This document shows, in pieces, positions 1 through 64,000 of a stretch of 64,000 bases of DNA. Every line of letters begins with the position of its first letter. The first letter of the stretch is position 1. The notes under the pieces were generated by a model. The model was not told the origin of the DNA. It was given only the letters and a program-made list of their open reading frames with translations, and ran no database searches. The DNA comes from Lachnospiraceae bacterium (lineage in GTDB: Bacteria > Bacillota > Clostridia > Lachnospirales > Lachnospiraceae), in assembly GCA_016290905.1 (NCBI GenBank), contig JAEEVO010000002.1, positions 23,940-87,939 on the forward strand. Reading direction: 5' to 3'. Position numbers and translations under genes: made by a program.

Positions 1-1
1 A

Positions 2-499
2 TTTGATGATAATGCTTCAGATAAAGAAAAGTGCCGTCCGAACGGGGAGGAACTGGCCTTTTTCCTAAAAACAAAGGGCATTTATACGGAATATCATGAC
101 AGAGAGCACGTTGTGATGATGTTTGGTCCGGGGAATGCTGAAGAAGATTATGTCCGGACCATAAATGCATTTGAGGAATATAAAAATCGTTATTCCGATG
201 TAATCTCACAGAAGGCTGATACAAACGGCGTGAGAACAGCAGCACAGAGTATGGACATCGCAAGAAAGCCTGCTCCCGAAAGGGCTTTATCTTTCAGAGA
301 GGCGTTGTTTGCCGAGTCTGAAGAGGTTGACGTGCGTGAGAGTATCGGCAGGGTGCTTGCGGAGCCGCTTGTGCACTGCCCGCCGTGCGTACCGCCGTAT
401 ATGCTGGGAGAGGTTATCGGAAAAGACATTGTGAAATACTGTTCGGGTAAGATACGTGTCTTAAAACAGGCTCAGGACACCCGTGACATTGATAAATAA
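2..499 (+). CDS. Orn/Lys/Arg decarboxylase family protein, C-terminal part (5' truncated by window edge)
   Basis: Open frame from base 2 (FDDNASDKEKCRPNGEELAFFLKTKGIYTEYHDREHVVMMFGPGN...LVHCPPCVPPYMLGEVIGKDIVKY) resembles the C-terminal domain of PLP-dependent Orn/Lys/Arg decarboxylases. Confidence 0.8.
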   Translation, partial: FDDNASDKEKCRPNGEELAFFLKTKGIYTEYHDREHVVMMFGPGNAEEDYVRTINAFEEYKNRYSDVISQKADTNGVRTAAQSMDIARKPAPERALSFREALFAESEEVDVRESIGRVLAEPLVHCPPCVPPYMLGEVIGKDIVKYCSGKIRVLKQAQDTRDIDK

Positions 500-618
500 A
501 AGCAAAATCTGGTTAAAACAGCATTATTTGTGTAAAGACATGAACAAGAGCAATCTGCTATAATGTAAACGTTTGCTTATTTTTGGATAAATATTCATGT
601 TTTTTAGGAGCAGGAGTA

Positions 619-2052
619 ATGAAACTATATAAGAAAGATCCGGAGTTTTACGGCAGAGTGTTTAAGCTTGCCTTGCCGATAGCGTTCCAGAGCCTGATAA
701 CTACGGGCGTAAACATGCTGGATAACATCATGGTAGGTCAGCTGAAGGACGAGAAGATCACTGCCGTTGCTCAGGCGAACGTGTTTATAGGTATATATCA
801 CATACTGTGTATGGGACTCGGAATGGGAGCTTCGGTACTTGTATCTCGTTACTGGGGAATGAAGAATTCACCTAACGGCAATAAGGAAGAAGCGGGACAT
901 GCGTTAAAGCAGACCGTAACTCTGATGCTCAGGCTTGCGATGGGACTTGCAGCCATATTTGCAGTAGTGACCGCGGTTGCGCCGAAGGCTATTATGTCCA
1001 TTTATACGGACAATCCCGAGGTTATGGAATACGGAGCAAATTATTTCAGGTATTCCATACCGACTTACTTTTTCCTGGGATCATCACTGGTTACGACCAT
1101 TGTACTTCGAAGCGTAGGTCAGGTAAGGCTTCCGATGTATGTTTCGATAGGTGCTTTCTTTGTAAATATGGGCGCCAATTATACTTTTATCTTCGGACAT
1201 TTCGGAGCTCCTCAGATGGAGGAGAGGGGTGCCGCTCTCGGTACTCTTATTGCCAGGATATTTGAAGCTTCCTGCATAATGATATACTTCCTCTGTGTAG
1301 ATAAGAAGATAGGGTTCAAAATTAAGGACTTGTTTCTTAAGACACGTAACCTTATCGGAGAATATTTCAGGATCTGTATCCCTGTACTTATAAGTGACGG
1401 TATACTTGCCATAGGAAACAGCACCGTGGCAAGCGTTATCGGAAAGCTGAGCGATCAGTTCGCGGCCGCAAACTCGATCACGGCTACAACACAGCAGCTC
1501 AGTACCGTTATGATACAGGGAGTTTGTCAGGCCGGCGCCATTGTCACAGGGCAGACCTTGGGCAGCGGCGGTAAGGAGAAAACTCAGGAACAGGGCTGGC
1601 TGTTCCTTGGACTTGGTTTTGCACTCGGTGCTGTTTCCGCAGTTGTTCTGATGATCATCTGCAACCCCATTATCAACAGTTATTCCGGAGCTACAGAAGA
1701 AGTTAAGAATATTGCAAGGAATCTGATGACAGCAATAAGTCTGATCATCATATTCCAGGCAACGAACAGTATCATGACGAAGGGCGTGCTGCGCGGAGGC
1801 GGCGACACCAAAATGCTGATGGTAGCGGACAATATATTCCTGTGGGCATTGTCGATCCCGCTCGGGTATATTGCCGGTTATGTCTTAAAGCTTGATGTAT
1901 TCTGGGTATATTTCTTCTTAAAGATCGATCAGATCGTTAAGACGGGCTGGTGCATCATAAGGCTCAGAGGCGGAAAATGGATTAAAAAGATCAGTACAGG
2001 TAAGAAAACGGATAACAATAATAATCAGAAGATGATCGCCGCTATAAAGTAA
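619..2052 (+). CDS. MATE family efflux transporter
   Basis: ORF 583..2052; ATG at 619 follows an aggagcaggag RBS-like sequence; multi-TM MATE-like sequence ([32 protein letters not shown]). Confidence 0.88.
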
Positions 2053-2075
2053 ATATTTGGAAGGGAGTTGTTGTC

Positions 2076-4616
2076 ATGGCAGAGAAAAAAGACAAAAACC
2101 TGAAGAATAATGATACAGAAAACAAGGGTATACTTAACAACAAATATATACTTCCCGTGGTTCTGCTTTTGCTGATCCTTGCCATCGGCGTGATAATAGG
2201 ACTTATTATCGGTATGAATTCCGGTAAGAAGGATGATTCTTCAACGCCTGATACCGAGGTTAGCGATGCATCCGAAAAGGGTGGTGAAAAAAGTGATGCC
2301 GGAAAGACTCAGAATGATGTAAAAAAAGAGGATAATAATGGCGTAAATGTTGACGATAACGGTAACAAGAGCGGAATAACCGATAATTCCGATGACAATA
2401 AGGATGTTGACGAAGGAAAAGATAAGGATAATGACGACAGCAAAGACAATATAACCGATAAGGATAACGATTCCGACAATACCGGCAAAGACGACAACGG
2501 TGACAAGGACAAAGACGCCGGTAAGGATACCGATAAAGACAAGGACACCGATAAAGATACCGGCAAAGACGACGACGGTGACAAGGACAAAGACGCCGGT
2601 AAGGATACCGGCAAGGACAAGGATACCGGCAAAGACGACGACGGTGACAAGGACAAAGACGCCGGCAAGGACAACGATAAGGGCAACGATAAGGATACCG
2701 GCAAGGACAACGATACCGGCAAAGACAACGACGGCGATAAGGATAAAGACGCCGGCAACGATACCGGTAAGGACAACGATAAGGATACCGGCAAGGACAA
2801 CGATACCGGCAAAGACAACGACAGCGATAAGGACAAAGACATCGGTAAGGATACCGGTAAGGACACCGATAAAGATACCGGCAAGGACAACGACGGTGAC
2901 AAGGATAAAAACAAGGATAACGGCAGTGCAAAGGACAGCTACGTTCTGACATATACGGTTGACAACTCATGGCAGGACAAGAGCACAAACATGTTCGGAG
3001 TACAGTTCGGACTTACGAACAACACTTCTGCTACAGTAAGCAACTGGAAGCTTGAGCTAAAGATAGAAGGTCTCGCAAGCATAAACGGCTGGAACGGGAC
3101 ATTCACCTCATCGGGAGATAAACTGACGGTTACCAATGCGGGCTATAACAGTGACATCTATGCGGGCGGAACCGTAGTCATAGGCTGTAATCTCGGAACT
3201 TCGTCGAGTACGGTAAAGATTACCGAAGCCAAGCTTAACGGTAAGAAGATGGAAATCGTCAGCGGTAAGGTTGACCAGAACGATCCTGACATCAAAAACA
3301 ATGACAAAGGAAACGGCGGTGACAACGGCGGTTCCGGAGACGATAAAGATAAGGACGGAAAAGAAATAATTAACGAAGTAAAGAATAACACCAAGGGTAA
3401 GAAGGGTGATGACTGGCTCTATACTGACGGAAGGAATATCCTTGACAAAGACGGTAAAAAGGTATGGTTAACAGGGCTTAACTGGTTCGGCTACAATACC
3501 GGGACAAATACCTTTGACGGACTCTGGAACAGCCGGCTTGTTCCTACAGTAAAGGCTATAGCGGATCATGGCTTCAATCTTATAAGGGTTCCCATTTCCG
3601 CACAACTTATAAACGAATGGGCAAGCGGAACGTATCCGAGGGCAAATTACAACAACGCTTACAATTCCGAGCTTAACAACATGAACAGCCTTGAGATATT
3701 CGACTATTTCCTGGCACTTGCAGAGGAAAACGGTATCAAGGTAATGCCCGATATACACAGTGCCGAGACAGATGCTTCGGGACATAATGTAAACCTCTGG
3801 TATACGGACAAGGTTAAGGTTGAGGACTATTACAAGGCTTTGGAATGGATGGCCGCACGTTATGCGGAAAATGATACGATCATTGCTTTTGACTTAAAGA
3901 ACGAACCTCACGGAAAGCCTTATGAGGGTAAAAAAGCAGCTATCTGGAATGATTCAAAGAATGCAAATAACTGGAAATATGTTGCGGAGACCGCAGCGGC
4001 AAAAGTCCTGAATAAGAACCCGAATGTTCTTATAATGATAGAAGGAATTGAAATTTACCCTATTGACATTAAGACGAATTCGGATTATCATTCTACAAAC
4101 GACAAAGATTATTACTTCAACTGGTGGGGCGGAAATTTAAGAGGCGTTAACGACTACCCCATCAATCTCGGGAAGTACCAGAATAAGCTTGTTTATTCCC
4201 CGCATGACTACGGTCCTACGGTATATGAGCAGCCGTGGTTCAAGGGTAAGTATACCTATGATTCGCTTATGAAGGACTGCTGGGGCGATAACTGGTTCTT
4301 TATCTACGAAAAGAATATCGCACCCTTGCTTATAGGTGAATGGGGCGGCTTCATGCGTGAACCGAACCTTACATGGATGACATATATGAGACAGCTTATA
4401 AAGAAATATCATCTGAACCACACCTTCTGGTGCCTGAATGCCAACTCGGGTGATACGGGCGGACTTCTGCTTGACGACTTTACCACCTGGGATACGACCA
4501 AGTACAATTTCGTTAAAGAGGTTCTCTGGCAGGAGAACGGTAAGTTCGTAGGCCTTGACCATGAAGTATCTCTCGGTGCAAACGGCATTTCCTTAAGCAA
4601 AGCCAAGGGATTATAG
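2076..4616 (+). CDS. Membrane-anchored GH5 cellulase/endoglucanase with CBM2-like domain and long Asp/Lys repeat linker
   Basis: N-terminal TM helix; Asp/Lys linker; CBM2-like [26 protein letters not shown]..; GH5 motifs FDLKNEPHG and LLIGEWGG. Confidence 0.9.
2385..2935 (+). repeat. Coding tandem repeat for a (K)[25 protein letters not shown] linker
   Basis: About five degenerate 20-30 aa units, each starting KDAGKD / KDAGND / KDIGKD. Confidence 0.9.
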
Positions 4617-4674
4617 GGGCTGAGTACATAATTACATTAGGAGTACATTAAAACACAAAAAATAAGGAGCAAAA

Positions 4675-5871
4675 ATGAGACTTAATCCTATTATCGTATC
4701 TTTACTTGATACGGATCTTTACAAATTCAACATGAACCAGGTAATGTTCCACAAGCATACCGATCTTATCGGTGAGTACGTATTTAAATGCAGGAATGAG
4801 GACATTAAGTTTACAAAGGAAATGTTTGATGAGATAAACGAGCAGATCGACAATCTCTGTACCCTGACATTTACCAAGGAAGAGCTTGATTACCTGCGTT
4901 CCATAAGATTCATAAAGAAGGACTATGTTGAGTTCTTAAGGCTCTGGCATCCCATCAGGGATTATGTATATACCGAACTGAAAGAGGACGGCGAGCTTGT
5001 ACTTAAAGTAGACGGACCGCTGTTTTCAGCCATGCAGTTCGAGATATATCTTTTGGAGATAGTAAACGAAGTATATTTCCGTATGAGCTTTGATTACATC
5101 ACTCTGCGCAGGGCTGCGGAAGAGAGGCTTACCCAGAAGATAAACGACTTCAACTCAGGAAAATACACCTTCTCATTTGCTGAATTCGGCTGTAGGAGAA
5201 GGCTTTCGAGAGAGTGGGAGGATGAAGCGGTAAGAAGGCTATGCAGGGAGACCGACAAATGTGTCGGAACCTCGAACGTATATCTTGCTAAGAAATACAA
5301 TGTAAAGCCCATAGGAACCTACGCTCATGAATTTGTCCAGATGTATCAGGGAATCGATAGCATTCCTCTGGCATATACCAATCATTATGCTATGCAGGAC
5401 TGGTATGACGAGTACAAGGGAGATAACGGAACGGCACTTACCGATACGGTGACCACGGATCTTTTCCTTATGGATTTTGACCGCTCAATGGTAAACAACT
5501 ACAACGGCGTGCGTCATGACAGCGGAGACCCTTATGAGTGGGGAGAAAAGATCATAGCCCACTACAAGAAATTCGGCGTGGATCCGAGGACAAAGCTTCT
5601 GCTGTTCAGCGACAGTCTTGATTTCGACAGGGCTCAGGCATTGTATGAATACTTCAAGGATAAGGCAAAGGTGTCCTTCGGTATAGGTACATTTGTTTCA
5701 AACGATACCAATGAGGATGCATTGAACATAGTCATAAAGCTGCAGTATGTAAATGACCGTCCGGTAGCAAAGATAAGCGATGCTCCCGGAAAATCCATGT
5801 GCAGTGATGAAGAATACCTTAAGTATCTTAAGGCAGCGGTTCAGTTCCGTATCGACCGTGAGAAGAGGTAA
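4675..5871 (+). CDS. pncB: Nicotinate phosphoribosyltransferase
   Basis: SLLDTDLYKFNMNQVMFHKH...GVRHDSGDPYEWGEKIIAHY; NAPRTase family motifs. Confidence 0.93.
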   Translation: MRLNPIIVSLLDTDLYKFNMNQVMFHKHTDLIGEYVFKCRNEDIKFTKEMFDEINEQIDNLCTLTFTKEELDYLRSIRFIKKDYVEFLRLWHPIRDYVYTELKEDGELVLKVDGPLFSAMQFEIYLLEIVNEVYFRMSFDYITLRRAAEERLTQKINDFNSGKYTFSFAEFGCRRRLSREWEDEAVRRLCRETDKCVGTSNVYLAKKYNVKPIGTYAHEFVQMYQGIDSIPLAYTNHYAMQDWYDEYKGDNGTALTDTVTTDLFLMDFDRSMVNNYNGVRHDSGDPYEWGEKIIAHYKKFGVDPRTKLLLFSDSLDFDRAQALYEYFKDKAKVSFGIGTFVSNDTNEDALNIVIKLQYVNDRPVAKISDAPGKSMCSDEEYLKYLKAAVQFRIDREKR

Positions 5872-5894
5872 AAAAGCCGGGAATAAAATATTTC

Positions 5895-5923
5895 TTGACA
5901 TTTCCGAAAAAACAGTGTAGAAT
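5895..5923 (+). promoter_or_regulatory. Sigma-A-type promoter for T-box-pheST
   Basis: TTGACA (5895-5900), 17 bp spacer, TAGAAT (5918-5923). Confidence 0.75.
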
Positions 5924-5941
5924 CTAATCTAAATTATTTTT

Positions 5942-6262
5942 AGGCGATGAAGATGTGTAAGTAGTTTTATGTGACTTCCTCAAAAGAGAGCCGGGGCAGG
6001 TGAAAGCCGGCAGGAAAGCATAGGATGAATTTCAGCATCGGAGCTTCCGGCGAGATCAATCAATGTGCGTGTCATTTGATATGTTCCCACGTTGTTCGGA
6101 TTGCAGACAAGTCTGCGGCTCGGACGATTGTCTGATTGAAAATAAGCGGATGTGTGCTGCGCATTAAGCAGTATCGAGAGCGGTTTTGAATAAAACCGAA
6201 ACTGGGTGGTACCGCGGGTTATACTCGTCCCATGATGTTCATGCATCATGGGACTTTTTTAT
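5942..6262 (+). promoter_or_regulatory. T-box leader (Phe) upstream of pheST
   Basis: T-box sequence tgggtggtaccgcgg at 6203-6217 followed by terminator gtcccatgatg...catcatgggactttttt; plausible UUC specifier in gatgaatTTCagcatc; located upstream of pheS. Confidence 0.92.
6227..6260 (+). terminator. T-box intrinsic terminator
   Basis: gtcccatgatg ttcatg catcatgggac + T run. Confidence 0.9.
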
Positions 6263-6317
6263 TACAGTATGAACTACGGTATACCGTATTTACATAACAG
6301 AGAAAGGCGGCAGGAAT

Positions 6318-7361
6318 ATGCAGGATTTAAACGAACTGAGAGACTCAATCAATTCCATTAAGGAAGAGATCGTAAACGGCGTGAAGGAAGTAAGAAATTC
6401 AAAGGCTCTTTATGAGTTCAAAAAGACCTTCCTTGATTCCAAGGCGGGAAAGATCAACGCGCTCATGAAAGAAATGAAGAATATCCCGAACGAGTTAAAG
6501 GCTGAATTCGGTAAGAATGTAAATGAGCTTAAAAACTGGGCGGGAGTTAAATTCGATGAGCTTGACGCTTCCATGAAGGAGGCTGAGGCAAAGCAGCGTT
6601 ATGAGGATGAAAAGATCGATATCACCATGCCTGCGGTTAAGTGCAGCTGCGGCAAGCTCCATCCGGTAACACTGGTAAAGAACCAGCTGATCGACATCTT
6701 CGCATCCATGGGCTTTGATGTATACGAGGGCACAGAGATAGAAAACGATTATTATAACTTCACTGCACTGAACACTCCTCAGGATCATCCGGCAAGAGAT
6801 ATGCAGGACACCTTTTATCTTTCACCCCAGTTCCTTCTGCGTACGCAGACCAGTTCGGGACAGATCCATGTCATGGAGAACCGTAAGCCTCCTATCAAGA
6901 TCCTTTCACCCGGAAAGGTATTCCGTTCGGATGACGATGCAACCCATTCACCCATGTTCACTCAGATGGAAGGCCTCGTAGTTGACAAGGGGATCACCCT
7001 GCGTGACTTAAAGGGTATGCTTGAGGTCATGGTAAAGAGGATATTCGGCGAAGGAACAACCACAAGACTTCGTCCTTCGTACTTCCCGTTCACCGAGCCT
7101 TCCGTTGAGGTTGATGTAAGCTGCTTCGAATGCGGAGGCACAGGATGCAGGCTCTGCAAGGGTACCGGCTGGATCGAAGTGCTGGGTGCGGGCATCGTAA
7201 ACAAGAAGGTGCTTGAAAACTGCAACATAGATTCAAATGAATACAGTGGACTCGCATTCGGTGTAGGCGTTGAAAGACTTGCAATGCTTAAATACGGCAT
7301 CAATAACATAAAGCTTCTGTACGAGTCGGATCTTCGCGTACTTGAACAGTTGGATGAATAA
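6318..7361 (+). CDS. pheS: Phenylalanine--tRNA ligase alpha subunit
   Basis: [58 protein letters not shown]. Confidence 0.97.
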
Positions 7362-7373
7362 GGAGGAAAAATC

Positions 7374-9806
7374 ATGTTAGTACCCATTAGCTGGTTAAAA
7401 GATTATGTTGATATAGATGTAACCGTGGATGAGCTTGAAAAAAGGCTTTTCGACTGCGGTTTCGAGGTAGAGGAAAAATATGAGGTAGGCAAGGACATCA
7501 GCAAGGTTGTTGTAGGTCTTGTCGAGGAGTGCGAACCCATACCCGAGACACACCTTCATGTATGCAAGGTAAATGTCGGAACGGGTGAAAACCTTCAGAT
7601 ATGCTGCGGCGCAGACAATGTATGCACAGGAAAGAAATTCCCGGTAGCACTTGAGGGCGCAACGGTTTATGCAACTGCAAAGGATCATGTGACGATCGAA
7701 GGTGTCATGACGATAAAGAAGGGCAAGCTCAGAGGATACGAATCCTTTGGTATGCTCTGTTCGGGAACCGAGCTTGGAGTAAGCGAGGATATGTATCCGG
7801 GCGCAGGCTACAACGGACTGCTTGAACTGCCCGCTGACGCCGAGACAGGCGCAGACGTAAAGACAATACTCGGACTTGACGATTACATCTTCGATATCTC
7901 CATTACCGCAAACAGGCCCGACTGCCAGAGCATCTTCGGAATAGCGCGTGAGGTTGCCGCTATCCTTGAGAAGCCCTTAAAAGAACCGAATCTGAGCTAT
8001 ACCGAGAACGGAAGGGCAAAGGAAGGCTTCAAGGTAACCGTTGAAGCACAGGATCTTTGTCCCAGGTACATCGGTCATTATGTAAGCGACGTAAAGATCG
8101 GAGAGTCGCCCGCATGGATGAAGAGAAGGCTTGCACTTGTCGGTTTAAAGGCAATTTCAAATATCGTAGACATCACCAACTACATCCTAAAGGAACTCGG
8201 ACAGCCCATGCATGCATTTGATGAGGATTTCCTTGAAGGAAATGCGATAAATGTAAGGCGCGCAAAGGATGGGGAAAAGATAGTTACGCTGGATGAAAAG
8301 GAATTCACTCTCAATCCTTCAAATCTCGTGATCTGCGACGGAGTAAAGCCCGTAGCGCTTGCAGGTATCATGGGAGGACTTAACTCAGAGATCAGGGATA
8401 CGACCGCAGGCGTTGTTTTCGAGGCAGCTAAATTTGCAAGAGATAATATAAGGAAGAGTTCAAGGGCTCTGGGACAGGGCTCTGATTCAAGCGCACGTTT
8501 CACCAAGGGCGTTGATGAGTATACAACCGTTATGGCCATGAAGAGAGCACTTCATCTGGTTGAGGAGCTTGGATGCGGAAAGGTATCTTCTACACATGTA
8601 GAAGTATCGTCCGGCAACTCCATTGAGCCTAAGGAAATGAAGGCTTCCTTAAATAAGGTAAACGGAGTATTGGGCGTAGACGTTCCGAAGGCAGACGTTG
8701 AAAGGATACTTAAGAATCTTAATTTCAATCCCGTAATAAACGGAGATGAGATCACCATACAGATACCGGCATACCGTGAGGATATGGAGGATTACCCCGA
8801 TATTGCTGAGGAAGTCATCCGTATGTACGGCTATGATAATGTAACCTGCACCTTCCTTGAGACCGCAAAGGTTACGGCCGGCGGATTAAATACACATCAG
8901 AAGGCTGAGCTTAAGTTAAAGAGGGCGCTCTGCACTACGGGTGCATCGGAAGGCATGCATTATTCCTTCTTCTCACCCACTGACCTTGACCTTTTAAGGC
9001 TTCCCGAGGATGCGTCAGAGAGGAAGACCATCAGGATACTCAATCCCATAAACGAAGACCTTTCGGCTATGAGGACCACTCTGGCACCTCAGATGATAAG
9101 GGCAATGGCAAGGAACCAGAAGAGGGGAAGAATGTCGGGCAGGATCTACGAGATAGGAAACCGTTTCATCCCGAAGGAGCTGCCGCTCACCGATTATCCG
9201 AAGGAGCTTTCAACACTCTGTGTTGGCGTATTCGGAAACAACGAGACCTTCTTCACTTTAAAGGGTATCGCGGAGGTTGTTGCGGAAAGTCTTTGCATTT
9301 CGTTCAAATATGCCGCACCTGAGCCTAAGATTCCTTATCTCCATCCTTATCAGTCTGCCGAGATACTTGACGCAGCGACAGGAGAAAGAGTAGGATATCT
9401 CGGTAAGGTCATCTATGAGATCCAGGACGAGCTTGATGCGAGAGAGGCAATGTTTGTAATGGAAATCGATCTTTCGCTGCTTGAGAAATACTACGGAAAC
9501 GTAACAAAGTTCGAGCCCATCCCTAAGTTTGCGGATGAGTCGAGAGACCTTGCGCTTGTAATGAACAGGAGCGTAACCTGCGGCGAGGTTGAGGATGCGA
9601 TAAAGGAAGCCTGCAAATATGTTAAGAAAGTAACGCTTTTCGACGTATACGAAGGAAAGCAGATAGCTGACGACAAGAAGTCCATGGCTTTCACAATCCT
9701 TTTCGTACCTCAGGAAGAGGAATTTACCGCTGAAGCTGTTGACGGCTATGTAAAGAAAATCCTTAAGAATCTTAAGAACAAGCTTGAAATAGAATTAAGG
9801 CAGTAA
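7374..9806 (+). CDS. pheT: Phenylalanine--tRNA ligase beta subunit
   Basis: MLVPISWLKDYVDIDV..; tRNA-binding domain, B3/B4, FDX-ACB-like C-terminus; adjacent to pheS. Confidence 0.97.
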   Translation: MLVPISWLKDYVDIDVTVDELEKRLFDCGFEVEEKYEVGKDISKVVVGLVEECEPIPETHLHVCKVNVGTGENLQICCGADNVCTGKKFPVALEGATVYATAKDHVTIEGVMTIKKGKLRGYESFGMLCSGTELGVSEDMYPGAGYNGLLELPADAETGADVKTILGLDDYIFDISITANRPDCQSIFGIAREVAAILEKPLKEPNLSYTENGRAKEGFKVTVEAQDLCPRYIGHYVSDVKIGESPAWMKRRLALVGLKAISNIVDITNYILKELGQPMHAFDEDFLEGNAINVRRAKDGEKIVTLDEKEFTLNPSNLVICDGVKPVALAGIMGGLNSEIRDTTAGVVFEAAKFARDNIRKSSRALGQGSDSSARFTKGVDEYTTVMAMKRALHLVEELGCGKVSSTHVEVSSGNSIEPKEMKASLNKVNGVLGVDVPKADVERILKNLNFNPVINGDEITIQIPAYREDMEDYPDIAEEVIRMYGYDNVTCTFLETAKVTAGGLNTHQKAELKLKRALCTTGASEGMHYSFFSPTDLDLLRLPEDASERKTIRILNPINEDLSAMRTTLAPQMIRAMARNQKRGRMSGRIYEIGNRFIPKELPLTDYPKELSTLCVGVFGNNETFFTLKGIAEVVAESLCISFKYAAPEPKIPYLHPYQSAEILDAATGERVGYLGKVIYEIQDELDAREAMFVMEIDLSLLEKYYGNVTKFEPIPKFADESRDLALVMNRSVTCGEVEDAIKEACKYVKKVTLFDVYEGKQIADDKKSMAFTILFVPQEEEFTAEAVDGYVKKILKNLKNKLEIELRQ

Positions 9807-9883
9807 TCTGTTACAATGTAATGAAGTTAATAGCATTTGTACCGTACAGGTGATATACCTGAGAAAGAAAGGCAGTATTTACG

Positions 9884-11704
9884 ATGAGTTCGAGAAAGAT
9901 TAGAAGACTTATAAATGCTTTGGTTCTGGTTTTGGTTATGTGTTTTGCGGCATCGTGTGCTTCTCCTGCGGCTGACATGGAAAGTGCCGGTGATGCTCCG
10001 ATTGAAGTTTCTCCTGCTGTCGGTGTTCCGGAAAACAAGGATGATCCCATATCTAAAGATGATGCAGGTATAACGGAAAATGCCGGAACTGTCGATAATA
10101 ACATAAATAAGGAAAATCCCGAAAACCTTGAAAACGACGGCATAACCGAAAATCCCGAAAACCTCGAAAACGACGGCATAACCGAAAATCCCGAGAATGA
10201 TAACGCTCCCGTACAGGATGAAGAGCCCGAAGAGACATTCCCGGATGACAATGATGACGAACCCGAAGAAGCTTCTGAAGGAATAAAGAAAAAAGAAAGT
10301 CAGAAGGAAGACAAGAACTCATCAGAAGCTAAAGTAGACAGTTCTCAGGACAAAAAGGCAAAGGAACTCGTAAAGAAGCTTGACAGCTCAACCGAGATCC
10401 CCACACTTTGCATCTATACCAAAAACAACAAGGAAGTATTGTCACGTACTGAGTATGTGGACTGCTGGGTATATACGGTAAACGCCGATGAGGATCATGA
10501 GCTTTCGGGAGCCGAGGCAGGTATCCGTGTACGCGGCAATTCTACCGCATACGGCGGAAATGTCGAACTTATCAGAAAGAATCAGGTACCTTACAGGATC
10601 AAATTTACCGGCAAGACAAATCTTTTCGGATTGAATGACGATGCAAAATGCAAGAACTGGGTTCTGATCAAGGCTGAGGACAATCTCGTTAAGACCGATA
10701 TAGCGCTCGGACTCGGCAGAAGGATAATCAGGGATTACTGTTCCGACGGAATACTTGTTAAAGCATATTTAAACGGTTCCTTCAAGGGCATATATGAGCT
10801 CTGTGAGCAGAGCCAGGTTAACAAACACAGGGTTAACATATACGAGACTCCCGAAAATTATAAGGGAACCGATACCGGATATCTCCTGGAGATCGATAAT
10901 TACGGAGAAAAGCCGTGCTTCTGGATCAACTACTGTAATCAGGCAAAGTTTACGGATATAAACGGCGTGACAAAATCCTTCAAGCCCGTAACATATTCCA
11001 TCAAGAGTGACGTATATTCGGACGAACAGAAGGAATTTATAAAGAACTATGTAAACAATACGTTTAAGATCCTTTATGAAGCTTGTGCAAAAGGAAATTA
11101 TTATGTATTAAACGATGAAAACAAGCTCGTTAAAGCAAAGAAGAAGCAGATAACAAAGAAGGACAGCGACGGAAATGCGATATCTCCCGCACAGATCGTG
11201 GTCGAGAGAGTCATAAACATTGATTCAGTTGTAGATATGTACTTACTTCATGAAATAGTAAAGAGCTATGATGTGGGAGAAGGCAGCTTCTATATGTACG
11301 CTGACTTTTCACCCGTAAGTGAGGATTCAAGGCTCACATTTACCTGTCCTTGGGATTTTGAGTGGGCATATGCCGGATCGCTTACGCAGTATCATGCATG
11401 TGTATTCAATTCGGAATCATTTGCGGCAACTTATGAGGAGAGATCGAATCCCTGGTTTATAATCCTTATGAAGCAGGACTGGTTTGTTGAAAAGGTAAAG
11501 GACAGATGGACCCAGCTCAGGACCAAGCCGAAAAAGGGCGTAAAGAACGTTATCTCCCAAGGAATGGACGAGGTTAAGGCACAGCTTGAAAAATATACCG
11601 ACGATCTCGGAAAGGGTGCTGTGGGACGCGCAAATTCACTGGTTTCATGGGTATATAAGAGAATTTCCTTTATGGACAGCAAGTTCTTAAGGAGTAAAAA
11701 CTGA
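9884..11704 (+). CDS. CotH kinase family (spore coat CotH-like) lipoprotein
   Basis: Lipobox-like CFAASCAS; acidic ENPENLENDGITENPEN repeat; GIRVRGNSTAYGG..PYRIKF..NWVLIKAEDNLVKTDIALGLGRRI..CPWDFEWAYAG. Confidence 0.85.
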   Translation: MSSRKIRRLINALVLVLVMCFAASCASPAADMESAGDAPIEVSPAVGVPENKDDPISKDDAGITENAGTVDNNINKENPENLENDGITENPENLENDGITENPENDNAPVQDEEPEETFPDDNDDEPEEASEGIKKKESQKEDKNSSEAKVDSSQDKKAKELVKKLDSSTEIPTLCIYTKNNKEVLSRTEYVDCWVYTVNADEDHELSGAEAGIRVRGNSTAYGGNVELIRKNQVPYRIKFTGKTNLFGLNDDAKCKNWVLIKAEDNLVKTDIALGLGRRIIRDYCSDGILVKAYLNGSFKGIYELCEQSQVNKHRVNIYETPENYKGTDTGYLLEIDNYGEKPCFWINYCNQAKFTDINGVTKSFKPVTYSIKSDVYSDEQKEFIKNYVNNTFKILYEACAKGNYYVLNDENKLVKAKKKQITKKDSDGNAISPAQIVVERVINIDSVVDMYLLHEIVKSYDVGEGSFYMYADFSPVSEDSRLTFTCPWDFEWAYAGSLTQYHACVFNSESFAATYEERSNPWFIILMKQDWFVEKVKDRWTQLRTKPKKGVKNVISQGMDEVKAQLEKYTDDLGKGAVGRANSLVSWVYKRISFMDSKFLRSKN

Positions 11705-11718
11705 TCTGCTTCACCAAT

Positions 11719-11752
11719 CGATTTAGTTCAGGCTTCTGCCTTGTAGAAATCG
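11719..11752 (+). other. Nested intergenic hairpin upstream of the FliK-like ORF
   Basis: CGATTT-agttc-AGGC-ttct-GCCT-tgtag-AAATCG. Confidence 0.5.
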
Positions 11753-11790
11753 GAGAGGCTTGAGACTATACGACAATAGGAGGGTGGCGC

Positions 11791-13497
11791 ATGGTAAACG
11801 GCATAAGACTTGATGATCAGGCAATCACAAACAATTATAATGAGATGAGAAACCAGGTACAGGGCCCGGAAGGGGAAGCTGTGCCCAAAGTCGAAACCGG
11901 AAGTGCACAGCCCACCGAGAACGCCGCGGAAGCATCTGCCAATGCCGCATTTGGCGGTATAAACACTACCGCACGCGAGGCACTTGAGGAAGCGGGGCTT
12001 CCGAGGAGCGAACGTAATCTGGGTCTGGTCAGGGAGATGATAAACAACCAGATGTCGATCGATCGTGACAGTGTATCGAGACTTGTAAGCCAGGTAAATG
12101 TTTTTAGGGAAGCAGATATTTCAACGCTTCTTTTAATGAACAAGAACAATATTCCCGTCAATCATTTTACTGCGGCCCAGCTGCAGGCATATATAAATAA
12201 CGAACAGGATCTTTCCGCCCAGATAGGAGATATGGTGGAGACACTTATCAATTATCTTGATTCGGAAGCATCCGCAGGAAATGTTACATCAAACATGACC
12301 GTGCTTGAGGTGCTGACCGCCGGTACGGAGATATCCGCCGAAAACATGGCGGCGCTCGGAAATGCCGAAAATGCCGTGAATGTTGCGGAAATGGTCAACA
12401 GCGGACAGGAGAATATCATGTCTACGCTGCTCACCGGTCAGGGAGGCGCAGAAGCGGTATATGCCGCGGGCGCGCAGCAGGGAGCTGTTGCACCGGACGG
12501 AAATGCTGTCATGAACATGCTTGAGACCGGAACCGTAAACAATGTGGTTGCGGAGCTCGGAACGGATGCCGAAGGCAGCGGAGCCAACTGGATGAACGGA
12601 TTTGGGGCCGATAACGACGCTCTAAGCAGCTTCAACGAATTCAATACGGAATCGGCCGGTACGGGCATCAGCGGAAACGGGCATTCCAATAAGGGCGCCG
12701 AGCAGCAGGGAACGCTTCTTTCATCCCTGCTTAACGAGAATGAGATAAAGGAACTGGATACCCTGATCCAAAGAGTGTTCGGGAACAAGGCTGAACTGAG
12801 CGGAGACAAGGATGCGGAAGCACTTTTAAAAGAGATATACAAGGATGCTTCGGGCGTTGACGAGGCAAAGCTTCAGGAACTGTTCAGATCGGGCACATAC
12901 CAGAAGCTTGTAAAAAGCGCCTTGAACGAGAAATTTACGCTTAAGCCCTCGGATATAGACTCGGCGGATTCGATAAACGAATATTACAAGGAAACATATG
13001 CGGCTCTTTCCAAGCTGTCGGAAATGGCGGGAAAAGAAGGAGAACTTGCGGATAAGCTTAATAAGCCCATGGACAACATGAAGTTCATGGATACGCTGAA
13101 CAATGTATTTCCGTATATCCAGCTTCCATTGAAGCTGAATGAGGGCAATACGCACGGAGAACTCTATGTATTTAAGAAGGGGAGGAGCAAGACCGACCCC
13201 GGCGATACGAAAAGCGTGCTGCTCCATCTTGACATGGATCATCTCGGACCTACGGATATACATATGGAGCTGAAGGCAGGATTCCTGAAGCTGAGGTTTT
13301 ACTGTAAGGATGACGCCGCGAAGGATGTTCTTTCGGAAAACTTCTCAAAGCTTGAGAAGGCTCTTAACGAAAAAGGCTTTCAGACAGGCTCCGAATTTAC
13401 CGTCAGAACGGAAGATACAAAGAACTTGGTAGAAGCCCTTTCGGGTGCATCCGGACCGGTACCGGAGTTCAAGTACAATTTCGATATAAAACTGTAA
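11791..13497 (+). CDS. FliK-like (flagellar hook-length control C-terminal domain-like) protein
   Basis: Ala/Asn/Gly-rich N-terminus, C-terminal VLLHLDMDHLGPTDIHMELKAGFLKLRFYCKDDAAKDVLSENFSKLEKALNEKGF. Confidence 0.55.
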   Translation: MVNGIRLDDQAITNNYNEMRNQVQGPEGEAVPKVETGSAQPTENAAEASANAAFGGINTTAREALEEAGLPRSERNLGLVREMINNQMSIDRDSVSRLVSQVNVFREADISTLLLMNKNNIPVNHFTAAQLQAYINNEQDLSAQIGDMVETLINYLDSEASAGNVTSNMTVLEVLTAGTEISAENMAALGNAENAVNVAEMVNSGQENIMSTLLTGQGGAEAVYAAGAQQGAVAPDGNAVMNMLETGTVNNVVAELGTDAEGSGANWMNGFGADNDALSSFNEFNTESAGTGISGNGHSNKGAEQQGTLLSSLLNENEIKELDTLIQRVFGNKAELSGDKDAEALLKEIYKDASGVDEAKLQELFRSGTYQKLVKSALNEKFTLKPSDIDSADSINEYYKETYAALSKLSEMAGKEGELADKLNKPMDNMKFMDTLNNVFPYIQLPLKLNEGNTHGELYVFKKGRSKTDPGDTKSVLLHLDMDHLGPTDIHMELKAGFLKLRFYCKDDAAKDVLSENFSKLEKALNEKGFQTGSEFTVRTEDTKNLVEALSGASGPVPEFKYNFDIKL

Positions 13498-13512
13498 AAG
13501 GAAGGAAACGGC

Positions 13513-14232
13513 ATGAAGACAGACGGTGATTTAACCTATGATGATTATGATTCGTTCAGATGGACGGATCTTATAATCGGATTATGCTTCTTTTTTGCAT
13601 TGATAGGTATAGGACTGTTTCTTGCCGTTAATTTTAGGCCCTTATATTATTGGAGCATAAGCGCATTCGACATAGAAGAGGAAAGCGGTTTTTCACGTGA
13701 GGAGATCATTGAGAATTATGACGCGCTTATAGACTACTGCTCGCCGTTCTATACGGGAGAGCTTAATTTCCCGACCTTCAGGGCATCTGTTTCCGGGCTT
13801 TCACATTTCGCGGAGTGTAAAAATCTGTTTATTGTATTCTATGTTCTGGGTGCTGTCGGTATCTGCGTATGCGTCTGGTTCTTCATATTACGGCACAGGG
13901 AAGAGGTTATATCGCATCTGAAGGTATGCGCCATAATGTCGATAGGCATCCCTGTCATTCTTGTGTTTATCAGCCTGATCAATTTCGACTGGCTGTTCCT
14001 TCTGTTCCATAAGATAGCATTTGATAATGACGACTGGCTCTTCGACCCGGCTCTGGATCAGGTAATTAAGATCCTTCCCGAAGGGTTTTTCATGGTCTGT
14101 CTTCTTGTCATAGCTTTTACGGTCATAGCAGGCGCAGCCGCAGCATTTATCGTTTATTTATTAAAAAAGAAAAAGAAAAAAAAGGGCGATGAACCCCTGC
14201 CGAAACCTCAGAATTTCTATTTTACTCCGTAG
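13513..14232 (+). CDS. DUF1461/TIGR01906-like integral membrane protein
   Basis: Multi-TM protein with GLSHFAECKNLFIVFY and a central lumenal loop; matches remembered family architecture. Confidence 0.55.
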   Translation: MKTDGDLTYDDYDSFRWTDLIIGLCFFFALIGIGLFLAVNFRPLYYWSISAFDIEEESGFSREEIIENYDALIDYCSPFYTGELNFPTFRASVSGLSHFAECKNLFIVFYVLGAVGICVCVWFFILRHREEVISHLKVCAIMSIGIPVILVFISLINFDWLFLLFHKIAFDNDDWLFDPALDQVIKILPEGFFMVCLLVIAFTVIAGAAAAFIVYLLKKKKKKKGDEPLPKPQNFYFTP

Positions 14233-14290
14233 CCGGATTAATTATTTCCAAATATTTACAGTTTTTTTACAAACCTTTTATAAAACATAC

Positions 14291-14319
14291 TTGCCTATAT
14301 CCGGGTATAATGTTATAAT
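14291..14319 (+). promoter_or_regulatory. Promoter of degV-like gene
   Basis: TTGCCT (14291-14296), 17 bp, TATAAT (14314-14319); places repeat A copy 1 in the 5' UTR. Confidence 0.6.
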
Positions 14320-14354
14320 ACAAACTTGGTTTCAGTAAATGATTTTTATACCAT

Positions 14355-14417
14355 GTAACAGAACGCACGTTTTGTTACCGAGGAAATGCGGAAGGCGTTT
14401 TTCGGGGTGACATTGAC
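14355..14417 (+). repeat. Intergenic structured repeat family A, copy 1
   Basis: gtaacagaacgcacgttttgttaccgaggaaatgcggaaggcgtttttcggggtgacattgac; related to copies at 23975, 46479, 50952 and 51014. Confidence 0.85.
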
Positions 14418-14465
14418 GGTATAGAAAATTTGAAATGGCAAGTCTTTTTAAAAGGTGGAGAGAAA

Positions 14466-15341
14466 ATGAAGGACTATATCGTAGTATCGGACGGAACGGT
14501 CGATATTGACAGGGAACTGATAGGAAAACTCGGAGCAAGGATAATCCCGATGATATATATCATTGACGGAGAGGAGCATTTGTTCGATCCGTCGGGTGAA
14601 GCATTCGATTATAGCAGCTTTTACGAGAAAGTAAACGCAGGTGTGCCTGTATCTACATCACAGAACCCGCCCGATGTTTTTATAAATTATTTTGAGGAGA
14701 TCACCAAAGAGTATAAGAAGGTTTTATATCTCTGCTTTTCATCCGGGCTGAGCGGGAATTACAATTCTGCATGCATGGCTGCTGAGGAAGTGATGAATAA
14801 GCATCCGGAAACGGATATACGCGTTATAGATTCGCTCTGTGCCTCGGTAGGTGAAGGCTTCTATTTAAGGGAAGTTTGTGAGAAAAGAGATGAGGGAGCG
14901 GATTTTGAAGAGCTCGTCAAGTACGCCGAAAGCATAAAGAGGGATGTATGTCACTGGTTTGTCGTTGGCAATCTCGACCAGTTAAGGCGCGGCGGCAGGA
15001 TCAATGCTTTGGAGGCTAAACTGGGTTCAATACTGAACATCCATCCCATACTTACTACTGACCGGGAAGGAAAGCTTAAGGTTGCGGAAAAGGTCCGCGG
15101 CATGAGGAAGGCACTGCATGAGCTTGTAGGTAAATTCGTAAAGTACGCAAAAGCCGATATCATGCATAAGGTCATAGTGGCGCATGCGGGGGCCTCTGAG
15201 CTTGCGGAACAGCTTAAAAATCTGCTGAAGGAGACCGGAAGAATAAAGGAGTGCCTGATAGAAGACATCGGACCGGTCATCGGTGCTCATACCGGCTCAC
15301 CCATGTGTGCGGTGGTATTCTTAGGCACACAGGAAGAATAA
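14466..15341 (+). CDS. DegV family (fatty-acid-binding) protein
   Basis: ATG at 14466 after aaaggtggagag; IVVSDGTVDIDRELIGKLGARIIPMIYIIDGEEH..STSQNPP..ACASVGEG-like DegV motifs. Confidence 0.88.
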   Translation: MKDYIVVSDGTVDIDRELIGKLGARIIPMIYIIDGEEHLFDPSGEAFDYSSFYEKVNAGVPVSTSQNPPDVFINYFEEITKEYKKVLYLCFSSGLSGNYNSACMAAEEVMNKHPETDIRVIDSLCASVGEGFYLREVCEKRDEGADFEELVKYAESIKRDVCHWFVVGNLDQLRRGGRINALEAKLGSILNIHPILTTDREGKLKVAEKVRGMRKALHELVGKFVKYAKADIMHKVIVAHAGASELAEQLKNLLKETGRIKECLIEDIGPVIGAHTGSPMCAVVFLGTQEE

Positions 15342-15371
15342 AAAACGTGAAATAAAACTGATGAGGGGAAC

Positions 15372-16259
15372 ATGATAAACGAATCGATCATAACGGCATT
15401 TTATACACTCTTATTAATTATACTGACATTTCCCATTGGAACCGCAATACTCCTGAAATTCAGGGGCAAAGCAAGATTCATGCCGTTCTTTTTGGGAGCC
15501 ATTGTATATTTTACATTCTCGATCATATTTGTGACGATGATCAATTCCTTATTTATCAACAAGGGACGTGTGACTCACGATTTCTTGAACGGGAATGTGC
15601 TCGTATATTCGTTCTATATGGCTGTTGTGGTCGGCTTTATGGAGATAATCGGTATGTTCGTGGCGTTTAAAAGGGTTTTGCAGACACACGACGACGAGAA
15701 AACACCGCTGATGTTCGGTTTGGGATACACCGCTGTTGCGCTTATAGCACTTGTCGGGCTGAGTCTGGTGGTTTATGTTTCAAATGCTACAGCACTCAAC
15801 GCGCTCGGAGAAGAGGGCTACAGGACAAAATTCGCCGATGTTGAGTCATACGATCTTGACAAAACGATAGATGTTCTAAAAAATATAAGAATAATTGATC
15901 TGATCTATGAATTTTTAAACATGCTTATGTATACTGCGGTGATTGTTTCGCTGGCAGTCATGGTATTCTATTCGGTAAAACTTAAGGCTACGGTATATTT
16001 CTGGATTGCTGTAATAATCCGTGCGCTGTATACGATACCGGGTTCCGTGACAAGCTGGTTTTCGTCACAATCCACGGCCTTGGATCCCGATGTATGGAAT
16101 CCGGTAAGATCCGTAATAGAGCTTCTCTTTGCCGGGATTGCGGTATTTATGGCGTATAAGCTGTATGCATGCTACAAAAACGAAGAGCTTGTCATGCCGC
16201 TTGACCTGTTTAAAAAGAAAATGTATAAAAATACAAAAAATATGCTTGACAAACTTTGA
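15372..16259 (+). CDS. Multi-TM protein, possibly YhfC-like
   Basis: About 8 predicted hydrophobic segments; PFFLGAIVYFTFSIIF...FMEIIGMFVAFKRVL...PLMFGLGYTAVALIAL. Confidence 0.5.
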   Translation: MINESIITAFYTLLLIILTFPIGTAILLKFRGKARFMPFFLGAIVYFTFSIIFVTMINSLFINKGRVTHDFLNGNVLVYSFYMAVVVGFMEIIGMFVAFKRVLQTHDDEKTPLMFGLGYTAVALIALVGLSLVVYVSNATALNALGEEGYRTKFADVESYDLDKTIDVLKNIRIIDLIYEFLNMLMYTAVIVSLAVMVFYSVKLKATVYFWIAVIIRALYTIPGSVTSWFSSQSTALDPDVWNPVRSVIELLFAGIAVFMAYKLYACYKNEELVMPLDLFKKKMYKNTKNMLDKL

Positions 16260-16309
16260 TAATGAGAGTATATTCATAAACAAGATAATTTTATGAATAA
16301 TTATAAATA
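16246..16309 (+). promoter_or_regulatory. argG promoter with putative ArgR (ARG) box
   Basis: TTGACA (16246-16251), 17 bp, TATATT (16269-16274); downstream tatgaataattataaata (16292-16309) resembles ARG box consensus. Confidence 0.6.
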
Positions 16310-16326
16310 ACAAAGGAGATATTGAC

Positions 16327-17553
16327 ATGAAAGAAAAGGTTATTCTCGCTTATTCGGGCGGACTTGATACCACAGCTATCATTCCGTGGCTCAAGGAAAA
16401 TTTTGATTATGATGTAGTCTGCTGTTGTATCGATGTAGGACAGGAGAGCGAGCTTGACGGACTTGAGGAGCGTGCAAAGCTTTCAGGCGCTGAGAAGCTT
16501 TACATCGAGCATCTTACAGAGGAGTTCGTTGACGATTATATCATGCCCTGTGTAAAGGCAGGCGCAGTTTACGAGCATAAGTACTTACTCGGCACATCCA
16601 TGGCTAGACCGCTTATCGCTAAGAAGCTTGTTGAGATCGCACGTAAGGAAGGCGCAACAGCCATCTGCCACGGCGCAACAGGTAAGGGTAACGATCAGGT
16701 TCGTTTCGAACTTGGCATCAAGGCACTTGCTCCCGACATCAAGATCATCGCTCCCTGGAGAATGACTGAGAAGTGGGGCATGAGCTCACGTGAAGAAGAG
16801 ATCGAGTACTGCAAGAAGCACGGTATCGACCTTCCTTTCTCAACAGATAACAGCTACAGCCGTGACAGGAACCTCTGGCATATCAGCCATGAAGGCTTAG
16901 AGCTTGAGGATCCCGCAAACGCTCCTAATTACGATCATCTCCTTGTACTCGGCGTCAGCCCTGAGAAGGCACCCGAAGAGGGCGAGATCATCAGCATGAC
17001 ATTTGAAAAGGGTATCCCTACATCTCTTAACGGTGAGAAGATGAGTGCTACCGAGATCATCAAGAAGCTGAATAAACTTGGCGGAAAGCATGGTATCGGC
17101 ATCGTAGATATCGTTGAGAACCGTGTAGTAGGCATGAAGTCACGTGGCGTATACGAGACACCCGGCGGAACCATCCTTATGGCAGCACATGAGCAGCTTG
17201 AGGAACTCATCCTTGATCGTGCTACCATGACAGTTAAGAAGGAGATCGGCAACAAGTTTGCTGACGTTGTATACGAGGGCAAGTGGTTCACACCTCTCCG
17301 TGAGGCTCTTCAGGCATTCGTAGAGAGCACACAGCAGTACGTTACCGGTGAAGTAAAGATGAAGCTCTACAAGGGCAACATCATCAAGCAGGGTACAACC
17401 TCTCCTTATTCACTTTACAGCGAGAGCCTTGCATCCTTCACAACCGGCGAGCTTTACGATCATCATGACGCAGAAGGCTTCATCAACCTGTTCGGTCTTT
17501 CCTTAAAGGTAAGGGCTATGAAGATGGCTGAGATTGAGAAGAACAAGAAATAA
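16327..17553 (+). CDS. argG: Argininosuccinate synthase
   Basis: [36 protein letters not shown]. Confidence 0.98.
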
Positions 17554-17597
17554 AACAATATACGACGCAAAGTCAGAAGTGAAAGCATATTAAATAA

Positions 17598-17633
17598 CGG
17601 CTGCAACAGAAATGTTGCAGCCGTGTGTTTTTG
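17598..17633 (+). terminator. Intrinsic terminator after argG
   Basis: cggctgcaac agaaat gttgcagccg tgtgttttt. Confidence 0.75.
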
Positions 17634-17645
17634 TCACCAAAATTC

Positions 17646-18728
17646 TTAAAATACATTCAGCCCCATCCTTTTACTTAGGGCGGGACAACGGTGAGCCATG
17701 CCGGGACCGTACTGGCATCTTAAGCAGTTGGAACACTTTGTAAACTTTGCATTATTAAGCACTGCCTCGCAGAAAGCGGGATCGGCGAGAACCGCTCTGG
17801 CCAGGTCGACGGTATCGACCAGCTCATGCTCTATAAGGTACCTGACGGTCTTCGGATCCAACAGCCCGTTCGCACAAGAAACAGGAACGCGCCCCGCAAA
17901 ATGATCATGAAATCTAACGCCGAGAGAGCAGATGAGATTGTAGGGCTCTCCACGCTCCTTAAGAGAAGAGTCTTCCCATTCTATGCCTGTAGAAACCTGC
18001 AGGTAATCACAGCCTGCCTTGACATATTCTTCAGCAATCGATATAGCCGAGGAAACATTGGGCTCGATACCGGCAGTCCTGACGGATATTATAAAATCGG
18101 GACCGCAGCACTCCCTGATCTTTGTAATGATCTCGGAAGCGAATCTTGCTCTGTTCTCATATGTGAGTATGCCATACTCATCCGTACGGAGATTGGTCTT
18201 TCTGGAGATAAACTGATTTATAAGATAACCGTGGCAGCCATGCAGCTGTATCCCGTCATAACCTGCACTCTTTGCCCTGATCGCGGCCTTGACGAAAAGC
18301 TCCTGTGTCTCGTGTATCTCGTCTATGGTCATTTCCCTTGACATCTTTGCCGGAGTTTTTACCGGAACTGCCGATGGACCGATGGCGGGACCGACATCCG
18401 GAGTCGTTGTGATACCGGTGTGGTTAAGCTGTATGATTACGGCGGCGCCGTACTTGTGACACGCCTCCACGATTGCTTTATGCCCTTCTGCCTGGCTGTC
18501 CTCCCATAAGCCAAGGTGAGTTTTACAGAATCTGCCCTCGGGAGAAACCGCGGTAGCCTCAACACATATCAGTCCGCACTCGTGTTCGGCTCTTTCTCGA
18601 TAATGCTCGACGTGCCTTTCGGTTACTTTGCCGTCATCCTCGGCGTAATCGAACTTTACGGTAGGCGCCATGGTAAGACGGTTTTTAATAACTGTTTTAT
18701 TTATGGTTATCGGGGAATTGACTCTCAT
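17646..18728 (-). CDS. Old Yellow Enzyme-type NADH:flavin oxidoreductase
   Basis: MRVNSPITINKTVIKNRLTMAPTVKFDY..QLHGCHGYLINQFISRKTNLRTDEYG; start chosen at internal Met of the 385 aa ORF. Confidence 0.88.
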   Translation of the reverse strand: MRVNSPITINKTVIKNRLTMAPTVKFDYAEDDGKVTERHVEHYRERAEHECGLICVEATAVSPEGRFCKTHLGLWEDSQAEGHKAIVEACHKYGAAVIIQLNHTGITTTPDVGPAIGPSAVPVKTPAKMSREMTIDEIHETQELFVKAAIRAKSAGYDGIQLHGCHGYLINQFISRKTNLRTDEYGILTYENRARFASEIITKIRECCGPDFIISVRTAGIEPNVSSAISIAEEYVKAGCDYLQVSTGIEWEDSSLKERGEPYNLICSLGVRFHDHFAGRVPVSCANGLLDPKTVRYLIEHELVDTVDLARAVLADPAFCEAVLNNAKFTKCSNCLRCQYGPGMAHRCPALSKRMGLNVF

Positions 18729-18835
18729 GGGCGTTATTCCTTTCATAAGCTGGATTTTAGGAATTATTAGGAATATTATATAACTAAAAATCAAAAGTGT
18801 CAATGTAATTCGAAAGTCTTGTTACAGCTTTTTTA

Positions 18836-20140
18836 TCACAGGAACATCGCCATATAATGAGGCATAGATACAACCCTGTTTTCGGGGGTTCCTACGTTTC
18901 CGTCTAAAAATTTATAGGACAGCGTAATGCCTGACTTTTCCATCAATTTACCTAGGGAATCTGCTTTGGATTTTCCGCTTTTTACTTCTATCGGTATTAT
19001 ATTACCATCCTTTTGGATCAGGAAATCAAGCTCCTTTTTAGTTGTTTCGTTTTTGTAGAAATAAATTGGGTATCCCTTTTTTATCAAGATATCTGCGATG
19101 GCACATTCATATAGACCACCCTTGGTATTGCCTGACAGGGTGTTTTCTATGATATGCTGCTTTAATGAAAAATCTTTCATCGGAAGCAACAAAGAAAGGT
19201 CTGAGGTATAGACTCTGAAGAACTCGTCTTTGACATAATCTTCCAGATCGTATCTTATATCTGTGACTACCTTGCAAAGTCTGACGATATCGGCTCGAAG
19301 CAGCCAGTCAATGCTGGAATAGTATTTTTGTGCCCGTGCTCCATGCTCTATTTCTTTATACTGAAATTTGTGGTTCTCTTTATCAAGCAGCTGTTTGGTA
19401 AGAGAAAGGAAGCACTTTTCAGCTTTGATTTTTTCTTCTGCATTAGCATAATGTGCAATATCATATTGGTAGCCCTGGAGCAGTGCTCTTTGAAGCCGAT
19501 CGGCACTGCGAAACTCTCTCGTGTTAACATAGTCATTTACTATTTCGGGCATGCCGCCTAAAGCCATATAACATCTGAAATAAGCCATCATGCTTTCATG
19601 TATGGCCGATGGAACCGGAGTATAGTTTTCGAAGGATGTCCTTAGAGTAGCGATCATATCCTCGGTGATACCTATAGCCCAAAGGAACTCTTCAAAATCG
19701 AGGCCATACATTTTTACATAATCAACAAAGCCGACAGGATATGAGCTTGGACGATTGTAATCTATCCCAAGCATCGAACCGGAAGCTATAACATCAAAGC
19801 GGTTATCGATGGCCCAGAATTTTAATGAAGTTATGGCATTGGGACATTCCTGAATCTCATCAAGGAATATCAGGGTTTCCTCGGGTTTGATGCTTTTTTT
19901 TGGATAACGGAATTTCATTGCTGTGAGCATGCTTTCTACGTCGAGATTACCTGAGAAGATTTCAGATGCATTCGGTGTTTCTTTAAAATTGATTTCCAAC
20001 ACCTCTTTATAATTGTCATGTGCATATTGCTCAATGATAAAGGTTTTTCCAACCTGTCTTGCCCCCTGTACCACAAGACATTTCTTTTCTTTCGTTTTTT
20101 TCCAATTTGTCAGGTATTGTAAGACTTTTCTTCGCAGCAT
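18836..20140 (-). CDS. AAA+ ATPase with DUF4143-type C-terminal domain
   Basis: CLVVQGARQVGKTFIIEQYAHDNYKEVLEINF; LIFLDEIQECPNAITSLKFWA; C-terminal ELDFLIQKDGNIIPIEVKSGKSK. Confidence 0.9.
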   Translation of the reverse strand: MLRRKVLQYLTNWKKTKEKKCLVVQGARQVGKTFIIEQYAHDNYKEVLEINFKETPNASEIFSGNLDVESMLTAMKFRYPKKSIKPEETLIFLDEIQECPNAITSLKFWAIDNRFDVIASGSMLGIDYNRPSSYPVGFVDYVKMYGLDFEEFLWAIGITEDMIATLRTSFENYTPVPSAIHESMMAYFRCYMALGGMPEIVNDYVNTREFRSADRLQRALLQGYQYDIAHYANAEEKIKAEKCFLSLTKQLLDKENHKFQYKEIEHGARAQKYYSSIDWLLRADIVRLCKVVTDIRYDLEDYVKDEFFRVYTSDLSLLLPMKDFSLKQHIIENTLSGNTKGGLYECAIADILIKKGYPIYFYKNETTKKELDFLIQKDGNIIPIEVKSGKSKADSLGKLMEKSGITLSYKFLDGNVGTPENRVVSMPHYMAMFL

Positions 20141-20171
20141 GTGATCACTTCCCCTTTTTTATTTTTTGCAT

Positions 20172-20250
20172 ATCAACATTTTGGAATTATAAAATAGCCA
20201 TCAATCAACATTTTAGAAAGGATAAATGTTGATTAATCAACATTTTGGAA
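20172..20250 (-). promoter_or_regulatory. Operator-like array upstream of AAA ATPase: three 13-16 bp direct repeats at 32-bp spacing plus one inverted copy
   Basis: atcaacattttggaat-type repeats starting at 20172, 20204, 20236; inverted aaatgttgatt at 20224-20234. Confidence 0.7.
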
Positions 20251-20487
20251 TATTATATAATCCGGAAGGGATTTTGTCAAGAGTTGAATGGTATTTTATG
20301 ACCACGATTACCCATATAAAGAACGAAATCGTGGCCATATTTACTATAACTATTACAGTGGAATGTGCAAGTAAAATCTTTTTACTTTGACAAAAAAAAT
20401 TTAGGCTGTAAAGGCTTTGGAGTATGTGAGAGGGAGTAAAGTTGTCAAACTACGTGAAAGTTAAAGTAAATTTAAGATTTTGTTTCC

Positions 20488-20536
20488 TTTACAAACAGGA
20501 CAGTCTGAGGTATAATGTAGTCTCAGGCTGTTTTTA
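20488..20536 (+). promoter_or_regulatory. topB promoter with -10 hexamer in the loop of a 10-bp inverted repeat
   Basis: TTTACA (20488-20493), 17 bp, TATAAT (20511-20516); ACAGTCTGAG (20500-20509) / CTCAGGCTGT (20522-20531) followed by T run. Confidence 0.6.
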
Positions 20537-20555
20537 TCAATCTTGGGGGTCAGTA

Positions 20556-22787
20556 ATGGGCAAGTCTTTGTTTATAGCGGAAAAACCGAGTGTGGCACAG
20601 CAGTTTGCCGATGCCATTTCACATAATTCGAAACAGAGCTTTAAGAAGGGCGACGGGTTCATCGAGTCGGAACAGTGCGTGGTGACATGGTGCGTGGGTC
20701 ATCTTGTGACCATGAGCTATCCGGAGGAATACGATCCGGCTTTAAAGAAATGGACGCTTGAGGCCATCCCTTTCATACCGCAGACCTTTAAGTATGAGGT
20801 AATACCGAATGTTAAGAAGCAGTTCGGGATAGTAAAGGGACTGCTTAACCGTGATGATGTTGAAAAAATATACGTTTGTACCGACTCGGGACGTGAGGGA
20901 GAGTATATTTACAGGCTTGTGGATACGATGGCGAAGGTTCCCGCAACCAAGGACAAGCGCCGTGTATGGATTGATTCACAGACCGAAGAGGAGATAATGA
21001 GGGGAATCCGTGAGGCAAAGCCCCTTTCGGAATATGATGCGCTTTCCGATGCCGCTTACCTAAGGGCAAAGGAAGACTACCTGATGGGTATAAACTTTTC
21101 GAGAGTGCTGACACTCAAATACGGATACAGCGTAAGGAATTTCCTGAAAGAGGAAAAGTACGGGGCAATCTCCGTCGGCAGGGTCATGACCTGTGTGCTC
21201 GGTATGGTTGTAAGGCGTGAGAGGGAGATAAGGGCCTTTGTCAAGACACCGTTTTACAGGGTAATCGCAGGCTGTGCGCTTCCCGATACGGCTCTCGATC
21301 CGCTTCAGTGCGAGTTCCGTGCTGTGGAAGGCTCGAAATATTTCAATACCCCGTATATGTACAAGGAAAACGGCTTCAAGGAGCTTGAGACCGCACAGAA
21401 GCTTATTGCTGATGTGAGCGGTAAGGACAAGGATTCGCTTGTATTTTCCACTATTTACGGAAAAGGAAGCCAGAGTGCCGAGGTTCAGGCGGGAGATGTT
21501 CAGGGCGAAAAGGCTCAGACTGACGCCGGCCAGCCCGTGACAGGCTACAGGAATATATGTGAAGAGGGCTTAAAGGCAAAGGTTGCTTCGGTTGAGAAAA
21601 AGAAAGAGACCAAGAATCCGCCTCTCCTGTTCAACCTGGCGGAGCTTCAGAACGAATGCTCGAAGCTTTTTAAGATAAGCCCTGATGAAACGCTTGCGGT
21701 TACCCAGGAGCTGTACGAAAAGAAGCTTGTAACCTATCCCAGAACTGATGCAAGAGTGCTTTCTACAGCTGTAGCAAAAGAAATTGACAGAAATATTTCG
21801 GGCTTAAGGAACTTTGAGCCCATGAAGGAGTTCGCTGAAGAGGTCTTAAACGGAAAGAGCTTTGTGGGACTTGCAAAGACAAAGTATGTAAATGACAAGC
21901 AGATAACAGACCATTATGCCATAATCCCGACCGGACAGGGCTTCGGGGCACTGAACAGCTTAAAGCCGCTTAATAAAAAGGTTTATGAGCTTATCTGCAG
22001 AAGGTTCTTAAGTATTTTCTATCCGGCTGCAATATACAGGAAGATAACTCTTACGGTTGAGGCCGAAGGGGAGAAATTCATCGCGAACTTTAAAGCACTG
22101 GAGTCGGAAGGCTGGCTTAAGGTTGCCAAGGTGAGCAAGGCTGCGGATAAGGACGGAGCAGCGGGTGCGGATCAGAAGAAGCAGGGTAAGCCGGATGACG
22201 GAGGGGACGCATCAGGTGACGGACAGGAAGCCGAGGCTGAGGTACAGGAGCTTGGAACAGGCATACTGGAAGCTGTAGGGAAGCTAAAGAAAGGCTCTGA
22301 GCTGGATATAAAGGATTTCTCGATAAAGCTCGGGGAGACGGCTCCGCCCAAAAGATACAGCTCGGGTTCCATGATCCTTGCGATGGAAAATGCCGGTCAG
22401 CTTATAGAGGATGAGGAGCTTCGCGCCCAGATAAAGGGAAGCGGGATAGGTACGAGTGCTACCCGCGCCGAGATACTCAAAAAGCTTGAGAGGATATCCT
22501 ACCTTGCGATAAACAAGAAAACCCAGATAATAACCCCTACCTTAAAGGGGGAAGTTATCTATGAAGTGGTAAATGCCACGATAAGAAGCCTGTTGAATCC
22601 CGATCTTACCGCAAGCTGGGAGAAAGGACTCACGGGAGTGGCCGACGGAAGCATCAAGGAAAATGAGTATATGGTCAAGCTTTCGTCATATATCACGAAG
22701 ATGACGGAGGGGGTTAAGAATCTGTCAAATAATAACGCACTTGAAAATAATTTCAGATATGCAAAGAAGTTTTACGGAAAACCATAA
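20556..22787 (+). CDS. topB: DNA topoisomerase III
   Basis: MGKSLFIAEKPSVAQQFADAI..VTWCVGHLVTMSYPEEYDP..TDSGREGEYIYRLV; ORF 20442..22787, start moved to ATG at 20556. Confidence 0.93.
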   Translation: MGKSLFIAEKPSVAQQFADAISHNSKQSFKKGDGFIESEQCVVTWCVGHLVTMSYPEEYDPALKKWTLEAIPFIPQTFKYEVIPNVKKQFGIVKGLLNRDDVEKIYVCTDSGREGEYIYRLVDTMAKVPATKDKRRVWIDSQTEEEIMRGIREAKPLSEYDALSDAAYLRAKEDYLMGINFSRVLTLKYGYSVRNFLKEEKYGAISVGRVMTCVLGMVVRREREIRAFVKTPFYRVIAGCALPDTALDPLQCEFRAVEGSKYFNTPYMYKENGFKELETAQKLIADVSGKDKDSLVFSTIYGKGSQSAEVQAGDVQGEKAQTDAGQPVTGYRNICEEGLKAKVASVEKKKETKNPPLLFNLAELQNECSKLFKISPDETLAVTQELYEKKLVTYPRTDARVLSTAVAKEIDRNISGLRNFEPMKEFAEEVLNGKSFVGLAKTKYVNDKQITDHYAIIPTGQGFGALNSLKPLNKKVYELICRRFLSIFYPAAIYRKITLTVEAEGEKFIANFKALESEGWLKVAKVSKAADKDGAAGADQKKQGKPDDGGDASGDGQEAEAEVQELGTGILEAVGKLKKGSELDIKDFSIKLGETAPPKRYSSGSMILAMENAGQLIEDEELRAQIKGSGIGTSATRAEILKKLERISYLAINKKTQIITPTLKGEVIYEVVNATIRSLLNPDLTASWEKGLTGVADGSIKENEYMVKLSSYITKMTEGVKNLSNNNALENNFRYAKKFYGKP

Positions 22788-22898
22788 AAAGATAGACAAT
22801 TGACAGAAAACGTGCTATAATCAATTATGACGAATTACCCGCTTATTGCGGGCATTCTGTCTGAGCTAACCGGATACGCATCAGTTAAGGAGGTAATT

Positions 22899-23978
22899 AT
22901 GGAGCCTTCAAAACCCGAAAGAAGTATTGAGAGAATACCTATCAGCCGTGCAGTTCCGGGTATGGAGCTGGCAAAGGATATATATTCACGTACAGATCAG
23001 ATGGTCCTTGGAAGGGGATCTGTTTTGGATGCACAAAAGATATCAAAGATCATGTTCTATTCGGTAGATACCATTACGGTTTACAAGATGGCTACGGAAT
23101 CCGAAAGAACCCTTACCGAACAGCTTAAGTCGAGTGTGGAGTTCAGAGAGTTTTCTCAGCGGTATGACAAGACGGTTACATCTTTTAAGGATTCCATGAA
23201 TAAGGTCATTGCCGAGAACCGTGAGATAGACGGTGAGGAGCTTGTAGGTGAGGTTGAAGACATCATCGAACAGACAGGGAACAATTCACGTATCTTTAAC
23301 ATGCTTCACTGCATCCGGGATTATGATGAGATGACTTATGTTCACAGCATGAACGTCTCACTTATCTGCAACTGCTTTGCAAGATGGCTTAATATGTCAA
23401 AGGATGAGATCAGGACGCTAACTCTTGGCGGCCTGCTTCACGACATAGGAAAGATCAGCGTCCCGAAGGATGTACTTCTCAAGCCTGATACATTGACGAA
23501 CGATGAGTATGAGATCATTAAGACACACACTACCAGGGGCTATGAGATACTAAGGGATAAAAAGATTGATGACAAGATAAAGATGATAGCCCTTCAGCAT
23601 CACGAACGTGCCGACAAAACGGGGTACCCTTACGGTAAGTCAGGAAATGAGGTTGAACCGTATTCCATGATCGTTGCCATAGCGGATGTTTATGATGCAA
23701 TGACCAGCGACAGGGTTTACCGACCCAGGCTCTGTCCTTTTGATGTCATTCAGAATTTTGAGGACGGAAACTATAAGTATAATGCAGGTTATCTTATCCC
23801 GCTGCTCGAACAGATCACGGAGGTTTATATAAACCATACCGTCCGTCTTTCAAATGACGCGGTAGGTAAGGTCGTTATGATAAACCGTACCGAGCTTGCA
23901 AAACCTGTTGTACAGGTACAGAATGAATTTATGGATCTTACAAAGTTCAGAAAACTGAAGATCGCAGAAGTATTATAA
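22899..23978 (+). CDS. HD-GYP domain protein (putative c-di-GMP phosphodiesterase)
   Basis: HSMNVSLICNCFARWL..GGLLHDIGKISVPKDVLLKPDTLTNDEYEIIKTHTTRGYEIL..HHERADKTGYPYGKSG; RBS aaggaggt before ATG at 22899. Confidence 0.9.
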   Translation: MEPSKPERSIERIPISRAVPGMELAKDIYSRTDQMVLGRGSVLDAQKISKIMFYSVDTITVYKMATESERTLTEQLKSSVEFREFSQRYDKTVTSFKDSMNKVIAENREIDGEELVGEVEDIIEQTGNNSRIFNMLHCIRDYDEMTYVHSMNVSLICNCFARWLNMSKDEIRTLTLGGLLHDIGKISVPKDVLLKPDTLTNDEYEIIKTHTTRGYEILRDKKIDDKIKMIALQHHERADKTGYPYGKSGNEVEPYSMIVAIADVYDAMTSDRVYRPRLCPFDVIQNFEDGNYKYNAGYLIPLLEQITEVYINHTVRLSNDAVGKVVMINRTELAKPVVQVQNEFMDLTKFRKLKIAEVL

Positions 23979-24047
23979 CAAAAGAGATGCGGAGCATCGT
24001 TTTGTTATCGGGGAAACGCTAAAAGGCGTTTTCGAGGTGAAATTGAC
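23975..24047 (+). repeat. Intergenic structured repeat family A, copy 2
   Basis: ataacaaaagagatgcggagcatcgttttgttatcggggaaacgctaaaaggcgttttcgaggtgaaattgac. Confidence 0.9.
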
Positions 24048-24071
24048 CAAAAAGTTGAACGGAGGATTGTC

Positions 24072-25775
24072 ATGAAGGATGAAAAGCTGATCAGGGACAG
24101 ACGCAATGTCAGCCTGTGGAAAAAATACGGCGGTATCGGCGTAATGGCTTTTCTGGTAATTGCAGCCGCCGTTCTTTTGATTTTCATACTTATCCGTTCG
24201 GAGGATTTCTCGGATGTCGTTTCCGGTATAAAGAGTGCCCTTACGCCCGTACTGGTAGGCATAGTCCTTGCATATCTGATGAACCCGCTGATGGTGTTCT
24301 TTGAAAACGGACTGAAAACGGTTGTATTAAAGCATGCCCGGAAGATCACGAAGGCAAAGCGGTTCTGCAGGGTTGTCAGTCTTATACTTACACTCGTAAT
24401 CTTTATTGGTGCGATCACACTGTTCCTTTACATGCTTGTTCCCAAGATCAGTGATACCATTGCAGGTACCGAGGAACAGGAAGGCCTGGTCGATACCATA
24501 CCCAAGCAGGCCGAACAGTTGAGAATCTGGGTTGAGGACGAGCTGAGCGGAAACACAAAGCTTGCGATATTTGCAAGAGATACCTTTGACAACATAACCG
24601 ATAAGATAGAAGAGTTTGTAAACGATACGTTTGCGGGTTTCGGATTTGAGAAAAAGGACAGCAGTCAGGATGCGGGTACAGATACGGGAGAAAACGCAGA
24701 AGATACGGAAAACGATCCCGGCCGGGCGGAGGATCCCGGTGAGATAAAGAAACTGACTCCGATTAAGGACTCTACAAAAGAGGCCGAAGAAAAGAAAACC
24801 GACACGGACAAAGCTGCCGATGACAAAAAGGAACGTTCAAACAAGGCATGGGATACGCTGACCAATATCTTAAAGATTCTTTGGGATGCGTTCGGAATTC
24901 TCTATGACATTATCATCGGTTTCATTTTCTCGATATATATCCTTCTAGCCAAGGATACCTTCGGGGCACACGCCAAAAAGCTTACGTTTGCAATCTTTAA
25001 GCGTAAGAATGCAAATGCTATCATAAGGATCACAAAGCAGTGTCATAAGAAGTTTACCGGTGCGATCACAGGTAAGATAATTGATTCGATAATTGTCGGA
25101 GTCATATGTTATATCGGCATGATGGTCATGAAGCTGCCGTATAAGGAACTGATAAGCGTTATCGTAACGGTTACAAACGTCATCCCGTTCTTCGGACCGT
25201 ATATCGGAGGCGTTCCCTGTGTATTCCTTATCCTTTGTAACTGCTTCGCTAACGACAATCTCTGGCCGGCACTTTATTTTGTGGTATTCCTGGTAGTGCT
25301 TCAGCAGTTTGACTGTAACTTCTTAGATCCCAGGATCGTAGGTAAATCAGTCGGATTATCGGCCTTTTGGGTACTGTTCGCCTGCGTTGTGTTCGGAGCT
25401 TTGTTCGGACTTCCGGGCATGCTTCTGGGCGTACCTACCATGGCTTGTGTTTACATGATCATAAAAGAGATCGCGGAGTACAGGCTGAAACGGAAAGGTC
25501 TCGATCCGGATACCGAGTACTACATGAGTGTGGATAATGTCGATGAGCAGGAGCTCATAGTTGTGGATCCGCATGTTTCACCCGTAGCCATAAGCCCTGA
25601 GGAGTATGCGGAGAAAATGAGGAAGGAAGCTCTGGTTGAAGAAGATTCCGAGGATGCGGGAGACGAAGAAGATGAATCCGAAGAAGACGAACACACAGGT
25701 CACGATGACGCGGCGGAAGAAGAACCGGAGTATACGGAAGATAACAGTGAAAAGGATCCGGATAAACAGCCTTGA
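24072..25775 (+). CDS. AI-2E family transporter (PerM-like)
   Basis: Multi-TM; ALTPVLVGIVLAYLMNPLMVFFENGL..VTNVIPFFGPYIGGVPC..LDPRIVGKSVGLSAFWVLFACVVFGALFGLPGMLLGVPTMACVYMIIKE. Confidence 0.9.
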   Translation: MKDEKLIRDRRNVSLWKKYGGIGVMAFLVIAAAVLLIFILIRSEDFSDVVSGIKSALTPVLVGIVLAYLMNPLMVFFENGLKTVVLKHARKITKAKRFCRVVSLILTLVIFIGAITLFLYMLVPKISDTIAGTEEQEGLVDTIPKQAEQLRIWVEDELSGNTKLAIFARDTFDNITDKIEEFVNDTFAGFGFEKKDSSQDAGTDTGENAEDTENDPGRAEDPGEIKKLTPIKDSTKEAEEKKTDTDKAADDKKERSNKAWDTLTNILKILWDAFGILYDIIIGFIFSIYILLAKDTFGAHAKKLTFAIFKRKNANAIIRITKQCHKKFTGAITGKIIDSIIVGVICYIGMMVMKLPYKELISVIVTVTNVIPFFGPYIGGVPCVFLILCNCFANDNLWPALYFVVFLVVLQQFDCNFLDPRIVGKSVGLSAFWVLFACVVFGALFGLPGMLLGVPTMACVYMIIKEIAEYRLKRKGLDPDTEYYMSVDNVDEQELIVVDPHVSPVAISPEEYAEKMRKEALVEEDSEDAGDEEDESEEDEHTGHDDAAEEEPEYTEDNSEKDPDKQP

Positions 25776-25827
25776 GGCTTAACGGATCGACGGACAAATT
25801 TTTAGTATTATTAGGCAGGATTAACAA

Positions 25828-26583
25828 ATGAGTAAGGTTTTTAGTGTAGATAACAAGTTTTTTTCAACGGTTAACAAGATAGTGGATATGATATGGCTGA
25901 GCTTCCTCTGGTCGTTCTGCAGCCTGCCGCTCTTGTTCCTTATATTTACTTTGATGACGGAGGAGACAAGTCTGTGGATACTTGCATTGATCCCCTTCGG
26001 AGCCGTAACCGTGGGACCGTCTTCGGCGGCACTTTATTATGCAATAGTAAAATCCGTAAGACGTGAGAGAAGCTATGCGACAAAGTGCTTTTTCCACGGA
26101 TTTAAGGTGAATTTCAAGCAGGGAGCCATAACATCCGTTCTGTACGGGATTGTTGCGACCATCCTGCTCCTGGATTATTTCTGGGCCGAATCATTTACTC
26201 AGATAGGCGAGGATCTTGCACCGATAATGCGAGGAGTATTTATGGGAATGGGTATTTTCGTACTGTTCTCACTGGTATGGCTCAATCCTTTACTTTCCCG
26301 TTTTGAACTCGGACTCAAGGAACTGATCAAAAACAGTATGATCATAGCAATAAAAAATATTTTCAGGACATTGATAATGGCGGGTATATGGGTCGGACTC
26401 GGCTACTGCTTCATCAATTTCTTTAATGTGATCGTATATTATCTGATATTTATTCCTTTTACTATACCGGCTCTTTCGGCGCTTATAAGGTCCTTCATCA
26501 TAGAACCGGTATTTAAGCGCATCACCGGAGATCCCAACGAAGACTCCGACAAAGAAGAAGTCGACGCATGGTATGCAGAATAA
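25828..26583 (+). CDS. DUF624 (YesL-like) membrane protein
   Basis: KIVDMIWLSFLWSFCSLPLLFLIFTLMTEETSLWILALIPFGAVTVGPSSAALYYAIVKSVRRERSY. Confidence 0.75.
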   Translation: MSKVFSVDNKFFSTVNKIVDMIWLSFLWSFCSLPLLFLIFTLMTEETSLWILALIPFGAVTVGPSSAALYYAIVKSVRRERSYATKCFFHGFKVNFKQGAITSVLYGIVATILLLDYFWAESFTQIGEDLAPIMRGVFMGMGIFVLFSLVWLNPLLSRFELGLKELIKNSMIIAIKNIFRTLIMAGIWVGLGYCFINFFNVIVYYLIFIPFTIPALSALIRSFIIEPVFKRITGDPNEDSDKEEVDAWYAE

Positions 26584-26710
26584 AGCTAAGAATTTTCCGC
26601 GAAAAAGACGAGGCTTTGCCTCGTCGCCGCGAAAAGAAAATTCTAAGCACCGGCAAATTGAGGTTGCACCTAAACACACGAGTAAACAGAAGACGCTTAA
26701 GCGGCGCATA
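26583..26710 (+). repeat. Intergenic structured repeat family B, truncated copy
   Basis: agctaagaattttccgcg[aaaaaGACGAGGCtttGCCTCGTCgc]cgcgaaaagaaaattctaagcaccgg...cgagtaaacagaagacgcttaagcggcg. Confidence 0.9.
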
Positions 26711-26739
26711 TATTTTTACATAACACGGAGGCATGGGGT

Positions 26740-29025
26740 ATGGACAAAGAATTGTATGACATTCTCGATTGGGGAGTAATGGAAGCACTGGAGTATTCCG
26801 AATGTGACGATCCTCACGCATGGCTTGGACCGCACAAGGTGAAGAACGGCGTTCTTTACAACGCATTTATGCCGACGGCAAAATCTGTTTCCGTAAAGTT
26901 TGCCGATAAGACGGCGGAAATGACTCCGACCGACGGAAAAGGCAATTTCTCGCTTTTTGTGAAGGATAAGACCATAAAGGAATACAAGCTTGCGGTTACT
27001 TACGATGACGGATCGAAGGCGGTTCTTTATGACGCATATTCCTATCCTGTAATGTTCAGTTCAGAGGATGAGGACAGGTTCATCCGTGGTATCCATTATG
27101 ATGTTTACGAAAAGTTCGGTTCCCATGTAATGACCGTAAACGGTGTAAAGGGAGTTTATTTTGCCGTATGGGCTCCGAACGCCGAGAGGGTTAGCGTTGT
27201 GGGAGAGTTCAACATGTGGGACGGCAGGCGTTATCCCATGAGAAAGCTCCGCGCTTCGGGAGTTTTTGAGCTGTTTATTCCCGGACTCGATGAGGGTCTG
27301 GTATATAAATACGAGATAAAGGCAAAGAACGGGCTTGCATTTTTAAAGACCGATCCTTACGGCAACAGGTTTGAGCTCAGGCCTGAAAATGCGACAATAG
27401 TAACAACTCTTGATTTTGACTGGTCGGATTCCGAGTGGATAGAGAAGAGAAAAGCACAGAACATAGATAAGATCCCCATGTCGATCTACGAGGTACATCT
27501 TGGTTCGTGGTTAAAGAAGGGCGAAGGAGATGACGATTTCTATAATTACAGGGAAATCGCCGTTAAGCTTGCAAAATATGTCAAGAAGATGGGATATACC
27601 CATCTTGAGCTGCTTCCCGTAATGGAGCATCCTTTTGACGGATCGTGGGGCTATCAGGTAACCGGTTACTATGCAGCAACCTCGCGTTACGGAACGCCTC
27701 AGGATTTCATGTATTTCATGAACTATATGCATAACGAGGGCATAGGCGTTATCCTTGACTGGGTACCCGCTCATTTCCCCAAGGACGCATTCGGACTTGC
27801 AAGGTTTGACGGATCGTGCCTGTATGAGCATAAGGATCCGAGACTCGGAGAGCATCCGGACTGGGGTACGCTGATATTTGACTTCGGTCGTCCCGAGGTA
27901 TCGAATTTCCTTATCGCAAACGCTCTTTTCTGGGTAAAGAAATATCATGCGGACGGCATAAGGATGGATGCCGTTGCATCAATGCTCTATCTTGATTACG
28001 GAAGAAGGAACGGAGAATGGGTAGCAAATAAGTACGGCAGCAACGAGAATCTCGAAGCTATAGAGCTGTTAAAGCATCTTAACTCCATCTTCCATAAGTG
28101 CAATGACGGAGCTGTGATCATTGCTGAGGAATCAACCGCATGGCCGAGGATCACAGGAAAAGTTGAAGACGAAGGTCTCGGCTTCGACTTAAAGTGGAAC
28201 ATGGGCTGGATGAACGATTTTACCGGCTACATGAAGCAGGATCCTCTCTTCAGGAAGGGCTGCCACGGCATGCTTACCTTCAGTATGATGTATGCATACA
28301 GTGAGAAGTTTGTCCTTGTTCTTTCACATGACGAGGTTGTTCACGGTAAGTGCTCGATGCTGAACAAGATGCCCGGCTACCGTGTAGATAAATTTGCAAA
28401 TCTCCGTGCGGCATACGGTTTCATGATGGGTCATCCCGGAAAGAAGCTGCTGTTCATGGGTCAGGAGTTTGCACAGGAGAGAGAATGGAGCGAGGAAAGA
28501 AGTCTTGACTGGGAACTTCTTGATGACGAGATGCATCAGAAGATGCAGAAATTCTGCGCAGATCTTAATAAGCTGTATGTTACAAGACCTGCATGCACCG
28601 AGCTTGACAACGATCCCAACGGTTTCAAGTGGATGAGCTGTCTTGACGCGGACCACAGCATTGTAAGCTTTATCAGATATGACGGAAAGAAGGAAGATAC
28701 GCTGCTCTTTGTATTTAACTTCACGCCGGTTGTATATAATTATTTTATCCAGGCAGTTCCTTATGCCGGAAATTGGAAGGAAATACTTAACAGTGATTCC
28801 GAAAAGTACGGCGGAAGCGGAAGGGTTAATTCGAGGATAAGAAAATCGAGGCCCATGCCGAAGGACGGACAGAACAATTCCATAGAAATGGTGCTTCCTC
28901 CACTTTCGGTCTGCGTTTTCGAGTTTAAGCCCGTTCCGGTAAAGCAGGAAACGGAAGAAAAGATAACCAAAGCGCCTGAGAAAAAGAAGGTAAAGGTAGT
29001 TCCGATCAAGCCTTCATCAAAATAA
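26740..29025 (+). CDS. glgB: 1,4-alpha-glucan branching enzyme
   Basis: CBM48 + GH13: YTHLELLPVMEHPFDGSWGYQVTGYYA..DGIRMDAVASMLYLDYGR..IIAEESTAWP..LVLSHDEVVHGK. Confidence 0.97.
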   Translation: MDKELYDILDWGVMEALEYSECDDPHAWLGPHKVKNGVLYNAFMPTAKSVSVKFADKTAEMTPTDGKGNFSLFVKDKTIKEYKLAVTYDDGSKAVLYDAYSYPVMFSSEDEDRFIRGIHYDVYEKFGSHVMTVNGVKGVYFAVWAPNAERVSVVGEFNMWDGRRYPMRKLRASGVFELFIPGLDEGLVYKYEIKAKNGLAFLKTDPYGNRFELRPENATIVTTLDFDWSDSEWIEKRKAQNIDKIPMSIYEVHLGSWLKKGEGDDDFYNYREIAVKLAKYVKKMGYTHLELLPVMEHPFDGSWGYQVTGYYAATSRYGTPQDFMYFMNYMHNEGIGVILDWVPAHFPKDAFGLARFDGSCLYEHKDPRLGEHPDWGTLIFDFGRPEVSNFLIANALFWVKKYHADGIRMDAVASMLYLDYGRRNGEWVANKYGSNENLEAIELLKHLNSIFHKCNDGAVIIAEESTAWPRITGKVEDEGLGFDLKWNMGWMNDFTGYMKQDPLFRKGCHGMLTFSMMYAYSEKFVLVLSHDEVVHGKCSMLNKMPGYRVDKFANLRAAYGFMMGHPGKKLLFMGQEFAQEREWSEERSLDWELLDDEMHQKMQKFCADLNKLYVTRPACTELDNDPNGFKWMSCLDADHSIVSFIRYDGKKEDTLLFVFNFTPVVYNYFIQAVPYAGNWKEILNSDSEKYGGSGRVNSRIRKSRPMPKDGQNNSIEMVLPPLSVCVFEFKPVPVKQETEEKITKAPEKKKVKVVPIKPSSK

Positions 29026-29047
29026 TACATAGGAGATAGTTCTTGTT

Positions 29048-31150
29048 ATGGATCTGACACAGTATTTTGGTTCGAATACGTTTAACGATACCGTTATGAG
29101 GGAAAGGCTTCCGCTTGCCGTTTACAAGGCATTGAAGAAGACTATCGAGAACGGCGAGGAGCTGGACAGCGAGATAGCCGACACGGTTGCCAATGCCATG
29201 AAGCAGTGGGCTCTGGAAAGGGGCGCTACCCATTTTACGCACTGGTTCCAGCCTATGACCGGCGTTACCGCAGAGAAGCATGACTCCTTCCTTGCTGTAG
29301 GTGAAAAGGGCAGGGTTCTCATGGAGTTTTCCGGTAAGGAGCTCATCAAGGGTGAACCCGACGCTTCATCATTCCCTTCGGGCGGACTCAGGGGTACCTT
29401 TGAAGCCAGGGGTTATACGGTATGGGACTGTACTTCACCGGCGTTCTTGAGAGAAGATGCTTCGGGCGTTACTCTCTGCATCCCTACGGCATTCTGTTCA
29501 TATACGGGTGAAGCACTTGACAAGAAAACACCCCTGCTCAGATCAATGGAAGCCATTGACAAGCAGGCTACAAGGCTTCTTCATCTGTTTGGCAAAAAGG
29601 ATGTTAAGCATGTTGAAGTATGTGTCGGAGCTGAACAGGAGTATTTCCTGATAGACCGTGAGAAATATCTTAAACGTGACGATCTGATATTTACCGGCAG
29701 GACCCTTTTCGGAGCAAAGCCTCCGAAGGGACAGGAGATGGACGATCATTATTTCGGAACGATAAAGGAAAGAGTTTCTTTATTCATGCACGAGCTTAAC
29801 GAAGAACTCTGGAAACTCGGTATCCACGCAAAAACACAGCATAATGAGGCAGCTCCCGCACAGCACGAGCTTGCGCCCATTTTCAGTACAGTTAACATAG
29901 AGACGGACCACAATCAGCTTGTCATGGAATGTATGAAGAAGATCGCGGCAAGACACGGACTTGCATGCCTGCTTCATGAAAAGCCTTTTGCGGGCGTAAA
30001 CGGTTCGGGCAAGCATAATAACTGGTCGCTCGTTACCGACCAGGGTGAGAACCTCATGAAGCCCGGAAAGAAGCCTCATGAGAATATGCAGTTCCTGCTC
30101 TTCCTTGCAGCAGTGATCAAGGCTACAGATGAGCATGCACAGCTTATCAGGATGTCGGCATCCTGTCCCGGAAACGATCAGAGACTTGGCGGAGCAGAGG
30201 CACCGCCTTCGATAGTATCGATATTTATCGGTGAGCAGCTTGAGGACATACTTGCTCAGCTTATAAAGAGCGGTAAGGCTACAAGCTCTATAGAGCGTGA
30301 GAAGCTTACTTTCGGTGTCAGTTACATACCTTATATCAAGAAGGATGCTAATGACAGGAACCGTACATCACCGTTTGCATTTACCGGAAACAAGTTTGAG
30401 CTCCGTATGGTCGGCTCATCCATGTCTATCGCAGATGCCAATACCGTGCTTAACAGCATTGTGGCCGATACTCTGGCTGAATTTGCAACAGAGCTTGAGA
30501 AAGCCAAGGATTTTGACAGTGCAGTGGTAAGTCTTATTTGCAAGACCATAAACGAACATAAACGTGTCATATTCGACGGAAACGGATATTCAAAGGAATG
30601 GCTTGAGGAGGCTGCAAGAAGGGGACTTCCAAACAAGGAATCCTATGTTGACGCCATCGAATGCCTGACCTATACCGATACGATAAATATGTTTGAGAGA
30701 CAGGGTGTGCTTTCTAAGGCCGAGCTTGAAGCAAGGGCCGAGATAAGCTATGAGCTCTATTCCAAGACCATCAACATCGAGGCAAGGACCATGATCGAGA
30801 TGGCGTCAAGGAAGTTCATCCCTGCAGCAGTAAAGCATGCAAAGCTTATCGCAGATACAATAAATGCCGTAACGGCCGCACTTGATGAGACCGAGGCTGA
30901 CAATACGAGGGAAATGCTCGGAGAATGCCTTGAGCTTTTAGGAGATGCAAGGCGCGCATTAAAGCGTCTGAACGACAATGTGAACACTGCCGCACGTATT
31001 ACCGACGAGCAGGAAAAAGCCCACTACTTCAGAGACTATGTTGTAAGAGCCATGAGAGACTTACGAGAGCCCATCGACTCTCTCGAACTCCTCGTCGATG
31101 CCGACCTCTGGCCCGTCCCGACGTATGGAGAGATGATATTCGAGGTATAG
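29048..31150 (+). CDS. glnN: Type III glutamine synthetase
   Basis: ~700 aa; [62 protein letters not shown]. Confidence 0.95.
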
Positions 31151-31337
31151 TAAGCTAAGAATTTTCCGCGAGAAAGCTTAGGCTTTGCCTAAGCGACGCG
31201 AAAAGAAAATTCTAAGCACCGGAAGTTTGTGGATGCACCAATAGGACGAACGAGTAAACAAAAGCTGCGAAGCAGCGACATACGACGAAAGTCGGATGGT
31301 TTATGAGTGAGGGCAGCCCAGACGGTGAATAGTAGCG
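31151..31337 (+). repeat. Family B structured repeat, tandem unit 1 (~187 bp)
   Basis: taagctaagaattttccgcg..cgcgaaaagaaaattctaagcaccgg..cgagtaaacaaaagctgcgaagcagcgacatacgacgaaagtcgg..gaatagtagcg. Confidence 0.93.
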
Positions 31338-31500
31338 TAAGCTAAGAATTTTCCGCGACGCGAAAAGAAAATTCTAAGCACCGGAAGTTTGTGGACGCAC
31401 CAATAGGACGAACGAGTAAACAAAAGCTGCGAAGCAGCGACATACGATGTAAATCGGAAGTTTTTTGAGTGTGGGGCAACCCGGACGGGGAACAGTAGCG
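31338..31500 (+). repeat. Family B structured repeat, tandem unit 2 (~163 bp); degenerate remnant of a third unit at ~31501-31528
   Basis: Same order as unit 1 without the GCTTAGGC-ttt-GCCTAAGC hairpin; tail aatcttagaatttttagcgaaaagaat. Confidence 0.93.
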
Positions 31501-31554
31501 AAATCTTAGAATTTTTAGCGAAAAGAATTATATTAGAAATAAGAGGACTATAAA

Positions 31555-33189
31555 ATGATTCAGGCATGTAATGTAACCTTAAGGCTCGGCAAAAGAGCAC
31601 TTTTTGAGGATGTAAACATCAAATTCACGGAAGGTAACTGCTACGGACTCATAGGTGCGAACGGAGCCGGAAAATCCACCTTCCTTAAGGTGCTTACCGG
31701 AGAAATCGAACCCACCAGGGGCGAGGTTGTCATGACTCCGGGACAGCGTTTATCTTTCTTAAAGCAGGATCACTTCCAGTATGACGCATACTCGGTTCTT
31801 GATACCGTTATCATGGGAAACCAGCGTCTCTACGACATTATGAAAGAAAAGGAAGCCATCTATGCCAAGGAAGACTTTACCGATGAGGACGGAATAAAGG
31901 CAAGTGAGCTTGAAGGCGAATTTGCATCCATGAACGGCTGGGAGGCCGAGTCCGATGCGGCTCAGCTTTTAAACGGTCTTGGCGTTGATACCGAGTATCA
32001 TTACAAGCAGATGAGCGAGCTTAACGGACCTTTGAAGGTCAAGGTTCTGCTTGCACAGGCACTTTTCGGAAATCCCGATATCCTGCTTCTCGACGAGCCT
32101 ACCAACCACCTTGATCTGGAGGCTATCAGGTGGCTTGACGAGTTCCTTATCAACTTTGACAATACCGTTATAGTCGTATCTCATGACCGTTATTTCTTAA
32201 ATAAGGTCTGCACACAGATAGCGGATATAGATTATCAGAAGATACAGCTCTATGCCGGAAACTATGATTTCTGGTACGAGTCCAGCCAGCTTATGATCAA
32301 GCAGATGAAGGAAGCAAACAAGAAGAAGGAAGAGAAGATAAAAGAACTTCAGGAGTTCATACAGCGTTTCTCGGCAAATGCTTCAAAATCAAAGCAGGCA
32401 ACATCAAGAAAGAGGGCACTGGAGAAGATCGAGCTTGACGACATCAAGCCTTCAAGCAGGAAATATCCTTATATCGATTTCAGGCCTAACCGTGAAATAG
32501 GAAACGAAGTGCTTACCGTCACCAATCTCTGCAAGACGATTGACGGCGTTAAGGTACTTGACAATATCTCCTTCGTTATGGGGCATGATGACAAGATCGC
32601 ATTTGTAGGCGCAAATACACTTGCTGCAACCACTCTGTTTAAAATCCTTATGGAAGAGATGGAGCCGGATTCCGGAAGCTTCAAGTGGGGTGTTACCACA
32701 CAGCGTTCCTATTTCCCCAAGGACAATACTCAGGAGTTTAAGGGAAGCGAGACTATAGTTGATCACCTTATGCCTTTTTCACCCGTTGACGATCAGCAGT
32801 ATGTAAGAGGCTTTCTCGGCAGGATGCTCTTTGCCGGTGAGGACGGAGTAAAGAAGGTTAACGTGCTTTCAGGTGGTGAAAGAGTAAGAGTCATGCTCTC
32901 AAAGATGATGATCCTCGGTTCAAATGTCCTTATCATGGATGAGCCTACGAACCACCTTGACATGGAATCCATTACGGCTCTTAACAACGGACTTATAAAG
33001 TTCCCGGGAGTCTGCCTGTTTACGGCTCTCGATCATCAGTTCATTCAGACAATTGCAAACCGTATCATGGAGATCACTCCTGACGGAAAGCTTATCGATA
33101 AGATCTCTACCTATGACGATTATCTGGAGAATGACGAAATGGCAAGACGCCGCCAGGTATTGAGCGTTAATAACGAGGACGAAGACTGA
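31555..33189 (+). CDS. ABC-F family ATPase, YbiT-like, with degenerate NBD2
   Basis: YGLIGANGAGKSTFLKVLTGE..LLDEPTNHLDLEAIRWLDEFL..VVSHDRYFLNKVC; NBD2 VGANTLAATTLFKIL, LSGGERVRVMLSKMMILGSNVLIMDEPTNHLD. Confidence 0.93.
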   Translation: MIQACNVTLRLGKRALFEDVNIKFTEGNCYGLIGANGAGKSTFLKVLTGEIEPTRGEVVMTPGQRLSFLKQDHFQYDAYSVLDTVIMGNQRLYDIMKEKEAIYAKEDFTDEDGIKASELEGEFASMNGWEAESDAAQLLNGLGVDTEYHYKQMSELNGPLKVKVLLAQALFGNPDILLLDEPTNHLDLEAIRWLDEFLINFDNTVIVVSHDRYFLNKVCTQIADIDYQKIQLYAGNYDFWYESSQLMIKQMKEANKKKEEKIKELQEFIQRFSANASKSKQATSRKRALEKIELDDIKPSSRKYPYIDFRPNREIGNEVLTVTNLCKTIDGVKVLDNISFVMGHDDKIAFVGANTLAATTLFKILMEEMEPDSGSFKWGVTTQRSYFPKDNTQEFKGSETIVDHLMPFSPVDDQQYVRGFLGRMLFAGEDGVKKVNVLSGGERVRVMLSKMMILGSNVLIMDEPTNHLDMESITALNNGLIKFPGVCLFTALDHQFIQTIANRIMEITPDGKLIDKISTYDDYLENDEMARRRQVLSVNNEDED

Positions 33190-33201
33190 TTAAGGTAGAA
33201 T

Positions 33202-35136
33202 ATGCAGAACAGGATCATACCCGGTGTTGATCGGGAAAACGGCAGTTTAAGAATAGCTGTTCCCAATATGGGACATGAGTGGTGCAATATCCTTCTTAGG
33301 GAAAAAGGAGGGGAGTGGACCACTTATAAGCTTGCTCCGAACGCGCTTTTCCCTTCAATATTCACCGGAGAGATCGCTACGGATGAAACTAAGGAATATG
33401 AATATATATTTGAGTGTGACAAGGGGTATTTCATTGACGAGCGATCGAAACGTGTCGTAAGTCCCGGAGAGTACGGAAAGCTTGTAAGGGATTTCAAAGA
33501 AAAGGATTTAAAGAAGAGAAATATTTTTTCGGATACCCTGGGTAAGGTCTCAGCAGTCGAAAAAAGTGATTTTGACTGGAAGAACGACCGCAGGCCCTGC
33601 ATCCCCGTATCGGATATGATCGCCTACAAGCTTCATGTCAGAGGCTTTACAATACATGAGTCTTCAAATGTAAAGCATCCGGGAACCTTTAAGGGTATCT
33701 GTGAAAAGCTTAACTATATAAAGAGTCTCGGTATTACGACTCTGATCCTTCAGCCCTGTTATGAATTTAACGAGATGATGGATTATCATATGAATGTCGG
33801 AGCCGGGACGGCCGGTGATGTACAGCGTTCGAGAGTATTTGCGCTGCCTGTTGATACTGTACCGGATTCAAGGCTTAATTTCTGGGGGTACGGTGCTCAG
33901 GGAATGTATTTCGCACCCAAGTCCGGATATGCCTCAGAGCCCGAAAATGTCTGCACAGAGTTTAAGACAATGGTACGTCTCCTTCACAGTACGGGCATAG
34001 AAGTAATAATGGAAATGGATTACACGAACGGGCTGACGGAGAGCTTTATCCTGGACAACTTAAGATTCTGGGTAATGGAATACCATGTGGACGGTTTCAA
34101 GCTCGACGTGGACAGGGTTCCGGTAAAGCTTATCGCTTCCGATGCTTATCTTTGCAACATAAAGCTCATCGGCAGGGAGTTTAACGGGGACGATCTCGGA
34201 AGAAGCGATCTGAGGAACAGGATAATAGTATCAAACGACGGCTTCCAGGATACGATGAGACGTTTCTTAAAGGGCGATGAAGGACAGCTTCATGCCGTTT
34301 CGGAGATTATAAAGGATAACGGAAGACGTTTCGGAAGGCTTAATTATATTGTTGATCATAACGGATTTACGCTTAACGACGTATTCAGCTATGATGAGAG
34401 GCACAACGAGGCCAACGGCGAGCATAACCACGACGGGCGCGAGGCCAATTACAGCTGGAATTGCGGCATTGAGGGAAATACGAAGAAGCGCAAGGTTCTT
34501 GACCTAAGAAACCGGATGATAAAGAATGCCCTGACTCTGCTTTTCTTAAGCCAGGGTGCGCCGATGCTCTTTGCGGGAGATGAGTTCGGAAATACACATC
34601 AGGGAAACAACAACCCGTATTGCTGTGACAACGAACAGGGCTGGGTTGTCTGGACAAAATCAAAGAGAGCTTCAGAATTAAGGGAATTTACAAAGAGCCT
34701 TATAGCTTTAAGAAAAATGCATAAGGTATTCAGAAACCCAAAATTCCTGTCGGGAAACGATTTTTCATATACCGGGCTGCCGGATATATCCTTCCACGGG
34801 ACAAAGGCCTGGTATCCTGACTTCAGCTATTATGCAAGGACCTTCGGCGTGTTGCTTAACGGAGCTTATGCAGATGATTCGGACAGCTTCCTGCTTCTTG
34901 TGAATACTCACTGGGAGGCACATGAGTTCCTGCTTCCGACCATGACCGACGGTTCATGGGAATTTGTTTTCTCAACCCACGGCATGATAAAGAGCACTCT
35001 TAAGAGCTCGCGCGAACAGAAGGAGCTTATACCTCCGAGGACTATTTGTCTGTACGTTTATAAGGAAAGCAGGGACAAGAAGAAAGCTCCCGAGGAGATT
35101 GAAGAGAAGGCACATATAGCCGTGGAGAAGGAATAA
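33202..35136 (+). CDS. Isoamylase/glycogen-debranching-like GH13 protein, probably catalytically inactive
   Basis: CBM48-like N-terminus; SLGITTLILQPCYEFNE..YHVDGFKLDVDRV..HNGFTLNDVFSYDERHNEANGEHNHDG..LFLSQGAPMLFAGDEFGNTHQGNNNPYCCDNE. Confidence 0.85.
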   Translation: MQNRIIPGVDRENGSLRIAVPNMGHEWCNILLREKGGEWTTYKLAPNALFPSIFTGEIATDETKEYEYIFECDKGYFIDERSKRVVSPGEYGKLVRDFKEKDLKKRNIFSDTLGKVSAVEKSDFDWKNDRRPCIPVSDMIAYKLHVRGFTIHESSNVKHPGTFKGICEKLNYIKSLGITTLILQPCYEFNEMMDYHMNVGAGTAGDVQRSRVFALPVDTVPDSRLNFWGYGAQGMYFAPKSGYASEPENVCTEFKTMVRLLHSTGIEVIMEMDYTNGLTESFILDNLRFWVMEYHVDGFKLDVDRVPVKLIASDAYLCNIKLIGREFNGDDLGRSDLRNRIIVSNDGFQDTMRRFLKGDEGQLHAVSEIIKDNGRRFGRLNYIVDHNGFTLNDVFSYDERHNEANGEHNHDGREANYSWNCGIEGNTKKRKVLDLRNRMIKNALTLLFLSQGAPMLFAGDEFGNTHQGNNNPYCCDNEQGWVVWTKSKRASELREFTKSLIALRKMHKVFRNPKFLSGNDFSYTGLPDISFHGTKAWYPDFSYYARTFGVLLNGAYADDSDSFLLLVNTHWEAHEFLLPTMTDGSWEFVFSTHGMIKSTLKSSREQKELIPPRTICLYVYKESRDKKKAPEEIEEKAHIAVEKE

Positions 35137-35140
35137 GGAT

Positions 35141-35923
35141 ATGGCAGACTCTGTAAAGAAACCGGCAGAGTCCGGAAATGCTAAAAAAGGCGGCGGTATT
35201 TCCGGTTTGAGTTCGGGTGCGTTGAAGATTATAGCATGTGTCTGCATGCTTATAGACCATATAACCCTGTGCTTTATCCCCGAACCCGACCGTTTAAAGG
35301 TGCTGCTTGATACGGAAGAGATCATATGGTATATCGGCAGGGGGATAGGCCGCTCGGCACTGATCATATTCTGTTTCCTCCTTGTGGAGGGCTTTTTCCT
35401 TACGGGAGATTATAAGAAATATCTCATCAGGATGCTGGTTGCGGCGGTTGTTTCGGAAGCCGCATTCGATCTGATGTTTAAAAGGCTTAACTCGGAATCG
35501 TTCCTTACAACTCAGAATGTGCTGTTCTCATTTGCACTTGGCCTGATGATCATGTATGTCCTTGAGTTTTTAAAGGATGCGTACTTTTATAAATCGGTAG
35601 TCAAATACAGTATCTTTGCGGGTCTTACCTGCACCTTCGGCTTTGCCGCCGCGGCACTGCTAAGGCTTGATTATGGGATGCCGGGAATCGGGCTTATACT
35701 TGTTTTCTACTATTTCCGTTTCAGGGGATGGAGACTGGTGCTTGCCGTTGTTGTATGGTCGATCGTATGCATATTCATGAACCATCAGCTTGAATGGGCC
35801 GGACTGATAGCGCTGATACCGATCATGAAATTTTATAACGGGACTGAGGGTAAGCTTCCGAAATGGTTTTTCTATGTTTTTTATCCCGCGCACATGTTGG
35901 TGCTGGGAATTATGAGACCATAA
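35141..35923 (+). CDS. TraX family protein
   Basis: SSGALKIIACVCMLIDHITLCFIPE..YIGRGIGRSALIIFCFLLVEGFFLTGDYKKYLIRMLVAAVVSEAAFDLMF..HPAHMLVLG-like C-terminus (YPAHMLVLGIMRP). Confidence 0.88.
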   Translation: MADSVKKPAESGNAKKGGGISGLSSGALKIIACVCMLIDHITLCFIPEPDRLKVLLDTEEIIWYIGRGIGRSALIIFCFLLVEGFFLTGDYKKYLIRMLVAAVVSEAAFDLMFKRLNSESFLTTQNVLFSFALGLMIMYVLEFLKDAYFYKSVVKYSIFAGLTCTFGFAAAALLRLDYGMPGIGLILVFYYFRFRGWRLVLAVVVWSIVCIFMNHQLEWAGLIALIPIMKFYNGTEGKLPKWFFYVFYPAHMLVLGIMRP

Positions 35924-35929
35924 CCGTTA

Positions 35930-35956
35930 TTAGCACTCAATAAAATTGAGTGCTAA
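35930..35956 (+). promoter_or_regulatory. CIRCE operator (HrcA site) upstream of htpG
   Basis: TTAGCACTC-AATAAAATT-GAGTGCTAA, exact match to CIRCE TTAGCACTC-N9-GAGTGCTAA. Confidence 0.97.
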
Positions 35957-35963
35957 TTTTTGC

Positions 35964-35992
35964 TTGACTTTTTTGAATGATAGTATTATTAT
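35964..35992 (+). promoter_or_regulatory. htpG sigma-A-type promoter
   Basis: TTGACT (35964-35969), 17 bp, TATTAT (35987-35992). Confidence 0.75.
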
Positions 35993-36048
35993 AGTAGCAA
36001 TGAGAAATGAAAGGTAGATGCCAAAGGGCATCAAAGGGTAATTTTAAA

Positions 36049-38139
36049 ATGAGTACAGAGAAAGGTAACTTATCAATTAATTCGGAAAATATATTCCCGA
36101 TAATCAAGAAATGGCTGTATTCCGACCATGACATTTTCTACAGAGAGCTTATTTCCAACGGCTCGGATGCTATCACAAAGCTTAAGAAGCTCTCCATGAT
36201 AGGTGAGTTTGAGGAGCCCGAAGGAAACGAGTATAAGATCGAGGTAAGGGTAAACCAGGAAGAGAAGACCATTAAGGTTATCGATAACGGTATCGGTATG
36301 ACAGCAGACGAAGTCAAGGAATACATCAATCAGATCGCGTTCTCCGGCGCTGCCGATTTCCTTGAGAAATATAAGGATAAGGCAAACGAGGATCAGATCA
36401 TCGGTCATTTCGGACTCGGTTTCTATTCGGCATTCATGGTAGCTCACAAGGTTACTATCGATACGCTTTCATATAAGAAAGACGCAAAGCCCGTTCACTG
36501 GGTATCCGAGGAGGGCATGGAGTTTGAGATGTCCGAGGGTACAAGAAGTGAGCGCGGTACCGAGATCACCCTTTACTTAAATGAGGACAGCTATGAGTTC
36601 TCCAATGAGTACAGAGCTAAAGAAGTACTTGACAAGTACTGCTCTTTCATGCCTGTTCCGATCTATTTCGTAAATGAGAACGCAAAGCCCGAAGAGAAGA
36701 AGGAAGAGGACAAGAAGGACGAGACCAAGGAAGGCGAGGCAGAGGAGAAGAAGGGACCTAAGCCCATCAACGAGACTGCGCCTTTATGGACAAAGCATCC
36801 CAATGACTGTACAGAGGAAGAGTATAAGACCTTCTACCGCAGCGTATTCCATGATTACAAGGAGCCTCTGTTCTGGATACATCTGAATATGGATTATCCT
36901 TTCAACTTAAAAGGAATCCTCTATTTCCCGAAGCTGAATCTCGAATATGATAAGCTTGAGGGAGTTATAAAGCTTTACAGCAATCAGGTATTTATAGCTG
37001 ACAACATCAAAGAAGTCATTCCTGAGTTCCTGATGCTGTTAAAGGGCGTTATCGACTGCCCCGACCTTCCGCTTAATGTTTCAAGGTCGGCGCTGCAGAA
37101 TGACGGCTTTGTAAAGAAGATTTCCGATTACATTACAAAGAAGGTAGCTGACAAGCTTACCGGCATGTTCAATGTTGACCGTGAGAATTACGAGAAGTAC
37201 TGGGATGATATCTCACCCTTCATCAAGTACGGCTGCCTGAAGGATAACAAGTTCAAGGACAAGGTAAAGGATACGATGCTGTTCAAGGATCTGAACGGAA
37301 AGTACCTCACCTTACAGGAATACCTTGACGCAGCCTATAAGAAGGACGATGAGGAAAAGAAGGACGGCGAGGCTGAAAGCAGCGAGTATTATGATAAGGC
37401 CGAAGAAAAAGCCGATGAAAATAAGGAAGAAAGCAAGGATGCACCTGAAAAGGTATCCGGCGAAGTAGTCGGTGAAGACGGCGAAACCGCAGAAGAAACA
37501 GAAGAGAAAGAGCCTGAGAAGCAGAAGGTTTATTATGTAACCGACGAGAAACAGCAGAGCCAGTACATAAAGATGTTTAAGGATGAGGGCATGAACGCAG
37601 TACTTCTCACACATAACATCGACAATCCTTTCATATCACAGCTCGAAGCAGACAATGATAAGATAGCATTCTTAAGAGTTGACGCTGACCTTACCGATTC
37701 CTTAAAGGCAGATGTCGACAAGAAGGAGCAGAAGACCATAGATAAGGAGCAGAAGGCTCTTGAAAAACTCTTCAGGGATGTGCTTAAGAACGATAAGCTT
37801 GAAGTAAAGGTACAGAAGCTCAAGAACGAGAAGGTTTCATCCGTTATCACTCTTTCGGAGGAGAACCGCCGTATGAACGATATGATGAAGATGTACGGCA
37901 TGGGCGGCATGGATACGGATATCTACGGCGGACAGGTAACGCTTACGCTTAATTCCGAGAACGAGCTTGTTAAGTATATTTACGATAACAAGAAGGGTAA
38001 GAATACAGAGCTTATAGTACATCAGCTTTACGACCTTGCGATGCTGAGCCATAAGCCGCTTGCTCCCGAAGCAATGACGGAGTTCATAGAGAGAAGCAAC
38101 GAGATCATGAAGATACTCACTGTTGCTAATGAAGAATGA
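36049..38139 (+). CDS. htpG: Hsp90-family chaperone HtpG with two charged insertions
   Basis: ELISNGSDAITKLKKLS..VIDNGIGMTADEV..IGHFGLGFYSAFMVAHKVTI; start at ATG 36049, in frame in ORF 36007..38139. Confidence 0.95.
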   Translation: MSTEKGNLSINSENIFPIIKKWLYSDHDIFYRELISNGSDAITKLKKLSMIGEFEEPEGNEYKIEVRVNQEEKTIKVIDNGIGMTADEVKEYINQIAFSGAADFLEKYKDKANEDQIIGHFGLGFYSAFMVAHKVTIDTLSYKKDAKPVHWVSEEGMEFEMSEGTRSERGTEITLYLNEDSYEFSNEYRAKEVLDKYCSFMPVPIYFVNENAKPEEKKEEDKKDETKEGEAEEKKGPKPINETAPLWTKHPNDCTEEEYKTFYRSVFHDYKEPLFWIHLNMDYPFNLKGILYFPKLNLEYDKLEGVIKLYSNQVFIADNIKEVIPEFLMLLKGVIDCPDLPLNVSRSALQNDGFVKKISDYITKKVADKLTGMFNVDRENYEKYWDDISPFIKYGCLKDNKFKDKVKDTMLFKDLNGKYLTLQEYLDAAYKKDDEEKKDGEAESSEYYDKAEEKADENKEESKDAPEKVSGEVVGEDGETAEETEEKEPEKQKVYYVTDEKQQSQYIKMFKDEGMNAVLLTHNIDNPFISQLEADNDKIAFLRVDADLTDSLKADVDKKEQKTIDKEQKALEKLFRDVLKNDKLEVKVQKLKNEKVSSVITLSEENRRMNDMMKMYGMGGMDTDIYGGQVTLTLNSENELVKYIYDNKKGKNTELIVHQLYDLAMLSHKPLAPEAMTEFIERSNEIMKILTVANEE

Positions 38140-38185
38140 ACTTACGAAAACCGAATCCGTAATCGGTAATACAGTATCGTTTAGC

Positions 38186-38213
38186 TGTCATCCTGAGCGT
38201 CAGCGAAGGATCT
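38186..38213 (+). repeat. TGTCATCCTGAGCG(T)AGCGAAGGATCT repeat, half element
   Basis: tgtcatcctgagcgtcagcgaaggatct; other copies at 43585 and 50778. Confidence 0.85.
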
Positions 38214-38248
38214 GCTAACTTGATAAGATTCGCAACACAGGGGAATGT

Positions 38249-39481
38249 ATGAACAGCAGAGAAGAACTATTAATGCAGATATGGCGTGATTACTATGACG
38301 AGATCCTGGATGTCAGCCTGGACCGTGGGACTTTTGAGAGTCTGATCGATCCGGACACTACCAACGCCAGAAAAGGGTTTATTGAAATTGAGATATTGCT
38401 TACCGCACAAAAGATGGTGCATCCTGATGACAGGACCGTATTTACTCAGTTTTTCGATAAAAATGTAATCCTTGAGGGGATGAAGAACGGAACGTTTGTC
38501 AGAAAGCTGAATTTCAGGATGCATCGCGGTGACGGAAAATATTTCTGGGTAAAAGTAAAGGGCATTATGCCGTCTAAGGGAAATGAGGAAGAAAAGAAGT
38601 ATTTTGTCTGCTTCAGGATCCTGGACAATGCTTCAGATGAGGATATGAGCTACCGAAAGCTTCTCAGCGTTTCTCTTATGCATGAAAAGGAGATCTCCAG
38701 TCAGCTTAAGGGCATCTTTGAGAAATTCGCTTCGGAGATGAAAAGCCCGTTAAACGATATCGTTGGTTTGGCAGACATAGCGCAGAGCACCGTTTCCGAC
38801 ACGGAGAAAACAAAGGAAAGGCTTAAGCTTATCAATGAGAAGATAACTCAGATAAACGATTTCATGGAGGAGATGCTTGCGGTTAGCCGCGCGAAGAATG
38901 AAGAGATTGCGCTGAGGGATGACGAGAGCTTCTGTGAGCTTGTTGCCAAGACCGGGAAAAACATGGTTTTAAGGGATGAGGCCGAAGAGAAAAAAGAGGC
39001 GGAAACCGAGGAGGAAAAGATTGGTGAGGCCGAGAAGACCCTGCAGAAAATAGGTGTGGGAGCCACACCCACTACGGCGGATCCCGAAGACTTTGACTTT
39101 ACCGGTAAAAACCTGCTTGTTGTTCCGGACAGTGAACTGGGCGGAGAGATAATACTCGAAATGCTTACCAAGAGAGGTGCCGTCGTAACCATGATCATGA
39201 GCGGTAAGGATGCGGTTAAAGATTTCATAGTCAGACCGGTAAATACCTATGATATGGTTCTGGTGGATATAGGAGTTCAGGATATTGACGGGTATTCCGT
39301 AGCACATTGCATAAGGCTTTCCTGTAAAGAAGATGCGGGAACGGTTCCGATATTTGCTCTGTCCACAAAGGGAGTGGCAGAGTCCATAGTAAATACCAGG
39401 GAGAACGGCGTGAACATGATATTCTCAAAACCCGTTGATTACGGTATGCTGTTCTTAAAGATGCATGAAGCGATGGCCTGA
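38249..39481 (+). CDS. PAS - degenerate HisKA-like - receiver domain protein without HATPase domain
   Basis: PAS-like MVHPDDRTVF..FFDKN..FRMHRGDGKYFWVKVKGIM; FEKFASEMKSPLNDIVGLADIA; REC-like LLVVPDSELGG..YDMVLVDIGVQDIDGYSVAHCIR..IFSKPVDYGML. Confidence 0.75.
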   Translation: MNSREELLMQIWRDYYDEILDVSLDRGTFESLIDPDTTNARKGFIEIEILLTAQKMVHPDDRTVFTQFFDKNVILEGMKNGTFVRKLNFRMHRGDGKYFWVKVKGIMPSKGNEEEKKYFVCFRILDNASDEDMSYRKLLSVSLMHEKEISSQLKGIFEKFASEMKSPLNDIVGLADIAQSTVSDTEKTKERLKLINEKITQINDFMEEMLAVSRAKNEEIALRDDESFCELVAKTGKNMVLRDEAEEKKEAETEEEKIGEAEKTLQKIGVGATPTTADPEDFDFTGKNLLVVPDSELGGEIILEMLTKRGAVVTMIMSGKDAVKDFIVRPVNTYDMVLVDIGVQDIDGYSVAHCIRLSCKEDAGTVPIFALSTKGVAESIVNTRENGVNMIFSKPVDYGMLFLKMHEAMA

Positions 39482-39489
39482 GAAAAGTG

Positions 39490-39677
39490 AATAAAACTAT
39501 TCACAGCTGACCCAAATCACTCATAAACCTTGCGGCTGCGCCACAAGACGCCGCTATGCGGCTTATGTTTACTCGTGATTTTTGTCCGGCTTTCACCGTC
39601 AAATCAGCAAAAATGCCTTCATATAAGCAAGCTTATAGAAGGCATATGTTGCAGCTTTGACTGCGAATAGTTTTATT
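39490..39677 (-). repeat. Diverged family B element bounded by 13-bp terminal inverted repeats, adjacent to tRNA-Thr
   Basis: AATAAAACTATTC (39490-39502) / GAATAGTTTTATT (39665-39677); minus strand carries cgagtaaacataagCCGCataGCGGcgtCTTGTGGCgcaGCCGCAAGgtttatgagtga. Confidence 0.75.
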
Positions 39678-39682
39678 AAACA

Positions 39683-39755
<73 letters not shown>

Positions 39756-39877
39756 TAATTGCGTACTTATTAAATATACAGATTTATACCGGAAATGTCA
39801 ACAACTTTTTTTAAAAACGCAATATTTATGCTCATTAACGCATATCTATATGTTATGGAACGGAAGGAAATTCAGAA

Positions 39878-40651
39878 GTGAAGATTTCATTGGAAAACGA
39901 CAATAAGTTTATTGAAGAAAGTGACAAGGAGAATGCCAAAAAGACCGCGCTTGACGAAAATGCCGATATTTACAGGACAAGAGAACAGAAATCGGCGTCG
40001 GATACCTTTAAGGATCTGAAGGGAAAAGCCAAGGTCAGGTATTTCGTGGATTATTATCTTGGAAAGGTTCTTTTGGGACTTGCCATAGCAGGACTGCTCG
40101 GAGGACTGGTATATACCACCCTGAAGCCGAGAAAAGAAACGGTTTTCTACACAGCAGTAGTTGTGTCGCCTTTCTATCCCGAGGCCATGGATAAGTTTAC
40201 GGAAGATATAGAGAAAATAGTCATGACCGATCCTGAAAAAGAACAGATAATTGTAGACAATAATTACAGCTCTCTTATCGCCGACTATAATTCAAGTCTT
40301 TCATATACCATGCATATGTCTGCAGGTGAGATTGACATGGTTATCCTCACCAAGGAAGAGTTGAAGTATCAGGTAAACAATAAGGCTGTCATTCCGGTAG
40401 AAAAAGCGATTTCCAAGGAAGTCTATGACAAATTACCGGATTCCGTAAAACATAAGGTCCTTCCCACATATCTTCTCGATAATGGGGACATGCAGGAGGG
40501 TGAGGAAGCGGTTTACGGTCTTAACATTGAGAAATATCTTGAGAAAGTAAACGGTATAGAGACATCCAACAGATATGTCGTTGCATTTACCGATATTTCC
40601 AAGCATAAGGATAAATTTGATTCCATAGTAAAGTATTTATTCGATCTGTAA
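39878..40651 (+). CDS. Hypothetical single-TM protein
   Basis: ORF with TM segment VLLGLAIAGLLGGLVYTTL; no family recognised. Confidence 0.75.
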   Translation: MKISLENDNKFIEESDKENAKKTALDENADIYRTREQKSASDTFKDLKGKAKVRYFVDYYLGKVLLGLAIAGLLGGLVYTTLKPRKETVFYTAVVVSPFYPEAMDKFTEDIEKIVMTDPEKEQIIVDNNYSSLIADYNSSLSYTMHMSAGEIDMVILTKEELKYQVNNKAVIPVEKAISKEVYDKLPDSVKHKVLPTYLLDNGDMQEGEEAVYGLNIEKYLEKVNGIETSNRYVVAFTDISKHKDKFDSIVKYLFDL

Positions 40652-40885
40652 TCATATCTGCAAGTAAATCTTTAATGGTATAGGGACCGTTCCTATTAAT
40701 AGTATGGGAACGGTTTCACCGTTATTAAGTATGACATTTAAATAAACAATACAGGATGAAAGAGCCAAATATTTCTCGGAAAATCGAGATATCCCTAAAA
40801 AATTCAAATAGTTACAAAATATGACAATGATATGACATAGATTTTGTATAAAATACACAAAAATAAAAAATATATAAAATAGTTC

Positions 40886-40971
40886 TTGAAAAAAAATAAA
40901 AAATGACTATAATATGAACTTGTTAAGGGCGTCGGACGAACACATTTGAGTGTCGGCTGATGTCTTTTTTT
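40886..40971 (+). ncRNA. Candidate ~50 nt orphan small RNA with its own promoter and terminator
   Basis: TTGAAA (40886-40891), 16 bp, TATAAT (40908-40913); transcript ~40920 with GGCGTC..ACAC/GTGT..GATGTC hairpin followed by TTTTTTT; no + strand ORF follows before 43693. Confidence 0.4.
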
Positions 40972-40977
40972 GTGCGA

Positions 40978-41022
40978 TAAAGAAAGTACATCCGGCAGGT
41001 TGCACGGATGTACTTTCTTTTA
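40978..41022 (-). terminator. Bidirectional intrinsic terminator downstream of subtilase
   Basis: aaagaaagtacatccg gcaggttgca cggatgtactttcttt. Confidence 0.8.
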
Positions 41023-41079
41023 TAGGATCATTTCAGATATTTGTAAGTAGGTAAGGCATTTTAGCTTCATTTATGCCGA

Positions 41080-43212
41080 TCAGCACCCTATCGTACCCGA
41101 ATAAACTACATTCCCGTAATAATCATATGCATAAATATACGCGGTTAAGGGGCTGCCCGAAATGGTGAGCGTCTGGTTTATACCGCTGCCGCTGTTATTG
41201 TAATTATACTGCGATCCGTTTGAAACACTGATAACCACGTTCTTTATGCCGGAACCGGTCTTTATGTTTATCTTCATCGTCCCCACGTTATTGACAGTGC
41301 TTGAAGAAGAACTGATGTTACAGGATGTATCTCCGTAATATACGGGCTGGGTGATCACCGGAGTACTTGTGGGATACGAGGTGAGCACAGGTGTTGTGGT
41401 CGGATAATACGGAAACCATGTGATAACCGGTGAAGGCGTCGGCGTTGTGGTCACAACAGGCGGCGTAGGCTTCGGAGTAGAAGTAGGTGTTGCTATCGGA
41501 GTACTCGTGGGTCTTACGGGACTGTTGGTAACAGTCGGCGTGGGATTAGCCGGAGTAGGACTCGGAGACGTCGTAGGAGATACCGGCGTTTCCGTAACGA
41601 TGGGAACCGGAGTGGGTTCCGTAGGAGCAGGAACGCTTATATCAAGATTTCCGACATACGGAACACCGTATCCGTAGTATACGTCAAAGCCGGAAGATCC
41701 GAGATCATAGCATGAAGATTTCAGGATGCTTTCGACAGTAGAACAGGAGGCCGAGGAATTGATAAGCTTTATCATAGCCGCGAGTCCGCTTACATGGGGC
41801 GTTGCCATTGAGGTTCCTGACCAGTATTCATAACCGCCGCCGGGTATAGAACTGCGGATGTTTACTCCCGGTGCAGCAACGTCCACGCTGTAACCGTAGT
41901 TGGAGAAGGATGCCCTGTTGTAATCGGAATCTATGGCCGAAACAACGATCGCATCATAGTTATGTGCGGGACATTCGCCTGAAGTATCGGAGTTATCGTT
42001 TCCGGCTGCTACCACAACCGTGGCGCCTAAGGAAATAGCCTTGGATATTGCGGTATCCTCATAGTGGTTTGTACCGTAGCATGCTCCGCCAAGACTTAAG
42101 TTTATGACATCCGCGCCGGATTCAGCCGCATAGACTATACCGTTTGCTACTGCAATGGAAGAGCCGTAACCCTGACCGGAAAGAACCTTTACCGGCAGGA
42201 GCGAAACATTAAGACCTGAAACGGTATTCACAACGATACCCGCAACATGGGTTCCGTGCCCGTTATCATCGTATGCGTCATTGTCATTGTTTACAAAATC
42301 ATAGCCCTTTGAAGAAACGCTGTCTCTTAAGAAGCTGTGGGTATAATCTATACCGGTATCAACTATTGCTACAGTGACGTTCCCTGCAATGCCGGCGTCA
42401 TTGATACGTTCTGCGAGGGCATCAGCTCCGAGCATGCTCACGTTCCAGTCGGTAGTACGATAATCATAATAGGTATCATAGCCGTTGTTTGCGTTGATAA
42501 CCGACTGAGGTTCGATCATGGAGATCAGCCTGTCAGGCTCGGCGCTTGAAATCTTCTTGGCTTTGCTGAGCTTCTCGTGCGCTGCTTTTGTATCCTTTTC
42601 GCTTCCGAACTGCAGGATATAAGTATTGCCGTGTTTTACGTAATCAACGGCACCATAAGATTTCGGGGAAAAAGATTTACCCTTCTTGGTCTCGACAATG
42701 AGACGTTTGAGCTGGTAAGGACTGGTAACTGTAACGCCGTTCTCGCCCTCCTCTATCTCAAAACAGGAGTTATCATCAAATTCGTCTGCGTTTATCACAT
42801 AGACGCCGTTTTTCTTACGGGGTTTATTCTTGAAAACATAATCCTCACCGTCAAGGGTGGAGGAGGTTTTGTTTATCCTGCATTCCCACGTAAATTCATC
42901 GGAGGATATGGTAAATTTCTTGCCGCTCCTTTTGTACTCGATACCTGTATCCTCACAGAAGGCGCTTACCGGCAGATACCATTCATCATCGATAAGGCAT
43001 GCACCGTTTTTGTCCGAGTAGAAGAGCTCGTCGTAATAGTCGTCCTCCCAATAGTCGGAAATAAGTCTTGATGTCTCTACGAAGAAATCATAATCATCCT
43101 CGTAGTCGTCCAGCCTGTCCGGTACATAAATATCAACCGCTCCTGCAGGGATGGTGCAGGATGAAAACAGGAATAACAATGCTGATAAAAATCCTATAAT
43201 CCGTTTTTTCAT
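41080..43212 (-). CDS. Secreted S8 subtilisin-like serine protease with Pro/Thr-rich linker
   Basis: Signal peptide; VTVAIVDTGIDYTHS; DDNGHGTHVAGIV; YWSGTSMATPHVSGLAAMI; TPVPIVTETPVSPTTSPSPTP.. linker. Confidence 0.93.
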   Translation of the reverse strand: MKKRIIGFLSALLFLFSSCTIPAGAVDIYVPDRLDDYEDDYDFFVETSRLISDYWEDDYYDELFYSDKNGACLIDDEWYLPVSAFCEDTGIEYKRSGKKFTISSDEFTWECRINKTSSTLDGEDYVFKNKPRKKNGVYVINADEFDDNSCFEIEEGENGVTVTSPYQLKRLIVETKKGKSFSPKSYGAVDYVKHGNTYILQFGSEKDTKAAHEKLSKAKKISSAEPDRLISMIEPQSVINANNGYDTYYDYRTTDWNVSMLGADALAERINDAGIAGNVTVAIVDTGIDYTHSFLRDSVSSKGYDFVNNDNDAYDDNGHGTHVAGIVVNTVSGLNVSLLPVKVLSGQGYGSSIAVANGIVYAAESGADVINLSLGGACYGTNHYEDTAISKAISLGATVVVAAGNDNSDTSGECPAHNYDAIVVSAIDSDYNRASFSNYGYSVDVAAPGVNIRSSIPGGGYEYWSGTSMATPHVSGLAAMIKLINSSASCSTVESILKSSCYDLGSSGFDVYYGYGVPYVGNLDISVPAPTEPTPVPIVTETPVSPTTSPSPTPANPTPTVTNSPVRPTSTPIATPTSTPKPTPPVVTTTPTPSPVITWFPYYPTTTPVLTSYPTSTPVITQPVYYGDTSCNISSSSSTVNNVGTMKINIKTGSGIKNVVISVSNGSQYNYNNSGSGINQTLTISGSPLTAYIYAYDYYGNVVYSGTIGC

Positions 43213-43498
43213 AGGCAGATACTCCTTAAGTTATTTCAATCTTCACCTTAAAAAACATAAACAATAAGGTGTAAGAGCATTATAAACATCGTTGTATTTA
43301 AGAAAATAATACCACAAAAACAGTCTTCATACAAGAAAAATCGAAAACAAGAGCCCTTTTGTGTCTTAAATATGGTAGAAAAATACATTTTTTAACAAAT
43401 TTACATTGAAAATCAATCATAAACACAACTCATATTAGGAAAAATGGATTTTCTCCATTATAAATTAACTTACAGTAGAAAATAACGATTGCACACAA

Positions 43499-43527
43499 CT
43501 ACTGATTGCATTATAATGTGGTTAAAT
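43499..43527 (+). promoter_or_regulatory. Promoter of the XRE-ABC-ABC operon
   Basis: TTGCAC (43499-43504), 17 bp, TATAAT (43522-43527). Confidence 0.65.
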
Positions 43528-43584
43528 CAAAAACAAGTTGGATCCAATGAAAACAATCAACCAAAAATGTCATTAATCTCAGTT

Positions 43585-43653
43585 TGTCATCCTGAGCGTT
43601 AGCGAAGGATCTTAGAAAATGTTCAAAGATTCTTCGCTTTGCTCAGAATGACA
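43585..43653 (+). repeat. Palindromic TGTCATCCTGAGCG...CGCTTTGCTCAGAATGACA repeat, complete copy
   Basis: tgtcatcctgagcgttagcgaaggatct ...aaagattcttcgctttgctcagaatgaca; arms are imperfect inverted repeats. Confidence 0.9.
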
Positions 43654-43692
43654 CTGACATAACAACACTGAACCAACAGGAGGAAAAACATT

Positions 43693-44625
43693 ATGGCAAA
43701 AGACACAAATACATTTTCAACCAATCTTCAGGCGTTAAGAAAGAAGAAGGGCGTAACACAGGAGCAGCTGGCAACATATCTGGGAGTAAGCCCGCAGGCG
43801 GTATCGAAATGGGAGAACGGAAGCTATCCGGAGGGAGATCTGCTTCCAAAGATATCGGAATACTTTGAGGTTTCCATATCATATCTTTACGGACAGGAAA
43901 CCGAGGATAAGAGCTTTGAACAGATGCTCTTGGAGGAATTGTACAATCTTCATGAAAAAGAGAGCCAAGAAGACGGAGGCATGCATAAAAAATATTTTGA
44001 TAAATTGCTTGATATCGCATGGGCAGGTCAGATAGCCTGCTGGAAGAACAACAAGTATTATTACAATAGGGGAGTTCCCGATGAGGGAGTACGTACGTCT
44101 TCGATCATTTCGGACGGCGCAGGCTTCGGATACTTCAACCTTAATCTGGATAAACAGTATTATTCTCTTGTAAGGGAACCTGAGGACGGTTTCTCAAATC
44201 ATCTGAAGCTGACGGAAGGCTTAAGGAATTTTTTCAGAGGACTCGGAGAACCCGGAGTGCTTGAGATCGTATTCTTCCTCATGAGTTTGAAAGGGCTTGA
44301 AGCGGTATCGGTTTCAACTCTTTCGGAGATCACGGGAATGGACGTCGATAAAGTACAGAGGATAATGGACAATTTGACGGAGAACGACGCCGGAAACCGG
44401 GTAATACAGTGTGTTAAGGTGGTAAAGACCAAGGGCTCGGAAAAAGCATATTCCGCAGATCCCTGCGGTATAGCTCCGTTTATCATATTGCTGTTAAGTA
44501 CGGACAGCCTTATAAATCCTCCGCACGGTTATACGATGCAGGTGGGAAACCGTGGGAAAGCATGGTTTGACAGAGAAAAAGTGATAGAAATGATCAATAA
44601 TGTTAAAAAGGATCGTCCCCTTTGA
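43693..44625 (+). CDS. XRE-family helix-turn-helix regulator
   Basis: LQALRKKKGVTQEQLATYLGVSPQAVSKWENGSYPEGDLLPKISEYFEVSISYLYG. Confidence 0.9.
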   Translation: MAKDTNTFSTNLQALRKKKGVTQEQLATYLGVSPQAVSKWENGSYPEGDLLPKISEYFEVSISYLYGQETEDKSFEQMLLEELYNLHEKESQEDGGMHKKYFDKLLDIAWAGQIACWKNNKYYYNRGVPDEGVRTSSIISDGAGFGYFNLNLDKQYYSLVREPEDGFSNHLKLTEGLRNFFRGLGEPGVLEIVFFLMSLKGLEAVSVSTLSEITGMDVDKVQRIMDNLTENDAGNRVIQCVKVVKTKGSEKAYSADPCGIAPFIILLLSTDSLINPPHGYTMQVGNRGKAWFDREKVIEMINNVKKDRPL

Positions 44626-44642
44626 TATTTTGGGAGGAAAAA

Positions 44643-46481
44643 ATGGCAGAGTATAAAGAGAGTAAAGATAATCCGCTACATAAAGAATTCGGGTTGTGGA
44701 GCAACACAAAGTATGTACTCGGTAAAGCAAAGAAATACTGTTTATCGGCGTTAGTGCTTGCGGCAATAGGCATGGTAACGTCCTCTGTGCTGCAGTATTT
44801 CTGGGGAGTATTCGGAAAGTATGTACTTGATATCATAGAAAACGGGATTGATGATGACGCAAAAAGACACAATCTCATCATGTTCCTGCTGGTGGCGGGA
44901 AGCATAACAACCGTTCTTATATTATGCAAAACAGTATCGGGTTCGCTCACATGGTATAAATATATCGATATACGTATGCATGTGATAAGCGAGAGAGTAA
45001 GCAGGGTGCTGGGACTAAATTACGAGATACTGGAAAGACCGGATGTGCTTGATGTACATGAGAGGGCGCTTGAAGCCTGCAACGATAATCAGAACGGTTT
45101 TGAAGGCATGCTGCGCATCATACCGGAGCTTGGACAGAACCTTCTGACGGTCATAGTTACATTTGTTGCGGTTACTGTCCTTGATTACAGACTGATAATC
45201 TGTCTTGTGATCTTGGCGGTAATACAGTTCCTGTATTACAGAAGGATAGTCAAGAAGGATAAGGTCGAAGTCTGGGACAAGCTTTCGCCCATATGGCGTA
45301 AGATCGGCTATATGTCAAGAGTTACCCAGGACTTTGAGTACGCAAAGGACATACGTCTTTTCGGTTTAAGCGGGTATCTGGTAGAAAAGCAGAAAAAAAT
45401 ATTCCGTGAAAAAGAAGAAAAAATGGACAAGCATTACAATATGTGGTCCGGGAACTCATATTTTTCGTCTTTGATATCCCTGATCACTCAGGGGCTTGTA
45501 TATGCAGTGCTCTTTTATGCGGTATTGAAGAAGGACCTTTCAATAGGTGACTTTACGATGTTCCTGGCGTTGTCAACGGCATTTTCACAAAGCCTGCCGT
45601 TCCTGCTTTTGAGATTCGGCGATTATAAGAAGTGCTCGCTCAGGGTTGACGACTTAAGAACCTTTCTGGAGCTTGACATAATAAAAAAGGAAGAAACGAT
45701 CCCTTTGCCGAAGACGGATTCATATGTCATAGAATTCAAGGATGTCAGCTATAAATATCTTAAGGCTGAGAAATATGCTTTAAGGCATCTGAATCTGAAA
45801 ATAAAGGCCGGCGAAAGACTCGCGGTAGTAGGACTTAACGGCGCCGGCAAAACAACTATGATAAAGCTTTTACTGCACCTGTACGATCCGACCGAAGGCG
45901 TGATCACATTGAACGGCGTGGATATAAAGAAATACGAGCGTGAGGAATATTATAAGCTGTTTGCACCAGTATTTCAGGATGTGGAAACCTTCGCATTCCC
46001 GATAGCGGAAAACGTTTCCATGAAAACAACCGCCGAAACCGATAAGAACAGAGTTTTAAACTCACTTGAGGAAGCCGGTCTAGAGGAAAAGATAAACGGT
46101 CTTAAGCACGGAATAGATACATATATCACAAATATAGTGGAAGATGACGGTATAGATCTTTCGGGTGGCGAGAAACAGAAGCTGGCACTTGCAAGGGCAT
46201 TATATAAGGGTGCGGACATAGTTGTGCTTGATGAGCCGACTTCGGCGCTTGACGCCATAGCGGAACAGCAGCTCTACGAACGTTTTGACAGTATGATAGG
46301 AAAGAAGTCGGCGGTCTATATTTCCCACAGGCTTGCATCCACACGTTTCTGTGACAACATAGCGATGTTCAAGGACGGAGAGATGATAGAATACGGCAGC
46401 TTCGATGAGCTTATGGCAAAGAACGGCGAGTATGCAAACATGTTCAATATCCAGGCAAAATATTACAATGAAGCGGTATAA
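44643..46481 (+). CDS. ABC transporter, TMD-NBD half-transporter
   Basis: VVGLNGAGKTTMIKLL; LSGGEKQKLALARAL; VVLDEPTSALDAIAE; ATG 44643 after gggagg. Confidence 0.93.
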   Translation: MAEYKESKDNPLHKEFGLWSNTKYVLGKAKKYCLSALVLAAIGMVTSSVLQYFWGVFGKYVLDIIENGIDDDAKRHNLIMFLLVAGSITTVLILCKTVSGSLTWYKYIDIRMHVISERVSRVLGLNYEILERPDVLDVHERALEACNDNQNGFEGMLRIIPELGQNLLTVIVTFVAVTVLDYRLIICLVILAVIQFLYYRRIVKKDKVEVWDKLSPIWRKIGYMSRVTQDFEYAKDIRLFGLSGYLVEKQKKIFREKEEKMDKHYNMWSGNSYFSSLISLITQGLVYAVLFYAVLKKDLSIGDFTMFLALSTAFSQSLPFLLLRFGDYKKCSLRVDDLRTFLELDIIKKEETIPLPKTDSYVIEFKDVSYKYLKAEKYALRHLNLKIKAGERLAVVGLNGAGKTTMIKLLLHLYDPTEGVITLNGVDIKKYEREEYYKLFAPVFQDVETFAFPIAENVSMKTTAETDKNRVLNSLEEAGLEEKINGLKHGIDTYITNIVEDDGIDLSGGEKQKLALARALYKGADIVVLDEPTSALDAIAEQQLYERFDSMIGKKSAVYISHRLASTRFCDNIAMFKDGEMIEYGSFDELMAKNGEYANMFNIQAKYYNEAV

Positions 46482-46519
46482 CGAGGAAACGCTGAAGGTG
46501 TTTTCAACGTGATATTGAC
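46479..46519 (+). repeat. Intergenic structured repeat family A, copy 3 (3' part only)
   Basis: taacgaggaaacgctgaaggtgttttcaacgtgatattgac between the two ABC genes. Confidence 0.8.
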
Positions 46520-46548
46520 TGAAGTTAACAGCTATAAAAGGAGAAGAA

Positions 46549-48396
46549 ATGTCTAAAAAACAAACGATACAAACAAAAGGAAAAGATAAAAAAGAGCTTT
46601 CTTCAAAAGACAAGGTTTTTCCGGTATTAAAGCTTCTGTTTTCCATAACGGCAAAGAAATTCCCGCTGTTCTTTCCGCTTGAAGCCGTAAAAACTATCAT
46701 CAGTTCGGCAAGATCCCTGCTTCCTGTCATTGTTTCACCCATGATCATAGATGAGCTCATCGGTGCAAGGGACGTGAAGACGCTCATCACCCTGGCAGCG
46801 ATCCTTGTCGGAGGCGAGCTTATCATAAATGTTATCATGGAGAGGATCAGCAATCAGCTGATGAAATACCAGCAGAGGCTGGACAACCATTTCAGTACTC
46901 TTACCGGTCTCCATTCAATGGAGCTTGATTTTCAGCTGACCGAAGAAAAGGAAGCACTCGACCAGGTTGAAAAAGCCAGAACAGGTATGGACTGGTATTC
47001 GGGAGGCGCATACGGTATAGCCGAGCAGATATTCGGCGGAGCTGCCAATCTGATCAAGGTATTCGGACTTGTAACGATCATAAGCCTTCATGCACCGCTG
47101 CTTTTGCTGGTCATACTTGTATATGTGATCATCATGGGTTTTGTTTCGGCCAAGAACAACAAGATAGGATTAGAGGTCTACAAGAAGCTTGCCAAGATCA
47201 ACAGGCTTTTCGGATATTACGGCTGGAATATAGTTGATTTCAGGTACGGCAAGGACATAAGACTGTACGACGCCCGGAAGATGATGGTAGACTGCTGGGA
47301 CAGGAATTCCGCGGCAAGCAACGCGCACTGGAAGTGGCAGGCAGAGACAGGCATGAAATACACTCTTATCGGTGATGTCGCAAATATCGTAAGAATGATG
47401 GTTTCTTATCTGTATGTCGGCTTTCTCGCGATAAGAAATGTGTTTTCGCTCGGAATCCTCGTACAGATGATCCAGTCTGCGGATGAACTGAACAACACCC
47501 TGGGCGGGCTGGTATTCAACTTGCAGGAAGTATTAAAGCGCTGCAACTACGCATATGAGTTTGTACTGTTCATGGAGTACCCCGAAGCGCTGGAAAAGGG
47601 CGACAGATCTGTGGATAAGGAGATAAAGGAAATAGAGTTTAAAAATGTTTCCTTCAAATATCCGGGGACCGACAAGCTGATACTTGACAATATAAGTATA
47701 AAGATCGGTGCGGGAGAGCACTTATCCATAGTAGGTCTCAACGGCGCCGGAAAGACTACGTTCATAAAGCTTCTCTGCAGATTGTACGACCCGACGGAAG
47801 GAGAGATCCTGGTTAACGGCATTAATATAAAGGAATATGACTACAAACAGTACATGTCCCTCTTTGCACCGGTATTCCAGGACTTTAAGCTCTTCGCGTT
47901 CCCGATAGAGGAGAACATAACCCTGAAAGAGAGGAAAGAAGCCGAAAAACCGGCTGGAGATAAGCTGGGAAATATCATAGATCTGGTTAATCTCAACGAA
48001 ATGCTCGGAAAGCTTGAAAAGGGCACAGGAACCATGCTTTTTAAATATTTTGACGAAAGCGGCATCGAACCGTCGGGCGGCGAGCAGCAGAAAATTGCCA
48101 TCGCGAGAGCGCTCTACAAGGAATCGCCTGTGGTTATCCTTGATGAGCCTACAGCTGCGCTCGACCCAATAGCCGAATACGAGATCTATCGTCAGTTCCA
48201 TACGCTTGTAGGTGATAAAACGGCTTTCTACATTTCACACAGGCTGTCAAGCTGCAGGTTCTGTGATGAGATCGCGGTATTCTCCGAAGGCAAGATTGCT
48301 GAGTACGGCACACATGACGAGCTTGTAAACAGACCGGACGGCATCTATGCCAAAATGTATGAGACTCAGGCACAATATTATAGGAACGTTTCTTAA
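46549..48396 (+). CDS. ABC transporter, TMD-NBD half-transporter
   Basis: IVGLNGAGKTTFIKLLCRLYDPTEGEILVNG; EPSGGEQQKIAIARAL; VILDEPTAALDPIAEYEIYRQF. Confidence 0.93.
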   Translation: MSKKQTIQTKGKDKKELSSKDKVFPVLKLLFSITAKKFPLFFPLEAVKTIISSARSLLPVIVSPMIIDELIGARDVKTLITLAAILVGGELIINVIMERISNQLMKYQQRLDNHFSTLTGLHSMELDFQLTEEKEALDQVEKARTGMDWYSGGAYGIAEQIFGGAANLIKVFGLVTIISLHAPLLLLVILVYVIIMGFVSAKNNKIGLEVYKKLAKINRLFGYYGWNIVDFRYGKDIRLYDARKMMVDCWDRNSAASNAHWKWQAETGMKYTLIGDVANIVRMMVSYLYVGFLAIRNVFSLGILVQMIQSADELNNTLGGLVFNLQEVLKRCNYAYEFVLFMEYPEALEKGDRSVDKEIKEIEFKNVSFKYPGTDKLILDNISIKIGAGEHLSIVGLNGAGKTTFIKLLCRLYDPTEGEILVNGINIKEYDYKQYMSLFAPVFQDFKLFAFPIEENITLKERKEAEKPAGDKLGNIIDLVNLNEMLGKLEKGTGTMLFKYFDESGIEPSGGEQQKIAIARALYKESPVVILDEPTAALDPIAEYEIYRQFHTLVGDKTAFYISHRLSSCRFCDEIAVFSEGKIAEYGTHDELVNRPDGIYAKMYETQAQYYRNVS

Positions 48397-48493
48397 AAAA
48401 TGCTTGCATAAAGAAGATTTTTGACTATAATATCTCCTTGTGATCTGAAAGCGGGGTTTGCCCGCTTAAAAAATCAGAAAGGAAATTAAGAAC

Positions 48494-48853
48494 ATGAAAC
48501 TTTTAGGAAACATCTTATGGTTCATCCTTGTAGGCTTATGGAGCTGTATCGGATGGGTCATCTCGGGACTGTTATGCTGTGTAACCGTTATCGGCATCCC
48601 GTTTGGTATGCAGTGCTTTAAGATTGCCAGACTTTCACTTTTCCCCTTCGGAAAAGAGATAGAGCCCGGCAAAGGAACAGGAAGCGCGATTGGAAACATC
48701 ATCTGGGTCATTCTTCTCGGACTCTGGCTGGCTATCGGTTACATCTTCTCGGCTATCCTTTTCTGCATAACGGTTATCGGAATACCCTTTGGCAAACAGT
48801 GCTTTAAGCTTGCGAAACTGTCATTCATGCCCTTTGGCGCAAAGATAAGCTGA
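48494..48853 (+). CDS. YccF domain-containing membrane protein
   Basis: Two internally similar halves: NILWFILVGLWSCIGWVISGLLCCVTVIGIPFGMQCFKIARLSLFPFG / NIIWVILLGLWLAIGYIFSAILFCITVIGIPFGKQCFKLAKLSFMPFG. Confidence 0.9.
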   Translation: MKLLGNILWFILVGLWSCIGWVISGLLCCVTVIGIPFGMQCFKIARLSLFPFGKEIEPGKGTGSAIGNIIWVILLGLWLAIGYIFSAILFCITVIGIPFGKQCFKLAKLSFMPFGAKIS

Positions 48854-48889
48854 TTCACGTATTTTCTTGTTGAAATGATAGACTTTCTT

Positions 48890-48928
48890 AAAAAGATGGA
48901 TTTGTCCTATATACAAATCCATCTTTTT
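48890..48928 (+). terminator. Intrinsic terminator after YccF gene
   Basis: aaaagatggatttgt cctata tacaaatccatcttttt. Confidence 0.85.
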
Positions 48929-48990
48929 GATTTATACTCGGTATCGGAAATGAAAAGCGTCGTAATATCAGCAAAAAAAGGAGAAAACAT

Positions 48991-50685
48991 ATGGGGACAA
49001 ACGTATTACCTGAAATAAGGATCAATCAGACCGGGTACATGAAAGCGTTACCGGTATTTGTAGGGGTGCTTTCGGAAAAAAGCTTACAGGTTAAGGACAG
49101 CAAGGGAAATGTGATAATTGAAAAGAATGATATAAAGCCGGAGCTTGATGCTTCCTCCGGAGATAATGTAGCGCTTGTAAATCTTGGGATGCTTGCAGAA
49201 GGCGAGTATACCCTTGTGAGCGGTGAATGTGAGCGTAAGATAACGGTGTCGGACAAGGCGTATGATGCAGTGACAGGAGCTTTGATAAAGGGACTGTACT
49301 TTCAGCGCTGCGGCTGCGGACTAAAGGAAGAACATGCCGGCATATATGCTCATCCCGCATGTCATACTGCAGAATGTACCGATTGGGAGGACAGGAGCAT
49401 AAAGAAGAAAGTGCTCGGTGGCTGGCACGACGCCGGAGATTACGGGAAATATGTTGGACCCGGAGCTGTCACGGTAGCGCATATGCTGTATGCTCATAAG
49501 CTTTTCCCTGCCGGATGTACGGATAATCTTAACATACCCGAAAGCGGGAACGGCGTGCCCGATATCTTAAACGAAGCACGTTATGAGCTTGAATGGATGC
49601 TGAAAATGCAGAAGGATGACGGTTCCTTCTATCATAAGCTGACCAAGGATCATTTTGCTCCATTCATCATGCCCGAGACCGATACGGATCCGGAATATCT
49701 GATCCCGCCCTCACACTGCGCGACAGAGGCGGCCATAGCATGTCTGGCGCTCGGCTCAAGGATTTATAAGGAATATGATGCGGATTTTTCCGAAAAGATG
49801 TTTGCTGCGGCTCTTAAGGGCTGGGAGTGGGTTGAGAAAAATCCCGAGTTTAAGCCTTTCATGGGTCCGAGGGAAGTACGTACAGGCGGATACGGTGACC
49901 TAAGCGACAAGGATGAGCGTTTCTGGGCAGCGTGTGAGCTGTTTGCCTGCACGGGAGAAGAAAAATATAAGGAAGCTGCGGAAAAAACCTATGAGCTTGC
50001 AAAGGATCCGAAAGAAGCCGAAAAAATCAGGGAGATGATTCCTGAACCTATGAGGAGATTCTTCGATAAGATCAAGCCCGGTCTTGATCTTACGCAGTAC
50101 GGCTGGATGGATGTGAGCGGTCTTGGGTCGATATGCTGTCTGTTCGAGATAGGAGAAAAGGGCGGAAGCATCCTTTATGATGAGGTTAAAAGGATATTCC
50201 TTGAAAAGACCGGAAAGCTCCCGGAGGTATGCAGGGAGTCGGGATACGGCACCGCACTTAAGGAAGATCAGTATGTCTGGGGAAGCATCCTTACGGTCAT
50301 GAGCAATGCAATGTCCATGATATTGAACAGGATGCTGACCGGGAACGACGAGATGCTCGAATATGCGGCAAATCAGTTTAATTATGCGCTCGGGCTTAAC
50401 GCACTTGATATATCGTTTGTCACAGGCTTCGGTGAGAGAAGGGTAATGTTCCCGCATCACCGTCCTTCGGGAGCGGATAACATAGAAGAACCGGTTCCCG
50501 GACTTATCTCGGGAGGTCCCAATAAGAAGATGACTTATCCGGAGACCAAGGAAAAGCTCGGAGAGGATACGCCTCCCGCTAAGTATTTCCGTGACGAGAC
50601 TCCTTCGGCAGACACCAACGAGATCGCCATCTACTGGAACTCACCGACGATATTTGTCGGAGCATATCTGAATTCGTTGCAATAG
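48991..50685 (+). CDS. GH9 family glycoside hydrolase (endoglucanase-like), no signal peptide apparent
   Basis: CelD_N-like IRINQTGYMKALPVFVG; LGGWHDAGDYGKYVGPGAVTVAHMLYA; VMFPHHRPSGAD; ADTNEIAIYWNSP. Confidence 0.9.
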   Translation: MGTNVLPEIRINQTGYMKALPVFVGVLSEKSLQVKDSKGNVIIEKNDIKPELDASSGDNVALVNLGMLAEGEYTLVSGECERKITVSDKAYDAVTGALIKGLYFQRCGCGLKEEHAGIYAHPACHTAECTDWEDRSIKKKVLGGWHDAGDYGKYVGPGAVTVAHMLYAHKLFPAGCTDNLNIPESGNGVPDILNEARYELEWMLKMQKDDGSFYHKLTKDHFAPFIMPETDTDPEYLIPPSHCATEAAIACLALGSRIYKEYDADFSEKMFAAALKGWEWVEKNPEFKPFMGPREVRTGGYGDLSDKDERFWAACELFACTGEEKYKEAAEKTYELAKDPKEAEKIREMIPEPMRRFFDKIKPGLDLTQYGWMDVSGLGSICCLFEIGEKGGSILYDEVKRIFLEKTGKLPEVCRESGYGTALKEDQYVWGSILTVMSNAMSMILNRMLTGNDEMLEYAANQFNYALGLNALDISFVTGFGERRVMFPHHRPSGADNIEEPVPGLISGGPNKKMTYPETKEKLGEDTPPAKYFRDETPSADTNEIAIYWNSPTIFVGAYLNSLQ

Positions 50686-50738
50686 AGAGCGGCTGTAACA
50701 TACCACCACTTTTGTAATGTTATTAAGTTAAGTTCTAT

Positions 50739-50849
50739 ATGTCATCCTGAATTTCACATGTCATCCAGAACTCCACATGTCATCCTGAGCGTTAGCGAAG
50801 GATCTTATCTCATAATATTTAAAGATTCTTCGTTTTACTCAGAATTACA
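50739..50849 (+). repeat. Three 19-bp tandem half-units (atgtcatcc(t/a)ga...cac) leading into a palindromic TGTCATCCTGAGCG repeat
   Basis: Starts at 50739, 50758 and 50777; palindrome 50778-50849. Confidence 0.85.
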
Positions 50850-50877
50850 CCGGTTTAATATAACAAAACAGAAGATG

Positions 50878-50951
50878 TCCCCCACCTCTTAGCGTAGCGA
50901 AGGTGGGGGGAGATCTTCGTTTCAGGCGGGGTTCAAGCCCCGACTGAAATG
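50878..50951. mobile_element. ~74-bp two-hairpin insertion flanked by AGATG direct repeats, inside a family A copy
   Basis: AGATG (50873-50877) - tcccccacct..aaggtgggggg..tttcaggcggggttcaagccccgactgaaatg - AGATG (50952-50956); flanks join into a family A copy. Confidence 0.5.
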
Positions 50952-51013
50952 AGATGCGGAGCATCGTTTTGTTACCGAGGAAACGCTGAAAGCGTTTTCG
51001 AGGTGACTTTGAC
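50952..51013 (+). repeat. Intergenic structured repeat family A, copy 4a (left part displaced to 50860-50877)
   Basis: agatgcggagcatcgttttgttaccgaggaaacgctgaaagcgttttcgaggtgactttgac. Confidence 0.93.
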
Positions 51014-51084
51014 CAAAACAGAAGATGCGGAGCATCGTTTTGTTACCGAGGAAACGCTGAAGGCGTTTTCGAGGTGACTTTGAC
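51014..51084 (+). repeat. Intergenic structured repeat family A, copy 4b
   Basis: caaaacagaagatgcggagcatcgttttgttaccgaggaaacgctgaaggcgttttcgaggtgactttgac; near-identical tandem of 4a. Confidence 0.95.
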
Positions 51085-51114
51085 TTACTCTATATGTAAA
51101 GTAACGGAGGTACC

Positions 51115-52914
51115 ATGAAAACCGTAAATAGTAAATCATTAGACAGATTAAAAGTGAGCAGGCTGTCCTGGCTCTGGGAAAATATGGAGGGTAAGCGCGG
51201 TCTGTTCATCATAGCGTTGGCCGGTACCGTGGTCTACAATATAATGCAGCTGGTCGTACCGTATTTTTCCGGAAGGATCGTACAGCTTTTAAGGGACATA
51301 CAGGAACAGGAGCTGAACATCTCGGATTATAAAAACGACTTCATAAGGCTTATAATCCTGATGGTAGTGCTGACTCTCATCCGTGTCATCATCGTATACG
51401 GAGACTGTATGGCGTACGAGCATGTATCCCAGAAAACGCTCTACCGCATAAGAAATTTCTTATATGACAAGATACAGCGTCAGGATATGAAGTTTTACGG
51501 GACCTATCGTACCGGCGATCTCATGACGAGAGTAACCGGTGACCTTGACGCAGTAAGACATAACATAGCATGGGTAATAAGGATGATAGTCGAGTCGGTA
51601 ACACTGTTTACCGCAACGGCGGTGTATTTCCTGATCATGAACTGGCGGCTTGCGCTGTGCCTGCTGATCGTATCGCCCCTTATCTGCGTTATCGTGTTCA
51701 GGTTCAGAAGAAGCGTAGCTCCCAAGCATGCACTACTTAGGGAAAAGCTTGCGGGAATGAATACGGACGCACAGGAAAACATATCCGGTAACAGAGTTGT
51801 AAGAGCGTTCGCAAGGGAAGATTATGAGATAGGTAAATTTGACAAGGCCAATAAGGACTTTGAGGAAACCGGCATCAATACCCACATGACTTGGCTCAAG
51901 TATTTCCCGGGAGTTGAAACTATCGCAAATGCGCTGCCCGTAATACATCTTATCATCGGCGGTCTGTTCTTTATAAACGGTGACCTTACAATGGGAGATT
52001 ATGTTGCATTCTCCGGACTTATCTGGGCTTTAGCAAACCCCATGAGACAGATGGGTAACATCATGAATGAATTCCAGCGCTTCTCCGCAGCATCGGCGAA
52101 GGTCATGGAAATCTACTACTCGGAGCCGGAGATTGTTGACAGGCCCGACGCCATCCCCCATCCCGACAGGTTTAAGGGGAAGGTTGAGTTCAAGCACGTA
52201 TCGTTTAAATATGACGACGGAATATATCCTGTACTGAAGGACATCTCATTCGTCGCCAATCCGGGTGAAACCGTGGCGATAATAGGCGAGACCGGATGCG
52301 GCAAGACGTCGCTCATACAGATGATCCCCAGATTCTTTGAGGCAAATGAGGGCGAGGTCCTGGTTGATGATGTACCGGTTGAAAAGTATAAGCTTGAGGA
52401 TCTGAGAAAGAACATAGGTCTTGCAACACAGGACGTGCTTTTGTACTCGGATACCATTGAAGGAAACATAGCATACGGCGCGTCGACCATGAAGCCCGAT
52501 GAGGTGACAAAGTACGCGAAGTACTCTGCAGCGGCTGATTTCATAGAGAAGCTGCCTGAGGGCTATGACACGATAGTCGGAGAAAGAGGAGTAGGCCTTT
52601 CGGGCGGTCAGAAGCAGCGTATTTCCTTAGCGCGTGCTCTTGCCATAAAACCTTCGATACTTATCCTTGACGACACGACTTCGGCTGTCGACATGGAAAC
52701 GGAAAAAGTCATTCAGCACAGCTTAAGAAATTTGGATTTCCCTTGTACGAAGATAATAATCGCACAGCGTATATCAACCACCAAGGCTGCCGACAAGATC
52801 ATCGTCTTAAAGGACGGAAAGATCCTGGAAGAGGGAAGCCACAAGGAGCTTGTTGAAAAGAAGGGATATTACGCAGATCTCGTTAACCTCCAGATCGGAG
52901 AAATTTCGGCGTGA
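51115..52914 (+). CDS. ABC exporter half-transporter (degenerate Walker B Asp)
   Basis: GETGCGKTSLIQMIPRFFEANEGEVLVDD; LSGGQKQRISLARALAIKPSILILDDTTSAVDMET. Confidence 0.95.
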   Translation: MKTVNSKSLDRLKVSRLSWLWENMEGKRGLFIIALAGTVVYNIMQLVVPYFSGRIVQLLRDIQEQELNISDYKNDFIRLIILMVVLTLIRVIIVYGDCMAYEHVSQKTLYRIRNFLYDKIQRQDMKFYGTYRTGDLMTRVTGDLDAVRHNIAWVIRMIVESVTLFTATAVYFLIMNWRLALCLLIVSPLICVIVFRFRRSVAPKHALLREKLAGMNTDAQENISGNRVVRAFAREDYEIGKFDKANKDFEETGINTHMTWLKYFPGVETIANALPVIHLIIGGLFFINGDLTMGDYVAFSGLIWALANPMRQMGNIMNEFQRFSAASAKVMEIYYSEPEIVDRPDAIPHPDRFKGKVEFKHVSFKYDDGIYPVLKDISFVANPGETVAIIGETGCGKTSLIQMIPRFFEANEGEVLVDDVPVEKYKLEDLRKNIGLATQDVLLYSDTIEGNIAYGASTMKPDEVTKYAKYSAAADFIEKLPEGYDTIVGERGVGLSGGQKQRISLARALAIKPSILILDDTTSAVDMETEKVIQHSLRNLDFPCTKIIIAQRISTTKAADKIIVLKDGKILEEGSHKELVEKKGYYADLVNLQIGEISA

Positions 52915-52926
52915 CAGGAGAAAAAT

Positions 52927-54708
52927 ATGGCAGAGAAAAACACCTACAGGCAGGATGAAAGACTTGAGGAGCCGTTTGATATACGGCATCTGCTCCTTGC
53001 GTCCGCCTATATAAAGAAATACATAAAACAGATGGGGCTGGCACTTTTCTTAAGCATCCTCGGCGGAGCGCTGGGACTGCTTGCACCCATCATTACACAG
53101 AAAGCGATAGATGACGCGCTGATACATCCGGATATCAAGCTTTTGATCATACTGTCGGTACTGCTGGTATCGGTATATGCCGTAAGCATCCTGTTTACCA
53201 CGATCAGATCAAAGATGATGGTAAAGGTATCGCAGCGTATCATCTATGATATAAGAAAAGACCTTTTTGCACACCTGCAGAAGCTTTCCTTCCAGTATTA
53301 TGACGACCGTCCTCACGGAAAGATACTGATACGTGTCGTAAACTATGTAAACTCCGTATCGGATATGCTTTCGAACGGACTGATAAACATCATACTCGAG
53401 ACCATAAACCTTGTAATCATAATCATATATATGTTTATGGTCGATGTACAGATGTCGCTGGTCGTTTTGTGCGGCGTACCGATCCTTGCGGTATTCATGC
53501 TCTGGATGAAGAACAGGCAGCGTAAGGCATGGCAGGCGGTATCAAACAAGAGCTCGAACTTAAACGCATATCTTCAGGAAAACATAGTCGGCGCAAGGAT
53601 AACCCAGATATTCGCAAGGGAAAACGAGAATGCGAAGGTATTTGAGGGACTGTCCGAGGACTGCCGCAGGACATGGATGAAGGCGGTAAGATGCAATAAC
53701 CTCATGTGGCCCGGAATTGACGCGATATCGGTATTGATAAGAGCCGCGATATTCCTTTTCGGTATCATGGTATTTGCCGAAGGTTCCAAGTCCATCGGAA
53801 CGATCATAGCCATATCGGGATATTCGGCACGTTTCTGGCAGCCCATCATGAACATGGGAAACATATTCAACAACTTCCTCAACAACATGGCATATCTTGA
53901 GCGTATTTTCGAGACCATGGATGAAAAGGTGACCGTTGCCGACGTCGAAAACGCCGTTGAAATGCCCGAGATCAAGGGACATGTTGAGTTTAAGAACGTA
54001 AGCTTCTCCTATGAGGAGGGAAAAGAGGTACTGCACGACGTATCCTTCGACGTGCAGCCCGGAATGAGCATAGCGTTAGTCGGACCCACGGGAGCGGGCA
54101 AGAGCACGATTGTAAACCTCATTTCCAGATTCTATAACGTGGAAAAGGGTCAGGTGCTCATCGACGGACAGGATATCTCGAAGGTAACCTTACAGTCCCT
54201 GCGTTCCCAGATGGGTATAATGATGCAGGACAGCTTTATTTTCTCGGGGACGATAAGGGATAACATAGCATACGGAAAGCTGGACGCTACGGACAAGGAA
54301 ATAGAAGAGGCAAGCGTTAAGGTATGTGCAGACGCCTTTATCAAGAAGATGCCGGGCGGATACAACACCGAGGTTAAGGAGAGAGGCTCACTCTTGAGCC
54401 AGGGGCAGAAACAGCTTATATCCTTTGCCAGGACGCTTATCTCAGACCCGAAGATACTCATACTTGATGAGGCAACCTCAAGTATAGACGTTCAGACGGA
54501 AAAAGCCCTTCAGGAAGGATTAAACAAGATGCTTAAGGGCAGGACGAGCTTCATCGTCGCTCACCGTCTCTCCACCATCCGCAACTGTGACAGGATAATG
54601 TACATAGATGACGGCGGCATCGTTGAGACCGGAAACCATGAAGAGCTCATGGCAAAGCATGGAGCATATTATAAACTGTATACAACACAGATCGAGGAGA
54701 TAGCGTAA
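52927..54708 (+). CDS. ABC exporter half-transporter
   Basis: GPTGAGKSTIVNLISRFYNVEKGQVLIDG; LSQGQKQLISFARTLISDPKILILDEATSSID. Confidence 0.95.
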   Translation: MAEKNTYRQDERLEEPFDIRHLLLASAYIKKYIKQMGLALFLSILGGALGLLAPIITQKAIDDALIHPDIKLLIILSVLLVSVYAVSILFTTIRSKMMVKVSQRIIYDIRKDLFAHLQKLSFQYYDDRPHGKILIRVVNYVNSVSDMLSNGLINIILETINLVIIIIYMFMVDVQMSLVVLCGVPILAVFMLWMKNRQRKAWQAVSNKSSNLNAYLQENIVGARITQIFARENENAKVFEGLSEDCRRTWMKAVRCNNLMWPGIDAISVLIRAAIFLFGIMVFAEGSKSIGTIIAISGYSARFWQPIMNMGNIFNNFLNNMAYLERIFETMDEKVTVADVENAVEMPEIKGHVEFKNVSFSYEEGKEVLHDVSFDVQPGMSIALVGPTGAGKSTIVNLISRFYNVEKGQVLIDGQDISKVTLQSLRSQMGIMMQDSFIFSGTIRDNIAYGKLDATDKEIEEASVKVCADAFIKKMPGGYNTEVKERGSLLSQGQKQLISFARTLISDPKILILDEATSSIDVQTEKALQEGLNKMLKGRTSFIVAHRLSTIRNCDRIMYIDDGGIVETGNHEELMAKHGAYYKLYTTQIEEIA

Positions 54709-54821
54709 GCTGTCTCTTTTTTGAGTGATAAGTGATTTGAAAAATTCTCCTTGCACATAAACCCAAAATAGTTTAAAATAGAAATAGTGTGTAAAAATCT
54801 ATCATTGAGGGGGAGAAGTGT

Positions 54822-55805
54822 ATGAGAACATTCAGAAAAGATCTTTGGAACGACGGGGAATATACATATGAGGCAGCCTATGGTTTTATGCCCAATATCA
54901 TGGCGTTCTTACATGATGAGGACGATGAGGCAAGGAAATGCATGCTGGTAGCGCCGGGCGGCGGATACTGCATGTGCGCGCCTCATGAGGGAGAACTCGT
55001 AGCTCTTGAGTTCTACAAAAAGGGCATGAATGTATTTGTGCTCACATATACCACGGATATCACCATGTCCATACCGTTAAAGAAGCAGCCGCTTAACGAT
55101 ATCGCAAGGGCCGTAAGAGCGATCAGGAAGAATGCGGAAGATTATCACATCCTGTCAGACAAGCTGATCATCTGCGGTTTTTCGGCAGCAGGACATCTCT
55201 GTGCAACACTTGCAACGCATTTCGATGATGTAAAGGATCCGGATGCGGCATATGACGGTATCTCCTGCAGGCCTGACGGAGTAATCCTCGGATACCCCGT
55301 TATCACATCGGGAGAGTATACGCATATATATTCGATACAGGCGCTTCTCGGAAAAGAGCCCATGGAGGACGAGCTTGAATATTTCTCACTTGAGAAACAG
55401 GTAACTCCCGAGACTCCGCCCTGCTTTATATGGCAGACCTTAGGCGATACACTGGTACCTGTGGAAAACAGCTATCTTTTTGCTGAAGCACTGAGAAAGA
55501 ATAAGGTAAATTATGCCCAGTATGTTTTCCCGTTCGGGGATCACGGTTTATCAATAGCAAGTATGGAACAGTTTGCAGGCTGGAAGGGTGGAAAGTATTC
55601 CGGGGAGCAGCTTGAAAAAGTACTTGAGCATCTGAAGGCAGGCACACTTGTACGTGTATCGGAACAGAGGACGAAAGAGCTTATGGATCAGTTCTTCGGT
55701 CCGAACAAGATGCCGGAGATGCCTCCGATGAAGATGGAAAACAATCCGTTTGCGGACATCAATATGTGGCCCGAGCTTGCTTTCATATGGCTTTCAAGGC
55801 TGTAA
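54822..55805 (+). CDS. Alpha/beta hydrolase (esterase/lipase-like)
   Basis: CMLVAPGGGYCMCAPHEGELVALEFYKKGMNVFVLTYT; IICGFSAAGHLCATLATHF; WQTLGDTLVPVENS; FPFGDHGLS. Confidence 0.9.
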   Translation: MRTFRKDLWNDGEYTYEAAYGFMPNIMAFLHDEDDEARKCMLVAPGGGYCMCAPHEGELVALEFYKKGMNVFVLTYTTDITMSIPLKKQPLNDIARAVRAIRKNAEDYHILSDKLIICGFSAAGHLCATLATHFDDVKDPDAAYDGISCRPDGVILGYPVITSGEYTHIYSIQALLGKEPMEDELEYFSLEKQVTPETPPCFIWQTLGDTLVPVENSYLFAEALRKNKVNYAQYVFPFGDHGLSIASMEQFAGWKGGKYSGEQLEKVLEHLKAGTLVRVSEQRTKELMDQFFGPNKMPEMPPMKMENNPFADINMWPELAFIWLSRL

Positions 55806-55882
55806 AAAATGATACTAAGGTCAAAAGTCCGGAATGTTTAGAGAATTTTTGACATTATGACATAAAGGAGTTGCAGAAATAA

Positions 55883-58800
55883 ATGGCAGCAAACAGTAAA
55901 AAATCCGGCAGCAGTGCCAAGGGCAAGGGAACTGCACGGAAAACCGCTTCGGGACAGAAAAGACAGGGACCGGAGTCGGTGAATATAAACGGAAGGAAAA
56001 GCATGTCGCGGGGACGGAACACAAAAACCGCAGTCATGGAACCGGTTGTGGAAAGCCGTTCGCGCAGTATAGGACGGGCACCTGCCGTTAAGAAGAATTC
56101 GGATGCAAAGCGCGATGATATCATCATAATCGTCGTAACACTGGTGTGCATCCTTATGGTGCTCAGCTATCTGAACATATGCGGAGTGGTCGGAACGGGC
56201 ATAAATGCTTTTGTTTTCGGTATGTTCGGCAGGCTTGGGTATATAATTCCGTTTATTGTGTGGGTACTTACGGTATTTATCATTGCCAACAAGGATAACG
56301 GTGTAAGCCCGCTTGGAATAGTTTATGCAGTACTGTTATCCGGGGTTCTGGGTGCGCTGATACATCTCGCGGTCGGAGAATATGATAAAACCGTAGGAGT
56401 CTTTGAATATTTCACAAATTCCAGCCTCGGCTATGAGGGTGCGTCACCGACTTACGGCGGACTTCTTGGCGGATTATTCGTAAAGCTGCTCTATCCGCTT
56501 GTCGGAAAGGTTGCTACGGTACTTATACTCATTGCGCTTTTACTGATACTTTTTGTCCTTATGACAGGAAAGCCTTTCATTATGGCCGTTGTCAGAAAGT
56601 TTAACAGGCGTATAAACGATTATCGCAGAAGAAGAGCAATAGAGAAAAACGAACAGGGATACTATGAGGATCTGGAGTATGCACCGGAAAACGCTACACC
56701 GTCGGGGGTCAGGTACGGCGTAAGACGTCCTCCCGAGAGACGTATGGGAACCATGAATGTATCCTTCACGAAAAAGGGTGCGGCTCCGGCTGCGGAGAAG
56801 ACTGTATCCGCCGAAAAAACCTCGAAGAATGCAAAAAACGCCAAAAGAACTTCTGTGCAGGAACCCGGTATGGATGAACGCAGGCAGGAGCAGAAACCCG
56901 CTCCTCAGAAGACGGCGAATCTTTATATACCGGGCATCGGAAACGTACCGCTTGGTAAAAATTCAGCTTCGCAGATTAGTGAGACGGAGTATACCGATCT
57001 CGATTTTGCAGAGGTTGCGGATGACGGAAGACAGGGTCTTTCGGGCGGCATAAAGAAAGAAACCACAAGAAAGCATGACGAATTTGCCGATGATAACAGG
57101 ATAACGAGGGTGGGTGTAAAGACGCTTCATTCCGGAAGTATCAGGAAAACGGAAGATGACAACATCATGAGCGTCGAAGGCATCAGGAAAAGGACTGCGG
57201 AATATGTCAAGCCCTATCTTGATGATGAGCTTTACAACAGTACGAAAGAGCCTGCAAATGATATGGACTCGGAGCTCTATGATGCAAGACCCGATTACGA
57301 CAGTGAGAAGGACATTGCGGAGCAGGTACGTAAGCTTCTTGACGATCAGGAGGATGAAGAAAAAGCTTTGCCCGACAGTTCCGACAATGTGACTCCGATC
57401 GCCCGGAAGGAAATAATAGAAGTCATACCGGATGAGAAGGAAACGACAGCGCAGGAGGATGATCAGGTAAGCAGAACATCCGAAAAAACTGACGATGAGA
57501 AAAATGCAGAAGAAAAGACTACAGAAGTAGAACAAATAGAAGAGGCCGATAAAGCGAAGAAGCAGTATGAGAACGTTACGAGGATAGGCTCGGGCGCAGC
57601 CGTATTTATCGATGTGACCAAGGAACCCGAAAAGCCTGTTATCCCCGAATACAAATTCCCGCCCTTAAGCCTTCTTAATAAGAGCAAGATTCATCAGCAG
57701 AATGCGGCTATGAAGAAAAATGAACTCGAAGCCACCATACAAAAGCTGCAGAGTACTTTTGAGAGCTTTGGCGTAGGCGTAAGGGTAACAGATGCAAGCA
57801 TCGGATCTACGGTAACGAGATATGAGCTGCTTCCGGATCAGGGAGTAAAGGTTAAGACCATTACGGCACTTAGCGATGATATCAAGCTTGCGCTTGCCGT
57901 TCCCGATATAAGGATAGAGGCTCCCATTCCGGGTAAGGCAGCAGTTGGTATAGAGGTTCCCAACAAGGAAAGTACGCCCGTACTTTTCGGAGATCTGATA
58001 GACAGCGATGAGTTCAGGAATTCCAAGTCAACTCTGGCGTTTGCGGTGGGTAAGGATATCGGAGGAAAGTCCATTGTTTCCGATATCGGAGGCATGCCCC
58101 ATGCGCTAATAGCCGGTGCTACAGGCTCGGGTAAATCCGTATGCATCAATGCTCTTATAATGAGCATTCTCTATAAGGCAAAGCCTACGGACGTAAAGAT
58201 GATCATGATCGATCCCAAGAGGGTAGAGCTTGTAGGCTACAACGGCATACCGCATCTTCTTGTACCGGTAGTCACGGATGTAAAGAAGGCAAGCGGCGCG
58301 CTCAACTGGGCTATAGCCGAGATGGATGACCGTTATAAGCGTTTTGCGGAAAATGCCGTAACGAATCTTGCTTCGTATAATACTCTGATGGAGGAACGTT
58401 TTATAGAGGAAGGCGGAGAGGGAGAATGTCCCGATAAGCTTCCTCGAATACTGATCATCGTAGACGAGTTGAACGACCTTATGATGACAGCCAATTCCAA
58501 AGAGGTCGAAGCTGATATCTGCCGTCTGACGCAGCTTGCGCGCGCCTGCGGCATACATGTCATTCTTGCGACTCAGCGTCCTTCGGTAAATGTTATCACA
58601 GGTACCATAAAGGCAAATATCCCCACAAGGATAGCTTTCGCGGTATCTTCGTTAGTGGATTCGAGAACGATCATAGACCAGGCCGGAGCCGAAAAGCTGA
58701 TAGGAAAGGGAGATATGCTGTTCTATCCTCAGGGTTATCCGAAGCCCGTCAGGCTTCAGGGCGCATATGTTTCCGATGCCGAGGTAGCGAAGGTTGTCAA

Positions 58801-59152
58801 ATATATAAAGGATCAGTGTAAGGAAGTAAAATACAGCGATCTTATAAGCAACCATATTGAGGCGAATTCAGCAGATAAACAGCAGTCAAAGGACGAGGGC
58901 GGAGCACAGGCTGAGGCCAGTGACAAGGACGAGTTCTTTGAGGAGGCCGGAAGACTTATCATTAAGAAGCAGAAGGCTTCGGTAGGCATGCTGCAGAGGG
59001 AATTCCGCATTGGCTTTAACAGAGCCGCACGTATTATGGATAAGCTGGCAGAGGAAGGCATAGTCGGTCCCGAAGACAGTACGAAGCCTCGTAAAATACT
59101 TATGACAATGGAAGAATTTGAGGCATATTTAGCTGCCAAAGGACAAGAATAA
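55883..59152 (+). CDS. FtsK/SpoIIIE family DNA translocase
   Basis: N-terminal TM region; PHALIAGATGSGKSVCINALIMSILYKAKPTDVKMIMIDPKRVELVGYNGIPHLLVPVVTD; C-terminal gamma domain winged helix. Confidence 0.96.
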   Translation: MAANSKKSGSSAKGKGTARKTASGQKRQGPESVNINGRKSMSRGRNTKTAVMEPVVESRSRSIGRAPAVKKNSDAKRDDIIIIVVTLVCILMVLSYLNICGVVGTGINAFVFGMFGRLGYIIPFIVWVLTVFIIANKDNGVSPLGIVYAVLLSGVLGALIHLAVGEYDKTVGVFEYFTNSSLGYEGASPTYGGLLGGLFVKLLYPLVGKVATVLILIALLLILFVLMTGKPFIMAVVRKFNRRINDYRRRRAIEKNEQGYYEDLEYAPENATPSGVRYGVRRPPERRMGTMNVSFTKKGAAPAAEKTVSAEKTSKNAKNAKRTSVQEPGMDERRQEQKPAPQKTANLYIPGIGNVPLGKNSASQISETEYTDLDFAEVADDGRQGLSGGIKKETTRKHDEFADDNRITRVGVKTLHSGSIRKTEDDNIMSVEGIRKRTAEYVKPYLDDELYNSTKEPANDMDSELYDARPDYDSEKDIAEQVRKLLDDQEDEEKALPDSSDNVTPIARKEIIEVIPDEKETTAQEDDQVSRTSEKTDDEKNAEEKTTEVEQIEEADKAKKQYENVTRIGSGAAVFIDVTKEPEKPVIPEYKFPPLSLLNKSKIHQQNAAMKKNELEATIQKLQSTFESFGVGVRVTDASIGSTVTRYELLPDQGVKVKTITALSDDIKLALAVPDIRIEAPIPGKAAVGIEVPNKESTPVLFGDLIDSDEFRNSKSTLAFAVGKDIGGKSIVSDIGGMPHALIAGATGSGKSVCINALIMSILYKAKPTDVKMIMIDPKRVELVGYNGIPHLLVPVVTDVKKASGALNWAIAEMDDRYKRFAENAVTNLASYNTLMEERFIEEGGEGECPDKLPRILIIVDELNDLMMTANSKEVEADICRLTQLARACGIHVILATQRPSVNVITGTIKANIPTRIAFAVSSLVDSRTIIDQAGAEKLIGKGDMLFYPQGYPKPVRLQGAYVSDAEVAKVVKYIKDQCKEVKYSDLISNHIEANSADKQQSKDEGGAQAEASDKDEFFEEAGRLIIKKQKASVGMLQREFRIGFNRAARIMDKLAEEGIVGPEDSTKPRKILMTMEEFEAYLAAKGQE

Positions 59153-59276
59153 TTCTTTAAAAAGAAGTTGACAAAATAAGTAATTTAAGTACAATAAATC
59201 TTGTGTATGGTATTACCTTGTGTTCATCGGATGTGAACGCAGATGAAAGGGGAGCCGTGATTACGGCATTTTAGTT

Positions 59277-60362
59277 ATGGCAAAAGAGAAAGAAACAAAG
59301 ATCGCAGCAGATGACAACAGACAGAAAGCCTTGGAGTCTGCTCTGGCACAGATTGAGAAGAGCTTCGGAAAAGGCTCTGTTATGAAGCTTGGCGACAAGA
59401 GCGCCCATATGAATATCGAGACGGTTTCCACAGGTTGCTTAAGCCTTGACCTTGCACTCGGCCTCGGCGGAGTTCCCAAGGGCAGGATCATAGAAATCTA
59501 CGGACCCGAATCAAGCGGAAAGACTACCGTTGCCCTGCATATGGTAGCTGAAGTACAGAAGAGAAACGGCATAGCAGGATTTATTGACGCGGAGCATGCA
59601 CTCGATCCCGCATATGCAAAGAACATAGGCGTCGATATCGACAACCTCTATATCTCGCAGCCCGATAACGGCGAGCAGGCTCTTGAAATCGCTGAGACCA
59701 TGGTACGTTCGGGTGCGGTTGACATTATTATCATCGACTCGGTTGCAGCCCTTGTTCCCAAGGCAGAGATAGAGGGCGACATGGGCGATTCCCATGTAGG
59801 TCTTCAGGCACGTCTTATGTCACAGGCATTAAGAAAACTTACCGGCGTTGTCAGCCGTACAAACTGTATAGTGGTATTCATCAACCAGCTCCGTGAGAAG
59901 GTCGGAGTCATGTTCGGAAATCCCGAGACGACAACCGGCGGACGTGCCCTTAAGTTCTATTCTTCCGTAAGAATGGATGTCCGCAGGATTGACAGCATTA
60001 AGAGTGCCGGCGAGGTTATCGGTAACAGGACCCGTGTTAAGGTTGTAAAGAACAAGATAGCGCCTCCTTTCAAGGAAGCTGAGTTTGATATCATTTACGG
60101 TAAGGGCATTTCCAAGCTCGGGGATATCATAGACCTTGCGGTAAACGACAACATTATCGTTAAGAGCGGATCATGGTTCTCATATAACGGTGACAAGATC
60201 GGCCAGGGCAGGGATAATACAAAGCAGTTCCTTGCAGAGCATCAGGATATAGCTGATGAGATCGAAAAGAAGGTTAGAGACAAATATGTCATCAAGCCTG
60301 ATGAGAGCCTGACCGAAGAGGATGAAGGCGAGTTCATCGAGGATCTGGACGGCGAGGATTGA
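59277..60362 (+). CDS. recA: Recombinase RecA
   Basis: [81 protein letters not shown]. Confidence 0.99.
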
Positions 60363-60379
60363 TCGTTAATAAAAATTTT

Positions 60380-60423
60380 AACAGGCGGCGGGGCATGCTT
60401 TATGCCTGTGACCGCCTGTTTTA
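60380..60423 (+). terminator. Intrinsic terminator after recA
   Basis: aacaggcggcggggc atgctttatgcctgtga ccgcctgtttt. Confidence 0.75.
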
Positions 60424-60442
60424 AATTGGAGAAAGGGAAAGA

Positions 60443-61084
60443 ATGACAGTAACATTTGGAGATAAAAAAGGTAAGAAAACTCCGGTGTATGTTGATGGTG
60501 CATACATCGGCGCCCTGTATCCCGGAGAACTGAGGCAGTATAATCTGGAGGATGAGGGTGAAATATCCGAAGCAGCATTGGAACGGGTACAGAAGGAATG
60601 CCTGCTCTTAAGGGCAAAAAGATATGTGATGAACCTGCTCCTGAAAGCCGATAAGACGGAGGAAGAGCTTAAACGCAAGCTCCGGGAGAACGGATATTCG
60701 GAAGAAACATCCGAAGGCGCAATAGAGTACGTCAGAAGCTTTCATTATATTGACGAACTGAGAACTGCCGAGAACTATATCAGGACAAAGATGTTTTCAA
60801 GCAGTGAAAAGGAAATACGTTATAAGCTGTCGGAAAAAGGTATAAATGATGAGACCATAGATATGGCATATGACAGAATTGCTGAAGAAAACGAGGATGA
60901 AGAGAACGGCAATACCGAGCTAAAGGCAGCTGAAAGCTTTTTGAGAAAAAAGCTGAAAACAGCCCCGGGTGAGGAACTGCCATATGAGGAAAAACAGAAG
61001 CTTATGAGCTCGGCTTACAGGAAGGGGTTTCGTTCCGAGACCATCAGAGAAGCCTTGGAGAACCTGCTCCGGGAAGATAGATAA
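60443..61084 (+). CDS. recX: Regulatory protein RecX
   Basis: RYVMNLLLKADKTEEELKRKLRENGYSEETSEGAIEYVRSFHYIDELRTAENYIRTK; adjacent to recA. Confidence 0.9.
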   Translation: MTVTFGDKKGKKTPVYVDGAYIGALYPGELRQYNLEDEGEISEAALERVQKECLLLRAKRYVMNLLLKADKTEEELKRKLRENGYSEETSEGAIEYVRSFHYIDELRTAENYIRTKMFSSSEKEIRYKLSEKGINDETIDMAYDRIAEENEDEENGNTELKAAESFLRKKLKTAPGEELPYEEKQKLMSSAYRKGFRSETIREALENLLREDR

Positions 61085-61108
61085 AAGTATCGATTTATAC
61101 TGTTTTTT

Positions 61109-61132
61109 AAGTGTCCCAAAGGGACACTTTTT
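61109..61132 (+). terminator. Intrinsic terminator after recX
   Basis: aagtgtccc aaa gggacactttttt-like hairpin. Confidence 0.8.
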
Positions 61133-61244
61133 GCTGCTATAAAGAAGAAATGCTTGCAAATCTGCCTTTGAGGTGGTATAGTTTGGTCGTGGAGCTAAAA
61201 AAGGAGCATGAAATGCTCAAGATAATTAGAAAAGGGGTACAAAT

Positions 61245-62141
61245 ATGAAAAGAACTTTAAAAACTTTCAAGTTGAATTATGTAGTTCTGGCATTTCTGGC
61301 AGTTTTATTCATCTGGACCGCGAAATCTGTTCCGGGACAGTGTGCGGATAAAATGTCGGCAGATCTGGACGGGGACGGCAAGGTAGAGAAGGTCTCTACT
61401 GAGTCTAACGGCGAGTGCGATTATGAAAATTATACCGGTTTCTTCAATTTTTATCTGAAGATAGATGGTAAAACACTTTTTAAGGAAGAACTTGTGATAA
61501 CCTCTATGGAGAATTTCTATGATGTGGCTGAGCTTGGGTATATCGAGGCAGAGATTGTCGATATAAATCCTGACGACAAGTACAAGGAGATCCTGCTCAA
61601 ATATTACTGCATCGAGGACGACCTGCTTTTAAAGATAAAGATATTGAGACTTCAGAAAGGTAAGCTTAAGTGCATCTGTGATGATGAAAGCATCAGCGGT
61701 TATTCGTATTTTAACATCGCACAGGGAAACAACAAGTATATAAATGTAGCTGTTGATTTCTGGAATGATTCACTTGGCTGCGTATGGATCAAGAACACTT
61801 ACAAGATCAAAAACGGCAAGCTTGTTTTAAAGAAGGCTAAGAATGATGTATATACAGCTTTGCCCGATTTTTCCGCTACAGGTTCTTATACAAAGTTCAA
61901 GACCACAGTTTCACTGAAGATTTATTCGGATTCAAATTGCACCAAGCAGATCGATACGCTTGCAAAAGGAAACAAGTTTTATGTAAAGAAGCTTAAGCTT
62001 GTGAATTACGGAAAAGATTCGGAAATCGGACAGAAGCCTATGGCTGCTTATGTAAAGACAAGCACCGGTATCAAGGGATGGATATATCTTGAAAACGATT
62101 TCGAAAAACCGGAAGTATCAAACAGGAGACTGTTTGCTTAA
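61245..62141 (+). CDS. Secreted hypothetical protein with SH3-like C-terminal region
   Basis: Signal-peptide-like N-terminus; VSLKIYSDSNCTKQIDTLAKGNKFYVKKLK..YVKTSTGIKGWIYLENDF. Confidence 0.7.
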   Translation: MKRTLKTFKLNYVVLAFLAVLFIWTAKSVPGQCADKMSADLDGDGKVEKVSTESNGECDYENYTGFFNFYLKIDGKTLFKEELVITSMENFYDVAELGYIEAEIVDINPDDKYKEILLKYYCIEDDLLLKIKILRLQKGKLKCICDDESISGYSYFNIAQGNNKYINVAVDFWNDSLGCVWIKNTYKIKNGKLVLKKAKNDVYTALPDFSATGSYTKFKTTVSLKIYSDSNCTKQIDTLAKGNKFYVKKLKLVNYGKDSEIGQKPMAAYVKTSTGIKGWIYLENDFEKPEVSNRRLFA

Positions 62142-62240
62142 AAAGCAAACATACTTTATTGCGTCTGCAACGGAGTATCGGAAAAGGAACCGGTTTACTT
62201 AAGAATGAAAATAAAACCAAAGGATGATCATACCATCAAG

Positions 62241-62267
62241 GGGACGGTAACAAGCCGTCCCTCTTTT
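62241..62267 (+). terminator. Intrinsic terminator
   Basis: gggacgg taacaag ccgtccc tctttt. Confidence 0.75.
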
Positions 62268-62279
62268 AATTATGAAAAC

Positions 62280-62343
62280 TTTACTTAAATTTTACTCAAA
62301 TTTTAAGTAAAGTATTGCATATCGGGAAAAAATATAGTATGAT
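62280..62343 (+). promoter_or_regulatory. Promoter preceded by palindromic operator-like sequence
   Basis: tttacttaaattttactcaaattttaagtaaa (62280-62311), TTGCAT (62315-62320), 17 bp, TATGAT (62338-62343). Confidence 0.55.
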
Positions 62344-62405
62344 AAGAAATAATTGGCAAAAGCCCAAAGGAAAAGGTATAGTTTTTGAAAGGCAGACAGT
62401 ATTAT

Positions 62406-63776
62406 ATGAAGAAAAAGACAGCATTTATTTTGACGCTTGCTATTGCTATATTATTGATAGGATCCGTATGTGTTTCCGCAAAAGATGTTGAAAGCAGGAA
62501 AACAGGGATTTCTCTTGAAGTGGAGGCTATAGGGCAGTACGCCAACTGGGACGGTATTTCGAACATCTCGCAGTTTACCGATTCCAGCGGGAATTACTGC
62601 TTTGCATATGATAATGATACAACGGTTATAGTGGTAAAGACTTTCAAAGGTGAGATAACCGAGAAGATCAAGCTTAAGAAAAAGCACAGCATCTTCGGCT
62701 GCGTTGATTGTGACAGCGACGGTTACTTCTATCTTGTGACCGGTGAAGACAATAACGGCGACAATACGGACGCTGAGACCATTTTTATATCAAAATATTC
62801 GGCTGACGGACAGCATATAAAGACGGTCGGTGATGAAGGTAGTTCAAGTCTTGCATATAATTACCCTGCCGATTTTCATACAAAGAAGCCCTTTTCACAT
62901 GGTAACTGTGACATAGCTATAAACGGAGATTATATCGCAGTTAATTATGCCCGCAGCATGTACAATGGTTATCAGAGCAATTCCGTATGGATAGTTAAGC
63001 GCAGCACGCTTACTACTGTAAGTCCTGACAGCCCTATTTATAACACACATTCTTTTGGACAGAGAGCCATACCTTTCGGCACAGGCTTCCTGTTCATGAG
63101 CGAAGGTGACTGCTATCCCAGAGCATTTACCGTTAATTATGAAAGTATGACAAAGGATGGCGTGACATCAAATACTGCCGATATATTCCATTTCTGGGTA
63201 AAGAAGGGGACTTTGGATGCCGGCGATATGGGAACACTTAACCGAAACTATGCAACCATCGGCGATCTCTGCGATCTCGGAAACGGAACGGCTTCCTTTG
63301 TTGCATCATCTGTTAAGGCCATGAATTCAAAGGCTGACAGTCAGACTCATCAGATTTTCATACAGATATTCAATCCTAAGGAAAACATGAATAAGTCTTC
63401 TGCTTATACAATCGCCGGAAAACGCAGCGGGCAGTCGGGTCCTAACGGTGATGAGAAGCAGACCGATTACGGTATAAAGTGGCTGACGAATTATACAAAG
63501 AAGAGTGGCAAGACCATAGATAATGTACAGGCAGTTGCAGACAACAAGGGCAATACCATTATCCTGTTCGAACAGTATAAGAATAACAAGTATAAAGGGA
63601 TCTTCTACTGTGTAGTAGACAACAAGGGTAACCTTACGACCAAGATCACAAAATGTTCTTCAACCGGCAGGCTCAATCCTTGTGAAACTCCCGTATACTC
63701 CGACGGAAAAGTATGGTGGACAGGAAATTCCTCAAAGAGCGAAAACCGTTTGTTCATTTACAGCTTGAAAGCATGA
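62406..63776 (+). CDS. Secreted hypothetical protein, possibly beta-propeller-like
   Basis: Signal peptide MKKKTAFILTLAIAILLIGSVCVSA; repeated beta-strand-rich segments (DSDGYFYLVTGEDNNG, DNKGNTIILFEQYKNNKYKGIFYCVVDNKGN). Confidence 0.7.
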   Translation: MKKKTAFILTLAIAILLIGSVCVSAKDVESRKTGISLEVEAIGQYANWDGISNISQFTDSSGNYCFAYDNDTTVIVVKTFKGEITEKIKLKKKHSIFGCVDCDSDGYFYLVTGEDNNGDNTDAETIFISKYSADGQHIKTVGDEGSSSLAYNYPADFHTKKPFSHGNCDIAINGDYIAVNYARSMYNGYQSNSVWIVKRSTLTTVSPDSPIYNTHSFGQRAIPFGTGFLFMSEGDCYPRAFTVNYESMTKDGVTSNTADIFHFWVKKGTLDAGDMGTLNRNYATIGDLCDLGNGTASFVASSVKAMNSKADSQTHQIFIQIFNPKENMNKSSAYTIAGKRSGQSGPNGDEKQTDYGIKWLTNYTKKSGKTIDNVQAVADNKGNTIILFEQYKNNKYKGIFYCVVDNKGNLTTKITKCSSTGRLNPCETPVYSDGKVWWTGNSSKSENRLFIYSLKA

Positions 63777-63783
63777 CGATCAA

Positions 63784-63813
63784 AAACCTCTAAATTCTTT
63801 TAGAGGTTTTTTT
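63784..63813 (+). terminator. Intrinsic terminator
   Basis: aaacctcta aattctt tagaggttttttt. Confidence 0.85.
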
Positions 63814-63932
63814 ATTGCGGATTACAATGCGGTATTTCTGACCGGAAACCCCTTTATTTCATTATAAATCCGTGGTATCTTATATATGAAGGGATACTAT
63901 AAGTATGTTTATAACGGATTGGAGGTGGCGTT

Positions 63933-64000
63933 ATGAGGCTGATAGATTTAAGATGTCCTTCCTGTGGGGCAGAAATGAAAGTAAATCCGGATCTTGAAAA
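63933..64000 (+). CDS. Zinc-ribbon protein, N-terminal fragment (truncated by window edge)
   Basis: RBS ggaggtg; MRLIDLRCPSCGAEMKVNPDLE. Confidence 0.7.
   Translation, partial: MRLIDLRCPSCGAEMKVNPDLE

Follow-up and report, generated by a model that had tools for sequence, protein, structure and literature searches.

The gene at positions 33202..35136 (+) of the window, that is, of the whole 64,000-nucleotide stretch of Lachnospiraceae DNA analyzed here, probably encodes a conserved, non-catalytic, α-glucan-binding homologue of the isoamylase/GlgX branch of GH13. The parts of this reading differ in strength. The protein is almost certainly non-catalytic, with the GH13 mechanism out of its reach. 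Judged by the residues that it keeps, it quite probably binds branched α-glucan, and a role in glycogen is somewhat favored. The open reading frame encodes 644 aa from an ATG start, contains no internal stops, and shows no obvious signal peptide by eye.

The isoamylase-like GH13 core fold proposed in the original prediction was borne out by structural superposition. The AlphaFold2 model of the window protein was confident (pLDDT 87.3, pTM 0.89), and Foldseek matched it to ISA1 and GlgX with E values down to 4e-51 and TM scores of 0.7-0.8. Full-length matches were obtained with rice ISA1, Streptomyces GlgX and TreX. Rice ISA1 was the best match (TM 0.78-0.79), the GlgX of Streptomyces venezuelae (7u3d, 7u3a) formed the second-best structural group, and the inactive rice ISA2 scored lower (TM 0.72). 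By alignment, the closest solved structures were likewise plant isoamylase 1 and bacterial GlgX. Like the solved isoamylases, the model has an N-terminal beta-sandwich, a (beta/alpha)8 barrel and a C-terminal beta domain, and the isoamylase signature motifs NEANGExNxDG, SWNCGxEG and GNNNxYC are present, as in isoamylase-type (GH13_11-like) proteins. The N-terminal beta-sandwich (33223..33459 (+), residues 8-86, from the secondary structure and pLDDT of the model) occupies the CBM48 position. The earlier description of this part as CBM48-like thus holds for the confident sandwich in the model but not for the profile, as Pfam CBM_48 did not match the window protein and matched only 11 of 30 close relatives. 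The window protein falls outside the active GlgX family: it scored 321.6 bits on the NCBIfam model TIGR02100 (GlgX), below the curated cut-off of 640.9, and the catalytic triad is missing. Other members of its clade scored about 150-270 bits per segment on this model, and intact copies scored 606-696 bits.

We compared the protein with its homologues. The catalytic motifs were absent from all of the 29 nearest homologues in the family. A scan of about 85,000 species genomes supplied 80 further loci, and the enlarged homologue set split in two: all motifs are intact in 34 sequences and broken in 76, the window protein among them. We refer to the latter as the dead clade. In a quick tree computed with the catalytic columns omitted, which has long branches and includes neither an outgroup nor plant sequences, a single branch (SH-aLRT 100) separated the dead set from the intact set. 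The losses are common to the whole clade, that is, to the window protein and 75 relatives. The named loci of the dead clade belong to Lachnospiraceae, except for a few that are labelled Clostridia only or carry older names. In addition, the dead gene is under purifying selection, with a dN of 0.031, a dS of 0.507 and a dN/dS of 0.06 between two congeneric species. In three genomes that have both genes, the dead copy has changed more quickly than intact GlgX (dN 0.22 vs. 0.08, at a dS of about 1.8-2.0).

All four catalytic regions of the window protein are altered. Region I reads MEMDYTN (residues 270-276; 34009..34029 (+)) in place of LDVVFNH, and in the dead clade its His is found in 0/76 and its Asn in 1/76 members. 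In region III, KLIGREFN (residues 321-328; 34162..34185 (+)), Arg325 replaces the acid/base Glu, and in region IV, HNGFT (residues 386-390; 34357..34371 (+)), Asn387 replaces the stabilizing Asp. These three motifs had been read correctly from the sequence at the outset. Region II, DGFKLD (residues 297-302; 34090..34107 (+)), carries Lys300 in place of an invariant Arg. The original prediction that region II keeps its Asp is right for the window protein, in which the nucleophile Asp302 is present; it does not extend to the family, since only three of the 76 members have this residue. Asp302 is a relic and not a conserved family feature.

The active site has also lost its loops. The shortened segment between regions I and II that had been noticed earlier is real: alignment with the intact homologues places the deletion of the domain-B loop at residues 277-280 (34030..34041 (+)), where the dead clade has 3-4 residues between positions 276 and 281 and the intact homologues have 48-49. 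About 44 residues are gone from every member of the dead clade. A second loop, after region II, which the original prediction had missed, is reduced to 2-3 residues from 17 in the intact homologues, with about 14 residues lost in all members. The Asp-Glu-Asp triad is complete in none of the 76 members; two of its three residues are found in 2/76 and one at most in 74/76. The triad is present in all 34 intact homologues, except that in one the third position is a gap. When the −1 site of S. venezuelae GlgX was mapped on the clade, His271 was retained in 0/76, Asp342 in 3/76, Glu378 in 13/76 and Asp450 in 10/76 members. Taken with the purifying selection and a barrel that has gained no new conserved acid (see below), the missing triad and the deleted catalytic loops strongly support the status of a pseudoenzyme.

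The dead and intact sets share 78 conserved positions. Among the retained residues are the −1 subsite aromatics W228 and Y230 (GlgX W222 and Y224; 33883..33891 (+)), found in 75/76 and 65/76 members of the dead clade, respectively. Further glucan contacts were mapped from the complexes of S. venezuelae GlgX (PMC9530166) through alignments of the window protein with solved structures. The retained motif HNEANGEHNHDGREANYSWNCGIEG (residues 401-425; 34402..34476 (+)) contains N402, E407 and W419, and its first part, HNEANGEHNHDG (residues 401-412), is intact as originally described. The motif GNNNPY (residues 468-473; 34603..34620 (+)) contains N469, N471 and Y473. E407 corresponds to GlgX Glu470 (E470; 76/76), N471 to GlgX N534 (76/76) and Y473 to GlgX Y536 (75/76). 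All the outer-sugar contacts of GlgX that could be mapped are thus retained; the region around a fourth contact, Arg212, could not be aligned. Every member of the dead clade has E407 but only 20 of the 34 intact homologues do, so the residue is under tighter constraint after the loss of catalysis and cannot count as a strict contact of GlgX.

Mutation of the border-lobe residues R504, N561, W578 and N628 of maize ISA1 abolishes debranching; W578 contacts glucan in the secondary site 2, SBS2 (PMC12510319). The maize positions were set from the spacing of motifs in the alignment with rice ISA1 rather than from the maize sequence. On this basis, these residues correspond to R353 (34258..34260 (+); 74/76), N402 (76/76), W419 (70/76) and N469 (76/76), respectively. 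The N628K mutant of maize accumulates at the wild-type level (PMC12510319), so this residue is dispensable for protein stability in maize. The CBM48 of plant isoamylases reportedly has no glucan site (PMC12510319). The kept glucan and lobe columns (5/5) differed from the −1 site columns (0/9) with a Fisher p of 0.0005, or of 0.005 if the −1 site is taken to include W228 and Y230, which are retained; the columns were picked from the papers and not from the conservation table, and they are not independent of each other. The dead clade keeps the surface that grips glucan in the relatives. This lends indirect support to the original suggestion that the protein binds glycogen or has a part in regulation.

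From these results we propose the following explanation. An ancestor of the family would have lost its active site once: the triad went, together with the domain-B loop and the His, Asn and Arg of the −1 subsite. What survived this loss would be the fold, the residues in contact with the outer sugars and the surface of the border lobe. Most likely, the protein is cytoplasmic and binds α-glucan, probably glycogen. It may hold or shield branched chains, or it may dock another glycogen enzyme onto them. The outcome would be that the structure or turnover of glycogen is shaped without cutting, as by ISA2 in plants. ISA complexes have been proposed to mask, dock or organize chains independently of catalysis (PMC12510319), and we infer that the bacterial protein may act likewise and through a partner. 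Against this explanation, the conserved residues may instead be required for folding, the gene neighbors are housekeeping genes, and the CBM48 is weak.

We found the dead copy in about 178 of 250 Lachnospiraceae genomes (150 sure and 28 likely, the latter counted without residue-by-residue inspection). In a class-wide sample at E ≤ 1e-70, a match was present in 8/10 genomes of the family and in 0/281 others. Intact GlgX accompanied the dead copy in 56 of the 178 carriers and was missing from the other 122 or so. Since almost every genome of the family has GlgA (242/250), its co-occurrence with the dead gene cannot test the link to glycogen. In the window's genome, which is 81% complete, we detected GlgA, GlgB and glycogen phosphorylase and did not detect intact GlgX, type I pullulanase or GDE_C. 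We then selected 30 carriers for the absence of intact GlgX; the completeness of 29 of these genomes is 90% or more. GlgA and glycogen phosphorylase were present in all 30. Type I pullulanase was absent from 23 of them, and strong GDE_C matches occurred in only three, all of which also had pullulanase. No recognized debranching enzyme (intact GlgX, type I pullulanase or strong GDE_C) was therefore found in 23/30 carriers. This gap concerns recognized enzymes only, and other GH13 enzymes may debranch. The genomes that show it are near-complete (for example, G012, G059, G094, G096, G102, G134, G172, G177 and G193). Weak GDE_C matches (23-26 bits) also turned up repeatedly, in several genomes, in ORFs of about 800 aa (G039, G054, G099, G024 and G127). 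The window's genome also encodes a 710-aa GH13 protein (L032:1099-3228 (−), on contig C27 of G000), which is nearest to the models of maltodextrin glucosidase and cyclomaltodextrinase and far under their cut-offs. It is a candidate for an unrecognized debrancher or for a partner.

Given that 23 of the 30 GlgX-less carriers have GlgA and phosphorylase and no pullulanase or strong GDE_C, some other protein must remove the branches. The dead protein could be a non-catalytic subunit that activates or positions another catalytic GH13, other than GlgX; in the window's genome, this enzyme may be the L032 protein. Plant ISA2 acts as such a partner, and maize ISA1 physically contacts a pullulanase-type GH13 (PMC12510319, PMC12516185). 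This possibility is nevertheless rather unlikely, as intact GlgX is missing from about 122/178 carriers and no fixed GH13 neighbor gene was seen across the relatives. An obligate pairing with intact GlgX, in the style of ISA1/ISA2, is unlikely and is rejected as a general rule, given that most carriers are without this enzyme. We also considered a bolder form of this idea, in which the dead isoamylase would be an essential non-catalytic part of an unrecognized debranching or glycogen-shaping machine in many GlgX-less Lachnospiraceae, a bacterial counterpart of ISA1/ISA2 that evolved independently and has a non-isoamylase catalytic partner. It is speculative, and we hold it to be improbable.

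The neighborhood of the gene was examined in the window and across the relatives. An ABC-F type ATP-binding protein (31555..33189 (+)) ends 12 nt upstream of the dead gene and a TraX-family membrane protein (35141..35923 (+)) starts 4 nt downstream; these short distances make co-transcription with the dead gene likely. TraX is directly downstream in nine relatives. The recurrent neighbors across the relatives (DUF5662, TraX, ABC-F, gltX, a UvrD-type helicase and DUF1292) are housekeeping genes. The glycogen branching enzyme GlgB (26740..29025 (+); NCBIfam GlgB, 931 bits) lies about 4 kb upstream, not adjacent, and it does so only in the window and not in the relatives. No glycogen genes recurred as neighbors across the relatives, and the context is uninformative for glycogen. 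In 22/46 relatives, the dead gene is followed on its own strand by DUF5662 (PF18907, about 185 aa), immediately in 16 (for example, at L038, L041 and L080) and one gene further on in six. Elsewhere in the window, a subtilase (S8; 41080-43212 (−)) has a long Pro/Thr-rich repeat stretch ahead of its C-terminal end.

This housekeeping neighborhood is what would be seen if the clade had been co-opted as a scaffold or regulator unrelated to glucan, with the isoamylase motifs kept only for folding. The faster sequence change relative to intact GlgX fits such a role, and so do the many invariant retained residues that are Gly, Asn or Asp, which are typical of structural turns. However, solved complexes show some of the kept residues as contacts (GlgX N534 and Y536, maize W578), and the wild-type level of maize N628K indicates a kept residue on which stability does not depend in maize (PMC12510319). 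We consider a role unrelated to glucan unlikely, and favor the glucan-binding protein.

A third possibility is that the protein is still an enzyme on α-glucan with a relocated or different active site, built on a new acid pair. In its favor, the protein keeps its fold and some of the cleft, the window copy has D302, and 23/30 GlgX-less carriers are without a recognized debrancher. We compared the conserved positions of the 76 dead and 34 intact sequences. Only four positions are newly conserved in the dead clade, Y382, Q451, D520 and D528; both acids are C-terminal, and no new conserved acid was found in the barrel. The positions that once were catalytic are now free to vary, with neither Glu nor Asp conserved at 302, 325 or 387, and the −1 site has lost the loop that would close over it. 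An alternative Glu/Asp triad, which the original prediction had named as evidence against a pseudoenzyme, was thus looked for in the conservation of the barrel and did not appear. A new catalytic triad is rejected on this ground, and a relocated active site is very unlikely. Finally, that the gene is merely a recently degraded GlgX pseudogene confined to one genome can be dismissed, as its degraded motifs are shared by 75 relatives on the same side of one branch, with full-length ORFs, a dN/dS of 0.06, an intact frame and a confident fold.

Among known systems, the non-catalytic glucan-binding protein that we favor most resembles plant ISA2, and an independent bacterial parallel of ISA2 appears to be the best explanation of the dead clade. 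In plants and green algae, the catalytic residues of ISA2, including the nucleophile, are changed throughout the lineage, the protein evolves faster, and the glucan surface is kept (PMC12510319). The dead clade has likewise lost its catalytic residues, is conserved in its lineage and evolves faster than its catalytic relatives. The two differ in several respects. ISA2 carries an extra N-terminal beta-sandwich, forms a pair with ISA1, and has kept SBS1 but not the sequence of SBS2. In contrast, the dead clade is a separate lineage confined to one bacterial family (in a comparison with no plant sequences in the tree), has lost the domain-B loop, has kept the border-lobe residues and the SBS2 Trp, and usually lives without intact GlgX. 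The window protein begins at the first sandwich (residue 8), which leaves no space for the extra domain, and ISA2 is a weaker structural match to it than ISA1. With the active GlgX/TreX/ISA1 enzymes (TIGR02100), the dead clade shares the fold, the domain order, the 78 conserved positions and the outer glucan contacts, and differs by lacking the triad, the −1 subsite and two loops. S. venezuelae GlgX differs further in being an active enzyme that is allosterically regulated by c-di-GMP. Dead enzymes of starch metabolism with regulatory roles have a precedent in plants, where BAM7 and BAM8 are named inactive transcription factors and BAM4 is cited as noncatalytic (PMC12892837). These are GH14 proteins of another organism, and the likeness is an analogy only.

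We found no description of the dead bacterial clade in the open-access literature; subscription papers and CAZy were outside the scope of this search. In a Roseburia/E. rectale survey, conserved GH13 proteins and the KEGG class 'glycogen-debranching enzyme' appear, apparently with the activity unremarked (PMC5320581). The gene is carried by most genomes of a family whose members are abundant in the gut and rumen. Homology-based annotation would label the protein GlgX, isoamylase or α-amylase-family hydrolase, so that genome-based glycogen pathways would ascribe to these bacteria a debranching activity that the protein cannot have. The finding also exposes a gap, as many glycogen-making Lachnospiraceae are without a recognized debranching enzyme. 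If the protein binds glycogen, it would be an independently evolved parallel of ISA2, and these bacteria would provide a non-plant system in which to ask what a non-catalytic isoamylase does.
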